Source: a virus
Reading direction: 5' to 3' (one strand)
DNA length: 64,000 bases
Virus record (IMG/VR): IMGVR_UViG_3300042010_000030
Coordinates: 28,780 to 92,779 of that record
Positions 1-64,000 of the stretch are shown here, piece after piece. A program made the translations under genes and the position numbers. Position 1 is the first letter of the stretch. Each line of letters starts with the position of its first letter. Below the pieces are notes generated by a model. The model searched no databases, had not been told where the DNA came from, and saw only the letters and a program-made list of their open reading frames with translations.

Positions 1-1
1 A

Positions 2-373
2 CGCGATGCCAAAGAGTATCTGCGTCGTGTGATTGAAGACTACGCGACACTGGGGTTCGAAGTTGAGCAAGAGGTTGACTTGTTCGACCTGAGCGTCTAC
101 ATCAATGACCCTGAGCTTCAAGCGTTCTTCATGACTCAGCGCATGAACATTCAGCAAGTGCAGACTGAAGCACTCGGTGAAATTCTGAGCGAGGCGAACG
201 CTGGTGTTGACAGACTCAATCGAGTCAACGAAACCAACGAAGCAATCGCCCTGAAGAACGGTCTAAGCAGCATGCGCAAGATCATCAACGTCATTGTGGC
301 GCGACTCGAGGAGAAGAACATCTTCTTGAGTGATGAGATCAACAAGGTCTCTGAGCGCGACACGATTCACTGA
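2..373 (+). CDS. hypothetical protein, 5' truncated by window edge
   Basis: The reading frame is open from the window edge to a TGA at 371-373, so this is the C-terminal part of a longer gene lying upstream of uvsX. A GTG at 29 is in frame, but nothing like a ribosome site precedes it, so I treat the gene as cut by the window. The visible 123 residues are rich in E, N, R and L and look helical (for example MTQRMNIQQVQTEALGEIL). I do not recognise the family. In T4 the region before uvsX holds DNA-modification and replication genes, but nothing here assigns it to one of them. Confidence 0.7.
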   Translation, partial: RDAKEYLRRVIEDYATLGFEVEQEVDLFDLSVYINDPELQAFFMTQRMNIQQVQTEALGEILSEANAGVDRLNRVNETNEAIALKNGLSSMRKIINVIVARLEEKNIFLSDEINKVSERDTIH

Positions 374-395
374 TCCACATAAGTAAACCGTAAAT

Positions 396-422
396 ACTAC
401 ACGGGTCGATTGCCCGTGTAGT
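396..422 (+). terminator. strong hairpin without U-tract between two genes
   Basis: A perfect 10-bp stem (ACTACACGGG / CCCGTGTAGT) with a 7-nt loop lies between the truncated gene and uvsX. No T-run follows, so it is either a weak terminator or an RNA-processing hairpin. CGTAAATAC just upstream resembles a late promoter. The uvsX ribosome site (AAAGGAAAG) follows about 20 nt later. Confidence 0.5.
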
Positions 423-456
423 CTCACCTGTAAACTCCTAAAGGAAAGCATCAATT

Positions 457-1542
457 ATGTCGAGTATTATGGAACGTATGAAGAAAGCCTCGTTTGTTGA
501 CAGTGCTGCTGCACTCTCTTCATCCGAGTTCTTCAAGGGGACTGACCTGGTCGCTATGCCGGTCTACATGATGAACGTAGCGTTCTCTGGCACCCTTGAC
601 GGTGGCTTCATGCGCGGTCTGCACCAACTCGCAGGTCCTTCTAAGCACTTCAAATCGAACATGGCGCTTGTGTTGTGCAAAGCGTTTCAAGACAAGTACA
701 AAGACGGGATCATCCTGTTCTACGACTCGGAGTTCGGTGCAACGCCTGAATACTTCGAAACTGCGGGGATCGACAACGACCGCGTGTTCCACATCCCGAT
801 TACCAACATCGAAGAACTGAACTTCGACCTGAACAAGAAGCTTGACGAACTCACCAAGAAAGATCGGGTGATGATCTTCGTTGACTCCATCGGTAACCTT
901 GCCTCGAAGAAAGAAGTCGAGGACGTCAAGAATGAGAAGTCTGTCGGTGACATGACTCGGGCCAAGACCCTGAAAAGTCTGTTCCGTATCGTCACGCCGA
1001 AGCTGACCACGAAAGACATTCCGATGGTCTGCATCAACCACACCTACGACACTCAGGAAATGTATTCCAAGAAAGTCGTGTCCGGTGGTACTGGTATCGA
1101 ATACAGCTCCCATACTGTACTGATCATCGGTAAACGTCAAGTAAAAGAAGGTACTGAACTGCTGGGCTTTGAGTTCGTGCTGAACGTCAACAAATCGCGC
1201 TTCATCAAAGAGAAGTCGGCTATCCCTATCACTGTGACCTATGACGGTGGTGTTGATCGCTTTTCTGGATTGCTTGATGTTGCTCTGGAAACTGGCCATG
1301 TCGAGAAGCCAAAGAATGGCTGGTTCACTCGTCCTGGTGTTGCCGGTGATCGCAACTGGCGTCGGGCTGATACAAGCAGTGACGCATTCTGGGATCCTCT
1401 GGTTAATGATCAGAGCTTCAAAGACGCGGTACAACAGATGTTCTCGCTGACCAGTCCGAAGACTTTCACCATTGATGATGGGGTTGAGGAAATTGATGGC
1501 GTTCGCATCGACAAGGCAACTGGTGAGATCATCGAAGATTAA
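457..1542 (+). CDS. uvsX: UvsX-type RecA-like recombinase
   Basis: A 361-residue strand-exchange protein of the T4 UvsX branch of the RecA/Rad51 ATPases. It would coat single-stranded DNA and drive homologous pairing for recombination-dependent replication. The Walker A region reads AGPSKHFKS near residue 70, the relaxed UvsX form rather than the canonical RecA GPESSGKT. Walker B is VMIFVDSIG near residue 140, and the later YDTQEMYSKKVVSGGTGIEY stretch matches the UvsX L2/core region. Length is close to T4 UvsX (about 390). The start is ATG with AAAGGAAAG upstream. The helicase gene follows 78 nt later, the T4 recombination-replication neighbourhood. Confidence 0.93.
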   Translation: MSSIMERMKKASFVDSAAALSSSEFFKGTDLVAMPVYMMNVAFSGTLDGGFMRGLHQLAGPSKHFKSNMALVLCKAFQDKYKDGIILFYDSEFGATPEYFETAGIDNDRVFHIPITNIEELNFDLNKKLDELTKKDRVMIFVDSIGNLASKKEVEDVKNEKSVGDMTRAKTLKSLFRIVTPKLTTKDIPMVCINHTYDTQEMYSKKVVSGGTGIEYSSHTVLIIGKRQVKEGTELLGFEFVLNVNKSRFIKEKSAIPITVTYDGGVDRFSGLLDVALETGHVEKPKNGWFTRPGVAGDRNWRRADTSSDAFWDPLVNDQSFKDAVQQMFSLTSPKTFTIDDGVEEIDGVRIDKATGEIIED

Positions 1543-1552
1543 GCAATAGGCG

Positions 1553-1589
1553 TTGTTAATAGCCGTGCAGTCTAATACACTGTGCGGCT
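1553..1589 (+). promoter_or_regulatory. putative promoter whose -10 lies in a hairpin loop
   Basis: TTGTTA (1553-1558), 17 nt, then TACACT (1576-1581). The same DNA forms a 10-bp RNA-type stem (AGCCGTGCAG 1561-1570 / CTGTGCGGCT 1580-1589, two G-U pairs) whose loop TCTAATACA holds the start of the -10. It lies just before the helicase gene. Confidence 0.45.
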
Positions 1590-1620
1590 ATCTCATTTAA
1601 GTTGTTGTCGGAGTAGTAGT

Positions 1621-3027
1621 GTGCAGTCCATAGAACAAAGTATCCTAAAGGGTTTAATGTACGATGATGAATTTTCGAGGAAAGTATATCCATACCTGAA
1701 AGAAGAGTACTTCGATGGCGCAACCCGCGAAGTCTTCAACCTCTTTGGTGAGCTGTACGACAAGTATTCAACCATACCAAGTATGGAGGCAATGCTAGTT
1801 TCGATTCAAGCGAAAGGCTTGTCTGAGGATGTGTTTGAAAGCGCGGTCGAAACATTGCAGGGCGCGTACAACTCGAAAGATGATGCACCTGATACCAAGT
1901 GGCTCATCGACGAAACCGAGAAGTACTGTACCGACAAGGCATTGTTCAATGCGATCTACAAATCCATCTCAATCATCGAGGGCAGTGACAAGAAGCTGGA
2001 CAAGCATGCAATCCCTGAGATTCTGGATGAAGCGCTGTCGATCAGCTTTGAGCAGTCTGTAGGCTCTGACTACCTCGAAGATGCGATGCGCCGCTTTGAG
2101 TACTACACCAACACCGAGTTGCGTCTGAAGTTCCCGTTGAATGCGCTGAACGCGTTGACCAACGGTGGCTTGCCTCCTAAGACCCTGTCAGCGTTCCTGG
2201 CTGGTTCGAACGTCGGTAAGTCTGCGTTGATGTGCTATCTGGCCGGTGAATGGCTGAAGATGGGTAAGAACGTTCTGTACATCACTCTGGAAATGTCTGA
2301 AGAGGCAGTTCAGGAGCGTATTGATGCGAACTTGCTTGATATCTCGACTGACGACCTGAAGAATCCTGACCTTGATAAGGAATGGTTCCTTGGTAAAGTC
2401 AATGCACTCAAACTGAAGACAGTTGGTAAGTTGATTGTCAAAGAGTATCCGACAAGCTCGGCACACTCAGGACACTTCCGACACTTGCTGAAAGAGTTGC
2501 GTCAGAAGAAGAAATTCAAACCTGATGTGATCTTCATCGACTATATCAACATCTGTGCTAGTGCGCGTTATAAGGCCGGTGGCGGGGCGAACTCATACAC
2601 AACAGTCAAATCGACTGCGGAAGAGCTACGCGGGCTCGCTGTTGAGTTTAATCTGCCTATTGTGACAGCGACTCAAACAACGCGTGAGGGGATGAGTTCG
2701 CAGAACCCAGACATGGCGTCAACGTCTGAGTCTGTGGGGTTACCTCAAACACTCGACTGGTTTGCGGCTATCGTCACCAACGATGAGTTGATGGAGATGG
2801 GTCGACAGATGATGATCCTGATCAAGACGCGCTTTGGTAACAAGCAAGGCATGAAGCGTCAGTTGTTGGGGATCGATTGGAATCGGATGCGCTACAGCGA
2901 TGTGGACTCAGACACCGAGAAGGATCAGAAGGTGAAAGCTGTACAGCAAGCAGTCGCTAAAGACGAACCGCTGTTCAACAAGCAGCCGAGAGTGACAGGC
3001 ATCCCAGCAGATATTGACTGGGGTTGA
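1621..3027 (+). CDS. replicative DNA helicase, T4 gp41 family (DnaB-like)
   Basis: A 468-residue RecA-fold hexameric helicase that would unwind DNA at the phage fork together with a primase. Its order matches T4 gp41 (475 aa): an N-terminal helical domain, then the P-loop LAGSNVGKS near residue 195, Walker B DVIFIDYINIC near residue 300, and the ENSYTT-equivalent NSYTTVKSTAEELRGLAVE. SESVGLPQTLDWFAAIV matches the gp41 SAGLPATADFMLAVI segment. I choose GTG at 1621 because GGAG lies 7 nt upstream (1610-1613); an in-frame ATG at 1582 would add a basic Cys/Ser-rich tail absent from gp41. It ends 12 nt before a promoter-hairpin. Confidence 0.9.
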   Translation: MQSIEQSILKGLMYDDEFSRKVYPYLKEEYFDGATREVFNLFGELYDKYSTIPSMEAMLVSIQAKGLSEDVFESAVETLQGAYNSKDDAPDTKWLIDETEKYCTDKALFNAIYKSISIIEGSDKKLDKHAIPEILDEALSISFEQSVGSDYLEDAMRRFEYYTNTELRLKFPLNALNALTNGGLPPKTLSAFLAGSNVGKSALMCYLAGEWLKMGKNVLYITLEMSEEAVQERIDANLLDISTDDLKNPDLDKEWFLGKVNALKLKTVGKLIVKEYPTSSAHSGHFRHLLKELRQKKKFKPDVIFIDYINICASARYKAGGGANSYTTVKSTAEELRGLAVEFNLPIVTATQTTREGMSSQNPDMASTSESVGLPQTLDWFAAIVTNDELMEMGRQMMILIKTRFGNKQGMKRQLLGIDWNRMRYSDVDSDTEKDQKVKAVQQAVAKDEPLFNKQPRVTGIPADIDWG

Positions 3028-3039
3028 TGAGGAAAGTAG

Positions 3040-3068
3040 TTGACAAGGGCCTTCGGGCCCTTTACCAT
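3040..3068 (+). promoter_or_regulatory. early-type promoter with a terminator-like hairpin as its spacer
   Basis: TTGACA (3040-3045), exactly 17 nt, then TACCAT (3063-3068). The spacer is a perfect 7-bp stem AAGGGCC / GGCCCTT closed by a TTCG tetraloop. One sequence can therefore end the helicase transcript and start the next unit. Confidence 0.7.
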
Positions 3069-3109
3069 GGACACATAGAAAGCAAACAACGCGAAGAAGG
3101 ACAGACATC

Positions 3110-3343
3110 ATGAACGTTACTGAAGCAACCAAACTCTACAGTCGCAACTGGAACAAGCCTTTCACCACACTTGAAGCGCTGTTCGCTCAAATCAAGATTC
3201 TGGCCGAAAACGGTTGCTACACCATGTGCATCGGTGTTAACAGTGATGAAGCCTACGCGACCGTCTGCACTCTTCGCGATCTCGGCTATGAAGTTGAAGA
3301 CTACAACGGCGGCAACGAAATCCTCGAAATCACCTGGGGCTAA
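3110..3343 (+). CDS. small hypothetical protein
   Basis: A 77-residue acidic protein with no motif I recognise (starts MNVTEATKLYSRNWNKPFTT). The start follows the leader GAAGAAGGACAGACATC, a variant of the ribosome-site leader that recurs in this phage (GAAGAAGGAATTACATC). It is the first gene after the hairpin promoter at 3040 and heads a run of small early-type genes. It is followed 4 nt later by the next ORF. Confidence 0.75.
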   Translation: MNVTEATKLYSRNWNKPFTTLEALFAQIKILAENGCYTMCIGVNSDEAYATVCTLRDLGYEVEDYNGGNEILEITWG

Positions 3344-3347
3344 CATC

Positions 3348-3602
3348 ATGCTCACCCTCAAAGCAGTCAACAAAGCTATCGCAGCTCGAGGCATCAAAGC
3401 TGAACTGGTTCAAGGCAACGGCTACCTGTGGTTCTTCGGTGCTGATGTCGAGTACGCGCAAACCACAAGCGTGTCCGTGTGTCGTCTAAACCATCTGACA
3501 CTTGAGCGTTGGATGTCCGAACTCGATAGCTTCGTCGCCGACTCGAAAAAAGTTGAAAATGATTTAGCTGAAAGGGTTTACAATCGCATCAAGCCTCAGT
3601 AA
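3348..3602 (+). CDS. small hypothetical protein
   Basis: An 84-residue protein starting MLTLKAVNKAIAARGIKAEL. The GNGYLWFFG segment gives it the look of a small alpha/beta domain seen in many phage unknowns, but I cannot name it. The ATG at 3348 is chosen because it lies 4 nt after the previous stop, giving translational coupling. No signal peptide or membrane segment. Confidence 0.7.
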   Translation: MLTLKAVNKAIAARGIKAELVQGNGYLWFFGADVEYAQTTSVSVCRLNHLTLERWMSELDSFVADSKKVENDLAERVYNRIKPQ

Positions 3603-3645
3603 TATACACGGACTGAAGCAAACAACGTGAAAGAGGAACTACATC

Positions 3646-3927
3646 ATGAATCCTACTCTCAAATACATTGAACAATCGCTGAACGTCAAATTGGGCAAAC
3701 TTCTCGCACCAAGCGGTTGCAGCTACGCCTACAGCGGCACGCTAAGCGAAGTCATTTTGACTGAATTGATCAAGACCACTGTTCTTGAGTGGCAGGATGA
3801 GAGCGCGCATGATTGTGGTAACGACGACGGTATGTTGTACGTCTATCTGCCATCGAATGAAGAGCTTGAAGAAGGTGAGCTGTTCATCTGTGTTGACGTT
3901 GCTAATAACGTCATTGACTTTTGTTAA
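3646..3927 (+). CDS. small acidic hypothetical protein
   Basis: A 93-residue acidic protein (start MNPTLKYIEQSLNVKLGKLL) behind the recurrent leader AACAACGTGAAAGAGGAACTACATC. There is no recognisable motif; the C-terminal half (LYVYLPSNEELEEGELFICV) suggests beta strands. It is followed 10 nt later by the next gene, so probably one transcript. Confidence 0.72.
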   Translation: MNPTLKYIEQSLNVKLGKLLAPSGCSYAYSGTLSEVILTELIKTTVLEWQDESAHDCGNDDGMLYVYLPSNEELEEGELFICVDVANNVIDFC

Positions 3928-3937
3928 GGGGTTCATC

Positions 3938-4312
3938 ATGGGTAAGCTCTATTTTCACTGTGGCATTTACTGTGGCGTCCTCAAGATAAAACCTGAAGTG
4001 TTGGGTTCACTGTATGCCACTGGTCTTGAGATGTCGACCATCGGCCGCGAACTGCGTATTCCTGATGAAGGTGAACGCCATGTCTTCAGCAACAACGACA
4101 ACCTGTTCAACGGCCTGCGTGTCGCGATCAGCAAAAACTTGATTGATGTTGCTGACCTGGTTGTTCATTACGACCACATCGTTGACGGCAAAGTTCAAAC
4201 TACAATGGTAACATTCACTCAGGATGGATGCGCTACTCACTGGCCTATCGGGTTCTTTGATCAGTGCGAAAACGACCTGATGACTCTCCTCAACTGGGAA
4301 CCTATCGCATGA
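3938..4312 (+). CDS. hypothetical protein
   Basis: A 124-residue protein with no recognised domain. The ATG at 3938 (MGKLYFHCGIYCGVLKIKPE) has GGGGTTCATC before it and fits the 10-nt gap to the upstream gene; a longer frame exists but would overlap that gene extensively. Its stop overlaps the next start in an ATGA arrangement, so the two are translationally coupled. Confidence 0.68.
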   Translation: MGKLYFHCGIYCGVLKIKPEVLGSLYATGLEMSTIGRELRIPDEGERHVFSNNDNLFNGLRVAISKNLIDVADLVVHYDHIVDGKVQTTMVTFTQDGCATHWPIGFFDQCENDLMTLLNWEPIA

Positions 4313-4776
4313 AGTTTCGTTTAAAAATTGGTCACTTTTACGGCCCGCTCAACCCTGAATTGAACAGCGGTCGCACCTACGGTATGCTGATGGTGCCGTG
4401 GATTAAGACGGCTCGTGACTACCTGGGCACTGGTCTGAAAGAAACCAAATCGCTCGCTGACTTCTTGCGTGCTTCAACAGAAGATGCCAACGGCGTATTC
4501 AAAGGCGCTGAAGTAACAGTTGACACTGCGATGTTTCCGTTCTTGGTGCATGTTCCACTGCCACTGCCAAACAACGCGGTCGTCGACTTCATTGATGAAC
4601 ACGGTGAATTGGAGCCGCCTGTAACGTGCATCGTGGCCAATGCGCCATATGAAGGTAATCCGTCGATCAAGATCGTCAAAGACGCCTTGTATCAACTGAT
4701 AGAACTCCACAAATGGGACGATGTTCGCCGCCTCGCTGAAGTACTGATGGATATTGAAGATGCACAATCTGTCTGA
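4309..4776 (+). CDS. hypothetical protein
   Basis: A 155-residue protein starting MKFRLKIGHFYGPLNPELNS, coupled to the previous gene by ATGA. It has a mix of beta-type segments (MFPFLVHVPLPLPNNAVVDF) and a helical C-terminus (VKDALYQLIELHKWDDVRRL). I do not recognise a family. Its last 17 nt overlap the start of the next small gene. Confidence 0.68.
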   Translation: MKFRLKIGHFYGPLNPELNSGRTYGMLMVPWIKTARDYLGTGLKETKSLADFLRASTEDANGVFKGAEVTVDTAMFPFLVHVPLPLPNNAVVDFIDEHGELEPPVTCIVANAPYEGNPSIKIVKDALYQLIELHKWDDVRRLAEVLMDIEDAQSV

Positions 4777-4909
4777 CTTCGTCGCATATGATGATGAGAT
4801 AACCACAGGCGCACACCCTGTACTGGTGTGGTCGCTGAAGACTGGTTATTACTTCACTCAATTCGGATTTGTGATCGATGGTCTCAAGATCATCGCTCGC
4901 CTGAAGTAA
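4760..4909 (+). CDS. very small hypothetical protein
   Basis: A 49-residue ORF (MHNLSDFVAYDDEITTGAHP...) whose start overlaps the previous gene by 17 nt. The phase, codon use and tight packing fit a real gene. Function unknown. Confidence 0.55.
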   Translation: MHNLSDFVAYDDEITTGAHPVLVWSLKTGYYFTQFGFVIDGLKIIARLK

Positions 4910-4967
4910 CGTTTCACACTGAACGCAGGGTTATCCTGCAACCTAACCGAAAGGAAGTAGATCCAAA

Positions 4968-5309
4968 ATGGCAAAAGAAATCGTAGAAATCGTGATCCCT
5001 TCGTCCCCTGTTGATCGCAAAGCGGTTGCTGACGGTATCAAGGAAATCAGCAACAGCCTGACCCGCATCGAAGGCGAACGTACCTACATCAAGGAGTCAA
5101 TTGACGCCCTGAGCGAGAAGTACAACCTCGACAAGAAGTACCTGCGTCGTATGGCTCGTGACTACCACAAAGACCAGTTCGAAGTGGTGACCGAGGAAGA
5201 TGCTCAGTACTCCGACTTGTTCGAAGTGATCATGCTGTCTGGCAAGTCTGCGCCTGTAGACGATGAAGACGAAGACCTGTCCGACGAGGATCTTGATGAT
5301 GCGGCGTGA
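4968..5309 (+). CDS. DsbA-like double-stranded DNA-binding protein
   Basis: A 113-residue protein resembling T4 DsbA (89 aa), a small dsDNA-binding protein linked to late transcription. The shared region is the helix after a gap, KYNLDKKYLRRMARDYHKDQFEVVTEEDAQYSDLFE-like, which aligns with the DsbA ELGVDGKMFNRLLALYHKDN region. The C-terminus is an acidic tail (DDEDEDLSDEDLDDAA) not found in T4 DsbA. The ribosome site is GAAAGGAAGTAG. A GCAGG/CCTGC hairpin lies upstream. The 3' end overlaps the next gene by 14 nt. Confidence 0.7.
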   Translation: MAKEIVEIVIPSSPVDRKAVADGIKEISNSLTRIEGERTYIKESIDALSEKYNLDKKYLRRMARDYHKDQFEVVTEEDAQYSDLFEVIMLSGKSAPVDDEDEDLSDEDLDDAA

Positions 5310-5511
5310 TAACGCATTCGCACTCGGTGGGTTGATTGTCGTACTCATCTGGATCTTGGGCATCATCGGCTACATCATGAACGCTTGGAAGTGCATATCG
5401 AACTTTATGGACGCACCAACAATCGGTCAAGCATCGACTGTTGCATGGGTTCAACTGATCGGCATCTTCACTGGCCCGATTGGTAGTGTGATGGGTTGGT
5501 TTGTTTGGTAA
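5296..5511 (+). CDS. small membrane protein
   Basis: A 71-residue protein with a strong N-terminal membrane segment (ALGGLIVVLIWILGIIGYIM) and a second hydrophobic stretch near the C-terminus (VQLIGIFTGPIGSVMGWFVW). Two-helix phage membrane proteins of this size include superinfection-immunity (Imm-like) and holin-like proteins, but no diagnostic motif decides. It overlaps the DsbA-like gene by 14 nt, suggesting coupled translation; ATG codons at 5296 and 5299 are both possible starts. Confidence 0.65.
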   Translation: MMRRDNAFALGGLIVVLIWILGIIGYIMNAWKCISNFMDAPTIGQASTVAWVQLIGIFTGPIGSVMGWFVW

Positions 5512-5524
5512 GTTGAAAACAATG

Positions 5525-5553
5525 CTGTACACTTCAGACAAAGGAGTGTACAG
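5525..5553 (+). promoter_or_regulatory. 9-bp hairpin upstream of the HNH gene
   Basis: Perfect inverted repeat CTGTACACT (5525-5533) / AGTGTACAG (5545-5553) with an 11-nt loop that contains AAAGG. No T-run follows. It could be an operator, a processing site or a weak terminator. Confidence 0.45.
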
Positions 5554-5587
5554 TACTTGCACTAAACATCTGAAGTTGGAACTACAT

Positions 5588-5968
5588 ATGCGAAATCCAT
5601 CAAACTATGAGCGTTTGACCACTGTACCTCTTGAAGATGTTGTTGGTATGATAGGCTTACCGCCTCATCGCCCAACGATAACTATCATGGGTCAAGAGCT
5701 AAAGTTATACAGCTTGCGTTTGCGCACCTTCGCTAAGACTGGCACGCGCTGTCATGGATGTGGAGCTTACGCGTCGTTCTTCGCAGTTGAGAGACAGGTA
5801 AATGGTGGCACTGACAAGTATCACTTGAACTTATACGGTCTTGTGGATGGTCGTGAAGAGTTGTTTACATGTGATCATGTGCATGCACGCTCTAAAGGCG
5901 GTGCAAACAACCTCAGCAACACGCAAACGATGTGCATCACTTGTAACAGCAATAAAGCTGATAAGTAA
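5588..5968 (+). CDS. HNH endonuclease-like protein
   Basis: A 126-residue protein with a split zinc-binding HNH core: CHGCG near residue 57, then FTCDHVHARSKGGANNLSNT (the DH...N element) and MCITCNSNKADK at the C-terminus. This matches the compact His-Cys HNH nucleases of phages, either homing endonucleases or genome-processing nucleases. I choose ATG 5588 (MRNPSNYERL) although the frame runs back to 5501, because the hairpin at 5525-5553 would otherwise lie inside the gene. It ends 6 nt before a tRNA. Confidence 0.75.
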   Translation: MRNPSNYERLTTVPLEDVVGMIGLPPHRPTITIMGQELKLYSLRLRTFAKTGTRCHGCGAYASFFAVERQVNGGTDKYHLNLYGLVDGREELFTCDHVHARSKGGANNLSNTQTMCITCNSNKADK

Positions 5969-5974
5969 CACTCT

Positions 5975-6048
5975 GGGCCCATAGCTCAATGGAGAGCTGA
6001 GTCCTCATAAGACTTGGGTTGTCGGTTCGAGTCCGGCTGGGCCCACCA
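5975..6048 (+). tRNA. tRNA with CAT anticodon (Met or Ile2)
   Basis: Full cloverleaf: acceptor GGGCCCA / TGGGCCC, D-arm GCTC/GAGC, anticodon arm GAGTC-CTCATAA-GACTT, T-loop TTCGAGT, discriminator A and encoded CCA. The anticodon is CAT. The acceptor is fully paired, so it is not an initiator. It could read AUG, or AUA if the C is lysidinylated. Confidence 0.93.
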
Positions 6049-6088
6049 TATTTTGAAAGCAACTCCACTAACTGTAAGGAAGTAAACG

Positions 6089-6229
6089 ATGTCCGAAATC
6101 AAAGCTTGCAAATGTAAACACGCTGCACAAGACGCCCTGCACGGTGCCGGCCAGCGCGTACACAACCCTAACGCTAAAGGCGCACTGAAGTGCACTGTAT
6201 GTGGCGCTGGCGGCGAGAAAAAGAAGTAA
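6089..6229 (+). CDS. small zinc-ribbon-like protein
   Basis: A 46-residue protein with two cysteine pairs, CKC near residue 7 and CTVC near residue 36, and a basic end (GGEKKK). The spacing suggests one bound zinc. It has GGAAG upstream of the ATG. Function is unknown; its place between two tRNA-related genes hints at RNA binding, which is inference. Confidence 0.6.
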   Translation: MSEIKACKCKHAAQDALHGAGQRVHNPNAKGALKCTVCGAGGEKKK

Positions 6230-6246
6230 TCGCTAACTACTGATAT

Positions 6247-6268
6247 GAGGGTGGCAAGCGTCACCCTC
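6247..6268 (+). promoter_or_regulatory. 7-bp hairpin before the YqeY-like gene
   Basis: Perfect stem GAGGGTG / CACCCTC with an 8-nt loop, 18 nt before the next start. No U-tract follows. Function unknown. Confidence 0.4.
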
Positions 6269-6286
6269 ACTACAAGGAACACTGTA

Positions 6287-6703
6287 ATGAAGCTGATCGA
6301 CACCCTGAAAGAAATGCGCAATCTTTACCGCAAAGCGCCTAACGTGGTGACTGAGTTCAACCTCTTGACTCTGGTAGTCGGTGAGTGTGAACGTGTAGGT
6401 AAAGAGGTTGATGACCTCGCAGTCCTTTCGATCCTGCGCAAGATGCACGGCTCGAACGCCGAGTGCCTGAAGGTGGCATGCTCGCGGGTTAGTGGTAAGC
6501 TGATGGATGAAAACAATTTCATCAATCAACTGCTGGAAAAGTACACACCGACACAGTTGAGCGCTTCCCAGATCATCCAGCGCATCACACAAAACAGCAT
6601 CACTAACATGGCCGATGCCATGAAGTGGCTGAAGGCTAACTGTGCTGGTCAGTACGACGGTAAGGTTGCTTCTGACGCTGTCAAACAACACTTTGCCAAG
6701 TGA
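6287..6703 (+). CDS. GatB/YqeY-domain-like protein
   Basis: A 138-residue protein with the layout of YqeY, the stand-alone tail domain of the amidotransferase GatB, which contacts tRNA. Similar features are the helical N-terminus, the middle LLEKYTPTQLSASQI (YqeY has EYLPKQLSEEE) and the end MADAMKWLKANCAGQYDGKVASDAV, matching the typical MGKVMGALMPKLKGRADGKLVS pattern. The start is ATG 6287 after CAAGGAAC. It sits in the tRNA region, which fits a tRNA-related role. The family's own function is not settled. Confidence 0.7.
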   Translation: MKLIDTLKEMRNLYRKAPNVVTEFNLLTLVVGECERVGKEVDDLAVLSILRKMHGSNAECLKVACSRVSGKLMDENNFINQLLEKYTPTQLSASQIIQRITQNSITNMADAMKWLKANCAGQYDGKVASDAVKQHFAK

Positions 6704-6726
6704 AATTCGATCGGAGTAGACGTGAC

Positions 6727-6897
6727 ATGCGCAGTCGATTCGCAAACGTTGATTACGAACCACAGCCACTTGATAGGAGCGAGCAATATGAAACGGGACT
6801 GAAACGTGTAGGTGAGCATACCAACTACGCCCAGGAAGATTTGGCTTTCGATGAAGGTCAATCCAAGGGCACTACTGAACAGGAAACCGAAGAATGA
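6727..6897 (+). CDS. small charged hypothetical protein
   Basis: A 56-residue hydrophilic, acidic protein (MRSRFANVDYEPQPLDRSEQ...). I choose ATG 6727 because GGAG lies 9 nt upstream; a GTG at 6700 lacks a ribosome site. It overlaps the next gene by 4 nt (ATGA). Probably disordered. Function unknown. Confidence 0.55.
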   Translation: MRSRFANVDYEPQPLDRSEQYETGLKRVGEHTNYAQEDLAFDEGQSKGTTEQETEE

Positions 6898-7118
6898 AAT
6901 ACCGCGTACAGATGCAAGACACTGTCAATGGCCAAGCGTTCAACTTCGCTATGGTCTATGATGCCTGCATGCCAAACGGTGCAAGTGACTCTGCTATTGC
7001 CGAGTTTCCTGAAGCGACTGTTGTTAGCATAACTGTCGTCCAACCGAACTTGGGTGAATTGCTGCAACAAGCAATTGATAAAATTGCTGTAGAGGAGTTG
7101 CTACAACGGGTAGCATAG
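6894..7118 (+). CDS. small hypothetical protein
   Basis: A 74-residue protein (MKYRVQMQDTVNGQAFNFAM...) with a predicted strand-rich N-terminus and a leucine-rich helical tail (LGELLQQAIDKIAVEELLQR). It is coupled to the previous ORF. The promoter TTGCTA-N18-TATAAT begins inside its end. Function unknown. Confidence 0.62.
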   Translation: MKYRVQMQDTVNGQAFNFAMVYDACMPNGASDSAIAEFPEATVVSITVVQPNLGELLQQAIDKIAVEELLQRVA

Positions 7119-7127
7119 TTGTATAAT
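7098..7127 (+). promoter_or_regulatory. promoter with a hairpin in the spacer
   Basis: TTGCTA (7098-7103), 18 nt, TATAAT (7122-7127). TGCTA (7099-7103) and TAGCA (7111-7115) pair around CAACGGG. It would drive the small ORF at 7155 and the tRNA region. Confidence 0.55.
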
Positions 7128-7154
7128 TGGCACTACTATATAGGAGTGTAGGGA

Positions 7155-7241
7155 ATGAAGAAACTGTTGCAAGATTGGGGCAAGTGGTTAAGGTTGCAAT
7201 GTCGAGTGACAGTGGCATACCTCAAAACCCTGAAGTATTGA
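7155..7241 (+). CDS. possible 28-residue peptide
   Basis: MKKLLQDWGKWLRLQCRVTV followed by AYLKTLKY. A basic amphipathic peptide downstream of a good promoter, with GGAG and AGGGA before the ATG. It may be a leader peptide. It is short, so the call is weak. Confidence 0.4.
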   Translation: MKKLLQDWGKWLRLQCRVTVAYLKTLKY

Positions 7242-7435
7242 AAAGATTTACGGTATCAGGATAAAATAATTCGAAAAAGCTTTGTTTTATCCTGATATTA
7301 GAATATACTAAGCACTAAATAGACATACAGAAACAAAGCTGTTCTAGCAACAGCGTTCAATATGATCAGGATGAAGCTAGGCTACTCTGAGGCCTAGATT
7401 AAAGGTTAATAGAGCGCTGCTGTAGAAAAGTTTAT
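7242..7435 (+). other. gene-free leader of the tRNA region, with inverted repeats
   Basis: No ORF. A perfect 13-bp inverted repeat, TATCAGGATAAAA (7254-7266) / TTTTATCCTGATA (7285-7297), is followed by TTAGAATATACTAAG (a TATACT inside a small palindrome), a late-promoter-like CACTAAATAG near 7311-7320, and two small hairpins (GCTGTT/AACAGC; CTAGGC/GCCTAG). It looks like a regulatory or processed leader for the tRNAs. Confidence 0.5.
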
Positions 7436-7513
7436 TGGTAGTGAGCCATCTAGGTGAGGGCACTGGACTGTTAATCCAGATGAAGTAGGGTTCGAATCCC
7501 TGACTACCAGCCA
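7436..7513 (+). tRNA. tRNA-Asn (GTT)
   Basis: Acceptor TGGTAGT / ACTACCA, anticodon arm CTGGA-CTGTTAA-TCCAG giving GTT, T-arm AGGG-TTCGAAT-CCCT, discriminator G and encoded CCA. Confidence 0.92.
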
Positions 7514-7518
7514 AATTC

Positions 7519-7602
7519 GCCGACTGAAAGTTTGCTGGGACAAACGCTGGACTGTAAATCCGGTACTGAGGTTATGTGGTTCGATTCCATCAGGCGGCAC
7601 CA
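7519..7602 (+). tRNA. tRNA-Tyr (GTA)
   Basis: Class II tRNA with a long variable arm. The anticodon loop CTGTAAA gives GTA; T-loop TTCGATT; discriminator A and CCA. The acceptor GCCGACT / AGGCGGC has one A-G mismatch at position 5. Confidence 0.88.
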
Positions 7603-7741
7603 AATTTACCTTAGGGTGAATCGCGAGCGGCGCGGAGACCGTATCCTTATGAGTTGGAAGGCATAACTCTTAGCCTGAGATACGGGCTGTAGCTAGGAAG
7701 TGCGCCGTTTAGCCGCCAAATACCTAGCAGTTCAAGAATTT
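7603..7741 (+). ncRNA. folded RNA spacer A, related to spacer B
   Basis: No ORF or tRNA. CCGTATC (7639-7645) pairs with GATACGG (7679-7685) around an inner GAGTT/AACTC hairpin. GCTAGG/CCTAGC (7692-7697 / 7723-7728) closes a second helix. GGCGC (7629-7633) can pair with GCGCC (7702-7706), possibly as a pseudoknot. TAGCCTGAGA...CGGGCT and the 14-mer CAGTTCAAGAATTT recur in spacer B near 9300-9391. Confidence 0.55.
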
Positions 7742-7743
7742 GG

Positions 7744-7771
7744 TTGACATGTGCTTAGACTCTAGTAGAAT
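7744..7771 (+). promoter_or_regulatory. sigma70-type promoter
   Basis: TTGACA (7744-7749), 16 nt, TAGAAT (7766-7771), about 30 nt before the small ORF at 7804. Confidence 0.65.
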
Positions 7772-7803
7772 GGACACAAGAGACAACACATATGGAGAGC
7801 AAG

Positions 7804-7938
7804 ATGATCGTTTATATCGTAACAGTGCAGGGTCGGTTCGTAGATGTCTTCTTGAATGAAGTGGATGCTGAAAATCTGCGAAAGTCGTTGTACATGGGTG
7901 GTCATGATGGTATCTCTGTAATCAGTAAATCGATATAG
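7804..7938 (+). CDS. small hypothetical protein in the tRNA cluster
   Basis: A 44-residue protein, MIVYIVTVQGRFVDVFLNEV then DAENLRKSLYMGGHDG and a short tail. It has its own promoter and a GGAG ribosome site (TGGAGAGCAAG). The pattern of strands and a helix suggests a small alpha/beta fold. Function unknown. Confidence 0.62.
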   Translation: MIVYIVTVQGRFVDVFLNEVDAENLRKSLYMGGHDGISVISKSI

Positions 7939-7953
7939 GATTTAAAAGTTCAT

Positions 7954-8029
7954 CAGAGTGTAGCTCAGTTGGTAGAGCGCTTGGTTTGGGACCAAGAGGT
8001 CGCAGGTTCGACGCCTGTCACTCTGACCA
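7954..8029 (+). tRNA. tRNA-Pro (TGG)
   Basis: Acceptor CAGAGTG / CACTCTG, D-arm GCTC/GAGC, anticodon arm CTTGG-TTTGGGA-CCAAG giving TGG, T-loop TTCGACG, discriminator A and CCA. Confidence 0.93.
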
Positions 8030-8037
8030 GTTTCACC

Positions 8038-8214
8038 CAGTGTAGCGGAAGGTGGGCTTAGAAGCAGCCATCCTTTAAAGAGTGGAGCAAGATTCGAACG
8101 TGCGGTTTGCTGGGAATGTAAACCCAAGCAGCATCTCGAATTGGTAAGTAAGAAGGCACCCCGGAGACGGTAAGGCTAACTTCTCCTTTGGCGTAATAGC
8201 GCACCTCTACACTG
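8038..8214 (+). ncRNA. RNA carrying the 23S rRNA GTPase-associated-centre core
   Basis: A 177-nt element closed by a perfect 8-bp helix CAGTGTAG (8038-8045) / CTACACTG (8207-8214). Inside, 8055-8072 reads GGCTTAGAAGCAGCCATC, then TTTAAAGA at 8074-8081 and GCGTAATAGC at 8191-8200 followed by GCAC. In bacterial 23S rRNA these same blocks form helices 43 and 44, the L11- and thiostrepton-binding GTPase-associated centre, where TTTAAAGA and GCGTAATAGC are 2 nt apart. Here about 109 nt (8082-8190) are inserted between them. The insert can form its own hairpins: GATTCGA/TCGAATT around a GCTGGG/CCCA(a)GC arm, and CCG-GAGA-CGG with a GNRA loop. It starts 9 nt after a tRNA and has no ORF. It is probably a mimic or decoy of the ribosomal site; function is inferred. 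Confidence 0.8.
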
Positions 8215-8239
8215 ATCAATTTGTACCAATATATTCGAA

Positions 8240-8365
8240 AGGATCTATTGGTGGATGTAGCGTCAGCTCGAACAGCACTCTATCAACCTAGGAGAAGCTA
8301 GCGAGTCAGTTCAACTAGGTCGTGGTTGCCCTTATTGACATACGCTACATCAACCAATACATCTT
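8240..8365 (+). ncRNA. folded RNA spacer D with an 18-bp closing helix
   Basis: 8246-8263 and 8342-8359 form an 18-bp helix with a single mismatch. Inside are GTCA/TGAC (8262-8265 / 8336-8339) and a hairpin ACCTAG/CTAGGT (8286-8291 / 8315-8320). No ORF. The layout is that of a branched structured RNA lying between tRNA-Pro and tRNA-Lys. Confidence 0.65.
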
Positions 8366-8369
8366 TCAC

Positions 8370-8446
8370 GGGTCGCTAGCTCAGCTGGTTAGAGCTCCAG
8401 ACTTTTAATCTGGATGTCCTGAGTTCGAATCTCAGGCGACCCACCA
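8370..8446 (+). tRNA. tRNA-Lys (TTT)
   Basis: Acceptor GGGTCGC / GCGACCC, D-arm GCTC/GAGC, anticodon arm CCAGA-CTTTTAA-TCTGG giving TTT, T-loop TTCGAAT, discriminator A and CCA. Confidence 0.94.
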
Positions 8447-8455
8447 GTTTTGTAC

Positions 8456-8578
8456 CCGAGCTACCACAGGCACTAAGCGCTTTCGAGCGTGCCCAAAGTG
8501 GATAGGTACTGTCACTCCAATCTCGGTGAGGTGTGACCTCTAAACAGTACAGAGAAAAGTGGGCTGTGGTAAGCTCAA
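8456..8578 (+). ncRNA. folded RNA spacer E
   Basis: GAGCTACCACAG (8458-8469) pairs with CTGTGGTAAGCTC (8564-8576), one bulged A. Inside are a CGCT-TTCG-AGCG hairpin (8478-8489) and a perfect 7-bp helix GTACTGT/ACAGTAC (8506-8512 / 8544-8550). No ORF. It sits between tRNA-Lys and tRNA-Leu. Confidence 0.63.
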
Positions 8579-8630
8579 GCAACTGTAAAGCGCCAGGCCT
8601 TGACATGCTTTGAAACTGTCTTGAGAATTC

Positions 8631-8715
8631 GCGGACGTGGCGGAACTGGTAGACGCGCTTGGTTTAGGCCCAAGTTCTTTCGGGAGTGAGAGTTCGAGTC
8701 TCTCCGTCCGCACCA
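8631..8715 (+). tRNA. tRNA-Leu (TAG)
   Basis: Class II tRNA: acceptor GCGGACG / CGTCCGC, anticodon loop TTTAGGC giving TAG, long variable arm with a TTCG turn, T-loop TTCGAGT, discriminator A and CCA. Confidence 0.93.
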
Positions 8716-8850
8716 AATGCAAGCGATACGAAGTGGGGTTCAATACCCCGGCTCGAAAGGTCTAATCGGAATGACTTCGAGGTAGCTTGACAGAGAGGCA
8801 ACGGTGCGCTGGCTAAGTACACGTCACTCGCACCTTGTCTCTCGGATCTA
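8716..8850 (+). ncRNA. folded RNA spacer F
   Basis: Three hairpins in a row: GGGGT-TCAAT-ACCCC (8735-8749, T-arm-like), CTCGAA/TTCGAG (8752-8757 / 8776-8781), and a long one joining GAGAGGCAACGGTGCG (8793-8808) to CGCACCTTGTCTCTC (8829-8843) with small bulges. No ORF. Confidence 0.6.
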
Positions 8851-8883
8851 ATTCAATCAACGCTGTACAGTGGAGTAATACAT

Positions 8884-9048
8884 ATGTTCGGTAGCATGTT
8901 TAATAGTCTGGTTGGTGTTGCAAGTGACGTTGTGAAAGTCGTGGCAGCCCCTGTAGAGATCGCGCTTGATGTCACCCGTGCAGTCACTAAGCCGATTGCT
9001 GACGTCGCGCAGGAAGCTGTTAAAGAGATCAAGAAAGACTTGAAGTAA
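8884..9048 (+). CDS. small amphipathic helical protein
   Basis: A 54-residue protein, MFGSMFNSLVGVASDVVKVV then a repeated V/A/D pattern ending IKKDLK. The whole protein looks like one or two amphipathic helices, which could lie on a membrane. The ribosome site is GTGGAGTAATACAT. Proteins of this type are common in Pseudomonas and enterobacterial phages; function unknown. Confidence 0.7.
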   Translation: MFGSMFNSLVGVASDVVKVVAAPVEIALDVTRAVTKPIADVAQEAVKEIKKDLK

Positions 9049-9150
9049 TGCACTAAATCACTGTATAGTCCTTGTTCGTCATTAAATCTGATGGAGAGGC
9101 AGTGCCCGACGTCGAGAACGTCCCTGTATGTAGGTAAGCAGGAAGAATTC

Positions 9151-9227
9151 AGAGGGTTGGCGAAGAGGCCTAACGCATCAGGTTTTGATCCTGACATTCC
9201 TTGGTTCGAATCCAAGACCCTCTACCA
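9151..9227 (+). tRNA. tRNA-Gln (TTG)
   Basis: Acceptor AGAGGGT / ACCCTCT, anticodon arm TCAGG-TTTTGAT-CCTGA giving TTG, T-arm CTTGG-TTCGAAT-CCAAG, discriminator A and CCA. Confidence 0.9.
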
Positions 9228-9391
9228 AATTGGAAGTCACGCCCAATAGCGCGTTCAACTGCGTAGAGTGTTGATACGTAGCCTTCGATTCGATAAAGGT
9301 AGCCTGAGAACGGGCTTTAGGTGAATGGAGCGATGCAACCGCGCGTGTAGTTGTGTCAAGTCTCACTAGCGTAGAACCAGTTCAAGAATTT
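9228..9391 (+). ncRNA. folded RNA spacer B, related to spacer A
   Basis: No ORF. It shares TAGCCTGAGAACGGGCT (from 9300) and CAGTTCAAGAATTT (9378-9391) with the spacer at 7603-7741, so the two derive from a common element. GCGCG/CGCGC pairing (near 9250 and 9353) could close it. Confidence 0.5.
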
Positions 9392-9392
9392 T

Positions 9393-9468
9393 GCAGGTTA
9401 TGGTGTAATCTGGGTACACGGCGTGGCGACGGCTTCGCAGTTGAAGTTCGAATCTTCTAACCTGCCCA
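9393..9468 (+). ncRNA. tRNA-like element with an abnormal anticodon arm
   Basis: Acceptor GCAGGTT / AACCTGC, D-stem GTGTA/TACAC and T-arm GAAG-TTCGAAT-CTTC are intact. The middle (9420-9441) does not make a 5-bp stem with a 7-nt loop and has no T33. The best fold has an 8-nt loop GCGACGGC. The discriminator-CCA reads CCA directly after the acceptor. Either a decayed tRNA or a tRNA mimic. Confidence 0.5.
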
Positions 9469-9473
9469 AATAT

Positions 9474-9575
9474 GGGGTGATAGTGTAATTGATTGCTGGT
9501 AGGCCTTCTGGTTATCACGGCAGCACGCTTAGCATCGAGCTATGAAGAGTCGTTCGAATCGACAATTCCCCGCCA
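9474..9575 (+). ncRNA. long tRNA-like element, degenerate
   Basis: Starts GGGG, ends CCCC-G-CCA, with T-arm GTCG-TTCGAAT-CGAC and a class II variable-arm-like hairpin TAGC-ATCGA-GCTA. TGCTG/CAGCA could be an anticodon stem but encloses 22 nt. No readable anticodon. Confidence 0.4.
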
Positions 9576-9595
9576 AACAAAGTGAAGAGGTTGTT

Positions 9596-9802
9596 ATGTC
9601 TCGTGATTATTCAAGTCTACATACAAAGCAACTGTTGAACTTGCTACAAAGCTTTCGCAAAGGTTACTCGCCATTCGAAGAGCAAATTAACTTCGAAGTC
9701 GAAAGCACCGCAGTACGTGCTGAGCTTGCAAAGCGTCCGCATATACCAAACAAGGTTGAGTCTCGTGTAATCAGACAAGCCGCAGCTAAGAAGGGTCGAT
9801 AA
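9596..9802 (+). CDS. small basic hypothetical protein
   Basis: A 68-residue protein (MSRDYSSLHTKQLLNLLQSF...RQAAAKKGR) with a helical, basic C-terminus. The ATG at 9596 follows GAAGAGGTTGTT, a good ribosome site. The stop overlaps the next start (TAATG). A nucleic-acid-binding role is possible from charge alone. Function unknown. Confidence 0.7.
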   Translation: MSRDYSSLHTKQLLNLLQSFRKGYSPFEEQINFEVESTAVRAELAKRPHIPNKVESRVIRQAAAKKGR

Positions 9803-10002
9803 TGTCGCGAAGTGTAAGAGGTTCAAAGGGTGATGGTTATGAGTACTGGGGTAAGCGGGCACTGAGCCAATGCGATCCAGGTCGCTCAAGCAAGAAGATC
9901 ACACTCGGTATGGAACGTGCCGCAACGCGCCAACAAATATATGATGAGGTTCAAAGTGCGAACAGTGAAGATAACACCCCATGCGAGGAAGAGGTTTCGT
10001 GA
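9802..10002 (+). CDS. small hypothetical protein
   Basis: A 66-residue hydrophilic protein (MSRSVRGSKGDGYEYWGKRA...). It is coupled to the previous gene by TAATG and overlaps the next gene in another frame by about 46 nt. No known motif. The N-terminal SRGSKG-type sequence and acidic tail suggest disorder. Confidence 0.6.
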   Translation: MSRSVRGSKGDGYEYWGKRALSQCDPGRSSKKITLGMERAATRQQIYDEVQSANSEDNTPCEEEVS

Positions 10003-10279
10003 GCGTTTTCGCTTACAGTTCCATCCTGACATCTTCAGAGAAGGCCGCGATCTATCAATGATCCGCAAGCTCTTCAGTGAAGCAAAGTCAGTTGACTTCG
10101 CACTGATGCAGTCAAGAGGTCATTACAACGCGCTGTGTATCAAACACGGTAAAGTTGTAAGAGTGTCAAAGGTTAGAAACTTTGTGTTCGTTCACGGTGA
10201 GCCAGATGAACATAAAGAAGTAGTCATATATACAATGATGCAAGAGGGCAGCGCCCGGATTGCTCATAAACAGTTTTAA
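9956..10279 (+). CDS. small basic protein, DUF4258-like in appearance
   Basis: Start choice is GTG 9956 (VRTVKITPHARKRFRERF), with GAGG 7 nt upstream; ATG 9941 or 9944 are alternatives. About 107 residues. The ITPHARKRFRERF opening followed by a strand-rich half (YNALCIKHGKVVRVSKVRNF) resembles small DUF4258/RelE-type folds, but the match is weak. It overlaps the end of the preceding gene. Confidence 0.55.
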   Translation: MRTVKITPHARKRFRERFRLQFHPDIFREGRDLSMIRKLFSEAKSVDFALMQSRGHYNALCIKHGKVVRVSKVRNFVFVHGEPDEHKEVVIYTMMQEGSARIAHKQF

Positions 10280-10280
10280 T

Positions 10281-10356
10281 GGTCACGTGGCTTTAAAGTC
10301 ACACTCGGATTCGACATGTCGGTTCGAGACTGAAGGTAAAGCTTCGGTGATCGCCA
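10281..10356 (+). ncRNA. folded tRNA-like element ending in GCCA
   Basis: GGTCAC / GTGATC can form the ends, followed by G-CCA. Inside are GTGGC-TTTAAA-GTCAC, a palindromic CTCG...CGAG arm with CGACATGTCG, and CTGAAG/CTTCGG. These do not match D, anticodon and T arms. A structured RNA or a rearranged tRNA relic. Confidence 0.4.
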
Positions 10357-10362
10357 GTTTGT

Positions 10363-10439
10363 AGCGGGGTAGTTCAGCTTGGTAGAACAGAGGTCTCATA
10401 AGCCTCATGTCGTAGGTTCAAATCCTGCTCCCGCATCCA
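10363..10439 (+). tRNA. tRNA-Met (CAT) with an unpaired 1-72 position
   Basis: Anticodon arm GAGGT-CTCATAA-GCCTC gives CAT. GCGGGG pairs with TCCCGC at positions 2-7 / 66-71, while position 1 (A) faces A72, followed by T73 and CCA. A mismatched 1-72 pair is a hallmark of initiator tRNA, and the body resembles fMet tRNA. The 11-24 pair is T-A, as in elongators. Confidence 0.85.
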
Positions 10440-10446
10440 GTTTCAC

Positions 10447-10522
10447 GCCGCTATAGCTCAGTTGGTAGAGCGTCTGACTTGTAATCAGAGGGTCTCGGGT
10501 TCGAATCCTGATGGCGGCACCA
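10447..10522 (+). tRNA. tRNA-Thr (TGT)
   Basis: Acceptor GCCGCTA / TGGCGGC, D-arm GCTC/GAGC, anticodon arm TCTGA-CTTGTAA-TCAGA giving TGT, T-loop TTCGAAT, discriminator A and CCA. Confidence 0.94.
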
Positions 10523-10534
10523 GTTTTGAAATGT

Positions 10535-10647
10535 AGTAGGTTTTGGTAAGGTATAGGGTTCGATTCCCTGCTCTGTTGTTTGGGGCTCTCTTCTGGTGGA
10601 GAGATCAAGGCTTAAGACTGCGGGTTCGATTCCCGACACCTACTGCA
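10535..10647 (+). ncRNA. tRNA-like element with two T-arm sequences
   Basis: AGTAGGT (10535-10541) pairs with ACCTACT (10638-10644). Two T-arm-like hairpins, AGGG-TTCGATT-CCCT and CGGG-TTCGATT-CCCG, lie inside, plus a D-arm-like CTCTC/GAGAG. No CCA. It looks like two fused tRNA relics. Confidence 0.4.
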
Positions 10648-10664
10648 CTTCAGATTAATTTTAT

Positions 10665-10743
10665 GAGTTGGCATGGTGGCTGTGTTGATCTGTGGAGTAC
10701 TACACGATTGATGCGGTCGAGGGTTCGATCCCCTTAACAACTC
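10665..10743 (+). ncRNA. tRNA-like element, no CCA
   Basis: GAGTTG / CAACTC ends and a T-arm GAGGG-TTCGATC-CCCTT are clear. The D and anticodon regions do not fold normally. Probably a decayed tRNA. Confidence 0.38.
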
Positions 10744-10754
10744 TCTCATATTAT

Positions 10755-10829
10755 GGCCGAGTGGCTGAACGTAAGAGCACAAGCGAACAGTGGACACTTG
10801 AATACGAAGGTTTAACTCCTTCCTCGGTC
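10755..10829 (+). ncRNA. tRNA-like element, no CCA
   Basis: GGCCGAG / CTCGGTC acceptor-like ends, GAAGG-TTTAACT-CCTTC T-arm, GCT/AGC D-stem. The anticodon stem CAAG/CTTG encloses 13 nt, so no anticodon can be read. Confidence 0.38.
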
Positions 10830-10840
10830 TTCCTAACAAT

Positions 10841-10916
10841 ACCCCAGTAGTTCAATTGGCAGAATGACGGATTCCAAATCCGTTGGTTGGTGGTTCGACT
10901 CCATCCTGGGGTGCCA
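10841..10916 (+). tRNA. tRNA-Trp (CCA)
   Basis: Acceptor ACCCCAG / CTGGGGT, anticodon arm ACGGA-TTCCAAA-TCCGT giving CCA, T-arm GGTGG-TTCGACT-CCATC, discriminator G and encoded CCA. Confidence 0.93.
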
Positions 10917-10944
10917 AATTCATTAGACAGCAAGAGATTCAGCG

Positions 10945-11265
10945 ATGGCTTCAAAGAACGACATTACAGGCGATAACATTCAGACACGCGCAGCAAGTGA
11001 GGCCTACGCCAACAACTACGACAATATCTTCGGCAAGCGTTCGCTACCTGAAGGTCGAATCGAAGTCAAACACTTGAGAAGTGGTCAGATTGTATATGAC
11101 CTCGATGTAGATGACCATTACAAAGTCTACTCAGCACCGAAGATCGTTAACGGTCAATGGGAATGTGAGACAACAAGTTCAGGTGACTATGTTGTCGTCT
11201 TTCACGAAGGTGCTAAGCTGTGGACAAGTGAAGCAGCGCGTGATGCCGAGATGGGCACAGAGTAA
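10945..11265 (+). CDS. hypothetical protein between tRNAs
   Basis: A 106-residue protein (MASKNDITGDNIQTRAASEA...) with a strand-rich middle (IEVKHLRSGQIVYDLDVDDH) and an acidic end. No motif recognised. It lies between tRNA-Trp and tRNA-Ser and starts 29 nt after the tRNA, with GAGATTCAGCG upstream of the ATG. Confidence 0.65.
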   Translation: MASKNDITGDNIQTRAASEAYANNYDNIFGKRSLPEGRIEVKHLRSGQIVYDLDVDDHYKVYSAPKIVNGQWECETTSSGDYVVVFHEGAKLWTSEAARDAEMGTE

Positions 11266-11274
11266 AACGAATAT

Positions 11275-11362
11275 GGTGACGTGGTCGAGTGGCCTATGGC
11301 GGCGGTCTTGAAAACCGCAGACTGGAAACGGTCCGTGAGTTCGAATCTCACCGTCACCTCCA
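11275..11362 (+). tRNA. tRNA-Ser (TGA)
   Basis: Class II: acceptor GGTGACG / CGTCACC, anticodon arm GCGGT-CTTGAAA-ACCGC giving TGA, long variable arm (GACTGGAAACGGTC), T-loop TTCGAAT, discriminator T and CCA. Confidence 0.93.
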
Positions 11363-11458
11363 ATCAAAGCGCTGAACCGTCCTGCCCATAAAGCAGTTGC
11401 GCTCCCACCTGTAACAAGGTCTAGCCCGTGGCGGTAAGGGGTTTAATTCGGTAGCTGT
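11363..11458 (+). other. gene-free stretch after the last tRNA
   Basis: No ORF. Small hairpins CTGC-CCATAAA-GCAG and ACCT/AGGT lie inside a possible ACCGT/GCGGT closing pair. It may be another folded spacer, but the pairing is weak. Confidence 0.3.
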
Positions 11459-11489
11459 AAATAAAAGCCCAACTAAGGGCTTTTATTTT
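11459..11489 (+). terminator. intrinsic terminator of the tRNA region
   Basis: AAATAAAAGCCC - AACTAA - GGGCTTTTATTTT: strong stem with T-rich tail. Confidence 0.88.
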
Positions 11490-11493
11490 GGCT

Positions 11494-11518
11494 GTAAATA
11501 GTGCCCACGTACTAAATA
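11494..11518 (+). promoter_or_regulatory. T4-type late promoters
   Basis: GTAAATA (11494-11500) and CTAAATA (11512-11518) match the T4 late -10 TATAAATA. The second lies in the loop of a CCCAC/GTGGG hairpin that ends at the ribosome site of the SGNH gene. Confidence 0.6.
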
Positions 11519-11547
11519 ATGGTACTATAACTAAGTGGGAAACCATC

Positions 11548-13041
11548 ATGAAATATCCATCCTGGTCACGTAAACCACACATCAGAAAACGCAATGTCGT
11601 GCTGACTGAAAAAGGTTGGATCGTTCAAGAGACTGGCGAACTGCTTGTTTCGAACGTACAACTTCCAAAGAGCATCCAAGCTTACTTCGACCTCATTTCA
11701 CCTCCTACAATCGACAGTGACTCGGTCAACATGACCTATCTAGGCACGACGATTGTTCTTGACTTTGATGACCTACAAGGCTTCATCGATGATCCTGAAA
11801 GCTTCATGGACGCGCCGATGTTTGTCCTTGCTAACAACCGTATTGCAATTCTCGGTGACAGCATTACCGCTCAGTGTTCAACCACAACGAACGGTACTGA
11901 AAACTACGGTTACATCAGCAACGCACTTCGTCGCGCCAAACAACGCTTTGTCTTCAAGTTGACCGATAACTATGGTCAGGGTGGTGACACTACTGCAATG
12001 ATGAAACCTCGTACAGCCAACGTAATCGCTTCTGGTGTAGGTGCTTGCGTTATCATGGGTGGCACTAACGACCGTGGCTCGGCTGCGATGACTGCTGAAC
12101 AGACAATGGTCAACTTGCGTCAGATGCGCGATGAACTAATTGCTGCTGGCATCTTCGTAATCATCATGACCCCTATGCCACGCGGTGATGCGCTGTTCCC
12201 TGAGAAGTACCTGTCGGGCGCTCAACTGGCTTACCATATCGAAGTGCATGACCGCATCCTGGCTGAACTGCCAAGCAACAACTGCAAAGTGGTTGACAAC
12301 TGGCCGACACTACTTGACGTCGCTTCAGGTGATCTGAAAGGTATCAAACTAGGCTACACGCACGACGGTCTGCATCCTCGTACAGTTGGTGCTTACTGGA
12401 CAGGCTACCCGCTGGGCGATGTCATGAACACAATGACGCCTGTTGAGATCATCATGCCTAATGCTGACAACGTCTGGGTGGCTGGTACTAACGTCACAGG
12501 TGATGCATCGGTTAACCCGCTGTTCTTGGGCACTGCAGGGGTTCCTGGGACAGGTGGTAGTGGTGTTCTTGGTGATGGCTGGGGTGGTACTAACGCGACA
12601 GGTACAACTGGTGTGACTCGCACTTACTCGAAAGTGAGTGATTGGCAACAAGTCGTCATTGGTGGTATTGCTGCAACATCTGCTGCCGCTGTCGACATTC
12701 TCCGTCAAATCAGCCTACACACTAAATGCGTGCCTGGTGCTACCTATGAGGCTGTCTGCGAATATGAGCTTGATGCAGGGGCTACCAATGTCCTGTCATT
12801 GCAACTCGGTGCAACGGTAACTGCTGTGTCTGGTGCTATCGCTCTCTGGGATGGTGATCGATACGACAACGCCAGTCCTATTCAGCCTGTTGCAACTGCT
12901 GGCTTCATTCGTTCACCACGCTTCGTGATGCCCGCTGATGCCACTGACGTGCGTCTGCGTCTTGCTTGCTACCTATCGACCAGTGGTGCTCCATCAGCCA
13001 CTGTACGCGTGCGCAAGATGAGCCTGAGGCAAGTGTTGTAA
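11548..13041 (+). CDS. SGNH/GDSL hydrolase with a phage N-terminal module
   Basis: A 497-residue protein in three parts. Residues 1-50 (KYPSWSRKPHIRKRNVVLTE, KGW, TGELLVS) match an N-terminal module also seen at 21393 and 42560. Residues about 110-310 form an SGNH esterase: block I ILGDSIT, block III GGTND, block V DGLHP with catalytic Asp and His. The C-terminal 180 residues look like a beta-sandwich with a glycine-rich linker (VPGTGGSGVLGDGWGG), as in carbohydrate-binding modules. SGNH enzymes remove acyl groups from sugars. A late promoter argues that it is a virion or late enzyme; O-deacetylation of a surface polysaccharide is the likely task. Confidence 0.85.
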   Translation: MKYPSWSRKPHIRKRNVVLTEKGWIVQETGELLVSNVQLPKSIQAYFDLISPPTIDSDSVNMTYLGTTIVLDFDDLQGFIDDPESFMDAPMFVLANNRIAILGDSITAQCSTTTNGTENYGYISNALRRAKQRFVFKLTDNYGQGGDTTAMMKPRTANVIASGVGACVIMGGTNDRGSAAMTAEQTMVNLRQMRDELIAAGIFVIIMTPMPRGDALFPEKYLSGAQLAYHIEVHDRILAELPSNNCKVVDNWPTLLDVASGDLKGIKLGYTHDGLHPRTVGAYWTGYPLGDVMNTMTPVEIIMPNADNVWVAGTNVTGDASVNPLFLGTAGVPGTGGSGVLGDGWGGTNATGTTGVTRTYSKVSDWQQVVIGGIAATSAAAVDILRQISLHTKCVPGATYEAVCEYELDAGATNVLSLQLGATVTAVSGAIALWDGDRYDNASPIQPVATAGFIRSPRFVMPADATDVRLRLACYLSTSGAPSATVRVRKMSLRQVL

Positions 13042-13049
13042 AAGTTGGT

Positions 13050-13077
13050 AAATAAAGGCCCGAAAGGGCTTTTATTT
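13050..13077 (+). terminator. intrinsic terminator
   Basis: AAATAAAGGCCC - GAAA - GGGCTTTTATTT follows the SGNH gene stop by 8 nt. Confidence 0.88.
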
Positions 13078-13098
13078 TGGCTGGAGTACCTATAGAAT
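13070..13098 (+). promoter_or_regulatory. promoter fused to the terminator tail
   Basis: TTTATT in the terminator tail (13070-13075), 17 nt, TAGAAT (13093-13098). It drives the gene at 13140. Confidence 0.55.
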
Positions 13099-13139
13099 AG
13101 CGTCATACACAACGAAACACTGTGAAGAAGGATTACATC

Positions 13140-13361
13140 ATGCTCAAGCGAATCATTGCAGCACTGACGACTAAACCAGCTGCACCTAAGCAATACATCC
13201 TGGTTCGCCGGTCAAAAGAAAATCCTAGCGATATGGCCCTGTGTTGCAACATCGTCCAGGGTGAAACTCTGTTCAACTACCAACAAGCCCGTGATAGCCA
13301 AACCATCATGGGCATGCAACACCCGAAAAACGAATACCTTATCGTCGAATGGACCAACTAA
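13140..13361 (+). CDS. small basic hypothetical protein
   Basis: A 73-residue protein (MLKRIIAALTTKPAAPKQYI...). The ATG at 13140 follows the recurrent leader CACTGTGAAGAAGGATTACATC. The first residues could make a short amphipathic helix; the rest is a small mixed fold. No recognised family. Confidence 0.7.
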   Translation: MLKRIIAALTTKPAAPKQYILVRRSKENPSDMALCCNIVQGETLFNYQQARDSQTIMGMQHPKNEYLIVEWTN

Positions 13362-13389
13362 TCAACGCACAGTGAAGAGGTACTACATC

Positions 13390-13629
13390 ATGAGTCGTCA
13401 AATCAACGAAATCGCAAAAGACATCAGCGCAGCATGGCCGAAACCGAACTATGCCGCTAAACCTTACCTCGATGCAATGCACAGCTTGACCACGATTGAC
13501 AGCAAGTATGGTCTTGATGATGCAGACTCGATCATCCTTTACTTTCTGGCAAATGCCGCATCGTTTCGCGGTGAGTCGGCGCGTGCCCTGAAAGCTGAGT
13601 TGAAAGCACTGATCAAAAAAGCAAAATAA
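13390..13629 (+). CDS. small helical hypothetical protein
   Basis: A 79-residue protein (MSRQINEIAKDISAAWPKPN...) that is mostly helical with a lysine-rich end (LKAELKALIKKAK). The middle YLDAMHSLTTIDSKYGLDDA resembles a pattern common in small phage proteins. The start follows CAGTGAAGAGGTACTACATC. Function unknown. Confidence 0.72.
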   Translation: MSRQINEIAKDISAAWPKPNYAAKPYLDAMHSLTTIDSKYGLDDADSIILYFLANAASFRGESARALKAELKALIKKAK

Positions 13630-13634
13630 TTGTT

Positions 13635-13672
13635 GCGAAGGCATTGACACTCGTTGATGCCTTCGCTAACAT
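13635..13672 (+). promoter_or_regulatory. promoter with -35 in a hairpin loop
   Basis: Perfect 10-bp stem GCGAAGGCAT (13635-13644) / ATGCCTTCGC (13657-13666). TTGACA (13644-13649) begins at the loop edge; after 17 nt TAACAT (13667-13672) directly follows the stem. Drives the 689-residue gene. Confidence 0.7.
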
Positions 13673-13722
13673 AGGCAACGTGAACAAAACACTTAAATCA
13701 TGACACTGAAAGAGAAAGACAA

Positions 13723-15792
13723 ATGAGCGAGTTTTCCGTATTCAGCCAAGCAGTAACCCGCAATTTCAACACAATGATCAAGAAAGACGACGGTAAGAAG
13801 ATGAACCTCTTCATCGTCGACATCACCGGTGACGAACTGTATGCCCACTACCTGGCATCGTTCCCTGAAGGTACAAACAAGATGTTCCGCGAGCGTACCG
13901 AGCATGATTGCTCTACATGCCGCAACTTCATCAAGAACATCGGTGGTGTGGTCTTCGTCAAAGGTAATGAATTTCACACAGTCTGGGACTCGATCCTCGG
14001 TTTGGGTGAATACGATGTCGTCGCCAAGGCAATGACTGAGCTGGTTCGCAGCAAAGCGATCAAGTCCGCGTTCTACGTCGGTGAACCAAGCTACGGCGCA
14101 GCAACCACAAAAGCTGAAGATGGTACGACCTGGAATCACTTCTTTGCCAGCGTACCGCGCATCTATCAGTTCAAACACAACGGCTCGAACGTTGTCGGTG
14201 GGCGCAATGACGACGTGGCGATCCTGAAACGGTCGATCACTGAACTCACCGACGCATCGGTTGACATCGTTGAAGAACTGATGGATCAAGGTTCGCTGTA
14301 TCGCGGTGATGAATACAAACACCACATCAAGCTGTTGAAGACTCTGAAGGTTGCTTACAACAAGCTGAAGACTGACCGTCAACGTGAAGTTTACCTCTGG
14401 ACCACTGCGACCCCTTCGACTCGCATCCGTAACACTGTCATCGGTGCGCTTCTGGTTGACCTGTCCGCTGATATGGAACTGGAAGTCGCTGTAGGTCGGT
14501 ACGAATCGCATGTTGCACCGGCGAACTTCAAACGTCCGAAAGCTCTAGTCACTCAAAAGATGATTGACGAAGCCAAGAAACAAGTTGACAAACTTGGTAT
14601 CGAAGATGCGCTGGCACGTCGGTACGCCGTTCGTGAAGACATCTCGGTCAACGACATTCTGTTTGTCAACGGCTCTGTGAAACCGAAGCTCCTGGGCGGC
14701 GCGTTCGACTCGGTCAAACCGACCAAGAAAGGTGCTGTACCTGAGCTGAAAAACGTTGACAACATCAGCGTTGAAGACTTCATCAACAACGTGTTGCCGA
14801 AAGCCGACGAAGTTGAACTGTTCATCAAGAATAATCTTGTCGGTAACTTCGTCAGCCTGGTAGCGCCGGTACATGCTGAAGCGGCATCTTTGTTCAAGTG
14901 GGACAGCAAGTTCTCCTGGTCGTACAGTGGTGAACTCGCTGACTCGGATATTCGTCGCGCCGTACAGGCAAAAGGTGGTCGGGTCGACGGTGTGCTTCGC
15001 TTCTCGCACAGCTGGAACTATGACAAGCGCAACGCCTCGCTGATGGACTTGCACGTCTTCATGCCAGGTTGCAAGCATGAATCTGGTAAGCATGACCGAT
15101 ACGGTCTTGGTGGTCAGCGTGTAGGCTGGAACAACCGCAGTGATGCAGCGTCTGGTGGTCGTCAAGACGTCGATTATGTCGAAGCAGCACCAATTGGTTA
15201 TGTTCCGGTCGAGAACATCACTTTCCCAGACATCAAGCGATTGAAGGATGGTGAGTATCAGTGCAAGATTCACAACTGGAATCTGCGTCAACCTACACTG
15301 GGCGGCTTCAAAGCTGAAATCGAGTTCGCTGGTCAAGTGTTCGAGTATGAATACGACAAGCCGCTTGGTCACAAAGAGTGGGTCGACGTTGCAACGATCA
15401 CACTGAAAAACGGCGTGTTCAGCATCGTGCATCACATGCCATGTGGTGCAAGCTCGAAAGACATGTGGAACATCAAGACTGAAGAATGGGCAAAAGTCGA
15501 CATGGTCATGCGCTCTCCGAACTTCTGGGGCGGTAAGCAGACCGGTAACCAACATGTGTTCTTCATGCTGAAAGACTGCGTGAACCCTGAAGGTACTCGC
15601 GGCTTCTACAACGAGTTCCTGCGTGATGATCTGTCTGCGCATCGCAAGGTGTTTGAACTGCTCGGTAGCAGCCTGAAAGTACCAGCGAACGACAACCAAC
15701 TGAGCGGCGTGGGCATCTCGACAACGAAGAAAGAAGAAATCCTGATTCGTGTCAAAGGCAGTATCAATCGCGTCCTGAATGTTGTATTCTAA
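13723..15792 (+). CDS. large conserved phage protein of unknown function
   Basis: A 689-residue protein. The N-terminal two-thirds is helical and charged, with a CSTC pair near residue 63. The C-terminal third, from about residue 415 (LRFSHSWNYDKRNASLMDLH), reads as a beta-sandwich and resembles YfaP/DUF2135-like domains seen in phage proteins (SHSWNY, QDVDYV, FPD, FSIVHHM). Its partner at 15842 follows 49 nt later and the two seem to be a conserved pair. No catalytic motif is evident. It has its own hairpin promoter, so it is likely an abundant early protein. Confidence 0.75.
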   Translation: MSEFSVFSQAVTRNFNTMIKKDDGKKMNLFIVDITGDELYAHYLASFPEGTNKMFRERTEHDCSTCRNFIKNIGGVVFVKGNEFHTVWDSILGLGEYDVVAKAMTELVRSKAIKSAFYVGEPSYGAATTKAEDGTTWNHFFASVPRIYQFKHNGSNVVGGRNDDVAILKRSITELTDASVDIVEELMDQGSLYRGDEYKHHIKLLKTLKVAYNKLKTDRQREVYLWTTATPSTRIRNTVIGALLVDLSADMELEVAVGRYESHVAPANFKRPKALVTQKMIDEAKKQVDKLGIEDALARRYAVREDISVNDILFVNGSVKPKLLGGAFDSVKPTKKGAVPELKNVDNISVEDFINNVLPKADEVELFIKNNLVGNFVSLVAPVHAEAASLFKWDSKFSWSYSGELADSDIRRAVQAKGGRVDGVLRFSHSWNYDKRNASLMDLHVFMPGCKHESGKHDRYGLGGQRVGWNNRSDAASGGRQDVDYVEAAPIGYVPVENITFPDIKRLKDGEYQCKIHNWNLRQPTLGGFKAEIEFAGQVFEYEYDKPLGHKEWVDVATITLKNGVFSIVHHMPCGASSKDMWNIKTEEWAKVDMVMRSPNFWGGKQTGNQHVFFMLKDCVNPEGTRGFYNEFLRDDLSAHRKVFELLGSSLKVPANDNQLSGVGISTTKKEEILIRVKGSINRVLNVVF

Positions 15793-15841
15793 ACATCAAC
15801 TCTCGGCTAATCCGAAAATTTAATCTGAAGGAACACTTGCA

Positions 15842-16243
15842 ATGACTACTACAACTGAAACCATGTTCGAAGCTGCATCCCGTCTGAAGCTGCGTTTTGC
15901 TTCGCAAGTCGGTCAACTGTCTGTTGAAGACCTCTGGGACTTGCCGCTGACCTCGGCTACCAAGCCGAACCTGGACGCAATCGCAGTCGAGCTGAACCGT
16001 CAACTGAAGGGCACCGAAGAAAGCTTCGTATCGACCGGCAAGAAAAACGCTGTGCTGGAACTGAAGTTCGAAGTTGTCAAGCACATCATCGACGTCCGCG
16101 TTACCGAGAACCAGGCGAAGATCGATGAGCGCAACCGTCAGGAACGCAAAGCGCAAATCGCTGACTTGATCGAACAGAAGAAAAGCGAAGGTCTGAAAGC
16201 TCTGTCCCTGGAAGAGCTTGAAAAGTTGGCGGCCACGCTGTAA
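15842..16243 (+). CDS. conserved hypothetical partner of the 13723 gene
   Basis: A 133-residue protein (MTTTTETMFEAASRLKLRFA...). It contains SVEDLWDLPLTS near residue 25 and a long helical, likely coiled-coil C-terminus (ENQAKIDERNRQERKAQIAD). Similar small proteins occur beside the large partner in other phages, from memory. Role unknown; a complex between the two is plausible. A terminator follows. Confidence 0.75.
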   Translation: MTTTTETMFEAASRLKLRFASQVGQLSVEDLWDLPLTSATKPNLDAIAVELNRQLKGTEESFVSTGKKNAVLELKFEVVKHIIDVRVTENQAKIDERNRQERKAQIADLIEQKKSEGLKALSLEELEKLAATL

Positions 16244-16252
16244 AGCTTCACA

Positions 16253-16288
16253 GTGGTAAAGAAACGCCCTTCATTGGGCTTTTCTTTT
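16253..16288 (+). terminator. intrinsic terminator
   Basis: AAGAAACGCCC - TTCATT - GGGCTTTTCTT with a T-rich tail, after the 15842 gene. Its tail (TTTTCT) lies 17 nt before TATACT (16303-16308), so it is again joined to a promoter. Confidence 0.82.
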
Positions 16289-16344
16289 GGTTCCGATACC
16301 AGTATACTGATCACATCAAACAACAGTGAAGAGGTTTATAGATC

Positions 16345-16617
16345 ATGAAAGTCTCCTACGTCACTCTCTCGTTCACCAGCAAAGACAGCAACACAGAGAC
16401 CCTACTAGGGTCCGCTGAGAACTTTGGTGACGCGCATGCGATGATCATCACGCACATCGAAGCAGAGCGCGCTAAGATCAAAGCAGCTTGGTACGAACAC
16501 TTCAACGCTGAGTGGCCGGGCGAGCATCACGAAATCGAACTGGTGCAGACCAACGTCGGTAAAGTCATTGTCGTGACCTACGCTGCCGATACTTGCTGGT
16601 ATCAAATCACCAAATAA
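16345..16617 (+). CDS. small hypothetical protein
   Basis: A 90-residue protein (MKVSYVTLSFTSKDSNTETL...) with alternating strands and one amphipathic helix (IITHIEAERAKIKAAWYEHF). The leader CAACAGTGAAGAGGTTTATAGATC is of the recurrent type. No recognised family. Confidence 0.72.
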   Translation: MKVSYVTLSFTSKDSNTETLLGSAENFGDAHAMIITHIEAERAKIKAAWYEHFNAEWPGEHHEIELVQTNVGKVIVVTYAADTCWYQITK

Positions 16618-16630
16618 AGGTATACGCCGA

Positions 16631-16656
16631 TGTGTGTAGGTAATACACTGCACACA
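16631..16656 (+). promoter_or_regulatory. hairpin with a -10-like loop
   Basis: TGTGTGTAG (16631-16639) pairs with CTGCACACA (16648-16656), one G-U pair; the loop GTAATACA contains TAATAC. The same layout as at 1561-1589. The -35 is poor. Confidence 0.4.
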
Positions 16657-16679
16657 TGCAAACACTGATTGGATACCAC

Positions 16680-16874
16680 ATGAAGACTTATTTGATTCAA
16701 CTGTGTAATGAAGACGGGTCAACCCCTCTTGGCAAATGCCCTGAATATGAGATCGAAGGTGAAGACTACCTCGATGCTCAGTTCAAAGCGATGAAAGCTC
16801 ATCCAGGCACAGAGGTCGTTTCCTGGGGGTTGAAGTCAGATATTGAAGCATACAATAAACGTTGGAATTTGTGA
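16680..16874 (+). CDS. small hypothetical protein
   Basis: A 64-residue protein (MKTYLIQLCNEDGSTPLGKC...). I choose ATG 16680 over 16656 because the latter lies in the hairpin arm and lacks a ribosome site. Alpha/beta character (YLIQL, EDYLDAQFKAMKAHPGTEVV). Function unknown. Confidence 0.65.
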   Translation: MKTYLIQLCNEDGSTPLGKCPEYEIEGEDYLDAQFKAMKAHPGTEVVSWGLKSDIEAYNKRWNL

Positions 16875-16887
16875 GAGGTATTAGATC

Positions 16888-17274
16888 ATGAAAGCAACAA
16901 TGTACCGTAAGTCAGAGTTCATGGGCAACATCATCAAACATGAGATTACCCTGATCGAAGTCAAAGACCATCAGAAGTATGCACAGTACAACAACGCGGT
17001 CAAAGTGCTGTGCCGTCACAAGAAGAAACGTCTTGACTCTGAACACACCTTCAGCTACGACCCGTATGTGGTGATTGTTGAAGGTTGGAATCGTCCAGAG
17101 CCAGCAGACATGTTCGACGTGGTCGAAAAGACCGACACGTTGACCATCAAGAAGTCGTCCTACGCGTCGTTCGATGCGCGCTTCATGACTGACTTCGATC
17201 AAATGGTTGATGAGGGCAAGCTCGGTAAGGTGATCTTCGAAGCCCGTAGCACAAAAGGTTATAGCTGCTACTGA
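16888..17274 (+). CDS. hypothetical protein
   Basis: A 128-residue protein (MKATMYRKSEFMGNIIKHEI...) behind GAGAGGTATTAGATC. It is rich in charged residues with a beta-type middle. No known motif. It ends in KGYSCY. Confidence 0.7.
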   Translation: MKATMYRKSEFMGNIIKHEITLIEVKDHQKYAQYNNAVKVLCRHKKKRLDSEHTFSYDPYVVIVEGWNRPEPADMFDVVEKTDTLTIKKSSYASFDARFMTDFDQMVDEGKLGKVIFEARSTKGYSCY

Positions 17275-17290
17275 AGAAAATAAATTGGCT

Positions 17291-17326
17291 AGGAGTGTTT
17301 ACATTGAGCATTCCTTTCCATACAAT
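17291..17326 (+). promoter_or_regulatory. promoter with -35 in a hairpin loop
   Basis: AGGAGTG (17291-17297) pairs with CATTCCT (17309-17315), one G-U. The loop holds TTTACA (17298-17303); TACAAT (17321-17326) follows after a 17-nt spacer. Confidence 0.65.
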
Positions 17327-17359
17327 AGCGGCATACGAAACTTCTGAAGAGTGAACGAC

Positions 17360-17734
17360 ATGAGTAAGGCAAAGATTTCCGATGTTCGTCAAGGTGTGAC
17401 CCTGTACTACGTGCTCGCGTTTCCACACAAAGGTATGCCGTCGTACATCAACACGGTGGTCGTCGCCAAACGGCCAGTGTTAAGGTCGTCAGGTGCTCTG
17501 TTTGGTGAAGTTCTCGAATACTTCGATGATGACCTAGGGACTGGCTCGTATACTCGGCCGTTCTCGTTGCGTGACGCAGGCATCATTCAGAACAGGTACA
17601 ACTTCCACTGTACCTTCACTTCCCTGAAAGCGGCAAAGCGTTATGCCGAGCGCATGGATCGTGTATGCTTGAACGCTGCCGAGCGTGTGAAGTACAACCG
17701 GAAAATTGCAGAGTCCAACGACCCTTTCTTCTAA
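17360..17734 (+). CDS. hypothetical protein
   Basis: A 124-residue basic protein (MSKAKISDVRQGVTLYYVLA...). It has a strand-rich N-terminus and a helical basic C-terminus (LKAAKRYAERMDRVCLNAAE). The ATG at 17360 follows CTGAAGAGTGAACGAC. A terminator lies 22 nt after the stop. Confidence 0.7.
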   Translation: MSKAKISDVRQGVTLYYVLAFPHKGMPSYINTVVVAKRPVLRSSGALFGEVLEYFDDDLGTGSYTRPFSLRDAGIIQNRYNFHCTFTSLKAAKRYAERMDRVCLNAAERVKYNRKIAESNDPFF

Positions 17735-17756
17735 CACAAAAAGTTTCCAAACAGAC

Positions 17757-17787
17757 AACGCCACTCATTGTGGCGTTTTCCTTTCCT
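17757..17787 (+). terminator. intrinsic terminator
   Basis: AACGCCAC - TCATT - GTGGCGTT, then TTCCTTT. It separates the small gene from rIIA. Confidence 0.85.
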
Positions 17788-17808
17788 CAGCAAAAAGGTA
17801 AGATTGTA

Positions 17809-20151
17809 GTGAAGATACGCCAAGAAGATAATTTGATCCTGACGAACGGTAATAACGAAAAGAAGTTTACCATTCAGGCAAGCGCGAAAGCGTTCCAGAT
17901 CCTGAGTTCGGCATTGTACTCGCGCAAGATCGAGGCAATCATTCGTGAGCTGAGTTGTAACGCGCATGATAGCCATGTCCAGGCAGGTTGCCCTGAACGG
18001 CCAATTTTGGTGCATATGCCAAACACCTGGGAACCCGAATTCTACGTGGAAGACTTCGGTATCGGTCTGGATGCAGACGATGTGGAGAACATCTATACCT
18101 CGTATTTTACATCAACCAAGACAGAAAGCAACGATGTAATTGGTGGATTTGGTCTGGGTTCGAAAACGCCGTTCTCCTACTGCGACAGCTTCAACATCCG
18201 TGCACGCAAGAATGGCTATGAATACCACTTCAATGCCTTCATCAACATGCAAGGTGAGCCTGCCACATCGCTGATCAGCAAGAGCGAAACGACCGAACCT
18301 AACGGCGTGCGTGTGACTGTTCCTGTCAAGACAACTGACTTCAATCAGTTCAATAGTGATGCAGTGAAGGTCTTCAAGTGGTTTGTCGTCACCCCTGAAG
18401 TCGTCGGTGGTTCTATCGCAGTCGACAACAGCAAAGCGCTTCGTCTTGCTAAAGAAGGATCGTTCTGGTCGACCTATTCGAAGGATGGGTGGGAACGTAA
18501 CACGATTACCGCAGTGATGGGTAACGTTGCCTATCATGTGCCTAGCGTGTCTGAGACCTTTGCATCTCACTTCAACCCAAGCGAATGCGCGTTCTTCAAG
18601 AACAACACCTTGACCGTCAAGTTCGACATCGGTGAACTGGATGTTGCGGCTTCGCGTGAAACGATCTCCTTTGATGAAGAGACTGAAAAGCAATTCATCA
18701 AGCGCGTTAAGGAAGTGATCAATCAGTTCTGTGCCGACACACAAGCCAAACTTGATAGCGAAGTTGACAACGTACCTGACGCAATTGCTCTGGTTGAGGA
18801 AAGTGTAGGTGCATGGGCTTATGACATGTTCACCTTCAACGGTGTGAGTATTCGCACCCTTGCAGACGACAACTTCATCAAGGTAATGAACGCCGAGTTT
18901 GAAGAGTCTACAAATGAAGACAGCAGACTTGACAGCTACTACTTTGCCGAGAACCGTCGTGGTCAAGTGAAGCGACATTCACTCGATTACGTCGGAGGAA
19001 TGACCTTCAGCAAGTTGCGCCAACGCAAGATCGTTATCCTGCAGGGCAACGACAAAGGCTTCCAGCGCGTTGCACGGTCTTTGGTCAAAGATTCAACCGG
19101 ATTCTTTGGTGTGTTCTTCACTGATGTTCTGGTTGAACAGGCTGTTCGAGATGAGTTGGTTAAAATCTTCGGTGACTATATCGAGTTCAGTGTTGCTGCC
19201 GATCTTCTTGTTATTGATAAGGCTGAGCGTAAAGCCCAACGTGATGCGCTGAAAGCCCTGCAAGGGCCTACAGTACGTGCGAAAGCCGCTGCCCGTATAG
19301 CGACTGACAGCGTGCGTGTGAAGCTGTTCGAGTTGATCACAGACCCAACAACAGGTATCCTGACATACAACTATACCAATGAAAAGATTGTTACTGCCGA
19401 TGTTGTTAACGGTAAAAATTACTTGCTCCTACAAGAGCGTTACTTTGAAGCCGACGTAACAGTTGCGCGGCCCTCTAGAACTCTAGTTGGTGAACCTGCA
19501 TCGGCACTGGATGGTGATGAGTTTCACCATACTGTTGCTACTTCGGTAGGTGGGTCGATGTTCGCATTCTGCCGCATGTTTAAAATCGATATGCTGATCA
19601 TCGTTAAGACACCTGCTCTGAAGAAAGCCGAGAAGATGTTTGGTGCTAATGCGATCAAAGTGGTCAACACCTACGACATCGATTACATTCGCGCAGTGAC
19701 ATTGAAATACAAGCTTGATAACTACGGTTTTGACGTTAATATCAAGTCGGTAATGGCCAAGTTCATGGATAGTGATGCCCGTCGCCTAGCTGATGAGATT
19801 GTTGGTCGGGCTGAGCGTTTTATTGAAAGTAGTCCTAATAGTGACCTGGCTAAGGCATTGTCGTTAGTCTCTAATCTATCGGATGAGGATGTTTACTCTA
19901 AACTGCCGTATAACATTCGGTTCTTGGATCATGACGCCACATTTAACCCATCCACACTTGCGTCAAACGCCCTAGCAACTGCTAAGACGATATTCGACGG
20001 CGTGGTATATGACTACCCGATGATCTTCGACAGTGAAGATGTTGATTATGTTAACCAGTATGTTCAGCACATGGACAAATTGCGTGAACTGAATGTGTTT
20101 ATCGAAAAAGAAGTACAGAAGGATGAGGAATTCCTTGACGACGAGGAATGA
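17809..20151 (+). CDS. rIIA: rIIA-like protein, GHKL-type ATPase fold
   Basis: A 780-residue protein matching T4 rIIA (725 aa), which with rIIB acts at the membrane and in protection against prophage exclusion systems. The N-terminal GHKL ATPase boxes are present: ILSSALYSRKIEAIIRELSC then N..DSH (N-box), DFGIGLD, and GGFGLGSKTPFSY. LDVAASRETISFD matches T4 LDIAPSREALSLD. I choose GTG 17809 (VKIRQEDNLI) because translation before it would run back through the terminator; AAGG lies about 10 nt upstream. The acidic tail ends EEFLDDEE. rIIB follows 72 nt later. Confidence 0.9.
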   Translation: MKIRQEDNLILTNGNNEKKFTIQASAKAFQILSSALYSRKIEAIIRELSCNAHDSHVQAGCPERPILVHMPNTWEPEFYVEDFGIGLDADDVENIYTSYFTSTKTESNDVIGGFGLGSKTPFSYCDSFNIRARKNGYEYHFNAFINMQGEPATSLISKSETTEPNGVRVTVPVKTTDFNQFNSDAVKVFKWFVVTPEVVGGSIAVDNSKALRLAKEGSFWSTYSKDGWERNTITAVMGNVAYHVPSVSETFASHFNPSECAFFKNNTLTVKFDIGELDVAASRETISFDEETEKQFIKRVKEVINQFCADTQAKLDSEVDNVPDAIALVEESVGAWAYDMFTFNGVSIRTLADDNFIKVMNAEFEESTNEDSRLDSYYFAENRRGQVKRHSLDYVGGMTFSKLRQRKIVILQGNDKGFQRVARSLVKDSTGFFGVFFTDVLVEQAVRDELVKIFGDYIEFSVAADLLVIDKAERKAQRDALKALQGPTVRAKAAARIATDSVRVKLFELITDPTTGILTYNYTNEKIVTADVVNGKNYLLLQERYFEADVTVARPSRTLVGEPASALDGDEFHHTVATSVGGSMFAFCRMFKIDMLIIVKTPALKKAEKMFGANAIKVVNTYDIDYIRAVTLKYKLDNYGFDVNIKSVMAKFMDSDARRLADEIVGRAERFIESSPNSDLAKALSLVSNLSDEDVYSKLPYNIRFLDHDATFNPSTLASNALATAKTIFDGVVYDYPMIFDSEDVDYVNQYVQHMDKLRELNVFIEKEVQKDEEFLDDEE

Positions 20152-20196
20152 TTCAAATACACTACACGCCACAATATGAAAGAATGATTCAAACTT
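20146..20196 (+). repeat. direct repeat between rIIA and rIIB
   Basis: GAATGATTCAAA occurs twice (about 20147 and 20181), spanning the rIIA stop codon and the rIIB leader. It may bind a regulator or reflect a local duplication. Confidence 0.45.
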
Positions 20197-20223
20197 ACTT
20201 TAATGATCTGAGGATACATCGCA

Positions 20224-21294
20224 ATGACTAAAGCTCTCAACACTCCAATCGAAACCAAACGTGATGCGCGTGACCTGGTAGTAAGTGGTGACACTAAGAC
20301 CGCGGTTGCCGCCGCTTATGGAGTGTCTATCCGGACTCTCGGTCGCTGGATTGAAGATGCCAACGCTTCGACAGTTGCAAAGAAAGCCAAACCGGTGAAA
20401 GTTAAACAGGCTGTGATGCCTAAATCGACTGGCGTTGCAGGTGGTTATGCCGACGGTGATGCTTATCGCCAGCCATTCAACGCGCCGACTATCGTTGAAG
20501 ACGATGTCGAATACCGCGTTCTGGCAACTCGCAAATCGATCAGCCTGACTCGCCTGGTTAATAGCGCTGTGGACAGTTCGGTTGTGATTGATCGCAGTGC
20601 CGATACCTTCGACGAAGTGTTTGAACTGATCGTCAACAGCGGTATGGCTCAAGACGCATTGGAAAAAGCGTACTTCATGTGCCAGCCAAAGAAAATGGTT
20701 GAAGGTTTCACCAAAGGCAAGTTCAAGGTCGACGTAGTGAAAGGTTCGATTCTGTACACGCCTGATGTAGGTGTACCGTTCGAAGTCAGCGGCAAACTGA
20801 GTCAGCGTATCATCGACACCATTAAGAACGATGGCGTTGAAGGTGTTGAGTCGCTGTTCAACTTCCTGGACAAGCTGATGCTGAACCCAAGCAACCGTTC
20901 GGTTAACGAGCTGTACGGGTTCCTGACGCACAACGACATCGAGATCGCGCCTAACGGCAACTTCTATGCATGGAAAGTCGTGCGTGATACCTACTTCGAC
21001 GTACACTCCAACACGATGGACAACTCTGTCGGTAATGAAGTGCGTGTTGCCCGTAACCAGGTGAACGAAAACAGCGAAGTGACCTGCTCCTACGGTCTGC
21101 ACGTTTGCGCCAAGTCTTACATCAAACACTTCTCCAGCAATGGCAATCGTGTTGTGAAGGTTGAAGTGCATCCACAAGACGTTGTAGCAGTACCGAAAGA
21201 CTACAACGACAGCAAAATGCGTTGCGCTGGCTACAACGTGGTTGAAGATGTCACTGATGCATTCTCGGCAGAGATTCGTGGCAGCTCCTGGTAA
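20224..21294 (+). CDS. rIIB: rIIB-like protein
   Basis: A 356-residue homologue of T4 rIIB (312 aa), partner of rIIA. The N-terminus has a helix-turn-helix-like segment (AAAYGVSIRTLGRWIEDA, compare T4 LADWQGVSVDTIRRVLKNA). The C-terminal half is nearly collinear with T4: FYAWKVVRDTYFDVHSNTMD, TCSYGLHVCAKSYIKHFSS and VEVHPQDVVAVPKDYNDSKM. The ribosome site is GAGGATACATCGCA. A terminator follows the stop. Confidence 0.93.
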   Translation: MTKALNTPIETKRDARDLVVSGDTKTAVAAAYGVSIRTLGRWIEDANASTVAKKAKPVKVKQAVMPKSTGVAGGYADGDAYRQPFNAPTIVEDDVEYRVLATRKSISLTRLVNSAVDSSVVIDRSADTFDEVFELIVNSGMAQDALEKAYFMCQPKKMVEGFTKGKFKVDVVKGSILYTPDVGVPFEVSGKLSQRIIDTIKNDGVEGVESLFNFLDKLMLNPSNRSVNELYGFLTHNDIEIAPNGNFYAWKVVRDTYFDVHSNTMDNSVGNEVRVARNQVNENSEVTCSYGLHVCAKSYIKHFSSNGNRVVKVEVHPQDVVAVPKDYNDSKMRCAGYNVVEDVTDAFSAEIRGSSW

Positions 21295-21311
21295 GCTTCA
21301 CTAGCTAGAAA

Positions 21312-21344
21312 ACAAAAGGGCGCTTATGCGCTCTTTTGTCGTTT
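21312..21344 (+). terminator. intrinsic terminator after rIIB
   Basis: ACAAAAGGGCGC - TTAT - GCGCTCTTTTGT, one G-U pair, then CGTTT. Confidence 0.82.
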
Positions 21345-21352
21345 CAGAATAC

Positions 21353-21360
21353 CATAAATA
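21353..21360 (+). promoter_or_regulatory. T4-type late promoter
   Basis: CATAAATA matches the T4 late -10 element and lies 33 nt before the ATG at 21393. Confidence 0.6.
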
Positions 21361-21392
21361 GGTTCATACTTAATCAACATGTGGACTTAATT

Positions 21393-21791
21393 ATGAGCGC
21401 TCCTGCTTTCCTCAACAAACCAAAGCACAAAGACAACGTAATTGCGACGCCTAAAGGCTGGGTTGTCGAGAAGACTGGTGAACTACTGGTCAGCGTAAAG
21501 AATCTTGACCAACGCATTGCTGAACATCTTGGTCTACCTACATTCCAGTTCGAGTCAGCACGTACTACCGAAGTGACCGAGCTGCCTGAAGGTACTGCAC
21601 TGTCACTGGAAGCCCCTGTAACAGCCGATACGTCGATTGATGACCTGCTTGACACACTCGATACTGCCAAGCCAGATGTCGTTGTAGAAGACATCGTAGA
21701 AGACGTGGTCAAGGAATCCGCTGAACCCGTCGTTGCCGAGAAAAAGAAACGCGGCGGCTACCGTCCACGCAAGCCAAAGGTTGATGCCTAA
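21393..21791 (+). CDS. late protein with the KGWVV/TGELLVS N-terminal module
   Basis: A 132-residue protein. Its first 45 residues (NKPKHKDNVIATPKGWVVEK then TGELLVS) match the N-terminal modules of the proteins at 11548 and 42560. The middle is acidic (DTAKPDVVVEDIVEDVVKES) and the end strongly basic (KKKRGGYRPRKPK). I choose ATG 21393 because the late promoter at 21353 lies between it and the earlier in-frame ATG. Likely a virion-associated protein; the role is unknown. Confidence 0.72.
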   Translation: MSAPAFLNKPKHKDNVIATPKGWVVEKTGELLVSVKNLDQRIAEHLGLPTFQFESARTTEVTELPEGTALSLEAPVTADTSIDDLLDTLDTAKPDVVVEDIVEDVVKESAEPVVAEKKKRGGYRPRKPKVDA

Positions 21792-22154
21792 GTGCAATTA
21801 ACTGACTCGACGTTTCGTCTCTTCGCAGCCAAGCATTACGATAATCCGTTTTGCTTGACTGAAGCGGAATTTGAATCAGACCTTTACCGTGCAAGCATCA
21901 TTAAGAAGCTGATCACCAATCGTCTTGACTTAGGCAAGGACAACACAAGAGTCATTGTCAACAGTGTGATAAGCTTCTTTAATGTGTTCGAGACCCATGC
22001 CGCAATCAGGATTCTCGAATACAAGCTGTTTGATCATCAGGTCAAATATGCAAACTCGGTACTGCTGTTTCTCTCATTACCACTAATCGAACCAAAACAT
22101 TTTGATTCGCAATTTCTTATCGAGGTCGGGAACCTTTATGCAGAGTCTCATTGA
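21792..22154 (+). CDS. conserved T4-like phage protein (DUF7207-like)
   Basis: A 120-residue protein starting at GTG directly after the previous stop. The FAAKHYDNPFCLTEAEFESD opening and the helical VNSVISFFNVFETHAAIRIL segment match a family that is widespread next to tail or head genes in T4-like phages. Its exact role is not established. It overlaps the next gene by 17 nt. Confidence 0.72.
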   Translation: MQLTDSTFRLFAAKHYDNPFCLTEAEFESDLYRASIIKKLITNRLDLGKDNTRVIVNSVISFFNVFETHAAIRILEYKLFDHQVKYANSVLLFLSLPLIEPKHFDSQFLIEVGNLYAESH

Positions 22155-22455
22155 ACACCTACTGCTTGGCTTGCTTGAGTCTGAGTCGGCCGCTCCTACG
22201 AACACAACTGGCGGTGTTGCGATTGCTGATGCTCCGTTCAAGTCGGGTAGCATTGCAGGTCACAAGTACGTTGAAGTCGATCATGATACCTATGTGCGTT
22301 GTCAACTAGGTAAGATCCCATACGCTAAGTGGGATGGTTACATCGAGGATGAGCAACTGCGCACCTTCGTCCAGAAGCACTATTCCACCGCCAAGTCGTT
22401 GCTGGTTGTCAACAAGACATCAGGTGCGGCCTCATTCTTGCGCAAGCCAAAATAA
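22138..22455 (+). CDS. hypothetical protein
   Basis: A 105-residue protein (MQSLIEHLLLGLLESESAAP...) with a hydrophobic helical start and a hydrophilic remainder (YVRCQLGKIPYAKWDGYIED). I do not recognise a family. It overlaps the preceding gene and lies 15 nt before the spanin pair. Confidence 0.68.
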   Translation: MQSLIEHLLLGLLESESAAPTNTTGGVAIADAPFKSGSIAGHKYVEVDHDTYVRCQLGKIPYAKWDGYIEDEQLRTFVQKHYSTAKSLLVVNKTSGAASFLRKPK

Positions 22456-22470
22456 AAGGAGCTTGGTCAC

Positions 22471-22872
22471 ATGTTCGACTTGCTGAAATCGAAACTCATT
22501 GCTATCGTTAGTGGTGTAGCTGTAATGCTGTTACTGATGGTGATCAGCCTAGGTGCGCTGTACAACAATCAGCTTCAGAAAACCGCAGATGTGAAGAGTG
22601 ACCTTAGCGCCCTGCAATCAAAATATGATGAGGTGCAAGCCGCTATCGAAGCCGACAAGAAAAATCGCATCGAGACGGATAAAAAGGTTGCAAACTCTGG
22701 CCAAAAGTTCAATGATACTAAACGTACAGTTGAGAAATTCACAGGTCGAGAAGCCGTGTTGCGAGCTAAGCCGACGCTGACTGAGAAGATGATCAACCAA
22801 AGCTTCAGCTCGTTTACTGATGAAATTTCATGCACTACAGGAGACTCAACACCATGTTTAAGAAAACCCTGA
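22471..22872 (+). CDS. inner-membrane spanin-like subunit
   Basis: A 133-residue protein with an N-terminal membrane anchor (LIAIVSGVAVMLLLMVISLG) followed by a long coiled-coil (ALQSKYDEVQAAIEADKKNR...). It overlaps a lipoprotein gene in another frame. That is the layout of i-spanin/o-spanin pairs such as T4 PseT.3/PseT.2, which fuse inner and outer membranes at lysis. The call rests on topology and overlap. Confidence 0.78.
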   Translation: MFDLLKSKLIAIVSGVAVMLLLMVISLGALYNNQLQKTADVKSDLSALQSKYDEVQAAIEADKKNRIETDKKVANSGQKFNDTKRTVEKFTGREAVLRAKPTLTEKMINQSFSSFTDEISCTTGDSTPCLRKP

Positions 22873-23165
22873 TGGTAGCGTGTGTACTTGCAATGGTCGG
22901 TTGCTCAAGCACACCTGAGCCAGCGCCGATGTCGCACCCTGCGCTACCCACACCAATCAGTCCGTACACGTTTCATTGGAAGGTCATTCCCCTTGAAGAC
23001 CATGTCTATGTCGGGCTCACATATGACGAATCCCTGCGCCTCAAGGTGCTAATGGAAGACATGACGCGTTACATGCGCGATTCAAACGCTGTCATGTGTT
23101 TCTACCGTAAAGAGTTAAACGAGTACCGTTGTCTGGAAGCCCCACCCTCCGCCGCAAGTCGCTGA
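22854..23165 (+). CDS. outer-membrane spanin-like lipoprotein
   Basis: A 103-residue protein with a signal peptide and lipobox (MVACVLAMVGCSS, lipidated Cys near residue 17) and a proline-rich linker (TPEPAPMSHPALPTPISP). It begins 19 nt inside the i-spanin gene. Predicted outer-membrane partner in the spanin complex. GGAG lies upstream of the ATG (ACAGGAGACTCAACACC). Confidence 0.8.
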   Translation: MFKKTLMVACVLAMVGCSSTPEPAPMSHPALPTPISPYTFHWKVIPLEDHVYVGLTYDESLRLKVLMEDMTRYMRDSNAVMCFYRKELNEYRCLEAPPSAASR

Positions 23166-23182
23166 TAGCTTGGAGAATTGTG

Positions 23183-23482
23183 ATGAAGACCTTTGTTATT
23201 ATCTTCTTGTCGATCTTGCTTATCACTGGCACTGATGTCAGACCCGTGTTCGTTCACATGTTCAGAGCGCTAAGCTACGCTGCTGAATCAACCGTGTCGG
23301 GGATATCAGGGGCACATGTGCAGCGACAACCAGTGTCGATACCCGAAGAGCCGGAACCGACGCCCATCAAGCTCCCATTTCTTGAATCCCCTACAGCAAG
23401 CACAACAGAAGACCTGACGCTGGAAGAGGCACTTGAAGAGGCTGAACAGATTCGAATTGGTAGGGAGTCGAAAAATAAATGA
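23183..23482 (+). CDS. small exported or membrane protein
   Basis: A 99-residue protein with an N-terminal hydrophobic segment (TFVIIFLSILLITGTD), a proline-rich middle (IPEEPEPTPIKLPF) and an acidic helical tail. ATG 23183 follows TTGGAGAATTGTG. It lies right after the spanins, so a lysis-related role is possible, but no motif shows it. Confidence 0.65.
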   Translation: MKTFVIIFLSILLITGTDVRPVFVHMFRALSYAAESTVSGISGAHVQRQPVSIPEEPEPTPIKLPFLESPTASTTEDLTLEEALEEAEQIRIGRESKNK

Positions 23483-23491
23483 AAATATTCG

Positions 23492-23530
23492 CGAGGTAGG
23501 CTTTACAACCTATCTCGTTCGACGTACCAT
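23492..23530 (+). promoter_or_regulatory. promoter with -35 in a hairpin loop
   Basis: CGAGGTAGG (23492-23500) pairs with CCTATCTCG (23509-23517). TTTACA (23502-23507) lies in the loop; TACCAT (23525-23530) follows after 17 nt. Confidence 0.68.
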
Positions 23531-23570
23531 GAACACATCGAAACAAACAACGTGAAGAAGGAATTAAATC

Positions 23571-23975
23571 ATGAAAACTGTCGCAGACTTCCCAGCAATG
23601 ACCATCGTTGACCTTGAACAAGACGTGATTGAACTGTCGCGTGAATCGCTCGAACAGTTCAATGGTCTGAAGTTCTGCGTCTCCAAAGAGACCATTCGTC
23701 ACGGTAATCTGTACCCTGAAGTTCGGCCGTACTGCGCCGCTTACTACGCTCAAGACTATAACGAAGATCCAGTCGAAGCTGAAGCGCGTTGCGACAAGTT
23801 CGGTCACGAGAAATATTGGATCAACAACTGCGGAGCGTCGATCACCTCTCACGAACGCGCCAAAGAAACTCGCATCCTGCTGAAGCCAGGTCAAAAGATC
23901 CTGATGAACGGTAAGTTGCTCGAAGTTTTCCGAAAAGGTAACAGTGAGCATTACGGTCTGAAAAACGCTGAGTGA
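23571..23975 (+). CDS. hypothetical protein
   Basis: A 134-residue protein (MKTVADFPAMTIVDLEQDVI...) behind the classic leader AACAACGTGAAGAAGGAATTAAATC. It has several scattered cysteines without a clear metal motif. First gene after the hairpin promoter at 23492, followed by a strong terminator. Function unknown. Confidence 0.72.
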   Translation: MKTVADFPAMTIVDLEQDVIELSRESLEQFNGLKFCVSKETIRHGNLYPEVRPYCAAYYAQDYNEDPVEAEARCDKFGHEKYWINNCGASITSHERAKETRILLKPGQKILMNGKLLEVFRKGNSEHYGLKNAE

Positions 23976-23982
23976 TCGACGA

Positions 23983-24013
23983 CTTGCCCGATGTAACAGT
24001 CGGGCAACCCTTT
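23983..24013 (+). terminator. intrinsic terminator
   Basis: TTGCCCGA - TGTAACAG - TCGGGCAA followed by CCCTTTTG. Confidence 0.85.
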
Positions 24014-24033
24014 TGTGGAGTAGGATCTTTACC

Positions 24034-24237
24034 ATGAAACTCAAAATGAAAGTCATTCCACCAACCGAGAAGTTCAACCTCGATTGGGCGCACTACTCGA
24101 AAGAGAACCGTGAGTTCCTACGTCGCTTTCCTAAAGCTGTGTTCAACCGTTGTGTCAAGCACAACATGAATTATTATCGGTTACCTAACGGTTTCCTCGT
24201 TCATGTGTACCACTGCTACGAGGTGGAGAGTGATTAA
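24034..24237 (+). CDS. small basic hypothetical protein
   Basis: A 67-residue protein (MKLKMKVIPPTEKFNLDWAH...) with a strongly basic start. GGAG (TGTGGAGTAGGATC) precedes it. No known motif. It overlaps a possible 36-residue peptide gene. Confidence 0.65.
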   Translation: MKLKMKVIPPTEKFNLDWAHYSKENREFLRRFPKAVFNRCVKHNMNYYRLPNGFLVHVYHCYEVESD

Positions 24238-24340
24238 GCTTTTCGCTAGACTCATGCTGCGTTTCACTGTTACAATAGGACTTCTGTTAGCCACTGCTGC
24301 AATCTACGCTGAAGGTGCATCATGGACAATTCTCTACTGA
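24230..24340 (+). CDS. possible small membrane peptide
   Basis: A 36-residue GTG-started frame with a hydrophobic core (LMLRFTVTIGLLLATAAIYA) overlapping both neighbours. It looks like a single membrane helix or signal peptide. The weak ribosome spacing makes the call uncertain. Confidence 0.38.
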   Translation: MIKLFARLMLRFTVTIGLLLATAAIYAEGASWTILY

Positions 24341-24600
24341 ACTCCGAAGATTACGAAAAGATGCCAGTTGCTCCAGCCAACGAAGAAATCAAGCAAATAC
24401 TGTTGAGATCGCTCCGTGCTGCTGAAGCTGACCTTGTAGGTGCTGCAATCGCGGTACGCTGTATTGAACGAGGTCTGCTGCGCGACATGTGTCGCAATGC
24501 AACAAGCGACATCGCTCGATATGCTGAAGAATGTAGGGCGTTCAAAACGCTCCTCGATATAATCGTCATCCCAACCGTTGAGAAGAAAAAGCATGTATAA
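24322..24600 (+). CDS. small helical hypothetical protein
   Basis: A 92-residue protein (MDNSLLNSEDYEKMPVAPAN...) that is largely helical in its C-terminal two-thirds. No recognised domain. It overlaps the next gene by 8 nt. Confidence 0.66.
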   Translation: MDNSLLNSEDYEKMPVAPANEEIKQILLRSLRAAEADLVGAAIAVRCIERGLLRDMCRNATSDIARYAEECRAFKTLLDIIVIPTVEKKKHV

Positions 24601-24808
24601 GCCGTATATGAATGATGATCCTGCTCGCACCTGGTCTAATGCCTGGGGTCAGGATGCAATTGATTGGTGTAAAGAGTTCTTTCGCAAGGGTTCGTATGCA
24701 GACAAACAAAGCTTTGTTCGTGCGTGCATGACCGCAACCAAAGGCAAGATGAACCCACAGGTTGCGTTCGACGTTTGGGATGAAAACCAAGTGAAAGAGG
24801 CTGCCTGA
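24593..24808 (+). CDS. small hypothetical protein
   Basis: A 71-residue protein from ATG 24593 (MYKPYMNDDPARTWSNAWGQ...). A TTG at 24578 in frame is less likely. Rich in aromatic and charged residues. Function unknown. Confidence 0.6.
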   Translation: MYKPYMNDDPARTWSNAWGQDAIDWCKEFFRKGSYADKQSFVRACMTATKGKMNPQVAFDVWDENQVKEAA

Positions 24809-24810
24809 AC

Positions 24811-25164
24811 ATGAGCTTTGATTCTCCTGACATCGAACTGATCCGCTACAATCTCATCATGACAAATCGTCGGCTGACATTTGATATCAGCTACCAACAC
24901 CCTGCAACGCGTTACATGGGTGAGGATGATGGTGACTATTTCACGTTCACTGCTAGCAATGGCTACCAGGTCATCAGTCGCAGTCGGATGGACATTCAGA
25001 CTGAACGTCTGTGGTTACTCGGTGCGCTGGAAAACGAACGCTCGGGCAGCATGGTCTTCAGCAGTAACGAAAAGCGCAACGCGGCGTACACTCAGTTTCA
25101 GAAAGCGATGGCCGAGTGGTGTCGCTGGCAACGTCAAACCAACAAGGGCGTACCAATAGCGTGA
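24811..25164 (+). CDS. hypothetical protein
   Basis: A 117-residue protein (MSFDSPDIELIRYNLIMTNR...) starting 2 nt after the previous stop. Mixed alpha/beta pattern with a Trp-rich C-terminal helix (MAEWCRWQRQTNKG). No family recognised. Confidence 0.67.
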   Translation: MSFDSPDIELIRYNLIMTNRRLTFDISYQHPATRYMGEDDGDYFTFTASNGYQVISRSRMDIQTERLWLLGALENERSGSMVFSSNEKRNAAYTQFQKAMAEWCRWQRQTNKGVPIA

Positions 25165-25170
25165 AAGAGG

Positions 25171-25213
25171 TTGACCGTCTCTGTGTGTGGTATCATAATA
25201 CACGCATAGAGAC
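25171..25213 (+). promoter_or_regulatory. promoter with -10 in the loop of a 13-bp hairpin
   Basis: TTGACC (25171-25176), 17 nt, CATAAT (25194-25199). 25177-25189 pairs along its full length with 25201-25213 (G-U pairs included), leaving the 11-nt loop GTATCATAATA with the -10. Confidence 0.72.
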
Positions 25214-25236
25214 GAACAACTAACTAGGACTTCATC

Positions 25237-25677
25237 ATGACTAAGCAAACTTGCCCTAACTGTGGTTCACATGATGTTGAATTGCGCGAATACTACGACG
25301 AAGGCGTCCTGACTGATCAACTGTTTGAATGTAAAGCTTGTGGCGAAACAGGCGACAAGTACGACTTTGCTCAATCTGAAGGTGCTACTGTGAACATCGA
25401 CCAAGAAATGGCTGAAGCCGCAATGATGATGTGTGGCGTTGACCCTGAGCCAGAGCGCAAGAAAGCTGAATACAAGATACGCGTTCTTCAAATCATCCCG
25501 TGCATGAGCGTGCGCCCTGACTGCCCTCAATACGCTGGCAAGTTCGTGGCTGAAGGCTTCGTACTCGACTACGAAGGTGAGCAAAGCCCGTTCAAGACTC
25601 GCACCTCGCTGTTGGTCAAGATCGACATCGAAAAGGGCTACATCGAAACCCTGAACTCAATTTACTGGATCGTTTGA
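25237..25677 (+). CDS. zinc-ribbon protein
   Basis: A 146-residue protein with an N-terminal four-cysteine zinc ribbon: CPNC near residue 5 and CKAC near residue 32. The rest is an alpha/beta domain (YKIRVLQIIPCMSVRPDCPQ). Such ribbons bind nucleic acid or proteins; partner unknown. It is the first gene behind the hairpin promoter at 25171. Confidence 0.72.
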   Translation: MTKQTCPNCGSHDVELREYYDEGVLTDQLFECKACGETGDKYDFAQSEGATVNIDQEMAEAAMMMCGVDPEPERKKAEYKIRVLQIIPCMSVRPDCPQYAGKFVAEGFVLDYEGEQSPFKTRTSLLVKIDIEKGYIETLNSIYWIV

Positions 25678-25678
25678 C

Positions 25679-25780
25679 ATGTGTTTTACTGAACCTCAAC
25701 TATTACTTGACTACCTGAGAATGTTCGGCTTAGGTATGTTTGTTACGGTGATGCTGTTCTGTTACCCAAAGCGAAAATAA
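25679..25780 (+). CDS. very small membrane peptide
   Basis: A 33-residue ORF (MCFTEPQLLLDYLRMFGLGM, then FVTVMLFCYPKRK) that starts 1 nt after the previous stop. It has one hydrophobic helix with a positive end. A terminator starts 3 nt after the stop. Confidence 0.5.
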   Translation: MCFTEPQLLLDYLRMFGLGMFVTVMLFCYPKRK

Positions 25781-25783
25781 ACC

Positions 25784-25815
25784 AAAACGGTGTCCAAGTG
25801 ACACCGTTTTGCTAT
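25784..25815 (+). terminator. intrinsic terminator
   Basis: AAAACGGTGTC - CAAGT - GACACCGTTTT, then GCTATTT. Confidence 0.88.
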
Positions 25816-25849
25816 TTGAAGGTAAAGAGTTGCGTTGCGCGATCAGGTG

Positions 25850-25886
25850 TAGTAGAGTTGACGTACTCAATCTACTAATAAGATGT
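25850..25886 (+). promoter_or_regulatory. promoter with -35 in a hairpin loop
   Basis: TAGTAGA (25850-25856) pairs with TCTACTA (25871-25877). The loop contains TTGACG (25858-25863). The -10 is weak (TAAGAT or AGATGT). Confidence 0.45.
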
Positions 25887-25898
25887 GGGGTCGAAACC

Positions 25899-26303
25899 AT
25901 GAACACTGTTCCGCGTTATGACGTACACCAGTTCGGTCATCCTGTTGAAATGGTCATGGCTTCGGCCTACGATGAACAAGCGGTAGAAATCAGACGACTC
26001 AAGTCTCAGCTTACCGAGATTCAGTTGAAAATCTCTGATCTACACCTCGAAGCGCATGCTGATACAGTCTTGCTTCAGCGTGTCATTGCTGAGAACTCTG
26101 CTCTGCGCAGTGACATCGACATCTTAGGTAACGTACTAGACTCAGCGATCAATCATGCTGCTCGGTACCTCGATGCTCACAAAGCGTTTCGACAGCGTAT
26201 CTTAGAGCTTGCTGAAGAGTACGACGACAGAGAAGACCCAAGCATTGCGCTCGGTAATCTACGTGACGCGATGGTCGCAGAAGTCAAGCACAATAGACCT
26301 TAA
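25899..26303 (+). CDS. coiled-coil hypothetical protein
   Basis: A 134-residue protein (MNTVPRYDVHQFGHPVEMVM...) whose middle is a predicted coiled-coil (VEIRRLKSQLTEIQLKISDL). No enzyme motif. The ATG at 25899 is chosen over upstream frame because it follows the promoter. Likely a structural or adaptor early protein. Confidence 0.68.
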   Translation: MNTVPRYDVHQFGHPVEMVMASAYDEQAVEIRRLKSQLTEIQLKISDLHLEAHADTVLLQRVIAENSALRSDIDILGNVLDSAINHAARYLDAHKAFRQRILELAEEYDDREDPSIALGNLRDAMVAEVKHNRP

Positions 26304-26316
26304 TGAGGTGGATCAA

Positions 26317-26541
26317 ATGATGGTCAACAAGCAATACCCTGACACTGAAGAGGGCGCAGTCGAATACCTCGAAGCTCAGACATGTTATGATCCTGAACAG
26401 GTCAAGAAGGTGACAAAGTCGAACATCAGTGATGGTGTGTACGCAATCGACTTCCTCAGTGGTACTCGCGTCATTGTCTTTTTGATGGGTTACGGTTTTC
26501 AGAAAGACGATTCAAACAACTCATTCATAGTCATGTGGTGA
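26317..26541 (+). CDS. small hypothetical protein
   Basis: A 74-residue protein (MMVNKQYPDTEEGAVEYLEA...) with GAGGTGGATCAA upstream. The YAIDFLSGTRVIVFLMGYGF stretch suggests a beta hairpin. Function unknown. Confidence 0.64.
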   Translation: MMVNKQYPDTEEGAVEYLEAQTCYDPEQVKKVTKSNISDGVYAIDFLSGTRVIVFLMGYGFQKDDSNNSFIVMW

Positions 26542-26546
26542 ACTCA

Positions 26547-26891
26547 ATGCTCGTAATTGAGAAAGAATGGTTTCATGGTGAGCGCTCGTACAACGCGTTC
26601 CTGCTTGCTGTTGACCTCACGCTGAAGCTCGAAGCACTGCGTTTGAAAGGTGCGATGATCTTTGATGAGGGCGACGTCTGTAACACTGAAGGTAAATGGC
26701 GTGTGCGTCTCGAAGGTGACCAGTCGAACGTTGGTTACACATTCGACAAGTGCACCCAGCTTTATGCAGGTTGCACTCATGATGCAGAAACCGGTAAAAT
26801 CTGGCTGACCAAGAAGATGGTCAACGAAGCGTTCGCAGACGTTAAAGTTGTCATGCCAAAAGACATAATCTCACTCAAGGATCTGAAATAA
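26547..26891 (+). CDS. hypothetical protein
   Basis: A 114-residue protein (MLVIEKEWFHGERSYNAFLL...) with a helix followed by strands. No known motif. It starts 5 nt after the previous stop and ends directly before the next start, so these are one translation unit. Confidence 0.66.
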   Translation: MLVIEKEWFHGERSYNAFLLAVDLTLKLEALRLKGAMIFDEGDVCNTEGKWRVRLEGDQSNVGYTFDKCTQLYAGCTHDAETGKIWLTKKMVNEAFADVKVVMPKDIISLKDLK

Positions 26892-27227
26892 ATGCAACGT
26901 GTTTCTCTGCTGAAAGAAGTTGATGTTGGTTATAGCACTGGGACGGTAAACCTTTTCACCGCTAATGCTGGCGCAGGTAAAACAACTCTAACTGTTGTTG
27001 ATGGTTGGATACCTTGCAGTGAGGAACTACCACTTGACGACGTGACCGTACTGATCTTGTGCAGGGGTAAACGTCGCATCGGTGTTCTTAGCTGGGACAT
27101 CGCAGGTGTCGAAGACTGCTACAAGTCGTATCGTTACTGGGATGATCCCGATTGCGATGGTCAAGACTGGGAATGGGATGATGTTACACATTGGCAACAT
27201 CTTCCTCCCGTAATTGAGTTACAATAA
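26892..27227 (+). CDS. DUF551-domain protein with a P-loop-like N-terminus
   Basis: A 111-residue protein. Residues about 40-107 match DUF551: WIPCSEELPLDDVTVLILCR at the start and DVTHWQHLPP at the end. Residues 18-38 read VNLFTANAGAGKTTLTVVDG, which fits the A-x4-GKT Walker A pattern but has no Walker B partner. So it is a small DUF551 protein with an unusual leader that may or may not bind nucleotide. Confidence 0.72.
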   Translation: MQRVSLLKEVDVGYSTGTVNLFTANAGAGKTTLTVVDGWIPCSEELPLDDVTVLILCRGKRRIGVLSWDIAGVEDCYKSYRYWDDPDCDGQDWEWDDVTHWQHLPPVIELQ

Positions 27228-27292
27228 ACATCCATCTCACTCACTGAGCATTCCGTTTGGTGAGTTCAATTTAATAAAGGGTAGTCGAACTA

Positions 27293-27457
27293 ATGTACTT
27301 CAAAGTCCTCGCAATGCCGTTGAGCCGCACCGAAACTCTGTTTTCAGTGGTAGACCCTCACTTCAAATTCAACGAACCATTCGCAACTGAAGCCCTGGCG
27401 CAAGTGCGCGCTGATGAACTCAACGCTGAATACGACCGCATCCTGGCCGCTCTGTAA
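27293..27457 (+). CDS. small hypothetical protein
   Basis: A 54-residue protein (MYFKVLAMPLSRTETLFSVV...ALAQVRADELNAEYDRILAA). Short strand then helix. The ribosome site is AAAGGGTAGTCGAACTA. The neighbouring packing supports it. Confidence 0.6.
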   Translation: MYFKVLAMPLSRTETLFSVVDPHFKFNEPFATEALAQVRADELNAEYDRILAAL

Positions 27458-27468
27458 GGGAATACACC

Positions 27469-27894
27469 ATGAAGATCACTAGCACTAGCTGGCACTTTCG
27501 TTTCAATAGTAAAATCCAAAGCGACCGCTTTACCGATAAGGCTCGTTGTGGACGTTTTACAACGTGTAGCTACATCCGTACTTCAATTTACTCGGTAGTG
27601 CAAGCGTTGTGGTTTACCTTCCTAGCATGCTTTAGCGTGATAGCTATTGCTTGTGTAATTGGTTGTGCAATTTGGGTGCCGTTCTCGATTTTCTTCTTGA
27701 ACGGCACACCACCAGGTGAGGCATTAACCGCAGCCTCTGTGGTGTGGGGCCTGATTGCCTTCGGATTGCTTGTAATGACCTGGAAGTACGTCGAACCACG
27801 CTTCGTCGCACCGGCCATCAAAGAACCTAACGTATTCATCCAGGCGATCAAAGATCACCACGGCAAATTCTGCACTCGCGTAGAAGTTGTATAA
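27469..27894 (+). CDS. membrane protein with two transmembrane helices
   Basis: A 141-residue protein with two membrane helices: FTFLACFSVIAIACVIGCAI near residue 48 and ASVVWGLIAFGLLVMTWKYV near residue 90. The N-terminus is basic and Ser/Thr-rich. Role unknown. It ends just before the RtcB promoter. Confidence 0.7.
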   Translation: MKITSTSWHFRFNSKIQSDRFTDKARCGRFTTCSYIRTSIYSVVQALWFTFLACFSVIAIACVIGCAIWVPFSIFFLNGTPPGEALTAASVVWGLIAFGLLVMTWKYVEPRFVAPAIKEPNVFIQAIKDHHGKFCTRVEVV

Positions 27895-27925
27895 CACTGA
27901 ATGGAGATGCTATCATGGCATCTCC
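27887..27925 (+). promoter_or_regulatory. promoter with -10 in a hairpin loop
   Basis: TTGTAT (27887-27892), 18 nt, TATCAT (27911-27916). GGAGATGC (27903-27910) pairs perfectly with GCATCTCC (27918-27925); the -10 is the loop. Confidence 0.68.
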
Positions 27926-27952
27926 AAACGAATCTGAAGAAGGAATTACACA

Positions 27953-29173
27953 GTGACCGTTCAAAGTTATGAAATGATCGAAAGCTACGGTAAGCCGATC
28001 AAAGCATGGACTCGTGGTGTGCTTGTCGAAGAGCAAGCCAAAGAACAACTGCGCAACGTCGCACAGATGCCGTTCATCCATAAGCATCTCGCAGTAATGC
28101 CTGATGTGCATTGGGGTATGGGTGCAACTGTAGGGAGTGTCATCGCAACTAAAGGTGCAATCATCCCTGCTGCTGTAGGTGTTGACATCGGTTGCGGTAT
28201 GATCGCTCAAGAAACCTCTTTGCGAGCAATCGACCTTCCAGACAGCTTGGCGTTGATTCGCAGTGACATCGAACGCGCTGTACCTCATGGTTTCGTGTCG
28301 ACACCAGGTCGTTCCAAGAATGGTAGCTGGATGGTCGCGCCGAACTCTGCAATCACGCGTTATAGCACTCTTGCTGATCGCTACGACAAGATCCTCGAAA
28401 AGCATCCGCTGATCAACCAAAACAACCCGTTGAAACAAATGGGCACACTCGGCGGTGGTAATCACTTCATCGAACTGTGCCTTGATGAGCGTGACCATGT
28501 GTGGGTGATGTTGCACTCTGGTAGTCGTGGTGCTGGTAACAAGATCGGTACATACTTCATCGACAAAGCAAAAGAAGAGATTGCACGCCAGTACATTCAC
28601 TTGCCTGACAAAGATCTGGCGTATCTGGTTGAAGGTTCTGAACTGTTTGACGACTACTGTGAAGCGGTGTCGTGGGCTCAGGATTACGCCATGATGAACC
28701 GTCTGCAAATGATGGAGCTGACCCTCGGTGTGTTGCGCAAGCATTTGACCGCATTCAGCTTGCAGAAGAGCGCGGTCAATGCTCACCATAACTACGTGTC
28801 GAAAGAGTTTCACTTCGGCTCTGATGTTCTGGTAACGCGTAAAGGCGCGGTCAGTGCGCAAGTCGGTCAACTGGGTATCATCCCAGGTAGCATGGGTGCG
28901 AAGAGCTTCATTGTTCGTGGTAAGGGCAACGCCGATTCGTTCTGCTCGTGTTCGCACGGTGCTGGTCGTGTCATGAGTCGCACCCAAGCCAAGAAACAGT
29001 TCACGGTTGAAGATCACATCGAAGCGACCAAAGGTATCGAGTGCCGTAAGGACAAAGAGGTCATCGACGAAACGCCGGCAGCCTACAAAGACATTGAAGC
29101 GGTAATGGCTGCGCAGTCTGCATTGGTTGATATCGTTCATACCCTGCGCCAAGTGATTTGCGTTAAGGGCTAG
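27953..29173 (+). CDS. rtcB: RtcB-type RNA ligase
   Basis: A 406-residue RtcB, which joins RNA 2',3'-cyclic phosphate ends to 5'-OH ends using GTP and manganese. Family signatures are clear: GVDIGCGM near residue 75, GGGNHFIE near residue 165, HSGSRG near residue 185, and CSHGAGRVMSR near residue 330 with the guanylated His. Length is typical. The start is GTG after GAAGAAGGAATTACACA. T4 repairs tRNA with Pnkp/Rnl1; here RtcB could repair tRNAs cut by host anticodon nucleases, or process the phage's own RNAs. It has its own hairpin promoter. Confidence 0.93.
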   Translation: MTVQSYEMIESYGKPIKAWTRGVLVEEQAKEQLRNVAQMPFIHKHLAVMPDVHWGMGATVGSVIATKGAIIPAAVGVDIGCGMIAQETSLRAIDLPDSLALIRSDIERAVPHGFVSTPGRSKNGSWMVAPNSAITRYSTLADRYDKILEKHPLINQNNPLKQMGTLGGGNHFIELCLDERDHVWVMLHSGSRGAGNKIGTYFIDKAKEEIARQYIHLPDKDLAYLVEGSELFDDYCEAVSWAQDYAMMNRLQMMELTLGVLRKHLTAFSLQKSAVNAHHNYVSKEFHFGSDVLVTRKGAVSAQVGQLGIIPGSMGAKSFIVRGKGNADSFCSCSHGAGRVMSRTQAKKQFTVEDHIEATKGIECRKDKEVIDETPAAYKDIEAVMAAQSALVDIVHTLRQVICVKG

Positions 29174-29182
29174 TACAATCGA

Positions 29183-29213
29183 GTAAAGGGATGTATGATG
29201 TGCATCTCTTTAC
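29183..29213 (+). promoter_or_regulatory. hairpin with a -10-like loop
   Basis: GTAAAGGGATG (29183-29193) pairs with CATCTCTTTAC (29203-29213). The loop begins TATGAT (29194-29199). The -35 is poor. Confidence 0.5.
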
Positions 29214-29241
29214 AACAATCCATTTGAAGAAGGCTTATATC

Positions 29242-29742
29242 ATGAACCAAGAACAAGCTGCAAAGTGCGTGCTGAAGCTCAACACGCCAGTCTTGAACGC
29301 ACTGTTCCCTGAAGGCACAGAAGCCCGTGTAGAGCTTGTCAACGCGGCTCTGACTGAGGTTACTAACACCTACGTCAAGACTGCATTGACCCAACACGTC
29401 CAGGATCATCTGCGCACTCTGACTCAAGAAGTCAAGCAGGCAACTAATGTCAAAGCAATCGTTGAAAAGTACTTCGCCGATAGCGGTTTGTGGAACTCTG
29501 TCACAAAGTTGCAGCCTGGTACCAAACTCGTCGAGGCACTTGCTCGGGCGGCTGAAAATGCGTTGAGTGACAAGTTCTACCAAATGCTCAGCGACAAGGT
29601 TGAAGCTGTTGCTAAAGAATACGAGGACAAGCTTGACGCTCGGGTTGAATATGCTATCAAGCAGCGCATTGATCGACTGACCACTGATGCAATTCAGAAG
29701 CGCGTTGATGCGGCTGTCAATGCTGCACGGGCGGCAATGTAA
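29242..29742 (+). CDS. helical hypothetical protein
   Basis: A 166-residue protein ([20 protein letters not shown]...) predicted almost all helical, with a coiled-coil-like C-terminus ([20 protein letters not shown]). The leader is TTTGAAGAAGGCTTATATC. Its stop overlaps the next start (TAATG), tying it to the EF-Ts-like gene. No known family. Confidence 0.7.
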
Positions 29743-30044
29743 TGAGCGGCATCATCGCGATTATCAACAAGATGCATGAATCAATCAGTGCAATGGGTGT
29801 TGTTCTCAACCAGGTAGCAGATTACAAATGCCCCGGTCGCAATGAAATGAACAAGCGATGGAACGAGCTTGAACGCATGATGAAAGAGCTGAACAGACCG
29901 CCTGTTGAGATCACCGCTAAAATGGTCAGGGACTTACATGGGCACACCGGTGAAGGTTTGATGGCGTGCAAGAAAGCGCTGGTCGCTTCACATGGCCACT
30001 ACGACAAAGCGCTTGAACATCTGCGCACCTCAGGCAACTGTTAA
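29742..30044 (+). CDS. protein with an EF-Ts N-terminal (UBA-like) domain
   Basis: A 100-residue protein. Residues about 58-100 match the N-terminal domain of elongation factor Ts: [20 protein letters not shown], then [20 protein letters not shown]. Cellular EF-Ts has [20 protein letters not shown] then [20 protein letters not shown]. In EF-Ts this three-helix domain binds the G-domain of EF-Tu and helps nucleotide exchange. The core and dimerisation domains are missing. The first half is a helical region without a match. Inference: it binds EF-Tu, or another UBA partner, to redirect it. Confidence 0.78.
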
Positions 30045-30059
30045 TCAAAGGAAACCGAA

Positions 30060-30347
30060 ATGTTGAAAACGTATGAAGCTGAAGTCTGCATTGACGGTAT
30101 CTGGCACTGTCAGCCTGTTGTCATTCTCAGTGACCTCAAGACAGTTAACATTGAAGCCGAACGTGCGCTGTTCGAAAGCACCAACAAAGTTCCGAACGGT
30201 GTGTTCTGGGCCGGTGATTGCTACAACTTCACTTGTGGCACTGACCAGACAACCTGGATGATGTTCGACAATAAATGGTACGGCTGGCTCAAATGTGCGC
30301 AAGTGCGCGCAAAGCAAGCCGAACAACTCGAAGGAGAAGAAGTATGA
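30060..30347 (+). CDS. small hypothetical protein
   Basis: A 95-residue protein (MLKTYEAEVCIDGIWHCQPV...) with Trp-rich strands (TTWMMFDNKWYGWLKCAQVR). Ribosome site CAAAGGAAACCGAA. It overlaps the next gene by 4 nt (ATGA-type). Function unknown. Confidence 0.67.
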   Translation: MLKTYEAEVCIDGIWHCQPVVILSDLKTVNIEAERALFESTNKVPNGVFWAGDCYNFTCGTDQTTWMMFDNKWYGWLKCAQVRAKQAEQLEGEEV

Positions 30348-30652
30348 CCGCTGTCAACACGTTGGATGATGTAAAACGCGACTACCGTTATGTCTGGGAG
30401 TTCAAAGCCGAATACATTGCCGGCCTATACAAGCGCGATGCCAATTCATGCCTAACACTGTCAAAGGTGATGGGTGTTGACTTCAAAGCTGTGTATCGCC
30501 ACGAAAGTCAACTTACCGGTGAGTTCCATAAAAACAAATGGGATGAAGGTAATGTCGATTGGGACACCGAAACTTTCTACGCTGTCAATCCTAAAGGCAA
30601 GGTTATCGTGTTCTCTAACTCCGAATGGGGTGGTGTGGGGCGCGTGAAGTAA
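30344..30652 (+). CDS. small hypothetical protein
   Basis: A 102-residue protein (MTAVNTLDDVKRDYRYVWEF...). No motif. It overlaps both neighbours by a few bases; GAAGGAGAAGAAGT is a strong ribosome site. Confidence 0.66.
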   Translation: MTAVNTLDDVKRDYRYVWEFKAEYIAGLYKRDANSCLTLSKVMGVDFKAVYRHESQLTGEFHKNKWDEGNVDWDTETFYAVNPKGKVIVFSNSEWGGVGRVK

Positions 30653-30957
30653 TGAGCTGCCCTATTGGTTATATCCTGAGCGTGTCGCAGAAGTATTGCA
30701 CCTACGACAAGAACCAGATCATGCATGCTGTAACCGAAGAGACAGGTGAACTTGCAACTGAAGTCGCCATCGATCTTGGTTACAAAGACCGTGAACCTGG
30801 TCCTGACGGCGTTGTAGGTGAGGCTGTTGACTTGATCATCACCGCAGTCGACATGATGAACGCACAAAAGCCTGGCATTACGGTTGAAGAGATCTATGCC
30901 ATTGTCAACAACAAATGCAACAAGTGGATTGCAAAGGTGGAGAAAGGATTGAAATGA
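30652..30957 (+). CDS. MazG-like nucleotide pyrophosphohydrolase
   Basis: A 101-residue protein with the MazG/all-alpha NTPase pattern: AVTEETGELATEVAI near residue 25 (the EExxE element) and VVGEAVDLIITAVDMM near residue 60 (the E..D element). These enzymes hydrolyse NTPs or dNTPs, and phage versions have been linked to (p)ppGpp or modified-nucleotide pools. Coupled to its neighbours by overlaps. Confidence 0.78.
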   Translation: MSCPIGYILSVSQKYCTYDKNQIMHAVTEETGELATEVAIDLGYKDREPGPDGVVGEAVDLIITAVDMMNAQKPGITVEEIYAIVNNKCNKWIAKVEKGLK

Positions 30958-31442
30958 AACCGTTAATCAAACATCAGACGCAACCATGTACTGTGAGTTG
31001 CGTTGCTACATGCCTGGCAATGTTGGTTGATGAACCTGTACAAGGTTTGATTGACCAGTTCCATGAGAAGTATCGCGCAGGTGCGACTTCGATGGGGCAA
31101 CTGCTGAATGAACTGCAAATCCCTTGTACGTCGTTCGACAGTCTATCCCTACCTACGCTGATCTCCTCTGGTGCGTATCTGGTTAGCGTTCCATCTCTGA
31201 ACATTCAGGGTGGCATGCACCAGATCATCATTGAAGTCACCGAGGATGGTTACTTCGTCAACGATCCTGTCAAAGGCATTGAAGGCAAGTTGTTCTATGG
31301 TCTCCGCGGTGAAACCTTTCCTGTTGAAGGTGAGGTCGAACTGGGTGGCTTCGTTGTCGATGGTTTTATTGACCGTGAATGGTTGGAGGGACGTGATGCG
31401 AGGGTATCGAATCAGCCAAGCGCAACTGAACAAGCTTGTTGA
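30954..31442 (+). CDS. C39-like cysteine peptidase
   Basis: A 162-residue protein with the order of papain-like C39 peptidases: Gln-Cys near the start (QTQPCTVSCVATCLAML), a central GGMHQIIIEVTEDGYF with the likely catalytic His, and NDPVKG with the likely Asn/Asp. C39 enzymes cleave after double-glycine leaders or serve in other peptide cuts. A protein target cannot be inferred. It overlaps the previous gene (ATGA). Confidence 0.68.
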   Translation: MKPLIKHQTQPCTVSCVATCLAMLVDEPVQGLIDQFHEKYRAGATSMGQLLNELQIPCTSFDSLSLPTLISSGAYLVSVPSLNIQGGMHQIIIEVTEDGYFVNDPVKGIEGKLFYGLRGETFPVEGEVELGGFVVDGFIDREWLEGRDARVSNQPSATEQAC

Positions 31443-31590
31443 CTTGGCGACGACTCAGGAAGCGCTGACTATCTTGGACAGCCTACAACTGCTAGAGAAC
31501 CCGTACAGCACGGTACAGCGTCAGCCTGACAAACGTGCATGGCCCGAGACTGTCACAGCGGGTGACGTGCGAAAAGGTAATTTTCCTTAA
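31396..31590 (+). CDS. small basic hypothetical protein
   Basis: A 64-residue protein (MRGYRISQAQLNKLVDLATT...) overlapping the peptidase gene by 47 nt in another frame. GGAGG lies 7 nt upstream of ATG 31396. The sequence begins with a helical segment. Function unknown. Confidence 0.58.
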   Translation: MRGYRISQAQLNKLVDLATTQEALTILDSLQLLENPYSTVQRQPDKRAWPETVTAGDVRKGNFP

Positions 31591-31598
31591 AATAATGC

Positions 31599-31627
31599 TT
31601 GTGGCATTGAGTGATCATCTGTAGAAT
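31599..31627 (+). promoter_or_regulatory. sigma70-type promoter
   Basis: TTGTGG (31599-31604), 17 nt, TAGAAT (31622-31627), upstream of the gene at 31673. Confidence 0.6.
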
Positions 31628-31672
31628 CGTTCTCATAGTGAAGCAACAACTTATCATGAAAGGAGAATCAAG

Positions 31673-31912
31673 ATGGTCTCTCAAGCTCATCAAGTCCTCG
31701 AAAAGACGTTTGAGGCAGCAGGTTTCAAAGGCTCTTGGATCAAAGGCACACTGCATGACGGTGGTGCCATCTTCCTCAACGCGCAAAAGATGTTCCCTAA
31801 TTGCGTTTGGAACAGCGTGTATCAGCAGATTGACTTCAACGACCAAAGCTGCATCGAATACATCGCTCACGCCAACTCAATGTTTGAAGTGACCTACAAG
31901 GCGGTGTGGTAA
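31673..31912 (+). CDS. small hypothetical protein
   Basis: A 79-residue protein (MVSQAHQVLEKTFEAAGFKG...) behind AAAGGAGAATCAAG. Alpha/beta character. First gene of a tightly coupled block to 35450. Function unknown. Confidence 0.67.
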   Translation: MVSQAHQVLEKTFEAAGFKGSWIKGTLHDGGAIFLNAQKMFPNCVWNSVYQQIDFNDQSCIEYIAHANSMFEVTYKAVW

Positions 31913-32073
31913 TGTTCTGGAGCTTCGGTAATTTCCAAGCTGAACAAAAGGTGTGGGCTAAGTCATACGGCCGTTGCAGACACATCACCGATTACAAACT
32001 CCCAAGCGGCTATCGAGCCAAACGCAAACAAAAGCGTAAGGCTCAACGCGTAGCACGGAAGATGAAACCATGA
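31912..32073 (+). CDS. small highly basic protein
   Basis: A 53-residue protein (MFWSFGNFQAEQKVWAKSYG...) ending in a run of basic residues (YRAKRKQKRKAQRVARKMKP). Such charge suggests nucleic-acid or ribosome binding. It overlaps both neighbours (TAATG; ATGA). Confidence 0.6.
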   Translation: MFWSFGNFQAEQKVWAKSYGRCRHITDYKLPSGYRAKRKQKRKAQRVARKMKP

Positions 32074-32303
32074 AACGTTTATTCCTGTTGTGCGCTATTG
32101 CGTCAGTTCTGACTGGTTGCGCAATCACTGAAGAACAACGCATCGACGAAGCCTATGAGTTTTGCGGCTTTCGCGGTTACAAGTACCTGAAGGTCTATCG
32201 TGCGTACGGTGAGATCGATGCAATCTACTGTTCACTCGGTGAAGGTATCCGAGAAGAACCTTTCACTAACCCTCTTGAAAACCTGGATGTGCCTCATGAA
32301 TAG
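32070..32303 (+). CDS. small lipoprotein
   Basis: A 77-residue protein with a signal peptide and lipobox, MKRLFLLCAIASVLTGCAIT; the lipidated Cys is near residue 17. The mature part is about 60 residues. It would sit in the cell envelope during early infection, where phage lipoproteins often block superinfection (inference). Confidence 0.72.
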   Translation: MKRLFLLCAIASVLTGCAITEEQRIDEAYEFCGFRGYKYLKVYRAYGEIDAIYCSLGEGIREEPFTNPLENLDVPHE

Positions 32304-32310
32304 GACAACC

Positions 32311-32565
32311 ATGTTTGCCGTTTGTGACACTTGTGGTGCGACTGCAATGTGTTATGATCTAGGCGAAGACACCCACATTTGCGAAGCTTGCGATTGGGCA
32401 CCAAAGATCGAAGCTGAGCGTAAACAAATGCGAGCAACTATCGCCACGCTGACCAACAACCAAGCATTATTGGTTGAAATGCTCAAGAAGCTTTGGTTCA
32501 TCGTCCCTAACGGTTACAAATCCGAAATCACTGCTAAGCTGTCGGAGATCAAAAATCATGAGTAA
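32311..32565 (+). CDS. zinc-ribbon protein
   Basis: An 84-residue protein with two cysteine pairs, CDTC near residue 5 and CEAC near residue 24, then a helical region. ATG 32311 has AGGA 6 nt upstream; ATG 32296 overlapping the previous stop is an alternative. Binding partner unknown. Confidence 0.66.
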   Translation: MFAVCDTCGATAMCYDLGEDTHICEACDWAPKIEAERKQMRATIATLTNNQALLVEMLKKLWFIVPNGYKSEITAKLSEIKNHE

Positions 32566-32863
32566 GTATTGCAACAGTCTCACCACGATGGGTCACGGCG
32601 AAGGAGCACGTTGTGGTCAACAGTACTACGATGAAATTTACCAGTGTGGTGCGTGCGCCAAGAAAGAATTGAAGCGCTTGCAATCGATTGTAACAGTCGC
32701 TACAATGATCGCTGCCGAGGTAGATCGGTCTGAAGCTGAACTTGGTCGACCATACAAAGAAACCTACGTTCATCCAAGTACTGGTAAAACCGAAGACAAC
32801 GCCCTCACCATCAATATGCGTTTGCTGAACCAGCTGCGCAAAGCTGTTAAGGAACTCAAATGA
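32558..32863 (+). CDS. small cysteine-containing protein
   Basis: A 101-residue protein with likely metal ligands (YC, RCGQQYYDEIYQCGACAKKE) followed by a long helix. It overlaps neighbours by 8 and 4 nt. A zinc-bound N-terminus with a helical tail is the likely shape. Function unknown. Confidence 0.66.
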   Translation: MSKYCNSLTTMGHGEGARCGQQYYDEIYQCGACAKKELKRLQSIVTVATMIAAEVDRSEAELGRPYKETYVHPSTGKTEDNALTINMRLLNQLRKAVKELK

Positions 32864-33084
32864 ACGTCAAACAATATCGTTTGCTGACTGACAGCACGAC
32901 TGAACCAAAGGCCACCAAGGGCACAGTCGTGCAAAAGTGCCGCATGCACGACTACGGTTGCGCCAGTGACGATACTCGAATTACCTGTGTACATCACATC
33001 AGCTTGACACTCGATGTGGATGGTGGCTATCCGTTCTTCACCCACCCATTCAAAGATCTTGAAGAAATCAAGGAAGCCGAATAA
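32860..33084 (+). CDS. small hypothetical protein
   Basis: A 74-residue protein (MNVKQYRLLTDSTTEPKATK...) with CRMHDYGCASDDTRITCVHH in the middle, possibly metal binding. Start and stop overlap the neighbours (ATGA; TAATG). Confidence 0.65.
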   Translation: MNVKQYRLLTDSTTEPKATKGTVVQKCRMHDYGCASDDTRITCVHHISLTLDVDGGYPFFTHPFKDLEEIKEAE

Positions 33085-33284
33085 TGGACGGCTTCGCTGC
33101 ATTCATCCTTGTAATGTTCTTCGTAGGTGGTATCAGCTTTTCTGCGGGCCGCTATACGCCACTTGCTGACGTCAAATCCGATTGTGCCAAGGCAGGTGAA
33201 ACTACCATTCAGGGCACGATCATCAAATGTAAACCTGTCGCTGCCTGGGTTGATGGCAAGCGTGTCGAATTCGTGGAGCAATAA
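33084..33284 (+). CDS. small exported or membrane protein
   Basis: A 66-residue protein with an N-terminal hydrophobic segment (AAFILVMFFVGGISFSAGRY) and two cysteines in the remainder that could form a disulfide. Likely inner-membrane anchored with a periplasmic tail. Confidence 0.65.
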   Translation: MDGFAAFILVMFFVGGISFSAGRYTPLADVKSDCAKAGETTIQGTIIKCKPVAAWVDGKRVEFVEQ

Positions 33285-33286
33285 CT

Positions 33287-33949
33287 GTGGCAAAGACTTG
33301 TAAGAACATGAGCGCATTGGGTGGCTGCCAAATGCATAACCTCCACTGCGGTTATCCAAAGTGCTTGACCGATGATGTAATGCAACCTGCTGTAAAAGAA
33401 CCTGCGAAGAACTATGTACTCATCAATGGCATGCACTTCAGCCACAGTGAAATCCTCGAATGGCGTGAGAAAGAAGTCGCCTACAGGGACCGTCACGCTG
33501 ATGATGTTGCGGTTGATACGTTCGCTCAAGCCATGAAGAACAAGATGGCTCAGATGCGTGAGCGGGGTCGTGGTGGCTGGGATAAGCCGGATGAGTGTAC
33601 TGTGGAATCGCTTATCCAAATGCTGATCGAAAACATCAGTAAAGGTGATCCAGTCGACATCGGCAACTTCGCCATGATGTTGTTCCATCGTGATGTACTT
33701 GCAGTTGACATGGCTAAGGCTTTGATGGATTCATACCTCACCTATCACAAACATATGGAAGCCGCAAAGAGGAAAGCCAAAGACGCGATGGGTATCGTTG
33801 AATTGCCTCGCATCCTGGTTGAACTCTACATCGACATGCAAAACAATGCCAGTCGTTACACTGTCGACCGTCGTATCACAACCGAAGAACGTCTGGTCAA
33901 GTTGCTCGCATATCCTGAAGACCATAAGAAGGTTAGCAATGAGTTCTGA
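33287..33949 (+). CDS. conserved phage protein
   Basis: A 220-residue protein starting at GTG 33287. It has an N-terminal Cys/His-rich segment (CKNMSALGGCQMHNLHCGYP, CL) that could bind zinc, and a middle block RGRGGWDKPDECTVESLIQM then ENISKGDPVDIGNFAMMLFH, which recurs in many phages. The family's role is unknown to me. Confidence 0.7.
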   Translation: MAKTCKNMSALGGCQMHNLHCGYPKCLTDDVMQPAVKEPAKNYVLINGMHFSHSEILEWREKEVAYRDRHADDVAVDTFAQAMKNKMAQMRERGRGGWDKPDECTVESLIQMLIENISKGDPVDIGNFAMMLFHRDVLAVDMAKALMDSYLTYHKHMEAAKRKAKDAMGIVELPRILVELYIDMQNNASRYTVDRRITTEERLVKLLAYPEDHKKVSNEF

Positions 33950-34133
33950 AAATATCTGCATACCTCGTGAACTTGCTGAAAGGCTTACACGGGTATATCC
34001 GAGAAATATCACTGACCCAGTGACAATACGAACAATCCAAATTCAGTCGGCGGCGGCGCATGATGAATTGCGCGCCGTTCTAGCATCAACTGAACATCGG
34101 ACACCAGACATTACTAAAGGAACATCCGAATGA
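33939..34133 (+). CDS. small hypothetical protein
   Basis: A 64-residue protein (MSSENICIPRELAERLTRVY...) overlapping both neighbours. The opening ICIPRELAERL looks like a helix-turn-type small domain. Function unknown. Confidence 0.6.
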   Translation: MSSENICIPRELAERLTRVYPRNITDPVTIRTIQIQSAAAHDELRAVLASTEHRTPDITKGTSE

Positions 34134-34408
34134 AAAAGCTTATCGCACTCGCTGTACTGTCGTTGGCACTGGTTGGCTGTGGCCCAACCCATAACGAAGC
34201 CGCAATCGCCAACAGCTACAACCTGAACTCCCCGATCAAGGTAGGCACGTTGCCTGATGGTCGTGGTGTTTCTCGCGTCATCATCGCCGTTCCTGGTAGC
34301 GTTCATCCACACTATGTCTACTTCGTTGAAGGTGGCGGTACTACAGTCAATCGTGCGGTGTCTGAAGGCAAGACCACTCGCGTTCAAACCAACTCTCTTC
34401 TGGATTGA
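34130..34408 (+). CDS. small lipoprotein
   Basis: A 92-residue protein with a signal peptide and lipobox (MKKLIALAVLSLALVGCGPT; Cys near residue 17). The mature part has strands (IKVGTLPDGRGVSRVIIAVP). AAAGGAACATCCGA is the ribosome site. A second lipoprotein in this block, after 32070. Confidence 0.74.
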   Translation: MKKLIALAVLSLALVGCGPTHNEAAIANSYNLNSPIKVGTLPDGRGVSRVIIAVPGSVHPHYVYFVEGGGTTVNRAVSEGKTTRVQTNSLLD

Positions 34409-34416
34409 AGTCGTTA

Positions 34417-34464
34417 GCGTGGGCGCGAAAAAGCTTGCAAAGCATCAACCCCACGCCATACAAT
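34417..34464 (+). promoter_or_regulatory. promoter with -35 in a hairpin loop
   Basis: GCGTGGG (34417-34423) pairs with CCCACGC (34450-34456). The loop holds TTGCAA (34435-34440); TACAAT (34459-34464) follows after 18 nt. Confidence 0.62.
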
Positions 34465-34497
34465 GGAATCTGAAGACAAACATACTGGAGAATGAAT

Positions 34498-34779
34498 GTG
34501 AAGCTGTCTGAAGCTATTGAACGCGCATTGGTAAAAGGTGTCTATGATGCCTCCAACCCATACATGTGCAACGCGATGTATTCGATGGGTTACCCTAACT
34601 TTGAGGCTGATATTGCCGAGATGCTGGATACAATCAGCCCTGACAATTACACCTTGATTGGTGCTCTGGGCGACGTCTACCCAGATACGTTCGGCAACAT
34701 GAACTACCTCAAAAAGTTTGCATACACTTCCCAGCTGTATTGCTGGTGGGTATTCGATCTCAAGCGTAAGGGACTTTAA
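34498..34779 (+). CDS. small hypothetical protein
   Basis: A 93-residue protein. GTG 34498 has GGAG exactly 7 nt upstream; an ATG at 34492 is too close to it. Sequence VKLSEAIERALVKGVYDASN with Trp-rich end (LYCWWVFDLKRKGL). Unknown function. Confidence 0.64.
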   Translation: MKLSEAIERALVKGVYDASNPYMCNAMYSMGYPNFEADIAEMLDTISPDNYTLIGALGDVYPDTFGNMNYLKKFAYTSQLYCWWVFDLKRKGL

Positions 34780-34781
34780 TC

Positions 34782-35021
34782 ATGGCGTTCAAATCGCAAG
34801 GTAAAACCTGGGGTGAAGTCTACGAACCAAAGGCACCGTTGCCAGGTAAAGGCCTTGAAGGTCAGAACTGCAATGTCACCCAATGCCAGAAGCCGAACAG
34901 CGCGCATCACTTCAACACTGTGATGAAAGCTTGGTACTGCCTTGAGTGTGCAGAGAAGATCGAATACTGGGCTAACAAAGACGGCAATTCGTTTTACGAA
35001 GGTGTGGTAGGGAGACGATAA
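34782..35021 (+). CDS. small cysteine-rich protein
   Basis: A 79-residue protein with NCNVTQC, then AWYCLECAEKIEYW, a four-cysteine pattern that could bind one zinc. It starts 2 nt after the previous stop and overlaps the next gene by 1 nt. Confidence 0.66.
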   Translation: MAFKSQGKTWGEVYEPKAPLPGKGLEGQNCNVTQCQKPNSAHHFNTVMKAWYCLECAEKIEYWANKDGNSFYEGVVGRR

Positions 35022-35242
35022 TGGCTATTCATGAACATGATTGCGATGTGTGCATCAGCCTGGGTGAATTCAACGGTGAAGACTTGTACTTTCACCCTGG
35101 CAAGCACTGGACGTTGATCAGTCGCTACGGTCCTCATGGTGAATACTGCTCTGGTAGTCATGTCACCAAATACCCGCAAATGGCTGAAGCCCGTCGCCGT
35201 GCAGTTGAACGTGGTTTCATCACAGCAGACCAAGAGAACTGA
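35021..35242 (+). CDS. small Cys/His protein
   Basis: A 73-residue protein (MAIHEHDCDVCISLGEFNGE...) with HDCDVC and further His residues, another possible metal-binding small protein. Coupled to neighbours. Confidence 0.64.
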   Translation: MAIHEHDCDVCISLGEFNGEDLYFHPGKHWTLISRYGPHGEYCSGSHVTKYPQMAEARRRAVERGFITADQEN

Positions 35243-35243
35243 T

Positions 35244-35450
35244 ATGACCAAAGAAGAGTTTGAAGTCGACCTGATCAAGGTAGCCAACATTCAACGCAAT
35301 GCTGGCTGGAGCGACTACAGCATCAATTCCTACGCCGAGGAGATTCGATTCATCTTTGGTGATGGCGAAGGTGTCCTCATGATCGGTGCAGGGCTTGCGC
35401 AAAACAACTCACGTCATGGCGTCAAAGAACGCGTGGTAAAAAGTATCTAA
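35244..35450 (+). CDS. small hypothetical protein
   Basis: A 68-residue protein (MTKEEFEVDLIKVANIQRNA...) that starts 1 nt after the previous stop. Mostly helical, with IGAGLAQNNSRHG at the end. Function unknown. Confidence 0.62.
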   Translation: MTKEEFEVDLIKVANIQRNAGWSDYSINSYAEEIRFIFGDGEGVLMIGAGLAQNNSRHGVKERVVKSI

Positions 35451-35459
35451 AATTTGTTG

Positions 35460-35522
35460 TTTACAATACGATTGGATCCGTCGTATACTGCGCATGTGAG
35501 GTAATAACTAATAACATGCGCA
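35460..35522 (+). promoter_or_regulatory. promoter with two hairpins
   Basis: TTTACA (35460-35465), 18 nt, TATACT (35484-35489). ATACGA/TCGTAT pair across the spacer, and TGCGCATGT (35489-35497) / ACATGCGCA (35514-35522) form a perfect 9-bp hairpin just before the ribosome site AGGAGC. Confidence 0.65.
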
Positions 35523-35534
35523 GGAGCACATCAC

Positions 35535-35924
35535 ATGCCGTTCTGGATTCCATCTCGCGAAGATATCGCACTCATCAAGCAGGCCGCCAGCACTGAAACT
35601 GGTTTAGCTGCTGGTCGCTTGATCCTCGAACCTGGTGCACGCTTCAACATCGACGACGAAAATGTTGAACGTAACATCAACATCGCCCTCGTTACCAAGT
35701 GTGCTGACGACAGTTGGGATGATACTGATCTTGACAGCCCATACGATCTCACTGAGTTCAAACGCGGCGTGACCTTGACTGACAACGGAGCGGCCATCGT
35801 TGACTTCTACGTCAGCAACAAAGACGGCCTACACGGTAACGTCACGGTCTACTACAGCGACAACAAAATTCAAAAGATTGCAGGTTACCGTGCCAATGGC
35901 CGTCTCCTGTATCAAGCACGGTAA
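35535..35924 (+). CDS. hypothetical protein
   Basis: A 129-residue acidic protein (MPFWIPSREDIALIKQAAST...) with a beta-rich C-terminus (GAAIVDFYVSNKDGLHGNVT). Single gene behind the double-hairpin promoter. No family recognised. Confidence 0.68.
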   Translation: MPFWIPSREDIALIKQAASTETGLAAGRLILEPGARFNIDDENVERNINIALVTKCADDSWDDTDLDSPYDLTEFKRGVTLTDNGAAIVDFYVSNKDGLHGNVTVYYSDNKIQKIAGYRANGRLLYQAR

Positions 35925-36006
35925 AGGTTGACATGTGGCCGAAAAGGTCACATGCTGCAAATGCAACACCAATGAAGTATCAATTAAATCATAGAGGTAT
36001 CAAATC

Positions 36007-36390
36007 ATGTGCAATGTCCGTGTAGCAGTACTGACAATCACCACCGAAGCGCAAGTCCGCGCAATGTTCCTTCTCGCAAACATCGACGTTATCGCAGTCG
36101 AATCGATTGACAACGAGTATTCGCCAAGTCTCATCGATACGCTGCCGTGGTGGAAGGTGCAAACGCCGTTCGGTATGATCAAGCTGGGCAATCGCAAACG
36201 CGTTATCAGCATCGATTGGACTGACACTGACGTTCGTCATGTCGTCACTGAAGATCATGTGACCAAGACCGATTGCATCGTGCACGCCTGGTCTGTCGGT
36301 AAAGCGGTAAATTACTTGACAGAGGTGCAACGCTTCGTTACCATTCGTGCATCGGGTGCTACTGAAGCGACCGAAACCGACGAAGAGTAA
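36007..36390 (+). CDS. hypothetical protein
   Basis: A 127-residue protein (MCNVRVAVLTITTEAQVRAM...) with an alpha/beta N-terminus (VRAMFLLANIDVIAVESIDN) and an acidic tail. Leader TAGAGGTATCAAATC. Function unknown. Confidence 0.67.
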   Translation: MCNVRVAVLTITTEAQVRAMFLLANIDVIAVESIDNEYSPSLIDTLPWWKVQTPFGMIKLGNRKRVISIDWTDTDVRHVVTEDHVTKTDCIVHAWSVGKAVNYLTEVQRFVTIRASGATEATETDEE

Positions 36391-36396
36391 ACCAAC

Positions 36397-36633
36397 ATGA
36401 TCACTCAGACCTCACTCATGCACCCCTCGACACTGACCAAGCTGCGCGCTGCAATTGCAGACGCTGAGCAGAAAGCAGCGGTAGACCCTACAGGTGTCGT
36501 TGTTGTCGATGTGTACAACAGCAAGGGAACGCATATGATGAGCGTCTGCGGGATCAGAAACCGCCCTTACAGGGTCTGCGATGATGCAGGTATTGACATC
36601 ACAGATCTTGTTCAACACGCTCTTTCAAAATAA
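36397..36633 (+). CDS. small hypothetical protein
   Basis: A 78-residue protein (MITQTSLMHPSTLTKLRAAI...) 6 nt after the previous stop. A helix then strands (GVVVVDVYNSKGTHMMSVCG). Unknown. Confidence 0.62.
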   Translation: MITQTSLMHPSTLTKLRAAIADAEQKAAVDPTGVVVVDVYNSKGTHMMSVCGIRNRPYRVCDDAGIDITDLVQHALSK

Positions 36634-36654
36634 AACGTGAAGGTAAACTATATC

Positions 36655-36987
36655 ATGCGACCACCAATTCAAATTACCGACATTCTCTTGAACGCTCAAG
36701 AGATACATTCAAATCATCCCGATACGTTCTATGCACCATCGCAAGAAGAATTGGCGACCATTAAACGGGGCGACAATGTCAAGATCGGTGCTGTTCTTGA
36801 TTATGAGGTGTGTGACGCTTCTGCTGAACGCTTCTGGGTTCTGGTCAACGACGTTACAGATACATCGATCATCGGCGTAGTGAACAATGACCTGCTGTTC
36901 ACCCAGTCACACAATCTCAAAGATGGTGACCATGTTCAGTTCGATTTCTGTGCAGTCATGGACATCATTAGCGCTGAACCAAAATAA
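36655..36987 (+). CDS. DUF2314-like protein
   Basis: A 110-residue protein. IKRGDNVKIGAVLDYEVCDA then ERFWVLVNDVTDTSIIGVVN and NLKDGDHVQFDF follow the general pattern of DUF2314 (GD.VK, ERMWV, GxLdNdP), a small beta-barrel-like family of unknown function. The leader is AACGTGAAGGTAAACTATATC. Confidence 0.6.
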   Translation: MRPPIQITDILLNAQEIHSNHPDTFYAPSQEELATIKRGDNVKIGAVLDYEVCDASAERFWVLVNDVTDTSIIGVVNNDLLFTQSHNLKDGDHVQFDFCAVMDIISAEPK

Positions 36988-36990
36988 TGG

Positions 36991-37026
36991 TTGACAGTGT
37001 GAGTCGACTGCACCATAATCGACTCA
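36991..37026 (+). promoter_or_regulatory. promoter with -10 in a hairpin loop
   Basis: TTGACA (36991-36996), 17 nt, CATAAT (37014-37019). TGAGTCGA (37000-37007) pairs perfectly with TCGACTCA (37019-37026), placing the -10 at the loop edge. Confidence 0.75.
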
Positions 37027-37060
37027 TGAGTTAACAAATACATTATTCGGAGCATCAGTC

Positions 37061-37876
37061 ATGTCGAATTTCATCCCTTCTCTGTATATCGGTATAGGCG
37101 AAACCGGCGCACTGTTCACCCTGCGTGAAACCTACGAACACGTTCACTACGGTCGCGAAGGTGTTGAGCGTAGCGTTCGTTCGTTTCACCACTTCAACCT
37201 GTCGCAAGACCCTGACGAAGCGATTGCCAAAGCTCAAGCGTACTCTGAGCAGATGGGCGTCAAACTGTCTACGACTCGTGAACAGCTGGTCAGCGAGATG
37301 CGTGAAATCAAGCGCGCCACTGCTGAACAGATGAATGAACGTCGTATCAAAGAAGAACAGCGTCAGGCCGAGTGGGATGCTCAACGTGAAGCATGGAACA
37401 AAGAACGCGATGAGAAAATCGCTAGCGGTATCTTCACTTTCGGCCCATTCGCTGGTAAGAGGTTCGAGGAAGCACCACGCGGTTATCTGACTTGGTTGAT
37501 GGATAAAGTCAACGAGTTCGAAGCTGACTCAGTGATCCACAAGACTGCTGTTGCCATTCTTCGTCTTGTACCACACCTCGCTCTGCCAAAACCAGACAAG
37601 ACTGCAATCGTCGGTCAACCTAAACAACGTCTCACATTCGATGTCACTGTTGTTGGTTCGCGGCATTTCGTGCGTGAAGGTTTCGGTTACGGCGGCCCTG
37701 AGGTGTGCTACGTGACTACGATGATCGACAAAGCTACCAACGCATGCTTGGTCGTCTTCAGTGGGGCATTCAGCCCTGAAGAGGGCGACGAATTGAAAAT
37801 CAAAGCCACTGTGAAGTCTCACGACGAATACAAGGGTCAAGCACAAACAATCGTTCAGCGCGTGACAGTGCTGTAA
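37061..37876 (+). CDS. coiled-coil protein with a DUF3820-like segment
   Basis: A 271-residue protein in three parts: an alpha/beta N-terminus, a charged coiled-coil (residues about 95-130, REIKRATAEQMNERRIKEEQ), and FTFGPFAGKRFEEAPRGYLT then WLMDK, which resembles DUF3820 (GKxFxEVPxDYLxWLL), a short module often attached to exonucleases. The C-terminal 85 residues look like an OB-type beta domain (FDVTVVGSRHFVREGFGYGG). Possibly a DNA- or RNA-handling early protein. Confidence 0.66.
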   Translation: MSNFIPSLYIGIGETGALFTLRETYEHVHYGREGVERSVRSFHHFNLSQDPDEAIAKAQAYSEQMGVKLSTTREQLVSEMREIKRATAEQMNERRIKEEQRQAEWDAQREAWNKERDEKIASGIFTFGPFAGKRFEEAPRGYLTWLMDKVNEFEADSVIHKTAVAILRLVPHLALPKPDKTAIVGQPKQRLTFDVTVVGSRHFVREGFGYGGPEVCYVTTMIDKATNACLVVFSGAFSPEEGDELKIKATVKSHDEYKGQAQTIVQRVTVL

Positions 37877-37885
37877 GGGGATAAC

Positions 37886-38200
37886 ATGCTCACCATCATT
37901 TACGACAACCTGAACGGCTACACACTGCCCGATGCATTGGTGCAGCACTACGTCGACAAGATTATCAATGAAGCTGTAGACAAGGATACTGAGATCGTCA
38001 TCGGCAGCGACCTTATCCTGACTGCATTTCGCGCTATGGTCGCCACTAACGTTCTTCATCACGATGATGTTATCGTGCAGTGGGCGCAGACTGGCGAATT
38101 GCTGAAGATCAAAGCTGACGGTAAATTCACGCATTGGCCTGCAGGTATGTCGTGCGAATTTCGTAACTATGTGACAGCGATACTGCGGTCAAGGGGATAA
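37886..38200 (+). CDS. hypothetical protein
   Basis: A 104-residue protein (MLTIIYDNLNGYTLPDALVQ...) with AAGGGGATAAC before the ATG. Mixed alpha/beta. Two small genes follow with the same leader (AAGGGGATAAC), suggesting local duplication of the leader. Confidence 0.66.
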   Translation: MLTIIYDNLNGYTLPDALVQHYVDKIINEAVDKDTEIVIGSDLILTAFRAMVATNVLHHDDVIVQWAQTGELLKIKADGKFTHWPAGMSCEFRNYVTAILRSRG

Positions 38201-38201
38201 C

Positions 38202-38393
38202 ATGCTAATTGGTACTGCTATTGCAATCGTGGGGCCCTACGGGGCCTGCAGGGTTTATGTACCAAAGTCTGACGCTATACCACACGACAAATTCAATGCT
38301 CATGTGGCTGTCGATGCGAAGTACCTGGGTCTACCACTGGGCACGAAGGTTCGCGTGACACTCGAAATCATTACCGATGAGGAACAAACCTGA
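38202..38393 (+). CDS. small hypothetical protein
   Basis: A 63-residue protein (MLIGTAIAIVGPYGACRVYV...) with beta-type segments; 1 nt after the previous stop. No motif. Confidence 0.6.
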   Translation: MLIGTAIAIVGPYGACRVYVPKSDAIPHDKFNAHVAVDAKYLGLPLGTKVRVTLEIITDEEQT

Positions 38394-38599
38394 TGGACTT
38401 GTACACACTGATTCTTACCACAGCAATTTTCACTAGCAACGGCAGTGTGCCTGGTGTAGCAATCTCAACCACTAGCGTACCAGGCTTCGCTACAATGGAC
38501 GAATGCAACCAGGCAGGCATCAATGCTCGGGTGCCGTCTGATCGTCGCTACTACGAGGTCGACAAGACCTACCTTTGCGTGAAAGTGCGTGCCAGCTAA
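38393..38599 (+). CDS. small possibly exported protein
   Basis: A 68-residue protein (MDLYTLILTTAIFTSNGSVP...). The hydrophobic start could be a signal peptide; two later cysteines (DECN, YLCVK) could form a disulfide. Overlaps the previous stop by 1 nt. Confidence 0.6.
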   Translation: MDLYTLILTTAIFTSNGSVPGVAISTTSVPGFATMDECNQAGINARVPSDRRYYEVDKTYLCVKVRAS

Positions 38600-38600
38600 C

Positions 38601-38657
38601 GTAAAGAATCCTTTGCATTAACCCCTGTTTTAGCGTATAACGTCTACATTCTTTTAC
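38601..38657 (+). promoter_or_regulatory. promoter inside a long-loop hairpin
   Basis: TTGCAT (38613-38618), 17 nt, TATAAC (38636-38641). GTAAAGAAT (38601-38609) and ATTCTTTTAC (38648-38657) flank the whole promoter and can pair with one bulge. Confidence 0.58.
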
Positions 38658-38687
38658 ATTAGCCTAGCAAGTGAGAAGCCCTTTATC

Positions 38688-38912
38688 ATGATTTGCCATC
38701 AACAGCAGTACTATTTCGAAACCGCAAAGTGTATGCCTACCAAGGCTGACGGTGATATCGTCTTCATGTTCAGTATCGCTGAACAAATCTGGATCGGTGT
38801 TCCTACTTTCCTGATTGTCAAGAAGGACGAGTTCTTCAAGACCCGCTACAGTCACTGGATGCCAATGCCGAAAGCTCCTTCGCCAACCGACACTCACGCC
38901 TTCCTGGGATAA
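38688..38912 (+). CDS. small hypothetical protein
   Basis: A 74-residue protein (MICHQQQYYFETAKCMPTKA...) behind the promoter at 38613. Two cysteines near the start. It overlaps the next gene region by 1 nt. Function unknown. Confidence 0.62.
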   Translation: MICHQQQYYFETAKCMPTKADGDIVFMFSIAEQIWIGVPTFLIVKKDEFFKTRYSHWMPMPKAPSPTDTHAFLG

Positions 38913-38917
38913 TGATC

Positions 38918-39322
38918 ATGCAAATCACACTCGCAAATTTGAAAGACGCAACCGAACAGCAGATCTTCGATCAGGTGGCTCGTCACTTGATCAAACAGAA
39001 AGTCCGCGCCACGAACGACGCAGGTATGTGTCAGTACCGTCCAGGTAATGGTCTGATGTGTGCGGCAGGCTGTCTCATGACCGATGAAGAGTACGACATC
39101 AAGTTCGACAAACGCGGCAGCTGGTTGTCTTGCTCTGAGGCGTTCCCTGAGCAAGTCCCGAGTAAGCATGCGTACTTCATCGACATGCTCCAGAAGATGC
39201 ATGACATGAACGTAGACCGCTGGGACATTGATGAAGTGGGTGCAATTGACTACCCTCGTCGTCTCAAACACTTCGCCAAGAAACACAAACTTCAATTCAA
39301 CCTGGAAGAGCTTTCGAAATGA
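38918..39322 (+). CDS. paralogue 1 of a three-copy LKDAT family
   Basis: A 134-residue protein, first of three related copies (38918, 39319, 40380). Shared blocks are LxxLKDATxQQxFDQV near the start, HLIKQ, C.YR...GLMCAAGCL, and DDEY. The MCAAGC cysteines and the leading Cys could bind a metal. The copies differ mainly in the middle and the tail. Known function: none that I recognise. ATG 38918 has the better spacing to GGGA than 38912. Confidence 0.72.
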   Translation: MQITLANLKDATEQQIFDQVARHLIKQKVRATNDAGMCQYRPGNGLMCAAGCLMTDEEYDIKFDKRGSWLSCSEAFPEQVPSKHAYFIDMLQKMHDMNVDRWDIDEVGAIDYPRRLKHFAKKHKLQFNLEELSK

Positions 39323-39705
39323 TTACTTTGGCCACCCTGAAAGATGCAACCGCTCAACAAGTGTTTGACCAGGTTGTCACGCATATGATCAAACAAGGTA
39401 AGCGTTCGGTCAATCCTGGTTCACAAATGTGCCTCTACCGTGGTGTCAATGGCTTGATGTGTGCGGCAGGTTGCCTCATCGCTGATGATGAATATCTGCC
39501 ACAATTCGACAATGGCGCTGGAAACGGTGGCGGTACTTGGGATCGATTAGTATCCAATCAGACTGTTCCTGAGCACCACCAAAACTTGATCATCGCTCTG
39601 CAACGCGCACACGATCGGTCTGGTCTCATTGAAAGCGTCCTTGTGAAGATGAAAGAAGTAGGCACTACCTACGAACTCAACCTGGATGCTTTCAATGCGA
39701 GCTGA
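39319..39705 (+). CDS. paralogue 2 of the LKDAT family
   Basis: A 128-residue protein (MITLATLKDATAQQVFDQVV...) with CLYRGVNGLMCAAGCLIADD. It overlaps copy 1 by 4 nt, and differs by a GNGGGTWDRL insert. See the family description at copy 1. Confidence 0.74.
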   Translation: MITLATLKDATAQQVFDQVVTHMIKQGKRSVNPGSQMCLYRGVNGLMCAAGCLIADDEYLPQFDNGAGNGGGTWDRLVSNQTVPEHHQNLIIALQRAHDRSGLIESVLVKMKEVGTTYELNLDAFNAS

Positions 39706-39883
39706 AATGACGGGTGATGGTATCATCACCCTCTTTCCTGAAAACGAGCTTGAGGCGTATGCACTCAAGCATTGGAAAGAAATGTCGACCATCAGCATCA
39801 ATGATCTTCAGCGCATGGAAAAGCATTACTGGCTGGGCTCACGTTTGAAAATCGGTCACACCATTCCTAAGGAACAAGCATGA
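39695..39883 (+). CDS. small hypothetical protein
   Basis: A 62-residue protein lying between family copies 2 and 3. Start is uncertain: ATG 39686, 39695 or 39707. The text includes MTGDGIITLFPENELEAYAL and an amphipathic helix. No family. Confidence 0.52.
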   Translation: MRAEMTGDGIITLFPENELEAYALKHWKEMSTISINDLQRMEKHYWLGSRLKIGHTIPKEQA

Positions 39884-40353
39884 GCAAGCCTATCGGTTAT
39901 ACCTTTGCAATAGCCACACGCAACCCTAAGCAGACATTCGTGTTTTGTAAATGGTTGGGTGGTGTTCAGAAAGCGATTGACTTCGCAATGCAAGAGCTGA
40001 AAGATCGCAGTCAATACGATGTTGAATATATCCTCATCCGTGACGGTGTTGTTAACGCTGATGATCCAATCATTTGGGATAGTCGCACTGCACCTAAGAC
40101 TGAGGTTAACATCTGGACCCACACGCCTGTACCCGCTGGTTTTCCACTTGTAGAAGTGAACGCACGCTTTGAAAAGCGTGCGGCATCAGTTCTCGTTTAC
40201 CATGAAGGCACTGTTGATTTCAGCACCTGGCAGCCACATGAAAAAGAAGGCTTCTGTGATTACCGCTACAAGAAACTCACCATTCGTGCAGCGTGGATGA
40301 TGTACCTCGATCTCGCGCTTGAACACTTCGACCGCTTCGGCGCTGTCGTCTAA
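39880..40353 (+). CDS. hypothetical protein
   Basis: A 157-residue protein (MSKPIGYTFAIATRNPKQTF...) overlapping the previous stop by 4 nt. Alpha/beta with several aromatic residues. It is not related to the paralogues on each side. Confidence 0.66.
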   Translation: MSKPIGYTFAIATRNPKQTFVFCKWLGGVQKAIDFAMQELKDRSQYDVEYILIRDGVVNADDPIIWDSRTAPKTEVNIWTHTPVPAGFPLVEVNARFEKRAASVLVYHEGTVDFSTWQPHEKEGFCDYRYKKLTIRAAWMMYLDLALEHFDRFGAVV

Positions 40354-40379
40354 CCAACCCATTTCGAAGGAAGAAAAGT

Positions 40380-40781
40380 ATGACTATCACACTGGCTACA
40401 TTGAAAGATGCAACAGCGCAACAAGTGTTCGATCAGGTTGCACGTCATCTGGTCAAGCAAGGTAAGCGTTCGATGAAAGAAGAGGATAGTGGTATCACCA
40501 CCGGCACTTGCGCATATCGTGGCACTGGTGGGACTATGTGTGCCGCAGGTTGTTTGATTGCAGACGATGAGTACTTGGCTATCTTCGATCCGTCAGAAGG
40601 AATGGGATGGCTCGAAATTGTCAAAGAAGGCTACGCACCAAACGCGCACCAAAATCTGATTCAAACACTTCAGAACGCACATGACAGTAACCAGCTGATC
40701 GAACAGGTATTGGAGAACATGCAACGTATTGCCATAAACTACGGCCTGTCACCTGCTGCACTGTTCGAGAATGCTGAGTAA
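40380..40781 (+). CDS. paralogue 3 of the LKDAT family
   Basis: A 133-residue protein (MTITLATLKDATAQQVFDQV...) with CAYRGTGGTMCAAGCLIADD. It is closest to copy 2. Ribosome site GAAGGAAGAAAAGT. The late promoter of the alginate-lyase-like gene follows. Confidence 0.74.
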   Translation: MTITLATLKDATAQQVFDQVARHLVKQGKRSMKEEDSGITTGTCAYRGTGGTMCAAGCLIADDEYLAIFDPSEGMGWLEIVKEGYAPNAHQNLIQTLQNAHDSNQLIEQVLENMQRIAINYGLSPAALFENAE

Positions 40782-40791
40782 GTACGATCTG

Positions 40792-40834
40792 ATAAATAAT
40801 CCTGCGGTATCCATTAACGTAGGAGTTTTATCAG
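40792..40834 (+). promoter_or_regulatory. late promoter within a hairpin that brackets the ribosome site
   Basis: GATAAATA is a T4-type late -10. CTGATAAA at the left and TTTATCAG directly before the ATG can pair, enclosing the TAGGAG ribosome site in the loop. Confidence 0.55.
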
Positions 40835-41455
40835 ATGTTCAGCTTTGGCAATATCACTGCACACGGTCAGGTCTATCTGTACCCTGAGAAACCTCCAGCC
40901 AATCTGGTGTGGACCGATCCTAAAGGCCACACCAACTATTGGTGCTCAGTACTAGGTGACACATCTGGTTCTAGCTCTAGTCCACGCACTGAAAGTCGTG
41001 AAACGCTTCCTGACAGTGCCGAGTCTTATAACTGGGTAGCAGGGGAAGCTGTTCACACCATGCAAGGCACGGTTCGTGTCGAGCTTGCGCCGAGTTCAGG
41101 TAAAGTCATCATCGGTCAAATTCACGCGCACAAAGCACCTAACCCATTCCTGATGGTTACATGGTGGAATGGCGTTGCGCGGGTTGACTTGCGACTGAAG
41201 CCTAGCGGCACCGCCGTCAAAGTCCTCACAGTACCCTGCAAGCTTGGCGAGTCGTTCAGCTATAGCTTGGCAATGGGCACTGACGATGTCTTGCAGATCA
41301 AGCTTAACGGCTTGGTGTATGCAGTGACTGTCGATGCGGCGTGGACCGAGTTCCCGTTCTACTTCAAAGCAGGCGCTTATGTCATCGACAACGAGGGTCC
41401 TGAGTCTGAAGGTGGTTGGGTGGTGTATGAAAACTTTGAGGTGAGTCACGTCTGA
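40835..41455 (+). CDS. alginate lyase-like protein (PL7 / alginate_lyase2 fold)
   Basis: A 206-residue beta-jelly-roll protein with the three conserved PL7 motifs in order: SPRTESRE near residue 50 (family RTELRE), IIGQIHAHK near residue 91 (family QIH), and FYFKAGAY near residue 185 (family YFKAGxYxQ). The catalytic Arg, Gln, His and Tyr positions are kept; the Leu of RTELR is Ser and the final Gln is Ile/Asp. PL7 enzymes cut alginate by beta-elimination. A late promoter drives it, so it is probably made with the virion or released at lysis, to break host alginate. There is no signal peptide. Confidence 0.82.
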   Translation: MFSFGNITAHGQVYLYPEKPPANLVWTDPKGHTNYWCSVLGDTSGSSSSPRTESRETLPDSAESYNWVAGEAVHTMQGTVRVELAPSSGKVIIGQIHAHKAPNPFLMVTWWNGVARVDLRLKPSGTAVKVLTVPCKLGESFSYSLAMGTDDVLQIKLNGLVYAVTVDAAWTEFPFYFKAGAYVIDNEGPESEGGWVVYENFEVSHV

Positions 41456-41459
41456 GGTG

Positions 41460-41506
41460 TTGACAAGGTGTAGTGATTGAGCCATAATCGACTCATGAGC
41501 TACACC
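41460..41506 (+). promoter_or_regulatory. promoter with -10 in nested hairpin loops
   Basis: TTGACA (41460-41465), 17 nt, CATAAT (41483-41488). Outer stem GGTGTAG (41467-41473) / CTACACC (41500-41506) and inner TGAG/CTCA enclose the -10. Close in sequence to the promoter at 36991. Confidence 0.72.
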
Positions 41507-41531
41507 ATCGTCATCACTCGGAGCACTCATC

Positions 41532-41813
41532 ATGAAGTTCCATTACTACGCATCATGCGTCTACAACTGGGCCGTTGCCGATACCCCAGCCAGTGCTTTG
41601 GCTAGACTGGCCGAAGATATAGGCGAAGACACGATAGAAAGAGCCGTAGCCCAAAACGGTGGGTTAACGTGCTTTGTGATCAAGGTACATGCCCCTATCG
41701 AGGCTGAGTACAAAATCAATTTCTATCAACCTGTAGGTGTAAAAACCTCGGGTGGGTATGCTGTCCAGCTGTTGAACACCAAGGGCCACTGTACCCTGAA
41801 AGAACCGCTGTAA
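41532..41813 (+). CDS. small hypothetical protein
   Basis: A 93-residue protein (MKFHYYASCVYNWAVADTPA...). Strand-helix-strand pattern. Leader CGGAGCACTCATC. Function unknown. Confidence 0.66.
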   Translation: MKFHYYASCVYNWAVADTPASALARLAEDIGEDTIERAVAQNGGLTCFVIKVHAPIEAEYKINFYQPVGVKTSGGYAVQLLNTKGHCTLKEPL

Positions 41814-41821
41814 CTAAAGGC

Positions 41822-41865
41822 TTGTACTGTGCTAACTCACTTGCTAGAATGCGCTCGTGAGTTAG
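41822..41865 (+). promoter_or_regulatory. promoter with -10 in a 9-bp hairpin loop
   Basis: TTGTAC (41822-41827), 17 nt, TAGAAT (41845-41850). CTAACTCAC (41832-41840) pairs perfectly with GTGAGTTAG (41857-41865). Confidence 0.72.
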
Positions 41866-41896
41866 ACTTTTTATCATGAGAAAGGAATTGCACCAT

Positions 41897-42166
41897 ATGA
41901 ACACTCCCAAATTCAAAGCAAATGACTTCGTCCGAATCACATACCCAGAAGGCGTCTCTTTCATCGGTGAGACGAATGTTTTGGCAGCAGACGAATCGCT
42001 GTACGGTCTGGTCGGTGTTATTCGTGCGACATTCAACTACGATACCCAGGTCAATGACTATGATGTCGCCATCATCGGTCGCAAGTACAAGTCCCATCAC
42101 CAACACGAAGCTATCGACGAACGCTTCCTGGCTCCGTATGCCCAAGACGTTAGCTCTGCCGCGTAA
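41897..42166 (+). CDS. small hypothetical protein
   Basis: An 89-residue protein (MNTPKFKANDFVRITYPEGV...) with AAGGA before ATG 41897; ATG 41876 lacks a ribosome site. The N-terminus reads like a small SH3-type beta barrel (KANDFVRIT, GLVGVIRATF, DYDVAIIG). Function unknown. Confidence 0.64.
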   Translation: MNTPKFKANDFVRITYPEGVSFIGETNVLAADESLYGLVGVIRATFNYDTQVNDYDVAIIGRKYKSHHQHEAIDERFLAPYAQDVSSAA

Positions 42167-42189
42167 TACTCAAACTAAGGAAATATGCA

Positions 42190-42495
42190 ATGACTTCATG
42201 GTCTCAAACAGAACCCGATTACCTCGACTTGCGCGAAGCACCACCTGCTGGCTCTGGTGATATTCTGCCGTTCAGCAGTGCAACAATGCTTGCAAACTTT
42301 CGCCACTGGCTGATCAGGAAACTCGCTGGCAACCATACGATTGTCATCAACGCGCATATCGGAGTGATCAAGCGTCTCGATGATCGTAATGTCCTGGGTC
42401 GCATGACTCAGACGGGTGAAGGTATTCTGTTGTGGGATTCCTACTTGTACTGTGATGATGAGCGTATGTTGCTGATCAGTAATAACGCTAAATAA
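42190..42495 (+). CDS. small hypothetical protein
   Basis: A 101-residue protein (MTSWSQTEPDYLDLREAPPA...) with a helix then strands. Ribosome site AAGGAAATATGCA. It is the last gene before the late gene at 42560. Confidence 0.65.
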   Translation: MTSWSQTEPDYLDLREAPPAGSGDILPFSSATMLANFRHWLIRKLAGNHTIVINAHIGVIKRLDDRNVLGRMTQTGEGILLWDSYLYCDDERMLLISNNAK

Positions 42496-42518
42496 CCTAC
42501 CTTCACAAAGCTCTGTCT

Positions 42519-42526
42519 TATAAATA
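42519..42526 (+). promoter_or_regulatory. perfect T4-type late promoter
   Basis: TATAAATA, identical to the T4 late -10 consensus, 34 nt before the ATG at 42560. Confidence 0.8.
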
Positions 42527-42559
42527 GTGTTACAATCTTATAAGATGGAGCACCGCAAC

Positions 42560-43069
42560 ATGAAATATCCACAATGGGCTGTCAAACCACGACTCAATAA
42601 CAAGACGGTGGTTCTAACCGATAAAGGTTGGAAAGTGTCTGGGGCCAATGTCCTACTGTCTTCGCAGAAGAGGATTCGTGATCGCATCAAAGCGTTCTTG
42701 AAAGCAACCACTGTTACTCTGACAAGCACTCAACTCCAGTTGGACTTCCAGGGCACCGCAGTGAACTTGAACTTTGCGAACATCACATCGTTCTTCGATT
42801 CTCCTACGACCTATCTGCCTGTGACTAGCATCGACATGCTGCCAGCGACTGCTACTATCGCCGTAGCGGGCACTCAGCAACTGACGTCGACTGTCGCGCC
42901 AGTCTCAGCATGGAACAAAGCTGTGACCTACACATCGTCAGCGCCTGCTGTCGCCACTGTGTCTGCAACTGGTCTGGTTACCGGTGTGACTTCTGGTACT
43001 GCCACTATCACAGTACGTTCTGTGAGCAACAACGCAGTTACTGACACCACTGTCATTACTGTTTCGTAA
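42560..43069 (+). CDS. late protein: KGW module plus Big_2 Ig-like domain
   Basis: A 169-residue protein. The N-terminal 45 residues (MKYPQWAVKPRLNNKTVVLT then DKGWKV) match the module of the SGNH protein at 11548 (MKYPSWSRKP...VVLTEKGW). The C-terminal 80 residues are a bacterial Ig-like group 2 domain (ATIAVAGTQQLTSTVAPVSA then VATVSATGLVTGVTSGTATI). Ig-like domains on virions bind cell-surface sugars weakly. The perfect late promoter supports a virion role. Confidence 0.78.
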   Translation: MKYPQWAVKPRLNNKTVVLTDKGWKVSGANVLLSSQKRIRDRIKAFLKATTVTLTSTQLQLDFQGTAVNLNFANITSFFDSPTTYLPVTSIDMLPATATIAVAGTQQLTSTVAPVSAWNKAVTYTSSAPAVATVSATGLVTGVTSGTATITVRSVSNNAVTDTTVITVS

Positions 43070-43074
43070 TAAGC

Positions 43075-43104
43075 AAAAAGCCCAGAATTAACTGGGCTTT
43101 TTAT
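43075..43104. terminator. bidirectional terminator between convergent genes
   Basis: AAAAAGCCCAG - AATTAA - CTGGGCTTTTT, with T-runs on both strands, between the plus gene 42560 and the minus gene 43115. Confidence 0.9.
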
Positions 43105-43114
43105 TGGCTTGCGA

Positions 43115-45361
43115 TTATGCGTGGTTATCAGCAGAACGCCATGTGCTACCATCCCACACTAACGTAATACCTCGACCAGCTGTCAGTGTAGCACTTGCAG
43201 CCATTGTCAATAACCCACCTGAGTTGTTTGCCACGTTCAGCGAGAACGTCGATGAGTTGCGGTTGTTGATAATCAAACGCTGACCAGCGAACGCACCCTG
43301 AGTCAATGAGTTAATTACAACACCAGTTGCTGTCGCTTCAACTCGAAGGAATATCGACTGATTGCCTGCAAACTGCAAATCAATTGCCTGGTTGCCCGTA
43401 GTACCGTACGTGAACACACGATACGCCAATGGACGCAAGTTGTAGCCTATGCAGAACTCAGCACTGACTTTAGGTAATGTAGCTTCATAACCTAAGAACG
43501 GGTTGCCTGGCAATGCAGCATCAAGTTGGATGTTAGTGAAGCGTGATTCAATTGCGTATTGTGATGCTGAAGTAGCAAGGTACGACAGACGACCAGTAAC
43601 ACCGCGAACTGACAGACCATCAACTTTCGCTGTGGTTGCAGTATCAAGGTGTGCAACGATCTTGTGGCTGTTGCCATTGGTGATGTTGAGTGAACCACCC
43701 TGCCATTCAAGATTGCCACCAGTGTTCAAGTTGACCATTGCTGCACCGTTATCAGTTGGACGCATTGTCACACGCGTGCCATTGACGATCAGAGTAGCGT
43801 TAGTCACTTCGAAAATCGAGCTTGCTTGACTTTCAATGTCACCACGGAAAGTAACGATGGTTTCGAATGCAGTGATACCGTTAATCACGACTGGTGTATG
43901 ACCGTTCGGGCCACGATACTTTAACCCATCGATCAGCAGTTTGGCTGGACCCGTTTTACTTGCACTGCTTTGAGCAACACCAATCTTCGAATGTGATACG
44001 TCGCAGTTGATGATTTGGCAATCGTTACCGCGAATCTGAATACCAGCACCACCGTAGTCGTAACCACGATGTGAGTCAACTGGCTTGCAGTTTTCAAAGG
44101 TGATACGCAGGCATGGACTGTGGGTATCAAACGAGTTACCTACGCTGTCTCGAACGACTGAACCAATTGTACGACCACGAAGGAACGGTTTGTCATCGCC
44201 CGCGACTGCTGATGGGGAACTTGTGGTGTAATCATGACGTGCAAAGATGCAATCGATGCCTGAAATGTCACTGTAGTAGGCTGCGCTGTCGTTAATCAAA
44301 TAACCATAAGCACCCAAGTCAGGGCGGTTCTTGATATTGCGACCAATGATCTTGCTCAGCTTGGCACGGTATGTACTTGTAAAGTTCAAGAACGGTGCGT
44401 TTATGTCATTCGCTCGAACAGTACCACCGAAGACCGGATTAATCAAACCCGAGATAGTGCAGAAGCTCGCAGTGACCGAATCAGCCCAAGTTGATTTACC
44501 TGCGAAGTTGTCGATGTTGACTTTAGCACCCGACGGCCGACAAACTTTGACGTTGGTCAGATATGTTTCATCGAAGACGCCAAAGGTGTAGAAGATATCG
44601 GCGCTTTCAATTGCACTAACAGTGAAGAACTCACCGCAGTATTGATTAGAGCCATCGAAGTCAGGAACGATATCGTCACTGAAGATCTTACCAATCTGAC
44701 CAGGAGTCGTGAAGCCGTGACCAACTGATGTAACTTTCATCACATAGGTATTGGTCGCGCCGTTGCCCAAGTTGTACGATATTTGGACATTCTCGGTTAC
44801 TGATGTGACAGTACCATTAACGCTGTTAGTCAGTACAAGGACGCTATTGTTGCCACCCTGAATGAACGTCGCGCCATTCATATCGAGGTCAAACACATCG
44901 GTATCAACCAGCGTGCGCGTTAGGACTGAAGTGATCTTGTACTGTGCACCTGGAACACATTCACCTTTTCGCTTGGTCAGCAACATTGCATCTAGCAGCA
45001 AGTTCCATGCGGCGGTATCGTCAGCTACACCATCACCCACTGCGCCGAACGTTTCAGGGCGCAACTTCAAGCGGCTCAGAATGTCAGCCCCTAGAACGTC
45101 GACTGCGCTATGAACGTGGGCAGTCGTAGCCAGGAGATCAGAATTATCTTCAACCGATGGCGTAGGGGCAGTGGGCAGCCCTGTGAACGCAGGACTCGCC
45201 AATGGCGCTTTCAACGGAGAATCGGCCTCAACGGCGTCATTCAGCGCATGCACATCATCAATGACCTTTTTGATCTCGTCCAGGTTCGTGTCCATTTCGA
45301 CGTGGGTAAGTTCAGAACCCTTAATCGCCCTTAGGAGTATGTTCGCTTTATCTGACAGCAT
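43115..45361 (-). CDS. tail spike / fibre with a beta-helix (pectate-lyase-like) body
   Basis: A 748-residue protein. The first 45 residues (MLSDKANILLRAIKGSELTH then VEMDTNLDEI) form an anchor shared with the next protein upstream. From about residue 105, FGAVGDGVADDTAAWNLLLD is the classic start of pectin-lyase-fold tail spikes (the GDGxxDDTxAx motif), followed by a long beta-helix and a C-terminal strand domain. Such spikes recognise and often cut host surface polysaccharide. A late promoter TAAATA lies 25 nt upstream on the minus strand. Confidence 0.85.
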   Translation of the reverse strand: MLSDKANILLRAIKGSELTHVEMDTNLDEIKKVIDDVHALNDAVEADSPLKAPLASPAFTGLPTAPTPSVEDNSDLLATTAHVHSAVDVLGADILSRLKLRPETFGAVGDGVADDTAAWNLLLDAMLLTKRKGECVPGAQYKITSVLTRTLVDTDVFDLDMNGATFIQGGNNSVLVLTNSVNGTVTSVTENVQISYNLGNGATNTYVMKVTSVGHGFTTPGQIGKIFSDDIVPDFDGSNQYCGEFFTVSAIESADIFYTFGVFDETYLTNVKVCRPSGAKVNIDNFAGKSTWADSVTASFCTISGLINPVFGGTVRANDINAPFLNFTSTYRAKLSKIIGRNIKNRPDLGAYGYLINDSAAYYSDISGIDCIFARHDYTTSSPSAVAGDDKPFLRGRTIGSVVRDSVGNSFDTHSPCLRITFENCKPVDSHRGYDYGGAGIQIRGNDCQIINCDVSHSKIGVAQSSASKTGPAKLLIDGLKYRGPNGHTPVVINGITAFETIVTFRGDIESQASSIFEVTNATLIVNGTRVTMRPTDNGAAMVNLNTGGNLEWQGGSLNITNGNSHKIVAHLDTATTAKVDGLSVRGVTGRLSYLATSASQYAIESRFTNIQLDAALPGNPFLGYEATLPKVSAEFCIGYNLRPLAYRVFTYGTTGNQAIDLQFAGNQSIFLRVEATATGVVINSLTQGAFAGQRLIINNRNSSTFSLNVANNSGGLLTMAASATLTAGRGITLVWDGSTWRSADNHA

Positions 45362-45385
45362 AGTAACCTCGAATTTATTATGTAC

Positions 45386-45391
45386 TATTTA
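45386..45391 (-). promoter_or_regulatory. late promoter
   Basis: TAAATA on the minus strand, 25 nt before the start at 45361. The leader GTTACT and GAGG follow. Confidence 0.55.
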
Positions 45392-45396
45392 CTACC

Positions 45397-45428
45397 ACAA
45401 AAGACAAAGCCTGCAACTAAGCAGGCTT
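45397..45428 (-). terminator. intrinsic terminator, minus strand
   Basis: On the minus strand AAGCCTGC - TTAGTT - GCAGGCTTTGTCTTTT, just after the stop of the 45437 gene. Confidence 0.82.
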
Positions 45429-45436
45429 CGGTGTTG

Positions 45437-47308
45437 TTACGCTGCCAGGTTAGGCATCGCTTTAAACACAGCAGTTGTACCTGCCAGTCCAGCTGTTGTG
45501 CAAATCCAACCCATTGGTCCAGAAGCTGCTGCATCGCGACGCCAGACTCTGTGTGCCTGTGGGTAGTAGAAGCCGTCTGTAGGGGCGGCAGTAGCGCGTT
45601 GTTCGGTTACTGATATCAATACCCACTCAACGTTGCCAATGACTTGATAGAGTCGTTCAAGGACCATCGCGCCTGACAGTGGTAGACAGATTGCAGGTTC
45701 ACCGTTCAACGAGATGTTGCCAGTGTTGACCACTGTGATAGGCCCAGTCAGTGCACGAATAGTTACACGCTCACCTGGAGCAATAGTAGCTTTCAGGATA
45801 TCCAACTTCAAACTAGGGTCACCAGGCGCCGGGTTGATAACCACAAACTTGTGAGCGCCAATGTCGATGGCCGAACCTGTGAGAACCATAGTCTTGTAAC
45901 CCGCAGCCACAAACTTCTGATAAGTATCACCAAAAGCAAGACCTTCTATTTTCAGACTGCGAAGGTTATTCAAGTTAGTAGTCGGCTCAAGGTAGTTATC
46001 AACTGTACCAATAACATCAGAAGTCGATTTGAACTCCAATGCCGAGCTAGTGGCCATCTTGAACAGATAACCTGTACCCGCTGTACCACCAACAGAGCCG
46101 TCAGCCGCGTTAGCCAAGTGGTTTGACTCAAACGTCAAGTGAGCGTTAGTAGACAAGTCAATCAACTCTGCAATGTCTTCGACCCAAGCACCTTGAACCG
46201 AGATTTGACGGCAGTTCTTAGCAGCAATACCTTTACGGGACTTCTGGATAGAGAAACCGTTACCGAAGTTGACGTTGTACGGAGCTTGCACAGCACTGCC
46301 AGTGCCAGGAGCATCTGATGTGTTTTCACCTTGACCAGTGGCAGCGTTATCAGCCATAGTCGCTGGATCAGGGTCCATACCGATATTGATGCAGAGGGCG
46401 GCAACAACACCGTCGCGACCTTCAGCAGAACCACCACGGAATTCAATCTGACCGTGCTGCCCTGTCATACGAAGAGCTTCACCACCTGTAGGTACTTGGA
46501 TGAATACTTTGTCGAACGTCACGAATTGAATTGGGCGTTTGTAGTTGTTGATCGTATAACCACCACGAGTCCACACTCCGTAGTTGAAGTTAGAGAATCG
46601 AACATCACGGAACTCAGAATACCACAGACCACCATGCTGGTACGTTGCATCCCATTGAGCTTTGGCGTACATGCCCCACTGAGTTGCGTTGACAGTTGCT
46701 TGAGCAAAGCCTGCAACTGCGCTACCCATGATGTGCATGCCAACCATGTGAGACGACGATACAGCACCTGCTTCAACTTCAATGAGGCCATAAGGCACAG
46801 CGGACGTCGATGCCAGTGTGGTGATGTAAGTTACGCTTGAACCGTCACCCATCCAACTCACGCCGTGTTGTTTAACCATCTTGGTATGAGGATAGCTACC
46901 AGCAGGATAACGAATCCAACCGCCACCCTTAGACTTCACAAACGCTGAAGCTGCTGCGGTTGCAGGTGTCCAGTCCCATGTAGAAGGCGATGATGTAGGC
47001 TTGCTTGTAATATAGTTGGCATACTCCCAGATGTTGACTATAAGACTCGACAACATCATATTGACGTTTGAAATAGTGTCAGCTATATCAGTGCGTTTAT
47101 GCCCAACGAGGGTTGACCCTACATCAGGATCACCGACATCAGTCACAAACTCATCAACGGTAGTTGTGAGTGTATTGACATCAGTTGTGAGTGCATCAAC
47201 GTCGTCAATCGCATTCACAAGTTCGGAGAAGTTGCGATCCATTTCAACATAGGTTAAGGGCGTGCCTTTGCTCGACCGCTTAACTACGTTTGTTTTGTCT
47301 GCTAGCAT
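45437..47308 (-). CDS. second tail spike / fibre with a shared anchor
   Basis: A 623-residue protein. Its N-terminus (MLADKTNVVKRSSKGTPLTY then VEMDRNFSEL) matches the 43115 spike, so both dock to the same site. The middle has right-handed beta-helix character (RKGIAAKNCRQISVQGAWVE, ...SFDKVFIQVPTGGEALRMTG). No enzyme residues are certain. The two spikes have matching leader sequence GAATTCGAGGTTACT-like before the ATG. Two spikes of this kind often target different sugars. Confidence 0.82.
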   Translation of the reverse strand: MLADKTNVVKRSSKGTPLTYVEMDRNFSELVNAIDDVDALTTDVNTLTTTVDEFVTDVGDPDVGSTLVGHKRTDIADTISNVNMMLSSLIVNIWEYANYITSKPTSSPSTWDWTPATAAASAFVKSKGGGWIRYPAGSYPHTKMVKQHGVSWMGDGSSVTYITTLASTSAVPYGLIEVEAGAVSSSHMVGMHIMGSAVAGFAQATVNATQWGMYAKAQWDATYQHGGLWYSEFRDVRFSNFNYGVWTRGGYTINNYKRPIQFVTFDKVFIQVPTGGEALRMTGQHGQIEFRGGSAEGRDGVVAALCINIGMDPDPATMADNAATGQGENTSDAPGTGSAVQAPYNVNFGNGFSIQKSRKGIAAKNCRQISVQGAWVEDIAELIDLSTNAHLTFESNHLANAADGSVGGTAGTGYLFKMATSSALEFKSTSDVIGTVDNYLEPTTNLNNLRSLKIEGLAFGDTYQKFVAAGYKTMVLTGSAIDIGAHKFVVINPAPGDPSLKLDILKATIAPGERVTIRALTGPITVVNTGNISLNGEPAICLPLSGAMVLERLYQVIGNVEWVLISVTEQRATAAPTDGFYYPQAHRVWRRDAAASGPMGWICTTAGLAGTTAVFKAMPNLAA

Positions 47309-47332
47309 AGTAACCTCGAATTCGTTTAGTCT

Positions 47333-47338
47333 TATTTA
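47333..47338 (-). promoter_or_regulatory. late promoter
   Basis: TAAATA on the minus strand (GTTAAATAAG), overlapping the stop of the 47336 gene and about 25 nt before the 47308 start. Confidence 0.5.
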
Positions 47339-48988
47339 ACTAGTGTAATGGCCGAACGCTGTAGCACCGTCAAGCTCGATGTATTCGTAACCGTCTTCAA
47401 TGTAAGTCTCATCAATGTATGACGGATCATCAGTCACAAGATCAGTGTTATAACCCGCATCGAAATAGCCTGCGTAAACATAGCCACCTGGTGTCAGGAC
47501 AGTAACGTTTGTAAAGTGACGGTTGAGCGGCTTAACACCCTCGAACACATCAGCAATGACAATGTCTTTGAAGTCATTTGTTTTGTACGTCCCTTCTGTT
47601 TCCGCATACATGAAGTCCTGAACGAAGCCGACTCGGTTGTATAGGAAAACAGACGACTGGAACGAAATCTCACCCATGAAATTCACCGTGACCGTAAAGT
47701 TGGCATCGCGAATGATCAACTTGATGAACTCGATGATGTTCACTTCACCATACATCTTCAGACCAGCAGGGTGGAGAACATTCATCACCACATCGCGGTA
47801 GCGATCAACGCCGATACCTGCTTTGATCACATACGAATAGTCCTGATAGTATTCAGAATCCTGCAACACTTTGTTGGTCGACAGGAAGCTTTCATTGTCA
47901 AGGAAGTAACCTTCGATGCGTTTGGTCAGTGCAGGGATGATGCGAATCGAACCACCTGAACCACCATCGGCAGATGTGTAGAGCTGCGGCGTAACAATAC
48001 CGAACGGCGTATCAATCAAATTCACATCAACAATCTGACCAAGTGCACCTACACGGTCAATCGACAAGAAACCTGCATACACAGGGAAACTGATCGTCAC
48101 TGTAGAGCCCTGCAAGATACTGGCGTGCGCAAGCATCTTGCCGTCGTATGTGTAGCCAGTAATCTCAACGCCACCCACTTTGACGGTCAAATCACTTGCA
48201 GTCATGATCGTGGTATAACGGGTATCAACGCTACCAGGCCCAGTTGCCTGAACAGTGATGTCGAATGTCGAATCACCCGCATAAGTCAAGTTGTTGTCGA
48301 CCGTGTAGTTCAGACCAGGTGAAATGACCTCGACACCATCAGCAATCGGCAAAATCCATTCAGTGATATTGTCAACAACAACAGGGTAATTCAAATCGAA
48401 TGTACCAACAATGTCGTTCAGGTACAACTCGGCAAAGTTGAACTTGTTGGCATAGCGGTTGATGATGCGGTTAACTGTTGCTGTGGCGTACTCAAACACC
48501 CCTGGGAACGGCTCACGCGTCTGCGTAATACGACGGTACAGGAAGTTGTTTACGTTGCCGCTGTTCGACACGTACATCAGGTTTTCGTTATCGATCCATG
48601 TTGCGTTAGACGCACGCAGGATGTCGTTTTTCGGGTAGTACAGTTCGATGTCCTCGTTATAGAGGATCTTGAACAGGAACTGAAACGACTTTTCACTACC
48701 GAGCGACTGAAAGAACTGTTTCGAATGCTTGATCAGGATTTCTTTGTCGGCCAACACCTTCTCAGGGATGGTCGACAAGTATTCGTTTTTCAGGTGCGTA
48801 GCATACCCGTCAAGCGATTCTTTCAGGTCGAGTGCTGACAAGTGGTTGCGCAGTTGATAATAGGGGCTGTCTGTACCCTCAAGCCATTCATAGTACCCAC
48901 TCAGGAACTCAACGAAGAGCGGGTACTCTTCGTTGATGTGCGAGGACAGTTGGCCCGGAATCGAATGTTGGATCGCTTTAGCGGCCAT
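47336..48988 (-). CDS. virion structural protein of the T4-like baseplate block
   Basis: A 550-residue protein. The opening reads IPGQLSSHINEEYPLFVEFL then SGYYEWLE, and the middle SEKSFQFLFKILYNEDIELY. These match a structural protein found in cyanophage and other T4-like baseplate regions. I cannot give it a T4 number. It lies directly after gp6. It may form part of the baseplate wedge or the fibre attachment. Confidence 0.7.
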   Translation of the reverse strand: MAAKAIQHSIPGQLSSHINEEYPLFVEFLSGYYEWLEGTDSPYYQLRNHLSALDLKESLDGYATHLKNEYLSTIPEKVLADKEILIKHSKQFFQSLGSEKSFQFLFKILYNEDIELYYPKNDILRASNATWIDNENLMYVSNSGNVNNFLYRRITQTREPFPGVFEYATATVNRIINRYANKFNFAELYLNDIVGTFDLNYPVVVDNITEWILPIADGVEVISPGLNYTVDNNLTYAGDSTFDITVQATGPGSVDTRYTTIMTASDLTVKVGGVEITGYTYDGKMLAHASILQGSTVTISFPVYAGFLSIDRVGALGQIVDVNLIDTPFGIVTPQLYTSADGGSGGSIRIIPALTKRIEGYFLDNESFLSTNKVLQDSEYYQDYSYVIKAGIGVDRYRDVVMNVLHPAGLKMYGEVNIIEFIKLIIRDANFTVTVNFMGEISFQSSVFLYNRVGFVQDFMYAETEGTYKTNDFKDIVIADVFEGVKPLNRHFTNVTVLTPGGYVYAGYFDAGYNTDLVTDDPSYIDETYIEDGYEYIELDGATAFGHYTS

Positions 48989-48989
48989 A

Positions 48990-50720
48990 TTAAACCTTTC
49001 TGGTTGTTAGCAAATCAACATTGATAGTGTCAATGTACACCACATAGTTCCGATCAGTGTAGAAGTTGCTTGCTACAGGAGTGACCGTCATGCGCAGCGT
49101 GCCAGGGTCAAGCAACAGTGCATTGAACTCGACATAGCCCGTGGTGTAATTGATGCTACCGATTGTCTCATTGGTAGTTATACCGTCTTTGATAATCTGT
49201 TTGATGATCTTGCCTGCACCATCATCAAGCACCTTTTGACTTGTCGCATTGATGTCAAATACAACATCCGACACAACCAGAGAGCCAGGTTCAACTTCAT
49301 TCAGGAACTCGGCAATGTAGTGCTTCATCACATTGCGGTTGATTGGCGTGTCAAAAAAGGCCTTCTTGTGCGTTTCAATCGAGTAGATCGACGGCGCTGC
49401 TTTGGTGATTTGACGGGACAACTCGCTATCGTTGTACCAGAAGTCAAACAGACGCAGGTTGTTCTGATTGTATGTGTTCGCAGCAGTCTTCACCGCAGCA
49501 ACAGTCTGAGCAAACGTATCGGTCGTCTGATTGGCGTTATACAGAATACCGATATCCAACTGAAGACCGATGTATGACGCGTCAACCACTTCAGGCGTAA
49601 TCGAAGCAACGGAGAACTCGGTAATACGTCTCTCGATGGTCTGTTTCACTGTATCGGCGATAACAAAGCCGTCTTGTGGGATTGCACATAGGAACACTCG
49701 ACCATAGTACGGCGGAACGTTCTTTTCACCACCCCAGGCGATTGCAGACTTGATGAAGGTGAATTCACGCAACATGATCGCCACATAGTCTTTGTCACGT
49801 ACTGCACGGTTCTGAGTTTCCCAGATCTTTGGTGCAAGGAACTTGATGAAGTCAATGTCGCTCTTCTCAGCACCACCGTAAGCCTCGGTAACCACAGTGA
49901 CCTTGATGTTCGAGTAACCTTGAATCGGTGTACCTGCAATCAGGGTTTTCAGACCGTTTGCGTGTTCGGCTTCAACAGCCACGTATTCAATTCGAACGAC
50001 CGAGTTGTTTATCGGTTCAGCACCTAGAACGTTGCGACCAAACTGAATGTCGTATTTACCCAGTGTGTTCTCGAACAGATAGAACACAGCGCTGTCTGTG
50101 CCGACGTCTACGATGTTTTCGACCTTCAGATACTCAGTGATCTCGCCTGTCACCGGATCAGTCACAAACACGCGCACAGTCGCTGTATCGATGTCAGCAT
50201 TCATGATGCCGATAGTCTTTGTACTGGAGTTATACAGGTAACGCTGAGAGCGCAACTGACCTTGCTTCAGTTCAACATTACTCGCAATGAACTTGTTCTC
50301 AATTGTCTTGAGTAGGGTGATCTCGCTTGTATTGGTAAACGAATAGGTCACGTTACCAATTGTGTTGAGGAACACGGAACCTTTCTCGGCTACGAGGCTG
50401 AACTCAGTTGGTTGTGCTGACGGCAGGACTTCAAGGTCAACGACCACTGTACTTGCAGTGCGCGACTTAGGTGTATAGGAGAGTTTCTGAGCATGACTGA
50501 CAACGTTGGCCCGCAACTGTGCCGAATCAAGAAACGATTCAGAGCTGACCATGTTTGCCATATAGGCGATGTAGTGAGTATTGCGCACCAGAAGGTCAAT
50601 GATCGTATTGATCGTCGAACCTTCATAGTTGAAGTCGGCAAAATCAGGTTTCGCCTGCATGTACTCAATTAAGGAAGCTTTGAGTTCCTGTGGATCGTAT
50701 GATGTAATAAGTGAAGACAT
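48990..50720 (-). CDS. baseplate wedge protein gp6 (baseplate J-like)
   Basis: A 576-residue protein. TSYDPQELKASLIEYMQAKP then FNYEGSTINTIIDLLVRNTH, YMANMVSSESFLDSAQLRAN, is the gp6/baseplate_J start. gp6 forms the inner ring of the baseplate wedge. I choose ATG 50720 over a TTG-started extension. A late promoter TAATAAATA is 35 nt upstream, and gp25 lies above it. Confidence 0.87.
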   Translation of the reverse strand: MSSLITSYDPQELKASLIEYMQAKPDFADFNYEGSTINTIIDLLVRNTHYIAYMANMVSSESFLDSAQLRANVVSHAQKLSYTPKSRTASTVVVDLEVLPSAQPTEFSLVAEKGSVFLNTIGNVTYSFTNTSEITLLKTIENKFIASNVELKQGQLRSQRYLYNSSTKTIGIMNADIDTATVRVFVTDPVTGEITEYLKVENIVDVGTDSAVFYLFENTLGKYDIQFGRNVLGAEPINNSVVRIEYVAVEAEHANGLKTLIAGTPIQGYSNIKVTVVTEAYGGAEKSDIDFIKFLAPKIWETQNRAVRDKDYVAIMLREFTFIKSAIAWGGEKNVPPYYGRVFLCAIPQDGFVIADTVKQTIERRITEFSVASITPEVVDASYIGLQLDIGILYNANQTTDTFAQTVAAVKTAANTYNQNNLRLFDFWYNDSELSRQITKAAPSIYSIETHKKAFFDTPINRNVMKHYIAEFLNEVEPGSLVVSDVVFDINATSQKVLDDGAGKIIKQIIKDGITTNETIGSINYTTGYVEFNALLLDPGTLRMTVTPVASNFYTDRNYVVYIDTINVDLLTTRKV

Positions 50721-50754
50721 GAGAGCATGACCCAATCAATAGTTGTCGTACAGC

Positions 50755-50763
50755 TATTTATTA
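50755..50763 (-). promoter_or_regulatory. late promoter
   Basis: TAATAAATA on the minus strand, 35 nt before the gp6 start at 50720. Confidence 0.65.
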
Positions 50764-50778
50764 GGTCACTCCACCCGA

Positions 50779-51150
50779 TTACCGAATGCGACTCAAGTCC
50801 ACGATCAAGGCTTGTGTAGTAGGGTTGTTGAGTTCGGTGTAATAGATCTTCACCGAAACTTCATTACCACCAGTATCCCGAACCTCAATATCAATCAACT
50901 CGACCTGTGGTTCAAAGTTACGGATCGCGTTCTCGATGTTGTCATGAATCTGTCGCGCTGTGGTCAGGCCGATATTCTCAAACATCGAAGCATCAAGGTT
51001 CGTACCCATCTCAACGTTAAAGCCGCGATCATAGAAGTTGGTGCGGACAATATTGATCAGTGATTGACGAATAGCAGAACTGCCTGTTTTGGTCGCAAGG
51101 TCTCCTGTCAAAGGATGCTTCTTGAATGACAGGTCAATGTCACGTCTCAT
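50779..51150 (-). CDS. baseplate wedge protein gp25 / GPW
   Basis: A 123-residue protein with the gp25/GPW lysozyme-like fold pattern: DIDLSFKKHPLTGDLATKTG, SAIRQSLINIVRTNFYDRGF, and the C-terminal DIEVRDTGGNEVSVKIYYTE. It binds the sheath and the wedge and does not act as an enzyme in T4. It overlaps the next upstream gene (51147) by 4 nt. Confidence 0.9.
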   Translation of the reverse strand: MRRDIDLSFKKHPLTGDLATKTGSSAIRQSLINIVRTNFYDRGFNVEMGTNLDASMFENIGLTTARQIHDNIENAIRNFEPQVELIDIEVRDTGGNEVSVKIYYTELNNPTTQALIVDLSRIR

Positions 51151-51590
51151 TGGTTAAACCCTCGTTGTGTGCGGACGCGAATCGTCAACTTCCAATCTTC
51201 AGATGTTTCCATCTCGCGCATGAATTTATCAAATGACACTGAGCTTTGCAGGATTGCCCAGTTACCGTCAATAACACCTAAACCTTCACCGATACCAATA
51301 CAGCCCTGAAAGTTCGATACAGTGTTACCGATATGGATCATGATGTAGGTTCGACCTTCAACGTTTGTCACTTCCCAACCTGCGGTGTATTTACCACGTG
51401 ACGTGCGATTGACGATGCCACTTGAGCGTTTGTTGAGGGTGTAGCTACCTTCAGGGATGCAAGAGACTTCTGGTTCATTGCTCTCCCATGGTAGTTCAAT
51501 CGTATCGAATACGATGCCACTAGGCATGTACATCTTGCCGATAGTCGCTGAGTCTGTGTAAGCGCGTTCGAGTGTTATAGTACTTGACAT
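51147..51590 (-). CDS. DUF5675 family protein
   Basis: A 147-residue protein. ERAYTDSATIGKMYMPSGIV, ELPWESNEPEVSCIPEGSYT and TYIMIHIGNTVSNFQGCIGI are the DUF5675 signature. The family is common in phages and often sits near lysis or tail genes; the role is not proven and its Cys/His pattern suggests an enzyme (L,D-transpeptidase or peptidase-like, inference). Its place between gp25 and the tail hub is unusual for T4. Confidence 0.8.
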   Translation of the reverse strand: MSSTITLERAYTDSATIGKMYMPSGIVFDTIELPWESNEPEVSCIPEGSYTLNKRSSGIVNRTSRGKYTAGWEVTNVEGRTYIMIHIGNTVSNFQGCIGIGEGLGVIDGNWAILQSSVSFDKFMREMETSEDWKLTIRVRTQRGFNQ

Positions 51591-51617
51591 GCTGGTTTCC
51601 CTTTAATTATTGTGAGT

Positions 51618-53150
51618 TTAAGCTACTTGTACTAATCCGTTTGCGTACTTTGAGTGATTAAAGAACGTCATGATTTGGCCACGTTGGCTGCGACCGCGTG
51701 TGAGTGAAAAGTGTAGCCAGGGCATTCTGGTCCCTGTCGATTTGTACTCAAGGAGAAACTGGTCATACGGTAGATTGTCTTTAGCCCACTTCGCAACTTC
51801 GAAGTAGAATCCCTTTGATGCATTCTTGAATTGAATATCGGCGGCCTCACCTTTCAAGTGTTGACTCTTGCCGCTACCAGTTCTGAAGCCAGAGGTGACG
51901 ATCATGTTTGGATACTTCGCCTTCAAGGGCTCTAGAACGTTCTCAGCGAGGTTCTTCAGGTTACAGATGATCTGCTCTGAAGTCAGGCCGTTCTGATCTT
52001 TGATCGCATATTGTGAGACTACAGCACCTAAAGACAACTGACGGAGCGTAAAGTTTGGTGACAACTTGACTGAATAATCCACTTTACCGTTAGTAATCGC
52101 CAAACCACACTCAGCAATCACCGGTTTGACTTCAGCCGGTGGTGGTTCGTCTGCGATACTTTCAATGATCGGCTCTTCGGTCATAACACGTTCACCTTCT
52201 TCAGGCGTGATGAAACCGTTAGACACCGCCATATCAACAATCTCGGGCGTGTAAGGTGTTTCTTCATACTGAAACGAGAAGTTGTTTTTAGGTGTCGGTG
52301 TGAACTCAAGCGAGTAGCCAAGCGGCGACAATGTTTCTTGCTGATTGGTCTCAGGGTGAATGTGGAAGCCACCGCTGACATTACCGCTCATGTGATCATT
52401 TGCACTGCTGATGCCGTAGATATCGACTTCAGGTGTATCAAATGTCACTTTGGTTGCCTTGACATACATCTCACCACCGACACTGACACGATAGTCACCC
52501 GATGCAACAAGGTTCAGACTACCACTGACGAAGATGTTATGACCACCCAAGTGAATATCAAACGAATCGTTGACAGCCTTCGACACACGCTTGCCGTCAG
52601 GGTGAAACTCATCGAATGAGCCTGAACGGTGAAAGATCATGACGCGCTCAGCACCTGGCGTATCATCGTATTCAATGACATGGCCCGACTCAGACTGATA
52701 CACCTGATTCTTTGGATAGACGACTGCATAACGTGAGGTTGGTTCATCCCAAGTCTCACCACGAGCATCTGGAATACCCTTGACCGCGTTGTTGGTCAAC
52801 TCATCAAGATACGTGCCACCTTCACCCGTTGCAATCTCACTGACATCATTCAGACCGCCTGGCATTGAAGCAATAGCCGCAAGAATGACACCTTCTTGAT
52901 GATCAGGGTCGATGTAGTAACCGAATACGAATGAATCGACTTTGTAACCAGTAGGACTATGACCAACGCTTTGAGAGCCAGCACTGTTTGACACTGCGCT
53001 AGAGAACCAGCGCAAGTTGTCTGTAGGGAGCATGCCAGGGTTGGCCGAGTTGTAGCCAAACACCCTGACTTGGTAACGACCATTCTTCAACGGGTCGTCA
53101 ACGTTCTCAATGACACCAAACCAAGGTGTGAAGTTATTTGTGTCAATCAA
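51618..53150 (-). CDS. baseplate hub gp5-like protein with an M15 peptidase domain
   Basis: A 510-residue protein. Residues 8-100 match the gp5 OB fold (WFGVIENVDDPLKNGRYQVR then VFGYN, SPTGYKVDSFVFGYYIDPDH). The middle is a linker and a beta-type part. The end is an M15-type carboxypeptidase-like domain: TSGFRTGSGKSQHLKGEAAD with H and D, and PWLHFSL with the final H. T4 gp5 has a lysozyme there instead. So the tail tip seems to cut peptide crosslinks in peptidoglycan. ATGA overlap with the next gene upstream. Confidence 0.85.
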   Translation of the reverse strand: MIDTNNFTPWFGVIENVDDPLKNGRYQVRVFGYNSANPGMLPTDNLRWFSSAVSNSAGSQSVGHSPTGYKVDSFVFGYYIDPDHQEGVILAAIASMPGGLNDVSEIATGEGGTYLDELTNNAVKGIPDARGETWDEPTSRYAVVYPKNQVYQSESGHVIEYDDTPGAERVMIFHRSGSFDEFHPDGKRVSKAVNDSFDIHLGGHNIFVSGSLNLVASGDYRVSVGGEMYVKATKVTFDTPEVDIYGISSANDHMSGNVSGGFHIHPETNQQETLSPLGYSLEFTPTPKNNFSFQYEETPYTPEIVDMAVSNGFITPEEGERVMTEEPIIESIADEPPPAEVKPVIAECGLAITNGKVDYSVKLSPNFTLRQLSLGAVVSQYAIKDQNGLTSEQIICNLKNLAENVLEPLKAKYPNMIVTSGFRTGSGKSQHLKGEAADIQFKNASKGFYFEVAKWAKDNLPYDQFLLEYKSTGTRMPWLHFSLTRGRSQRGQIMTFFNHSKYANGLVQVA

Positions 53151-54379
53151 GATGTCACCTCTTCAAACGAGTCTTTCAGCAACTTCACTCGTTGATTGTA
53201 CGATTTAGGTTGTAGGATATGTTTAATCTCGGCAATCAGGAACTTACCTGAGATGTTGTCTGTTGCATTTGGTGTCATTGATTCTTTCGAGTTCGACGGG
53301 ATCGAGGTCTTCATCGTAGTACCAACTTTCAACGATGAGTTACCAAAGATACCGATGTTCGCCGAGAATGAATTTGACTTGAGGAGCTTCAGCTTGTTAT
53401 CGACAATGCTACCTTCATTATCCTGTTTAGTGTTGCGATAATGCAGGGTTACACGGTCACTGTTCTCGCTGTTGAAGTTCTGATCCAGTGATACGGCAGC
53501 TTTACCAAGCGACTTGCTGCTGTCGAACTTAGCCTTGGCATTGTAGTTGTGTACGGTCATGCTCTTATCCATGATCGACAAGAAACCGTGTGCTGAACCA
53601 TACTGACCATCATGCAGGTCATCAATGAACTTGTTTGACTCTTCGATCTCGAATTCCTGAAAGGTGTTGAAGCTCTCTTCGTGGGCGTTCTCGACATCGT
53701 TGTAGGTTGGCGCACTACGATAGACATACTCTATGACAGGATCCTGAGCATAGAGTTCCTCAATCGGTACAAATCGAAACTCTGAGTTGTCCTCATAGAA
53801 CAAATAACCATTCATGCCAGTTGTCGAGATTGCACGTTTACAGCACATGTCGATACCACGATCAGGCGTATGACCACTGAAGACAATGTGTTCAATGTTG
53901 CGCGTGCGTGTCACTGTGAGCCCCTTAGGCTTCGCTGGCGCTTGTCTGCTGATCTTCTTGAGGATACGCTCAACGATGTCGGAGCACGCCTCGTTATGGC
54001 CCGTAAAGAGCTTCTGCTGGATCGATGCGATGAACTCAGGTGATGCAAAGTGCAGAGTGAAACCAGATGCTTGATCACCTAAAGGCATCGGTCCCTGCAA
54101 GTCATACACTTGACCAGTTACCGTGATTGGTGAATTTTCAATCCCTGTAGTGTACCACTGCAAGGTCACAGTCTCACCGCGACCAAGGCCGTACTTCTGC
54201 ACTAGGTTGTTTGTGTCAACAAACGAGATGTTCCCTGACATTGTGTAGTCAAAGATCGTCTCATAGATGACCGCATCAGTGAATGCAGTTGCAAGGTCGA
54301 GTTCAACAGGGTTCGACGTGTTGGTCAAGATTGTTGCCTTGACCAGTTCGAATTGGCCGCTACGTGAGTACTGAGCCAT
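53147..54379 (-). CDS. baseplate hub protein gp27-like
   Basis: A 410-residue protein just upstream of the gp5-like gene. The beta-rich pattern FDYTMSGNISFVDTNNLVQK and ETVTLQWYTTGIENSPITVT fits gp27, the trimeric hub that carries gp5. Sequence similarity to T4 is weak, so position and length carry weight. It overlaps the gp5-like gene by 4 nt. Confidence 0.68.
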   Translation of the reverse strand: MAQYSRSGQFELVKATILTNTSNPVELDLATAFTDAVIYETIFDYTMSGNISFVDTNNLVQKYGLGRGETVTLQWYTTGIENSPITVTGQVYDLQGPMPLGDQASGFTLHFASPEFIASIQQKLFTGHNEACSDIVERILKKISRQAPAKPKGLTVTRTRNIEHIVFSGHTPDRGIDMCCKRAISTTGMNGYLFYEDNSEFRFVPIEELYAQDPVIEYVYRSAPTYNDVENAHEESFNTFQEFEIEESNKFIDDLHDGQYGSAHGFLSIMDKSMTVHNYNAKAKFDSSKSLGKAAVSLDQNFNSENSDRVTLHYRNTKQDNEGSIVDNKLKLLKSNSFSANIGIFGNSSLKVGTTMKTSIPSNSKESMTPNATDNISGKFLIAEIKHILQPKSYNQRVKLLKDSFEEVTS

Positions 54380-54382
54380 TAG

Positions 54383-54871
54383 TTACACACCTTCTTGGAT
54401 TATTTCTTTATGACGGTTAACGATTGTGTTGACCAACTCAGGCAGTACCAGCTTGATCTTGCGCTTAGCGTCATTCAACTCGGTTTCGTGTTCATAGTTA
54501 GTGATCGGGATTCGCTCCCACGGCTTTGCAGTGCTGAAGTCAATTTCTTTACCGTCGTAGTCCACATAGTGGTGAATTGCATACGGATCTTCATAGGTCG
54601 CATTGACGTATGAATCGAACTCCCACTGAGGTTTAGGCCACTCTTCGAAGATGTTGACGATGTCATTGAACTGAAGTATGACCCATGCAAGGTTGACATC
54701 GTCGTAAAAGCGATCAGCCAGGTTCTCTGGAGTATCACCATCACCGATGTTATGCTCATAGTAATAAGCAGGATCATTCTTCATTGTTTGCGACACACCA
54801 ACACGCCGAGTCAAGTTGACCTGCAACGAGTTGTCATAGCGCACTAACGGAAAAGCTGTGAAGTAACTCAT
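54383..54871 (-). CDS. baseplate wedge protein gp53
   Basis: A 162-residue protein. PAYYYEHNIGDGDTPENLAD, RFYDDVNLAWVILQFNDIVN and IFEEWPKPQWEFDSYVNATY are typical of gp53, the wedge clamp. Length fits. 2 nt separate it from the gp48/54-like gene above. Confidence 0.87.
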   Translation of the reverse strand: MSYFTAFPLVRYDNSLQVNLTRRVGVSQTMKNDPAYYYEHNIGDGDTPENLADRFYDDVNLAWVILQFNDIVNIFEEWPKPQWEFDSYVNATYEDPYAIHHYVDYDGKEIDFSTAKPWERIPITNYEHETELNDAKRKIKLVLPELVNTIVNRHKEIIQEGV

Positions 54872-54873
54872 GA

Positions 54874-55914
54874 TTAGAAGCCCTGCAAAATACGGTTTTT
54901 ATCAAGCACTTCAAGTTCGGTAAAGCTCAAGCTGATCGTTGTGGAGAACGGGCTACCGTCGGCAAACGATGCATAGTGGCTATCTGAACCTTGTTGTACG
55001 TTGAAGTCGGTCAATGCACATGTGGAGATCTTGAACAACCATTCGTTTTCTTGACCATCCTTCTTGAGGAACTGGATGTCGAACGTCGAAGGGTAGCTCC
55101 AGTAGAGGTTAGACATGTTCAACTTCTTTTCTGGTGCTCTGTGGAACTTCAGGGTGTCAACAATCTCTTTGATTGCAATCTGCTCTGCTGGACTACGCGG
55201 GATGAACTTGAACGTGAAGTTGAAGGTACGGTTCGACACACCTTTAAACAGCACTTCAACATACGGGTTCTCAACCATCTGATTGGCCCATGTATATGCA
55301 TCAGCGATCTTACCAGGTAGCACTGCATCAGCAACCTTAATCCCAGTCATTTTCAGGATTTCAGGTAGCGCTTCTTTCGATGTGTTCCATGCATTCTTCC
55401 ATGCTTCAAACGAAGACATGTCACCAGAACCACCCCAGGCATCCATCACAGCCCCTGCAACCCCTAAATCAGACGCGTTCCATGTAGACTGATACGATGT
55501 CTGAATCGATGGTGGCATGTGTAGTGCAATCGCAGTGTCGATGCGTACGGTATTGCCTGAGAAGTGCCGAGCAAGACTGTTAGAGCCTTTCTGCTCCATG
55601 CGTGCCTCATCACCCTCAATAACCTTGTACTGCTTACCTGCATACTGGGAACCACTGATCGCGTTGATGTTGATCAGCATGATGTTCTGTGTTGCTTCGG
55701 TATCGACGTCCAACGGGAACTTCAGAAATTTGTATTGACGTTTCCCTGAGGCAAGTTTATCCTCAAGTCTTTTGATCCGAGTAATTTTCTTTTCTGGTGG
55801 TGCTGCATATGAAGTCGCACCTTTAGGGTGCATGAAATCGTCATACATCTCTTTGGCTGACGCTTTCACGCTGCCATAAGTGTTGCTGATCGAATCAATA
55901 ATATCGCCGGCCAT
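54874..55914 (-). CDS. baseplate/tail-tube cap protein gp48/gp54-like
   Basis: A 346-residue protein. KFPLDVDTEATQNIMLININ near residue 60 and FTFKFIPRSPAEQIAIKEIV then FHRAP near residue 230 are the gp54/gp48 tube-initiator pattern. These cap the tail tube on the baseplate. It lies between gp53 and the head completion gene. Confidence 0.78.
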   Translation of the reverse strand: MAGDIIDSISNTYGSVKASAKEMYDDFMHPKGATSYAAPPEKKITRIKRLEDKLASGKRQYKFLKFPLDVDTEATQNIMLININAISGSQYAGKQYKVIEGDEARMEQKGSNSLARHFSGNTVRIDTAIALHMPPSIQTSYQSTWNASDLGVAGAVMDAWGGSGDMSSFEAWKNAWNTSKEALPEILKMTGIKVADAVLPGKIADAYTWANQMVENPYVEVLFKGVSNRTFNFTFKFIPRSPAEQIAIKEIVDTLKFHRAPEKKLNMSNLYWSYPSTFDIQFLKKDGQENEWLFKISTCALTDFNVQQGSDSHYASFADGSPFSTTISLSFTELEVLDKNRILQGF

Positions 55915-55927
55915 CTGTTACACCTCT

Positions 55928-56377
55928 TTAAACGAAGTTGATATCGTTTTCTGTGAGTACTGTGAATTTCCAACCACGTTTGACGCAATATGCCTCAGCA
56001 GCGGCCCACTTAGCCTGATTGACTGCATAGGTCGCAATCTCAGTCATGAAGCGCTCTTTGGTCTTCTTTGCAGTCATTGTTGGTTGTAATGTTTGGGCAT
56101 AAGGTTTGACTTCAATCAGGGTGATAATCTTCTCACCTGTAGGACCTTTAGCCACAACGAGGAAGTCTACAAAGTAGCGATGAGCGCGACCATCTACAGG
56201 ACTGATATATGGAATTACCACGTCCTCGGAATTCCAGCCAATGATGGTTGAACTTTCATCGAGTTTGCGCATCAGCTTATTTTCCCAACCGGATCGGAAC
56301 ACAACCTTAGTAGGATCACCAATGTACTTCGAAGGATTCTTGGGCTTGAAAACCCCTTGCTTATAATTCCTAGCCAT
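55928..56377 (-). CDS. head completion protein gp4-like, TnsA-like nuclease fold
   Basis: A 149-residue protein matching T4 gp4 (about 150 aa), required to finish DNA-filled heads before tail joining. The TnsA-like nuclease pattern is visible: FRSGWENKLMRKLDE, YFVDFLVVAKGPTGEKIITL then IEVKPYAQTL. The D and E-x-K residues could be catalytic. First gene of the minus-strand late operon; a late promoter ATAAATA lies 34 nt upstream. Confidence 0.83.
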   Translation of the reverse strand: MARNYKQGVFKPKNPSKYIGDPTKVVFRSGWENKLMRKLDESSTIIGWNSEDVVIPYISPVDGRAHRYFVDFLVVAKGPTGEKIITLIEVKPYAQTLQPTMTAKKTKERFMTEIATYAVNQAKWAAAEAYCVKRGWKFTVLTENDINFV

Positions 56378-56410
56378 ATGACTATTATCTGTTATGAGTT
56401 CTATTCAGAT

Positions 56411-56417
56411 TATTTAT
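56411..56417 (-). promoter_or_regulatory. late promoter
   Basis: ATAAATA on the minus strand, 34 nt before the gp4-like start. Confidence 0.65.
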
Positions 56418-56479
56418 TGATCGATTCAGCACGAGTCAAACCCAGTAAATGGTTTTATCTATCATTCAATCTTATTCAA

Positions 56480-56640
56480 TTTAAAAATACTATTATACAG
56501 ATCAAATTTTGACTGTATAATTCGTTCCTGAACGATCCAGACCTGAAAGAATTTAACTATTATTCAGATTCAATTGATTTAAAAATACTATTATACAGGC
56601 ATGCAATCCACTGTATAATTCGTATCCAACGATTCGTGAT
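56480..56640. repeat. two copies of a symmetric promoter-like inverted repeat
   Basis: ATTATACAG-N12-CTGTATAAT occurs at 56492-56521 and again at 56590-56619, exactly 98 bp apart, with the same left flank (TTTAAAAATACT) and right flank (TCGT...AACGAT). By symmetry each unit offers TATAAT at -10 and TTATAC at -35 with a 17-nt spacer on both strands. It lies in the AT-rich divergent region (56378-56670), which has no gene. Confidence 0.7.
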
Positions 56641-56670
56641 GCTTTTAGGCCAACCCTGGAGTGATGTGAG

Positions 56671-56886
56671 ATGCAACCAAAACAAAAGCGTATCAAGCGA
56701 TATGCTGATGGATTTTACTACCCTGAACGCAAGATGCTGTTCTTCTGGGTACCGTACGGCATAGACAAATGCTTCCGTACGCTTGACAACGCACGCAATT
56801 TCCTAGATAAACAGCACGCCAGGGAGTTGCATCAGATCCACAAAGCCCAGGCCATCGAAGTGTTCACATGGAAACCTGAAGAATGA
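56671..56886 (+). CDS. paralogue 1 of a three-copy DGxYYP family
   Basis: A 71-residue protein (MQPKQKRIKRYADGFYYPER...) in a tandem set of three at 56671, 56883 and 57119. Shared: a basic start KRxK, DGxYYP, (L/M)FFW or FWW, then a helix with LDK(Q/K). They overlap by ATGA and are one translation unit. The fold may be a small beta-hairpin with a helix. Function unknown. Confidence 0.72.
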   Translation: MQPKQKRIKRYADGFYYPERKMLFFWVPYGIDKCFRTLDNARNFLDKQHARELHQIHKAQAIEVFTWKPEE

Positions 56887-57122
56887 AACCGACAAAGAAA
56901 CGCGTTCGTCTAGCACAAGATGGTTGGTACTACCCACAGTACAGGTGTATGTTCTTCTGGTGTCATTATGACAAGCAGGGCTGGATTTTTGATGAATGCG
57001 CCGTCGTCAGGTATTCAACGCAAGATGCTGCAATGTCGTTCCTGCACGACGTACACGAAGAGGATATCCGTAACATCAAAAAATCCAAGAACGCCAAAAT
57101 CATCGAGTATGTGCAATCATGA
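56883..57122 (+). CDS. paralogue 2 of the DGxYYP family
   Basis: A 79-residue protein (MKPTKKRVRLAQDGWYYPQY...) with MFFWCHYDKQG. Between copies 1 and 3, overlapping both by 4 nt. Confidence 0.72.
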   Translation: MKPTKKRVRLAQDGWYYPQYRCMFFWCHYDKQGWIFDECAVVRYSTQDAAMSFLHDVHEEDIRNIKKSKNAKIIEYVQS

Positions 57123-57364
57123 AACAGCGCGTGAAAATGACAAGGGACGGCCTGTATTATCCACAGTACAAGTGGTTGTTCTGGTGGCGTCACTATAGGC
57201 ATGAGAATAGCTTAGGTTGGGCTGGTACTACATGGAAGGAACGCCAAGGTGAGATCATTTGGACCGATTCAGACGCAGCAGCCCTTGCGTATCTCGATAA
57301 GAAATACGCGGACAGCATCGCTAAACAAACAATCGCATGGATCAGTTGGAACAAACCAATATAA
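57119..57364 (+). CDS. paralogue 3 of the DGxYYP family
   Basis: An 81-residue protein (MKQRVKMTRDGLYYPQYKWL...) with LFWWRHY and a longer insert. Coupled to the dCMP deaminase by a stop/start overlap. Confidence 0.72.
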   Translation: MKQRVKMTRDGLYYPQYKWLFWWRHYRHENSLGWAGTTWKERQGEIIWTDSDAAALAYLDKKYADSIAKQTIAWISWNKPI

Positions 57365-57858
57365 TGAATAAGCATCAGGTCTTCATGAACATGGCACTTG
57401 ACCTCGCACTGTTGTCTAAGTGCGTGTCGATGCAAGTCGGTGTACTTGCAGTCAATGAACGTGGTCGCATCATCGCTACAGGGGTCAACGGGACGCCATC
57501 GGGCGCTCCTAACTGCTGTGACGTGCACAAAGAGCGTGGCCCTGAACACTCTGCATGGTCTGAAGAGCATGAGATTCATGGTGAGATGAACACCATCATT
57601 GAGATGGCACGTTCGACGGTGAAGTACAACGAGGTAACGTTTTACTCAACGCACTGCCCATGTAACAATTGCCTGAAACATATGCTCGCTCTGACAACAC
57701 CAGAAGCACCAGTCAAGCGAATCATATATAATGAGGTGTATTATCGTACACCAGCTGGTCAACTCCCTAAGCAAGTAAACACTTGCAAGTTGCTCAACGT
57801 TGAACTTCTATCTATCCAGGAAATTGTTGCAAATGAACTCCAACCGCAAATCGCGTGA
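57364..57858 (+). CDS. dCMP deaminase
   Basis: A 164-residue member of the cytidine/deoxycytidylate deaminase fold. It has the zinc site: HGEMN near residue 78 (HxE, with the proton-shuttling Glu) and CPCNNC near residue 99 (PCxxC). In T4 the enzyme (gene cd) makes dUMP from dCMP for dTMP synthesis. Its start overlaps the stop of the third paralogue. Confidence 0.9.
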   Translation: MNKHQVFMNMALDLALLSKCVSMQVGVLAVNERGRIIATGVNGTPSGAPNCCDVHKERGPEHSAWSEEHEIHGEMNTIIEMARSTVKYNEVTFYSTHCPCNNCLKHMLALTTPEAPVKRIIYNEVYYRTPAGQLPKQVNTCKLLNVELLSIQEIVANELQPQIA

Positions 57859-57979
57859 ACGTACTACTGATGACCTGCGCTGTGTTGAACCATACAAGCG
57901 CTCTACCAAAGAAAAGCAAGCATGGCAGCGTGGTAGTCATGGACCTAGGCAGTACACGAAATTGGAAGATTTTTCATGA
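57833..57979 (+). CDS. small basic hypothetical protein
   Basis: A 48-residue protein (MNSNRKSRERTTDDLRCVEP...) rich in Arg and Lys. It overlaps the deaminase by 26 nt and the next gene by 4 nt. Possibly nucleic-acid binding. Function unknown. Confidence 0.58.
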   Translation: MNSNRKSRERTTDDLRCVEPYKRSTKEKQAWQRGSHGPRQYTKLEDFS

Positions 57980-58410
57980 GACAGATCAACAAGCTATTAC
58001 CAGTACACGAGATCTTTAAACTTGTTGCCGACCTTAATGGAACGGTTGACGAAAAGGCTCGCTTACTTGCACAATACGACCGCAAGGACGTTCGTTGGTT
58101 AGTTGACATCGCCTACAACGGTGAACAACCTTATCCGATCCCTGAGTACAAGCCCTCTAATCGCCCTCACACAGTTGGCTTCATGACCCTGTTGAATGCA
58201 CTGCCTAAGTTGAATGCAGCGCTGCAATACAAGGACAACAAGGCCGTGTATGATCGCAACTTGAAGCTTGTTCTGGAAAACGTGAGTGTCGGTGATGTTG
58301 ACCTACTGATCAGCGTTCTTCAAGGTAAGAAAATAGAGGGGGTAAGTAAGGCCGTGCTGAAACGAGTCTACCCAACCTTTTTTCGTGAATCCGATGATGA
58401 AGCTGTTTAA
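57976..58410 (+). CDS. DUF6433-like phage protein
   Basis: A 144-residue, mostly helical protein. LADLNGTVDEKARLLAQYDR-like text with VRWLVDIAYN and NVSVGDVDLLISVLQGKKIE then VSKAVLKRVYPTFF resembles DUF6433, a family from T4-like phages with no known role. ATGA overlap with the previous gene. Confidence 0.7.
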   Translation: MRQINKLLPVHEIFKLVADLNGTVDEKARLLAQYDRKDVRWLVDIAYNGEQPYPIPEYKPSNRPHTVGFMTLLNALPKLNAALQYKDNKAVYDRNLKLVLENVSVGDVDLLISVLQGKKIEGVSKAVLKRVYPTFFRESDDEAV

Positions 58411-58434
58411 TTATATCAAGAAGGAAGCGATGTC

Positions 58435-58662
58435 ATGGTTTGGGCGTATGTGATTGGTTATTTTATTATTGGTGTGATTGCATTAGCGTTTGGTATTTTT
58501 ACTGCCAACCACTGTTTTTCTGATGAAGCGCGGCGAAAACTTCGGACGGACAACTCTGAAATGGCGTGCTTTGTCGTCGTATGTGTATTGCTCTGGTGGC
58601 TCACGCTACCAATACACTTCACGCTCTTTATTGCGAAATACGCAAAGAATATGGTGAAGTAA
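58435..58662 (+). CDS. small two-helix membrane protein
   Basis: A 75-residue protein with hydrophobic segments at residues 3-22 (AYVIGYFIIGVIALAFGIFT) and about 42-65 (MACFVVVCVLLWWLTLPIHF). Both ends are short. It could be a holin-like or immunity protein; undecided. A second small membrane gene follows. Confidence 0.68.
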   Translation: MVWAYVIGYFIIGVIALAFGIFTANHCFSDEARRKLRTDNSEMACFVVVCVLLWWLTLPIHFTLFIAKYAKNMVK

Positions 58663-58811
58663 TGAACACAATCATCGCAATTGCGATCATCATTGTAGCG
58701 CTGGGTATTACCAGTTTTGTGATCCACAAGTTCTTTCCTAAGTGGAAGAAGTGGGAACCGCTGATGTTGATAGTGGAACTTCTTTCACTGTTTACAATGT
58801 TCATCGATTAG
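58662..58811 (+). CDS. small membrane protein
   Basis: A 49-residue protein (MNTIIAIAIIIVALGITSFV...) with one clear N-terminal helix and a second hydrophobic end (LMLIVELLSLFTMFI). The start overlaps the stop of the previous gene (TAATG). Confidence 0.65.
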   Translation: MNTIIAIAIIIVALGITSFVIHKFFPKWKKWEPLMLIVELLSLFTMFID

Positions 58812-58819
58812 AGGTAATC

Positions 58820-58969
58820 ATGAGTCACGATCATCAACGAGGTGATATCAAACACAGTGCAGTTGGTGCACTTGTTACATCACCTTTGTTCCGTAGTAAG
58901 ACTGAGAGCCCTAAGAAAGGTAAGGGTTCTTATAAGCGTCAAAAGTGCTTTACAACTGATAATTCCTGA
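58820..58969 (+). CDS. ArfA-like ribosome-rescue protein
   Basis: A 49-residue protein. MSHDHQRGDIKHSAVGALVT, SPLFRSKTESPKKGKGSYKR matches the working core of ArfA ([20 protein letters not shown] then [20 protein letters not shown]). ArfA enters the empty mRNA channel of stalled ribosomes and recruits RF2. Here the hydrophobic tail that destabilises host ArfA is missing, as in the truncated active form. GAGG lies before the ATG (TTAGAGGTAATC). Likely a phage rescue factor that works when mRNA is degraded. Confidence 0.8.
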   Translation: MSHDHQRGDIKHSAVGALVTSPLFRSKTESPKKGKGSYKRQKCFTTDNS

Positions 58970-59021
58970 AATAACATCTGGCATCTTCAAATAAGCAGTT
59001 CAACTTAATGTGGAGCAACAA

Positions 59022-59621
59022 ATGAAACAACAGTTTGACGCAATCCTGAAAGAGTGGTCACCTCTGCGAAGTGGTGACTCCACCATTCTTCGTGGTGCGA
59101 TCTATGGCGACGAGGCTGGTCGTTTCTGTGATGGTGAGGCCATTCGCACTTCGGCTGTTCTCGATGGTTCGCTCAGTGAAGGTAACATCATTCAAACCCG
59201 TAACACTCGCTACCTGCTTGGCAAGCGTGCTGGCACCGAGTTCAATGACGGTCATGAGGTTGAAGACACCACAGAAGATCAGATTGCTAGCCTGCGTGGT
59301 TACATGAACGCTCGTGGTTACAACATGGTCTACAGCGATAGTTCGGTGTACTTCCGCATGAAAGATCCACTTGCACGCACCCCGAACAATCAAGTATCGT
59401 TCCGCACTGCTGTTGTGTGGCACAACAAGGCACTTGCCTTCACATGGGTCGCTCCTAACGGTTCACATCGGTTTGTTGCTACGCCAGAACAAATGATCGA
59501 GTTCCGCAAGGTACGGAAAGTCAAGTTGCAAGTAACAGGCAATCGCATCATCGTGCAGACGCACAAGATCAGCTATGTTACCAAAGCAGTTGATGTTAAC
59601 GCGCTGCTCGACTCGCTGTAA
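59022..59621 (+). CDS. hypothetical protein
   Basis: A 199-residue protein (MKQQFDAILKEWSPLRSGDS...). GGAG lies 6 nt before ATG 59022. Mixed fold with a strand-rich end (KLQVTGNRIIVQTHKISYVT). No family recognised. Its stop overlaps the next start (TAATG). Confidence 0.7.
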   Translation: MKQQFDAILKEWSPLRSGDSTILRGAIYGDEAGRFCDGEAIRTSAVLDGSLSEGNIIQTRNTRYLLGKRAGTEFNDGHEVEDTTEDQIASLRGYMNARGYNMVYSDSSVYFRMKDPLARTPNNQVSFRTAVVWHNKALAFTWVAPNGSHRFVATPEQMIEFRKVRKVKLQVTGNRIIVQTHKISYVTKAVDVNALLDSL

Positions 59622-59872
59622 TGGCACGCACTATGTACACAGCGGTATCTGAGCGCTGTAGTGGCAGTGGTCTAAATAGATGGATGGCAAAGACGTCGCA
59701 GTATGATGGTTATAGAGGGCACTTCGGATATCGTGGTGATCCTATTATCTACCGAACAACTGATGACAATCCGTTCTGTGTCATAGTGCAATCAGAGATA
59801 CAACTCACAGGCTGGTTTGAAGACCATGATCGAAACTTGGTTCAGCCTGTGTTAGCTGCAATAGCAAACTAA
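59621..59872 (+). CDS. small hypothetical protein
   Basis: An 83-residue protein (MARTMYTAVSERCSGSGLNR...). Basic, Gly/Tyr/Arg-rich start, then strands. Coupled to the previous gene. Unknown. Confidence 0.62.
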   Translation: MARTMYTAVSERCSGSGLNRWMAKTSQYDGYRGHFGYRGDPIIYRTTDDNPFCVIVQSEIQLTGWFEDHDRNLVQPVLAAIAN

Positions 59873-59902
59873 TCCTTAATGACTTTTAATGAGAGTAGCA
59901 AA

Positions 59903-61951
59903 ATGTCCGAATCCTATGAAGGCTTTGAAGTAATTGAACTCGGTGGCGTCAAAACTGTAACCACCAAAGCAGCTTGCAACCACGTCTACGTCGTTGACGT
60001 GTCCTACTCGATGTACAACGATCTTCCAAAGATCCGTACTCACCTCAAGAACATCATCAGCATGGTCGCACAGCCTGATGACACTTTCTCGGTAATCTAC
60101 TTCAGCAGCCGCGGTCAATGTGGTGTTGTGTTCGAGAACGTCCTGGTTTCCGATGTGTCGACCATTGCGTCAATGCATGCTGCAATCGACCGTTACATCA
60201 AGCCAATCGGTGCTACTGGTTTCATGGACCCGATGAAGAAGGCTATGGAACTGAATCTTGACCCAACTAAGGTCAACAGCTACATCATGCTGACTGACGG
60301 TTACGACAACCAGTCGAATCGCGGTGACCTGATCGTTCAAGCTGGCAACCTGCCTGACGTGTTCAAAGCAGTAACGTTCATCGAATACGGCTACTACGCT
60401 GACCGTGAACTGCTGTCTGCAATGGCTGATGCTGCAAACGGTGTGCACATCTTCGCTGAAGGCGTGATCAACTACGAGGAAGCTGTCGAGAACGCTGTAC
60501 GTGGTGTGTCTCGCGTCAACAACATCGCAGTCAACATCAACAAGCGCGCCAAGCACGCAATCTTCGAACAGAACGGTCAGATCAAAATCGTTCCGACTGT
60601 TGAAGGTGTTGCACAGATCCCTGAAGACGTAACACGGGTTTACTCGGTAGTTCCAAGCGACGTGCTGTCGAAGCAACTGAGCGACGACCGTCTGTTCATG
60701 ATCATGTACTACGCTGCCAAGACTGGTGACAGTGAGCTGGTCTGGAAATGCTTGCAGGCTTCGGGTGATGTTGCACTGGTCGAGAAATACCAGAACGCAT
60801 TCACCAAACAGGAACTGTCGCAGTTCGAAGAATGGGTCGGCAAAGCAGTACTTGACGCATCCCTGCGCTATGTAAATGGCAAGGACCTGAATGCAGTCCC
60901 TAACAAGAATGCGCCTACTACTATCGACTTGCTGAACACGCTTGCAGGGGCTGACAGCTTCATCGTCACCGACTCGCCGTACTGGAGCTACAACAAGGTT
61001 GGTCGTTCGAGCACCACTGAAGCATTGCTGCCACGTTTTGTTCAATCGCCGATGTCTCGTGTGTCGATGAAAGGATTGGTCTTCAACGCTGAGCGTCCAA
61101 ACGTCAGCGTTCAAACCACTCTGTCTGGTCAGGTTGAACTGCCAGAAAACGAACACGGTCTGCCGAAGATGGTACCGAGTTTCATCACTCGCAACTATAC
61201 CATCATCAAAGATGGCATTCGCAACATGGAGAAACTGCCAGTTCTGTTCCCTGCTGCAATCGCTCCGACTCTGGAACACTTCGCTCATGAAGTGATTGAA
61301 GAGACTGAAGGCAAGTGCTACTGGGTATTTGACCTGTCGCGCATCCCTGTAATCAACCGCGCTATGGTTGAGAACGTGAAGCTGTCCGACTTCGTCAAGA
61401 CTGTTGAAGCTGTTACGACTGCTAAGGCAAGCCTGAAAGTTCTGTCTCACCTGATCAATGAACAGGGTGGCAGTACTGGTAAGATCGAAGGCATGATCAA
61501 CAAGTACGGCGAAGAAGGTGCTAAGTGGTTGTCTTCGATCGGTGTTCGTGATTACGGCTTCTCGCCTGTAGGCACTACTTCGACTGAAGCGACTGATGAA
61601 TATGAGTCGATTCAGGTTCTGTACAAGATCAAAGGCTTGTCGTCTCTGCCAGCGATCCCAGCAGTTCGCACTAAGGTTGAAGGTGGCAAGAAGCTGAACC
61701 TGGGCGACACGCTGATCAACAAGAACCTCGTTTCATACACTGGTGTCGACCAGGCAACTCTGGAAAACCTGAAGGGGATCATGACTGCTGAAAAGCGCAA
61801 GCTGGAAACTGTCCTGGCGAACGCGGTCTACACTCTGGTACTGGGTCGTAAGTGGTACGGTGATGATGAAGTTATTACCACTCAGGTTGAAATTGAAGGT
61901 CAAAAGGCTGACATGACAATCGAAAAAGTGCGCAAGTTCATCAAGATCTAA
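59903..61951 (+). CDS. von Willebrand factor A domain protein
   Basis: A 682-residue protein. Residues 25-210 form a vWA domain with the MIDAS site: VVDVSYSM (D-x-S-x-S), T in GATGFMDP, and TDGYD. The next 470 residues are unique, with a helical middle and a strand-rich end. No AAA partner is seen beside it in this window. vWA proteins in phages may work in assembly with AAA proteins; the role here is unknown. ATG 59903 follows GAGAGTAGCAAA. A terminator follows. Confidence 0.8.
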   Translation: MSESYEGFEVIELGGVKTVTTKAACNHVYVVDVSYSMYNDLPKIRTHLKNIISMVAQPDDTFSVIYFSSRGQCGVVFENVLVSDVSTIASMHAAIDRYIKPIGATGFMDPMKKAMELNLDPTKVNSYIMLTDGYDNQSNRGDLIVQAGNLPDVFKAVTFIEYGYYADRELLSAMADAANGVHIFAEGVINYEEAVENAVRGVSRVNNIAVNINKRAKHAIFEQNGQIKIVPTVEGVAQIPEDVTRVYSVVPSDVLSKQLSDDRLFMIMYYAAKTGDSELVWKCLQASGDVALVEKYQNAFTKQELSQFEEWVGKAVLDASLRYVNGKDLNAVPNKNAPTTIDLLNTLAGADSFIVTDSPYWSYNKVGRSSTTEALLPRFVQSPMSRVSMKGLVFNAERPNVSVQTTLSGQVELPENEHGLPKMVPSFITRNYTIIKDGIRNMEKLPVLFPAAIAPTLEHFAHEVIEETEGKCYWVFDLSRIPVINRAMVENVKLSDFVKTVEAVTTAKASLKVLSHLINEQGGSTGKIEGMINKYGEEGAKWLSSIGVRDYGFSPVGTTSTEATDEYESIQVLYKIKGLSSLPAIPAVRTKVEGGKKLNLGDTLINKNLVSYTGVDQATLENLKGIMTAEKRKLETVLANAVYTLVLGRKWYGDDEVITTQVEIEGQKADMTIEKVRKFIKI

Positions 61952-61965
61952 GTCTTACCTCGCTG

Positions 61966-61998
61966 TAATAAAGGGCTGCCGCTAAGGCGGCCTTTTTA
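61966..61998 (+). terminator. intrinsic terminator
   Basis: AAGGGCTGCC - GCTAA - GGCGGCCTTTTT after the vWA gene. Confidence 0.85.
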
Positions 61999-61999
61999 C

Positions 62000-62029
62000 T
62001 TTACAAAGTGCCAAACTCCGATGTATACT
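62000..62029 (+). promoter_or_regulatory. promoter after the terminator
   Basis: TTTACA (62000-62005), 18 nt, TATACT (62024-62029). It begins right after the terminator T-run. Confidence 0.65.
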
Positions 62030-62076
62030 CATACGTGAGCAAGTCTAACTTTAATTAACCATATGTGAGAAATCAA

Positions 62077-62433
62077 ATGAACATGAAAACTGTATTGAGC
62101 GCTGCACTGTTACTGGCCGCGATGTCTGCAAACGCCGACACATCTATTACCAGAGGTGCAGACGGTGGGCTCATTGTCCATGAAATCAAAACGGAAAGCG
62201 TCACTGCCGTCGATGAAGGGGCCGGCTGCCGCACCCTAGAAGAACTGACACTCGCGCACAAGACGCCCGCAGTCATGAAACATATGTTCGGCACTAAACG
62301 TTGCGGCATCATCAACGTAGGCGATAAACTCAATCTCGTGATTGGCGCAAACACTGGTAATAAGTCAGTCGTGAAAGTCTACGTCGCGGACGGTCTGTTC
62401 TTCTATGTACCAGGCTACGTCTTCGGTCGTTAA
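62077..62433 (+). CDS. small periplasmic protein
   Basis: A 118-residue protein with a clear cleavable signal peptide (MKTVLSAALLLAAMSANADT; cut probably after ANA). The mature part has two cysteines (AGCRTLEEL, KRCGI) that may form a disulfide. Early phage proteins exported like this often alter envelope or receptor (inference). Confidence 0.72.
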   Translation: MNMKTVLSAALLLAAMSANADTSITRGADGGLIVHEIKTESVTAVDEGAGCRTLEELTLAHKTPAVMKHMFGTKRCGIINVGDKLNLVIGANTGNKSVVKVYVADGLFFYVPGYVFGR

Positions 62434-62456
62434 TTCATAAATTCTTGAGGTCTATT

Positions 62457-62648
62457 ATGGCTCGTGTATACGTTGTGAAGCCTGCTACCGGCGCAGTATG
62501 GTCGAGTGTTATGCCAAAGTCTGGTGTGTGGCGCAAAGAGTCTCTTGGGACGAAGTTCAGCAACACATGTCAAGTCGGTGCAATCACTCAGGACTTCCAT
62601 CCGTTCTCGCGTAAGAACAAGAAGCGCTTTCAGTTGCTTGATAAGTAA
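62457..62648 (+). CDS. small basic hypothetical protein
   Basis: A 63-residue protein (MARVYVVKPATGAVWSSVMP...) ending in a basic stretch (RKNKKRFQLLDK). GAGG precedes it. No known family. Confidence 0.62.
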   Translation: MARVYVVKPATGAVWSSVMPKSGVWRKESLGTKFSNTCQVGAITQDFHPFSRKNKKRFQLLDK

Positions 62649-62684
62649 CCACATCATTTAACTGATCAATAACAAGGTTGTACT

Positions 62685-62864
62685 ATGATTGATTCATACA
62701 AGATGTGGGAACGTGAGCTGAAGTCAGTTCTGTTCAGACATGTATCCGATGTGCCTGCTGACTTTGATACGGCACACGATTGGTATGAGGACTACGCCGA
62801 GGGCATTACACCCTCAGAGTCGGTTGAAAGGTTCTTAAATGTCAAGCGTGATGAGGCTCAGTGA
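62685..62864 (+). CDS. small acidic hypothetical protein
   Basis: A 59-residue helical protein (MIDSYKMWERELKSVLFRHV...). Its end overlaps the convergent HNH gene by 30 nt. Function unknown. Confidence 0.58.
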   Translation: MIDSYKMWERELKSVLFRHVSDVPADFDTAHDWYEDYAEGITPSESVERFLNVKRDEAQ

Positions 62865-63728
62865 CTTGCAGTTGTCGAAGTGGTATCGATCCATATTCGC
62901 ACCTGCACCGATTTTTGAGCAGTGTGGACAAGTGCGTTTAGGTTTCGGTTGCTTATGCTTGAACGACATACGGCCAACGACAAAGCCTTCAGGGATACTA
63001 TCTGCTGGAACTCTCAACTGAGATGCCCCGTTGTTTGCCCAGACAGTCCCTGTAGTCGCGTTGTTCTCGCCTTGCTTGACTAGCGATTGCTTCAGCTTCG
63101 ATTCGTCTGTATGGGTCCTACCCTTGAAGCTGTTGTCGTTATGCTTATGCCACTCGATTGATGCAGCAGATAGCTTTACCCTAATCTCGGGGCGTTTCGA
63201 ATGATTATTTTCACCAGAAACACGCTTTGACATATGCTCTCGGATTGACATACCGCCAAGCGTTTCACGTTGTATGTCATGGTCTATCTTATTCGCTCGA
63301 TCCTGAGCAAATGTAACACCTGTTTCAGGGTTGATTGACTTTAGGTGTAATGATAAAGCTTTTGCGTGATTAACTCTAGCGATTGCTGCGCCTGTAATAG
63401 TCGTGTATCGTTCCTGTTGATACTTGTTAGATGCTTTCGTTAGAACTTTTAACGCATACCACATGCCGCGGGTATTCACCGCCTTCGCCAACATCCAGTG
63501 TGCAATGAAGTGCTGTCTTGCCGATAACACCGCATCGTTCCACGGGTTGAGTCGAAGATTCCGATATTCAGGAAACATTGATGAAGGACATATATGATGA
63601 TGCTCTGTATACTCACCATCAGGTAGAGTCGCGTTAGTACAAGCTTCAATGAACTTGAGATATCGCTTAAGGTAATGGGGACTTGCACAGTGCGGTTCAA
63701 ACTGGATATAAATTTCAGTACTGTTCAT
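62835..63728 (-). CDS. HNH homing endonuclease-like protein
   Basis: A 297-residue protein on the strand opposite to its neighbours. EYTEHHHICPSSMFPEYRNL, then NPWNDAVLSARQHFIAHWML, is the HNH pattern of phage homing nucleases (HHI-P, N..L..R.H...H). Later repeats such as SIEWHKHNDNSFKGRTHTDE resemble NUMOD-type DNA-binding modules. The end CPHCSKIGAGANMDRYHFDN, C may bind zinc. It sits right before the topoisomerase gene, a common homing site in T4-like phages. A late promoter (CTAAATA at 63788-63794 on the minus strand) precedes it. Confidence 0.82.
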   Translation of the reverse strand: MNSTEIYIQFEPHCASPHYLKRYLKFIEACTNATLPDGEYTEHHHICPSSMFPEYRNLRLNPWNDAVLSARQHFIAHWMLAKAVNTRGMWYALKVLTKASNKYQQERYTTITGAAIARVNHAKALSLHLKSINPETGVTFAQDRANKIDHDIQRETLGGMSIREHMSKRVSGENNHSKRPEIRVKLSAASIEWHKHNDNSFKGRTHTDESKLKQSLVKQGENNATTGTVWANNGASQLRVPADSIPEGFVVGRMSFKHKQPKPKRTCPHCSKIGAGANMDRYHFDNCKSLSLITLDI

Positions 63729-63817
63729 GGACTTGTTCCTGTAGAATGGATAGACTAGGTGGGTTTGCAGACCGCGACCTATACTTTTATTTAGTAAGAC
63801 TAGGAATGTAATTCGGT

Positions 63818-64000
63818 ATGGCTAACGAAATAGATTTGGATAAGTACAAAAAGTTAAGTGAGGTGGAGCATTGCCTTGCACGCCCTGGGATGTATCTAGG
63901 TAGCGTCACAAACTCTGAAGCACTCACATGGGTCCTGGGTGAAGGGGAAGAAAGCGGTTCGATGGTCGAAGAGACTTTGACCTGGAATCCGGGCTTGTTG
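63818..64000 (+). CDS. type II DNA topoisomerase subunit, 3' cut by window edge
   Basis: The first 61 residues of a GHKL-type topoisomerase large subunit. YKKLSEVEHCLARPGMYLGS is the opening of T4 gp39 and GyrB-family proteins (LSDIEHIKKRSGMYIGS). The ATPase N-box lies beyond the window. T4 topoisomerase helps start DNA replication. ATG 63818 has TAGGA about 16 nt upstream and only a weak site closer. Confidence 0.8.
   Translation, partial: MANEIDLDKYKKLSEVEHCLARPGMYLGSVTNSEALTWVLGEGEESGSMVEETLTWNPGLL

Follow-up and report, generated by a model that had tools for sequence, protein, structure and literature searches.

Identification of a PL7 lyase gene in a pf16-like phage fragment

Does a short open reading frame on a virus fragment code for an enzyme able to cut alginate and, if it does, would this enzyme act as part of the virion or as a free protein? 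The reading frame lies in a 64-kb window, which is the whole stretch of DNA analysed and spans bases 28780-92779 of a virus record 92,779 bases long. The baseplate region of the record shows 73% nucleotide identity to that of pf16, a T4-like P. putida phage (PMC5587285), and sequence comparison identifies the record as a fragment of a pf16-like (T4-like) Pseudomonas phage. The gene and its ribosome-binding site are:

40835..41455 (+): PL7 polysaccharide lyase gene, 206 aa plus stop, ATG start, single catalytic domain
40821..40825 (+): ribosome-binding site AGGAG, read from the sequence before the lyase ATG

The protein computed from this ORF has a molecular mass of 22.5 kDa and a pI of 5.3. 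The Pfam family Alginate_lyase2 (PF08787) matched residues 27-205 with an E value of 5.3e-33 and a score of 115.1 bits, above the curated cut-off of 29.7. A phmmer search of the PDB returned PA1167 of P. aeruginosa (1vav) as the closest protein, with an E value of 6.9e-25 that is far beyond chance, then A1-II' of Sphingomonas sp. A1 (2cws, 5e-20), and the glucuronan lyase 7nde matched as well (2.8e-8). No NCBIfam family was found for the protein, and PHROGs gave a weak match to one family of unknown function only (phrog_31475, E 0.0013). The AlphaFold2 model, built from a 34-sequence alignment, is beta-rich, with a mean pLDDT of 92.7 and a pTM of 0.90, and exhibits the beta-jelly-roll fold of PL7. 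Foldseek with this model placed 1vav first (TM 0.85 by query length), and all the top matches were PL7 proteins, including 7nde. The ORF 40835-41455 is an intact PL7 gene, and its product probably cuts alginate. This agrees with the preliminary description, which had assigned a beta-rich protein of 206 residues to PL7 on the motifs SPRTESRE, (G)QIH and YFKAGAY, all three found here in that order.

The lyase belongs to a clade of phages and prophages

Relatives of the lyase were found in the GenBank phages phiK7A1 (73% identity), Ep020 (56%) and Arace01 (49%), and on 25 contigs of IMG/VR; GenBank already names the phiK7A1 copy a PL7 protein and annotates that of Arace01 as hypothetical. Five Pseudomonas genomes carry copies with 56-62% identity, and phage-type PL7 was present in 6 genomes of a draw of 299 from this genus. 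A plasmid search with the lyase gave distant PL7s only. Among the contigs of this Pseudomonas-genome group, L027 and L029 are prophage-like and carry a terminase, and no terminase was found on L024 and L028. One Pseudomonas genome (G036, best match locus L069) had two phage-type PL7 matches, one of them covering query residues 3-145 only.

The tree separates all 32 of the phage and mobile rows from the cellular PL7s by a long branch (100/100). Its cellular PL7s are those that one scan returned, so the tree may lack a sister group of cellular origin. The lyase groups here with copies from phages, prophages and Pseudomonas genomes in a clade with strong support (100/100), and the clade is found almost only in phages and prophages. 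It appears undescribed so far: a search of the open-access literature for phage PL7 gave no study of the clade and only reviews of older activities. Where the hosts of the close phage relatives are known, they are Pseudomonas, which supports the earlier suggestion of an alginate-making host.

Catalytic residues, two substitutions and the substrate

PL7 enzymes are defined by the motifs RXEXR, QXH and YXKAGXYXQ; in their chemistry a His is the base, a Tyr the acid, and a Gln neutralises the C-5 carboxylate (PMC8618178, PMC9345997). The corresponding stretches of the lyase are:

40985..40999 (+): motif SA3, R51-T-E53-S-R55 (family RXEXR), strand 51-55 in the model, by the definition of PMC8618178
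41117..41125 (+): motif SA5, Q95-I-H97 (family QXH), from the alignment
41360..41386 (+): motif SA4, Y176-F-K178-A-G-A-Y182-V-I184, from the alignment, with Ile184 in place of the usual final Gln

The lyase has both RXEXR and QXH, and its SA4 (YFKAGAYVI) keeps K178 and Y182, with Ile at the last position versus the family Gln. The residues R51, E53, R55, Q95, H97, K178 and Y182 are invariant in 34/34 aligned proteins. H97 aligns with His191 of A1-II' (Asn in the mutant chain 2zaa) and Y182 with Tyr284 (Phe in the chains 2zab and 2zaa); from these alignments, H97 is the predicted general base and Y182 the predicted general acid. PA1167 shares with the lyase the PL7 fold, the small size, the single domain and all the catalytic residues, but it is a cellular protein, ~29% identical in the structural match, and keeps RSELR and YLQ. 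A1-II' has the same catalytic Gln/His/Tyr and Arg set, whereas its motif ends in YVQ and its identity in the structural match is ~28%. The two substituted motif positions could be taken to mean that the PL7 fold was kept in a protein that only binds its ligand or is inactive. However, the clade shows no variation at any of the examined residues for catalysis or carboxylate binding, and the gene is, by sequence comparison, under purifying selection (dN/dS 0.12 against the copy in L008, synonymous sites being saturated against most of the more distant relatives), and we consider such a loss of activity very improbable.

The preliminary description had correctly read RTESR for RTELR and the loss of the last Gln, and had proposed that both may shift specificity. 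Both substitutions are common to relatives and thus are not sequencing errors; for RTESR, which recurs in independent phages, this origin is ruled out. Most members of the phage clade have S as the fourth residue of RXEXR; L017 and L030 have T, L022 and part of the prophage group have G, L026 has F, and Ep020 and Arace01 have L. Since R51, E53 and R55 alternate on strand 51-55 and face the cleft, residue 54 should point away from it; a specificity switch at this freely varying position is unsupported, and this half of the proposal was abandoned. The last position of SA4 is Ile in the phage-clade members, the Gln-to-Ile change being fixed across the clade, and by the same strand alternation I184 should lie on the cleft side. 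Cellular Pseudomonas PL7s have A, N or Q there (YIADN in L041, YVNDN in L048). Judged from the sequences, only Gln-to-Ile could be a reasonable candidate for an effect on specificity: its presence throughout the clade and its expected side speak for it, and the absence of Gln from some cellular Pseudomonas PL7s speaks against it.

The same clade-wide change, together with the long branch from the cellular PL7s and the existence of a PL7 glucuronan lyase (7nde), would also fit an active enzyme whose substrate is not alginate but another polyuronate, glucuronan-like or some other host exopolysaccharide. Against this, the nearest solved structures are the alginate lyases PA1167 and A1-II' (E 6e-59 and 1e-42, vs 3e-21 for 7nde), the Gln is missing in some cellular enzymes of Pseudomonas too, and the obvious uronan in such hosts is alginate, which Pseudomonas produces as slime. 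We therefore hold another substrate to be rather improbable. That PL7 also includes 7nde counts against taking alginate for certain; by analogy with the nearest enzymes, and in view of the hosts, alginate is the likeliest substrate.

Genomic contexts of the lyase

The lyase sits in a + strand block of small, non-structural genes, between two homologues of pf16 genes:

40380..40781 (+): upstream neighbour, homologue of pf16 gp226 (41% to the pf16 ORF at 153632; phrog_17693)
41876..42166 (+): downstream neighbour, homologue of pf16 gp224, from sequence comparison with pf16

By this comparison, the upstream homologue is the left edge and the downstream one the right edge of an inserted stretch that holds the lyase. 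In pf16 the 204-bp gp225 alone lies between gp226 and gp224, and the PL7 search of GenBank phages gave no match in pf16; the lyase is thus, as far as sequence comparison goes, an accessory gene in the pf16-like lineage. Besides the baseplate, pf16 (Chakrabartyvirus) resembles the present phage in the homologous small genes on either side of the lyase and in the late sigma factor, and differs in being without a PL7 gene.

Some other features of the window were recorded. Three gp226 paralogues are clustered just upstream of the lyase (38912-39322, 39319-39705 and 40380-40781, all +), the third of which is missing beside the lyase in L006 and L008. A 748-aa tail spike with a Phage_depo_C domain (43115-45361, -) is 36-37% identical to its counterpart in L006, amid genes that are mostly 97-100% identical, which points to a fast-exchanging receptor-binding or depolymerase protein. 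We found also an RtcB-type tRNA-splicing ligase (phrog_1075, 27953-29173, +), a homing/HNH endonuclease (phrog_655, 62835-63728, -) and a homologue of the lysis inhibitor RIIB (20224-21294, +), followed by a 132-aa ORF (21393) that has an ATAAATA box and matched no known PHROG family.

The PL7 clade spans at least six phage backbones without common flanking genes. The flanking-gene sets, which share no genes, are:

pf16-like; K7A1-like; Ep020; N4-like (Arace01, L026)
further sets: L011/L014/L016/L023; L017/L030; L022; the prophage group

The neighbours identified in other phages are genes of replication, nucleotide metabolism and other metabolism, or takeover (among them primase/helicase, exonuclease, DNA ligase, helicase, N4-like RNA polymerase, PhoH, nicotinamide phosphoribosyltransferase and DNA methyltransferases), and tail genes are not among them. 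The closest named relative, phiK7A1 gp116 ('polysaccharide lyase family 7 protein', QNR53904.1), is likewise a stand-alone protein, of 208 aa, with the same RTESRE and YFKAGAYVIDN; unlike the present gene, it lies in an unrelated backbone, between primase/helicase and exonuclease genes, with no TAAATA box upstream. In ventosus, a K7A1 relative, no lyase is annotated in the interval from DNA polymerase to exonuclease, and the GenBank phage search gave no match. In Ep020, related to K7A1 by its exonuclease (62%), the lyase is ~28 kb from the exonuclease gene. The related phage L017 carries near its lyase, at 277-2876 (-), genes for a nicotinamide phosphoribosyltransferase and a ribose-phosphate pyrophosphokinase, an NAD-synthesis pair.

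A candidate late promoter precedes the lyase

Two promoter-like sequences flank the gene:

40792..40798 (+): ATAAATA, candidate T4-type late promoter -10 element, 43 nt before the lyase ATG
41460..41488 (+): near-consensus sigma-70 promoter TTGACA-17-CATAAT, 11/12 matches, from a scan that overall yielded no more sites than shuffles did

The upstream box, GATAAATA (TAAATA core at 40793-40798), matches the T4-type late consensus TATAAATA in 7/8 letters. The two strands of the window together hold only five copies of ATAAATA, the perfect consensus included, and every copy is followed at 39-43 nt by the ATG of an ORF. These ORFs are head closure (56377), a baseplate wedge gene (50720), an Ig-domain protein (42560), the ORF after rIIB, and the lyase; three of the five are thus structural genes. 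The stretch 42519-43069 (+) holds the perfect box and, behind it, the Ig-domain (Big_2) structural protein at the end of the + block. Both tail-spike-like genes have TAAATA 30 nt upstream. When only Shine-Dalgarno-supported starts were counted, TAAATA lay near starts in 5/18 cases versus 9/189 for its anagrams, which is supportive at these small numbers. The leader from the box to the lyase ATG is identical in L006 and differs by 1 base in L008, and the sequence farther upstream diverges. The record also carries a late sigma factor gene, 78% identical to pf16 gp98, and pf16 itself has the consensus ahead of structural genes (PMC5587285). The phage's own late sigma factor, the position of the box and the conserved leader together make a T4-type late promoter credible, as had been proposed from the TAAATA element, and late expression of the lyase likely.

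The downstream sigma-70 site likely restarts, on weak evidence, the transcription of the next small genes, and the location of the lyase in the + block may allow its early transcription by read-through. In K7A1-type phages the lyase lies among replication genes without a TAAATA box, so the timing may differ between phages.

A soluble enzyme or a virion component

The late-type promoter, the tail-spike and Ig structural genes within ~4 kb after the lyase, and reviews that describe phage alginate lyases as virion-associated (PMC5380687, PMC10975011) would all fit an enzyme carried on the tail or capsid, clearing alginate during adsorption. However, profile search and model show a catalytic domain that fills the whole protein, with no N- or C-terminal anchoring domain found; the identified neighbours in the other backbones are non-structural, and the same phage encodes its tail spike, which has a Phage_depo_C domain, as a separate protein. 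The lyase is a 206-aa jelly roll in a non-structural block, and does not look like a tail-spike depolymerase. A small protein can be part of a phage virion even when it has no recognisable anchor. On balance, we regard a place on the virion as unlikely.

The N-terminus shows no hydrophobic signal-like stretch and no obvious signal peptide. Since anchor and signal were not seen and the neighbourhoods are non-structural, a soluble enzyme set free at lysis is favoured over a virion part, and these features and the late-type promoter fit a cytoplasmic protein. Of the soluble or virion depolymerase offered by the preliminary description, the soluble form is the one retained, the virion-bound form being less likely.

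We infer that the substrate is alginate, that the gene is expressed late and that the enzyme is released when the cell lyses. The lyase would be a soluble, catalytically competent PL7 enzyme cleaving bacterial alginate by beta-elimination, with His97 as base, Tyr182 as acid, and Gln95 together with Arg51/Arg55 holding the uronate carboxyls. The accessory gene would be transcribed late from the T4-type promoter and its product would accumulate in the cytoplasm. Lysis would then free the enzyme, which would thin the alginate surrounding the lysed cell and let the progeny diffuse and reach neighbouring cells. This explanation as a whole, a late-made soluble alginate lyase set free at lysis, we consider probable.

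Significance

Neither PL7 enzymes nor alginate lyase activities of phages are new (PMC5380687), and the clade-level pattern is the interesting part. Phage alginate lyases have long been reported by activity, as for the P. aeruginosa phage PT-6 (~37 kDa) and an Azotobacter vinelandii phage (30-35 kDa), both without gene accession (given as ND in PMC5380687). Like the predicted lyase, these are phage-made alginate-degrading enzymes; unlike it, they are larger than 22.5 kDa. The PL7 clade provides concrete, small, single-domain Pseudomonas phage genes, testable against mucoid biofilm. That one family turns up in at least six backbones without common flanking genes marks the clearance of alginate as an accessory function gained repeatedly, and where the gene sits suggests that the enzyme is released, not bound to the tail. 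We propose, tentatively and at somewhat less than even confidence, that a phage and prophage PL7 subfamily, set off from the cellular PL7s and crossing unrelated Pseudomonas phage lineages, may supply a soluble alginase released at lysis that would benefit the progeny collectively. If true, this subfamily may lie behind some of the alginase activities of phages that have been on record since 1977 with no sequence attached.
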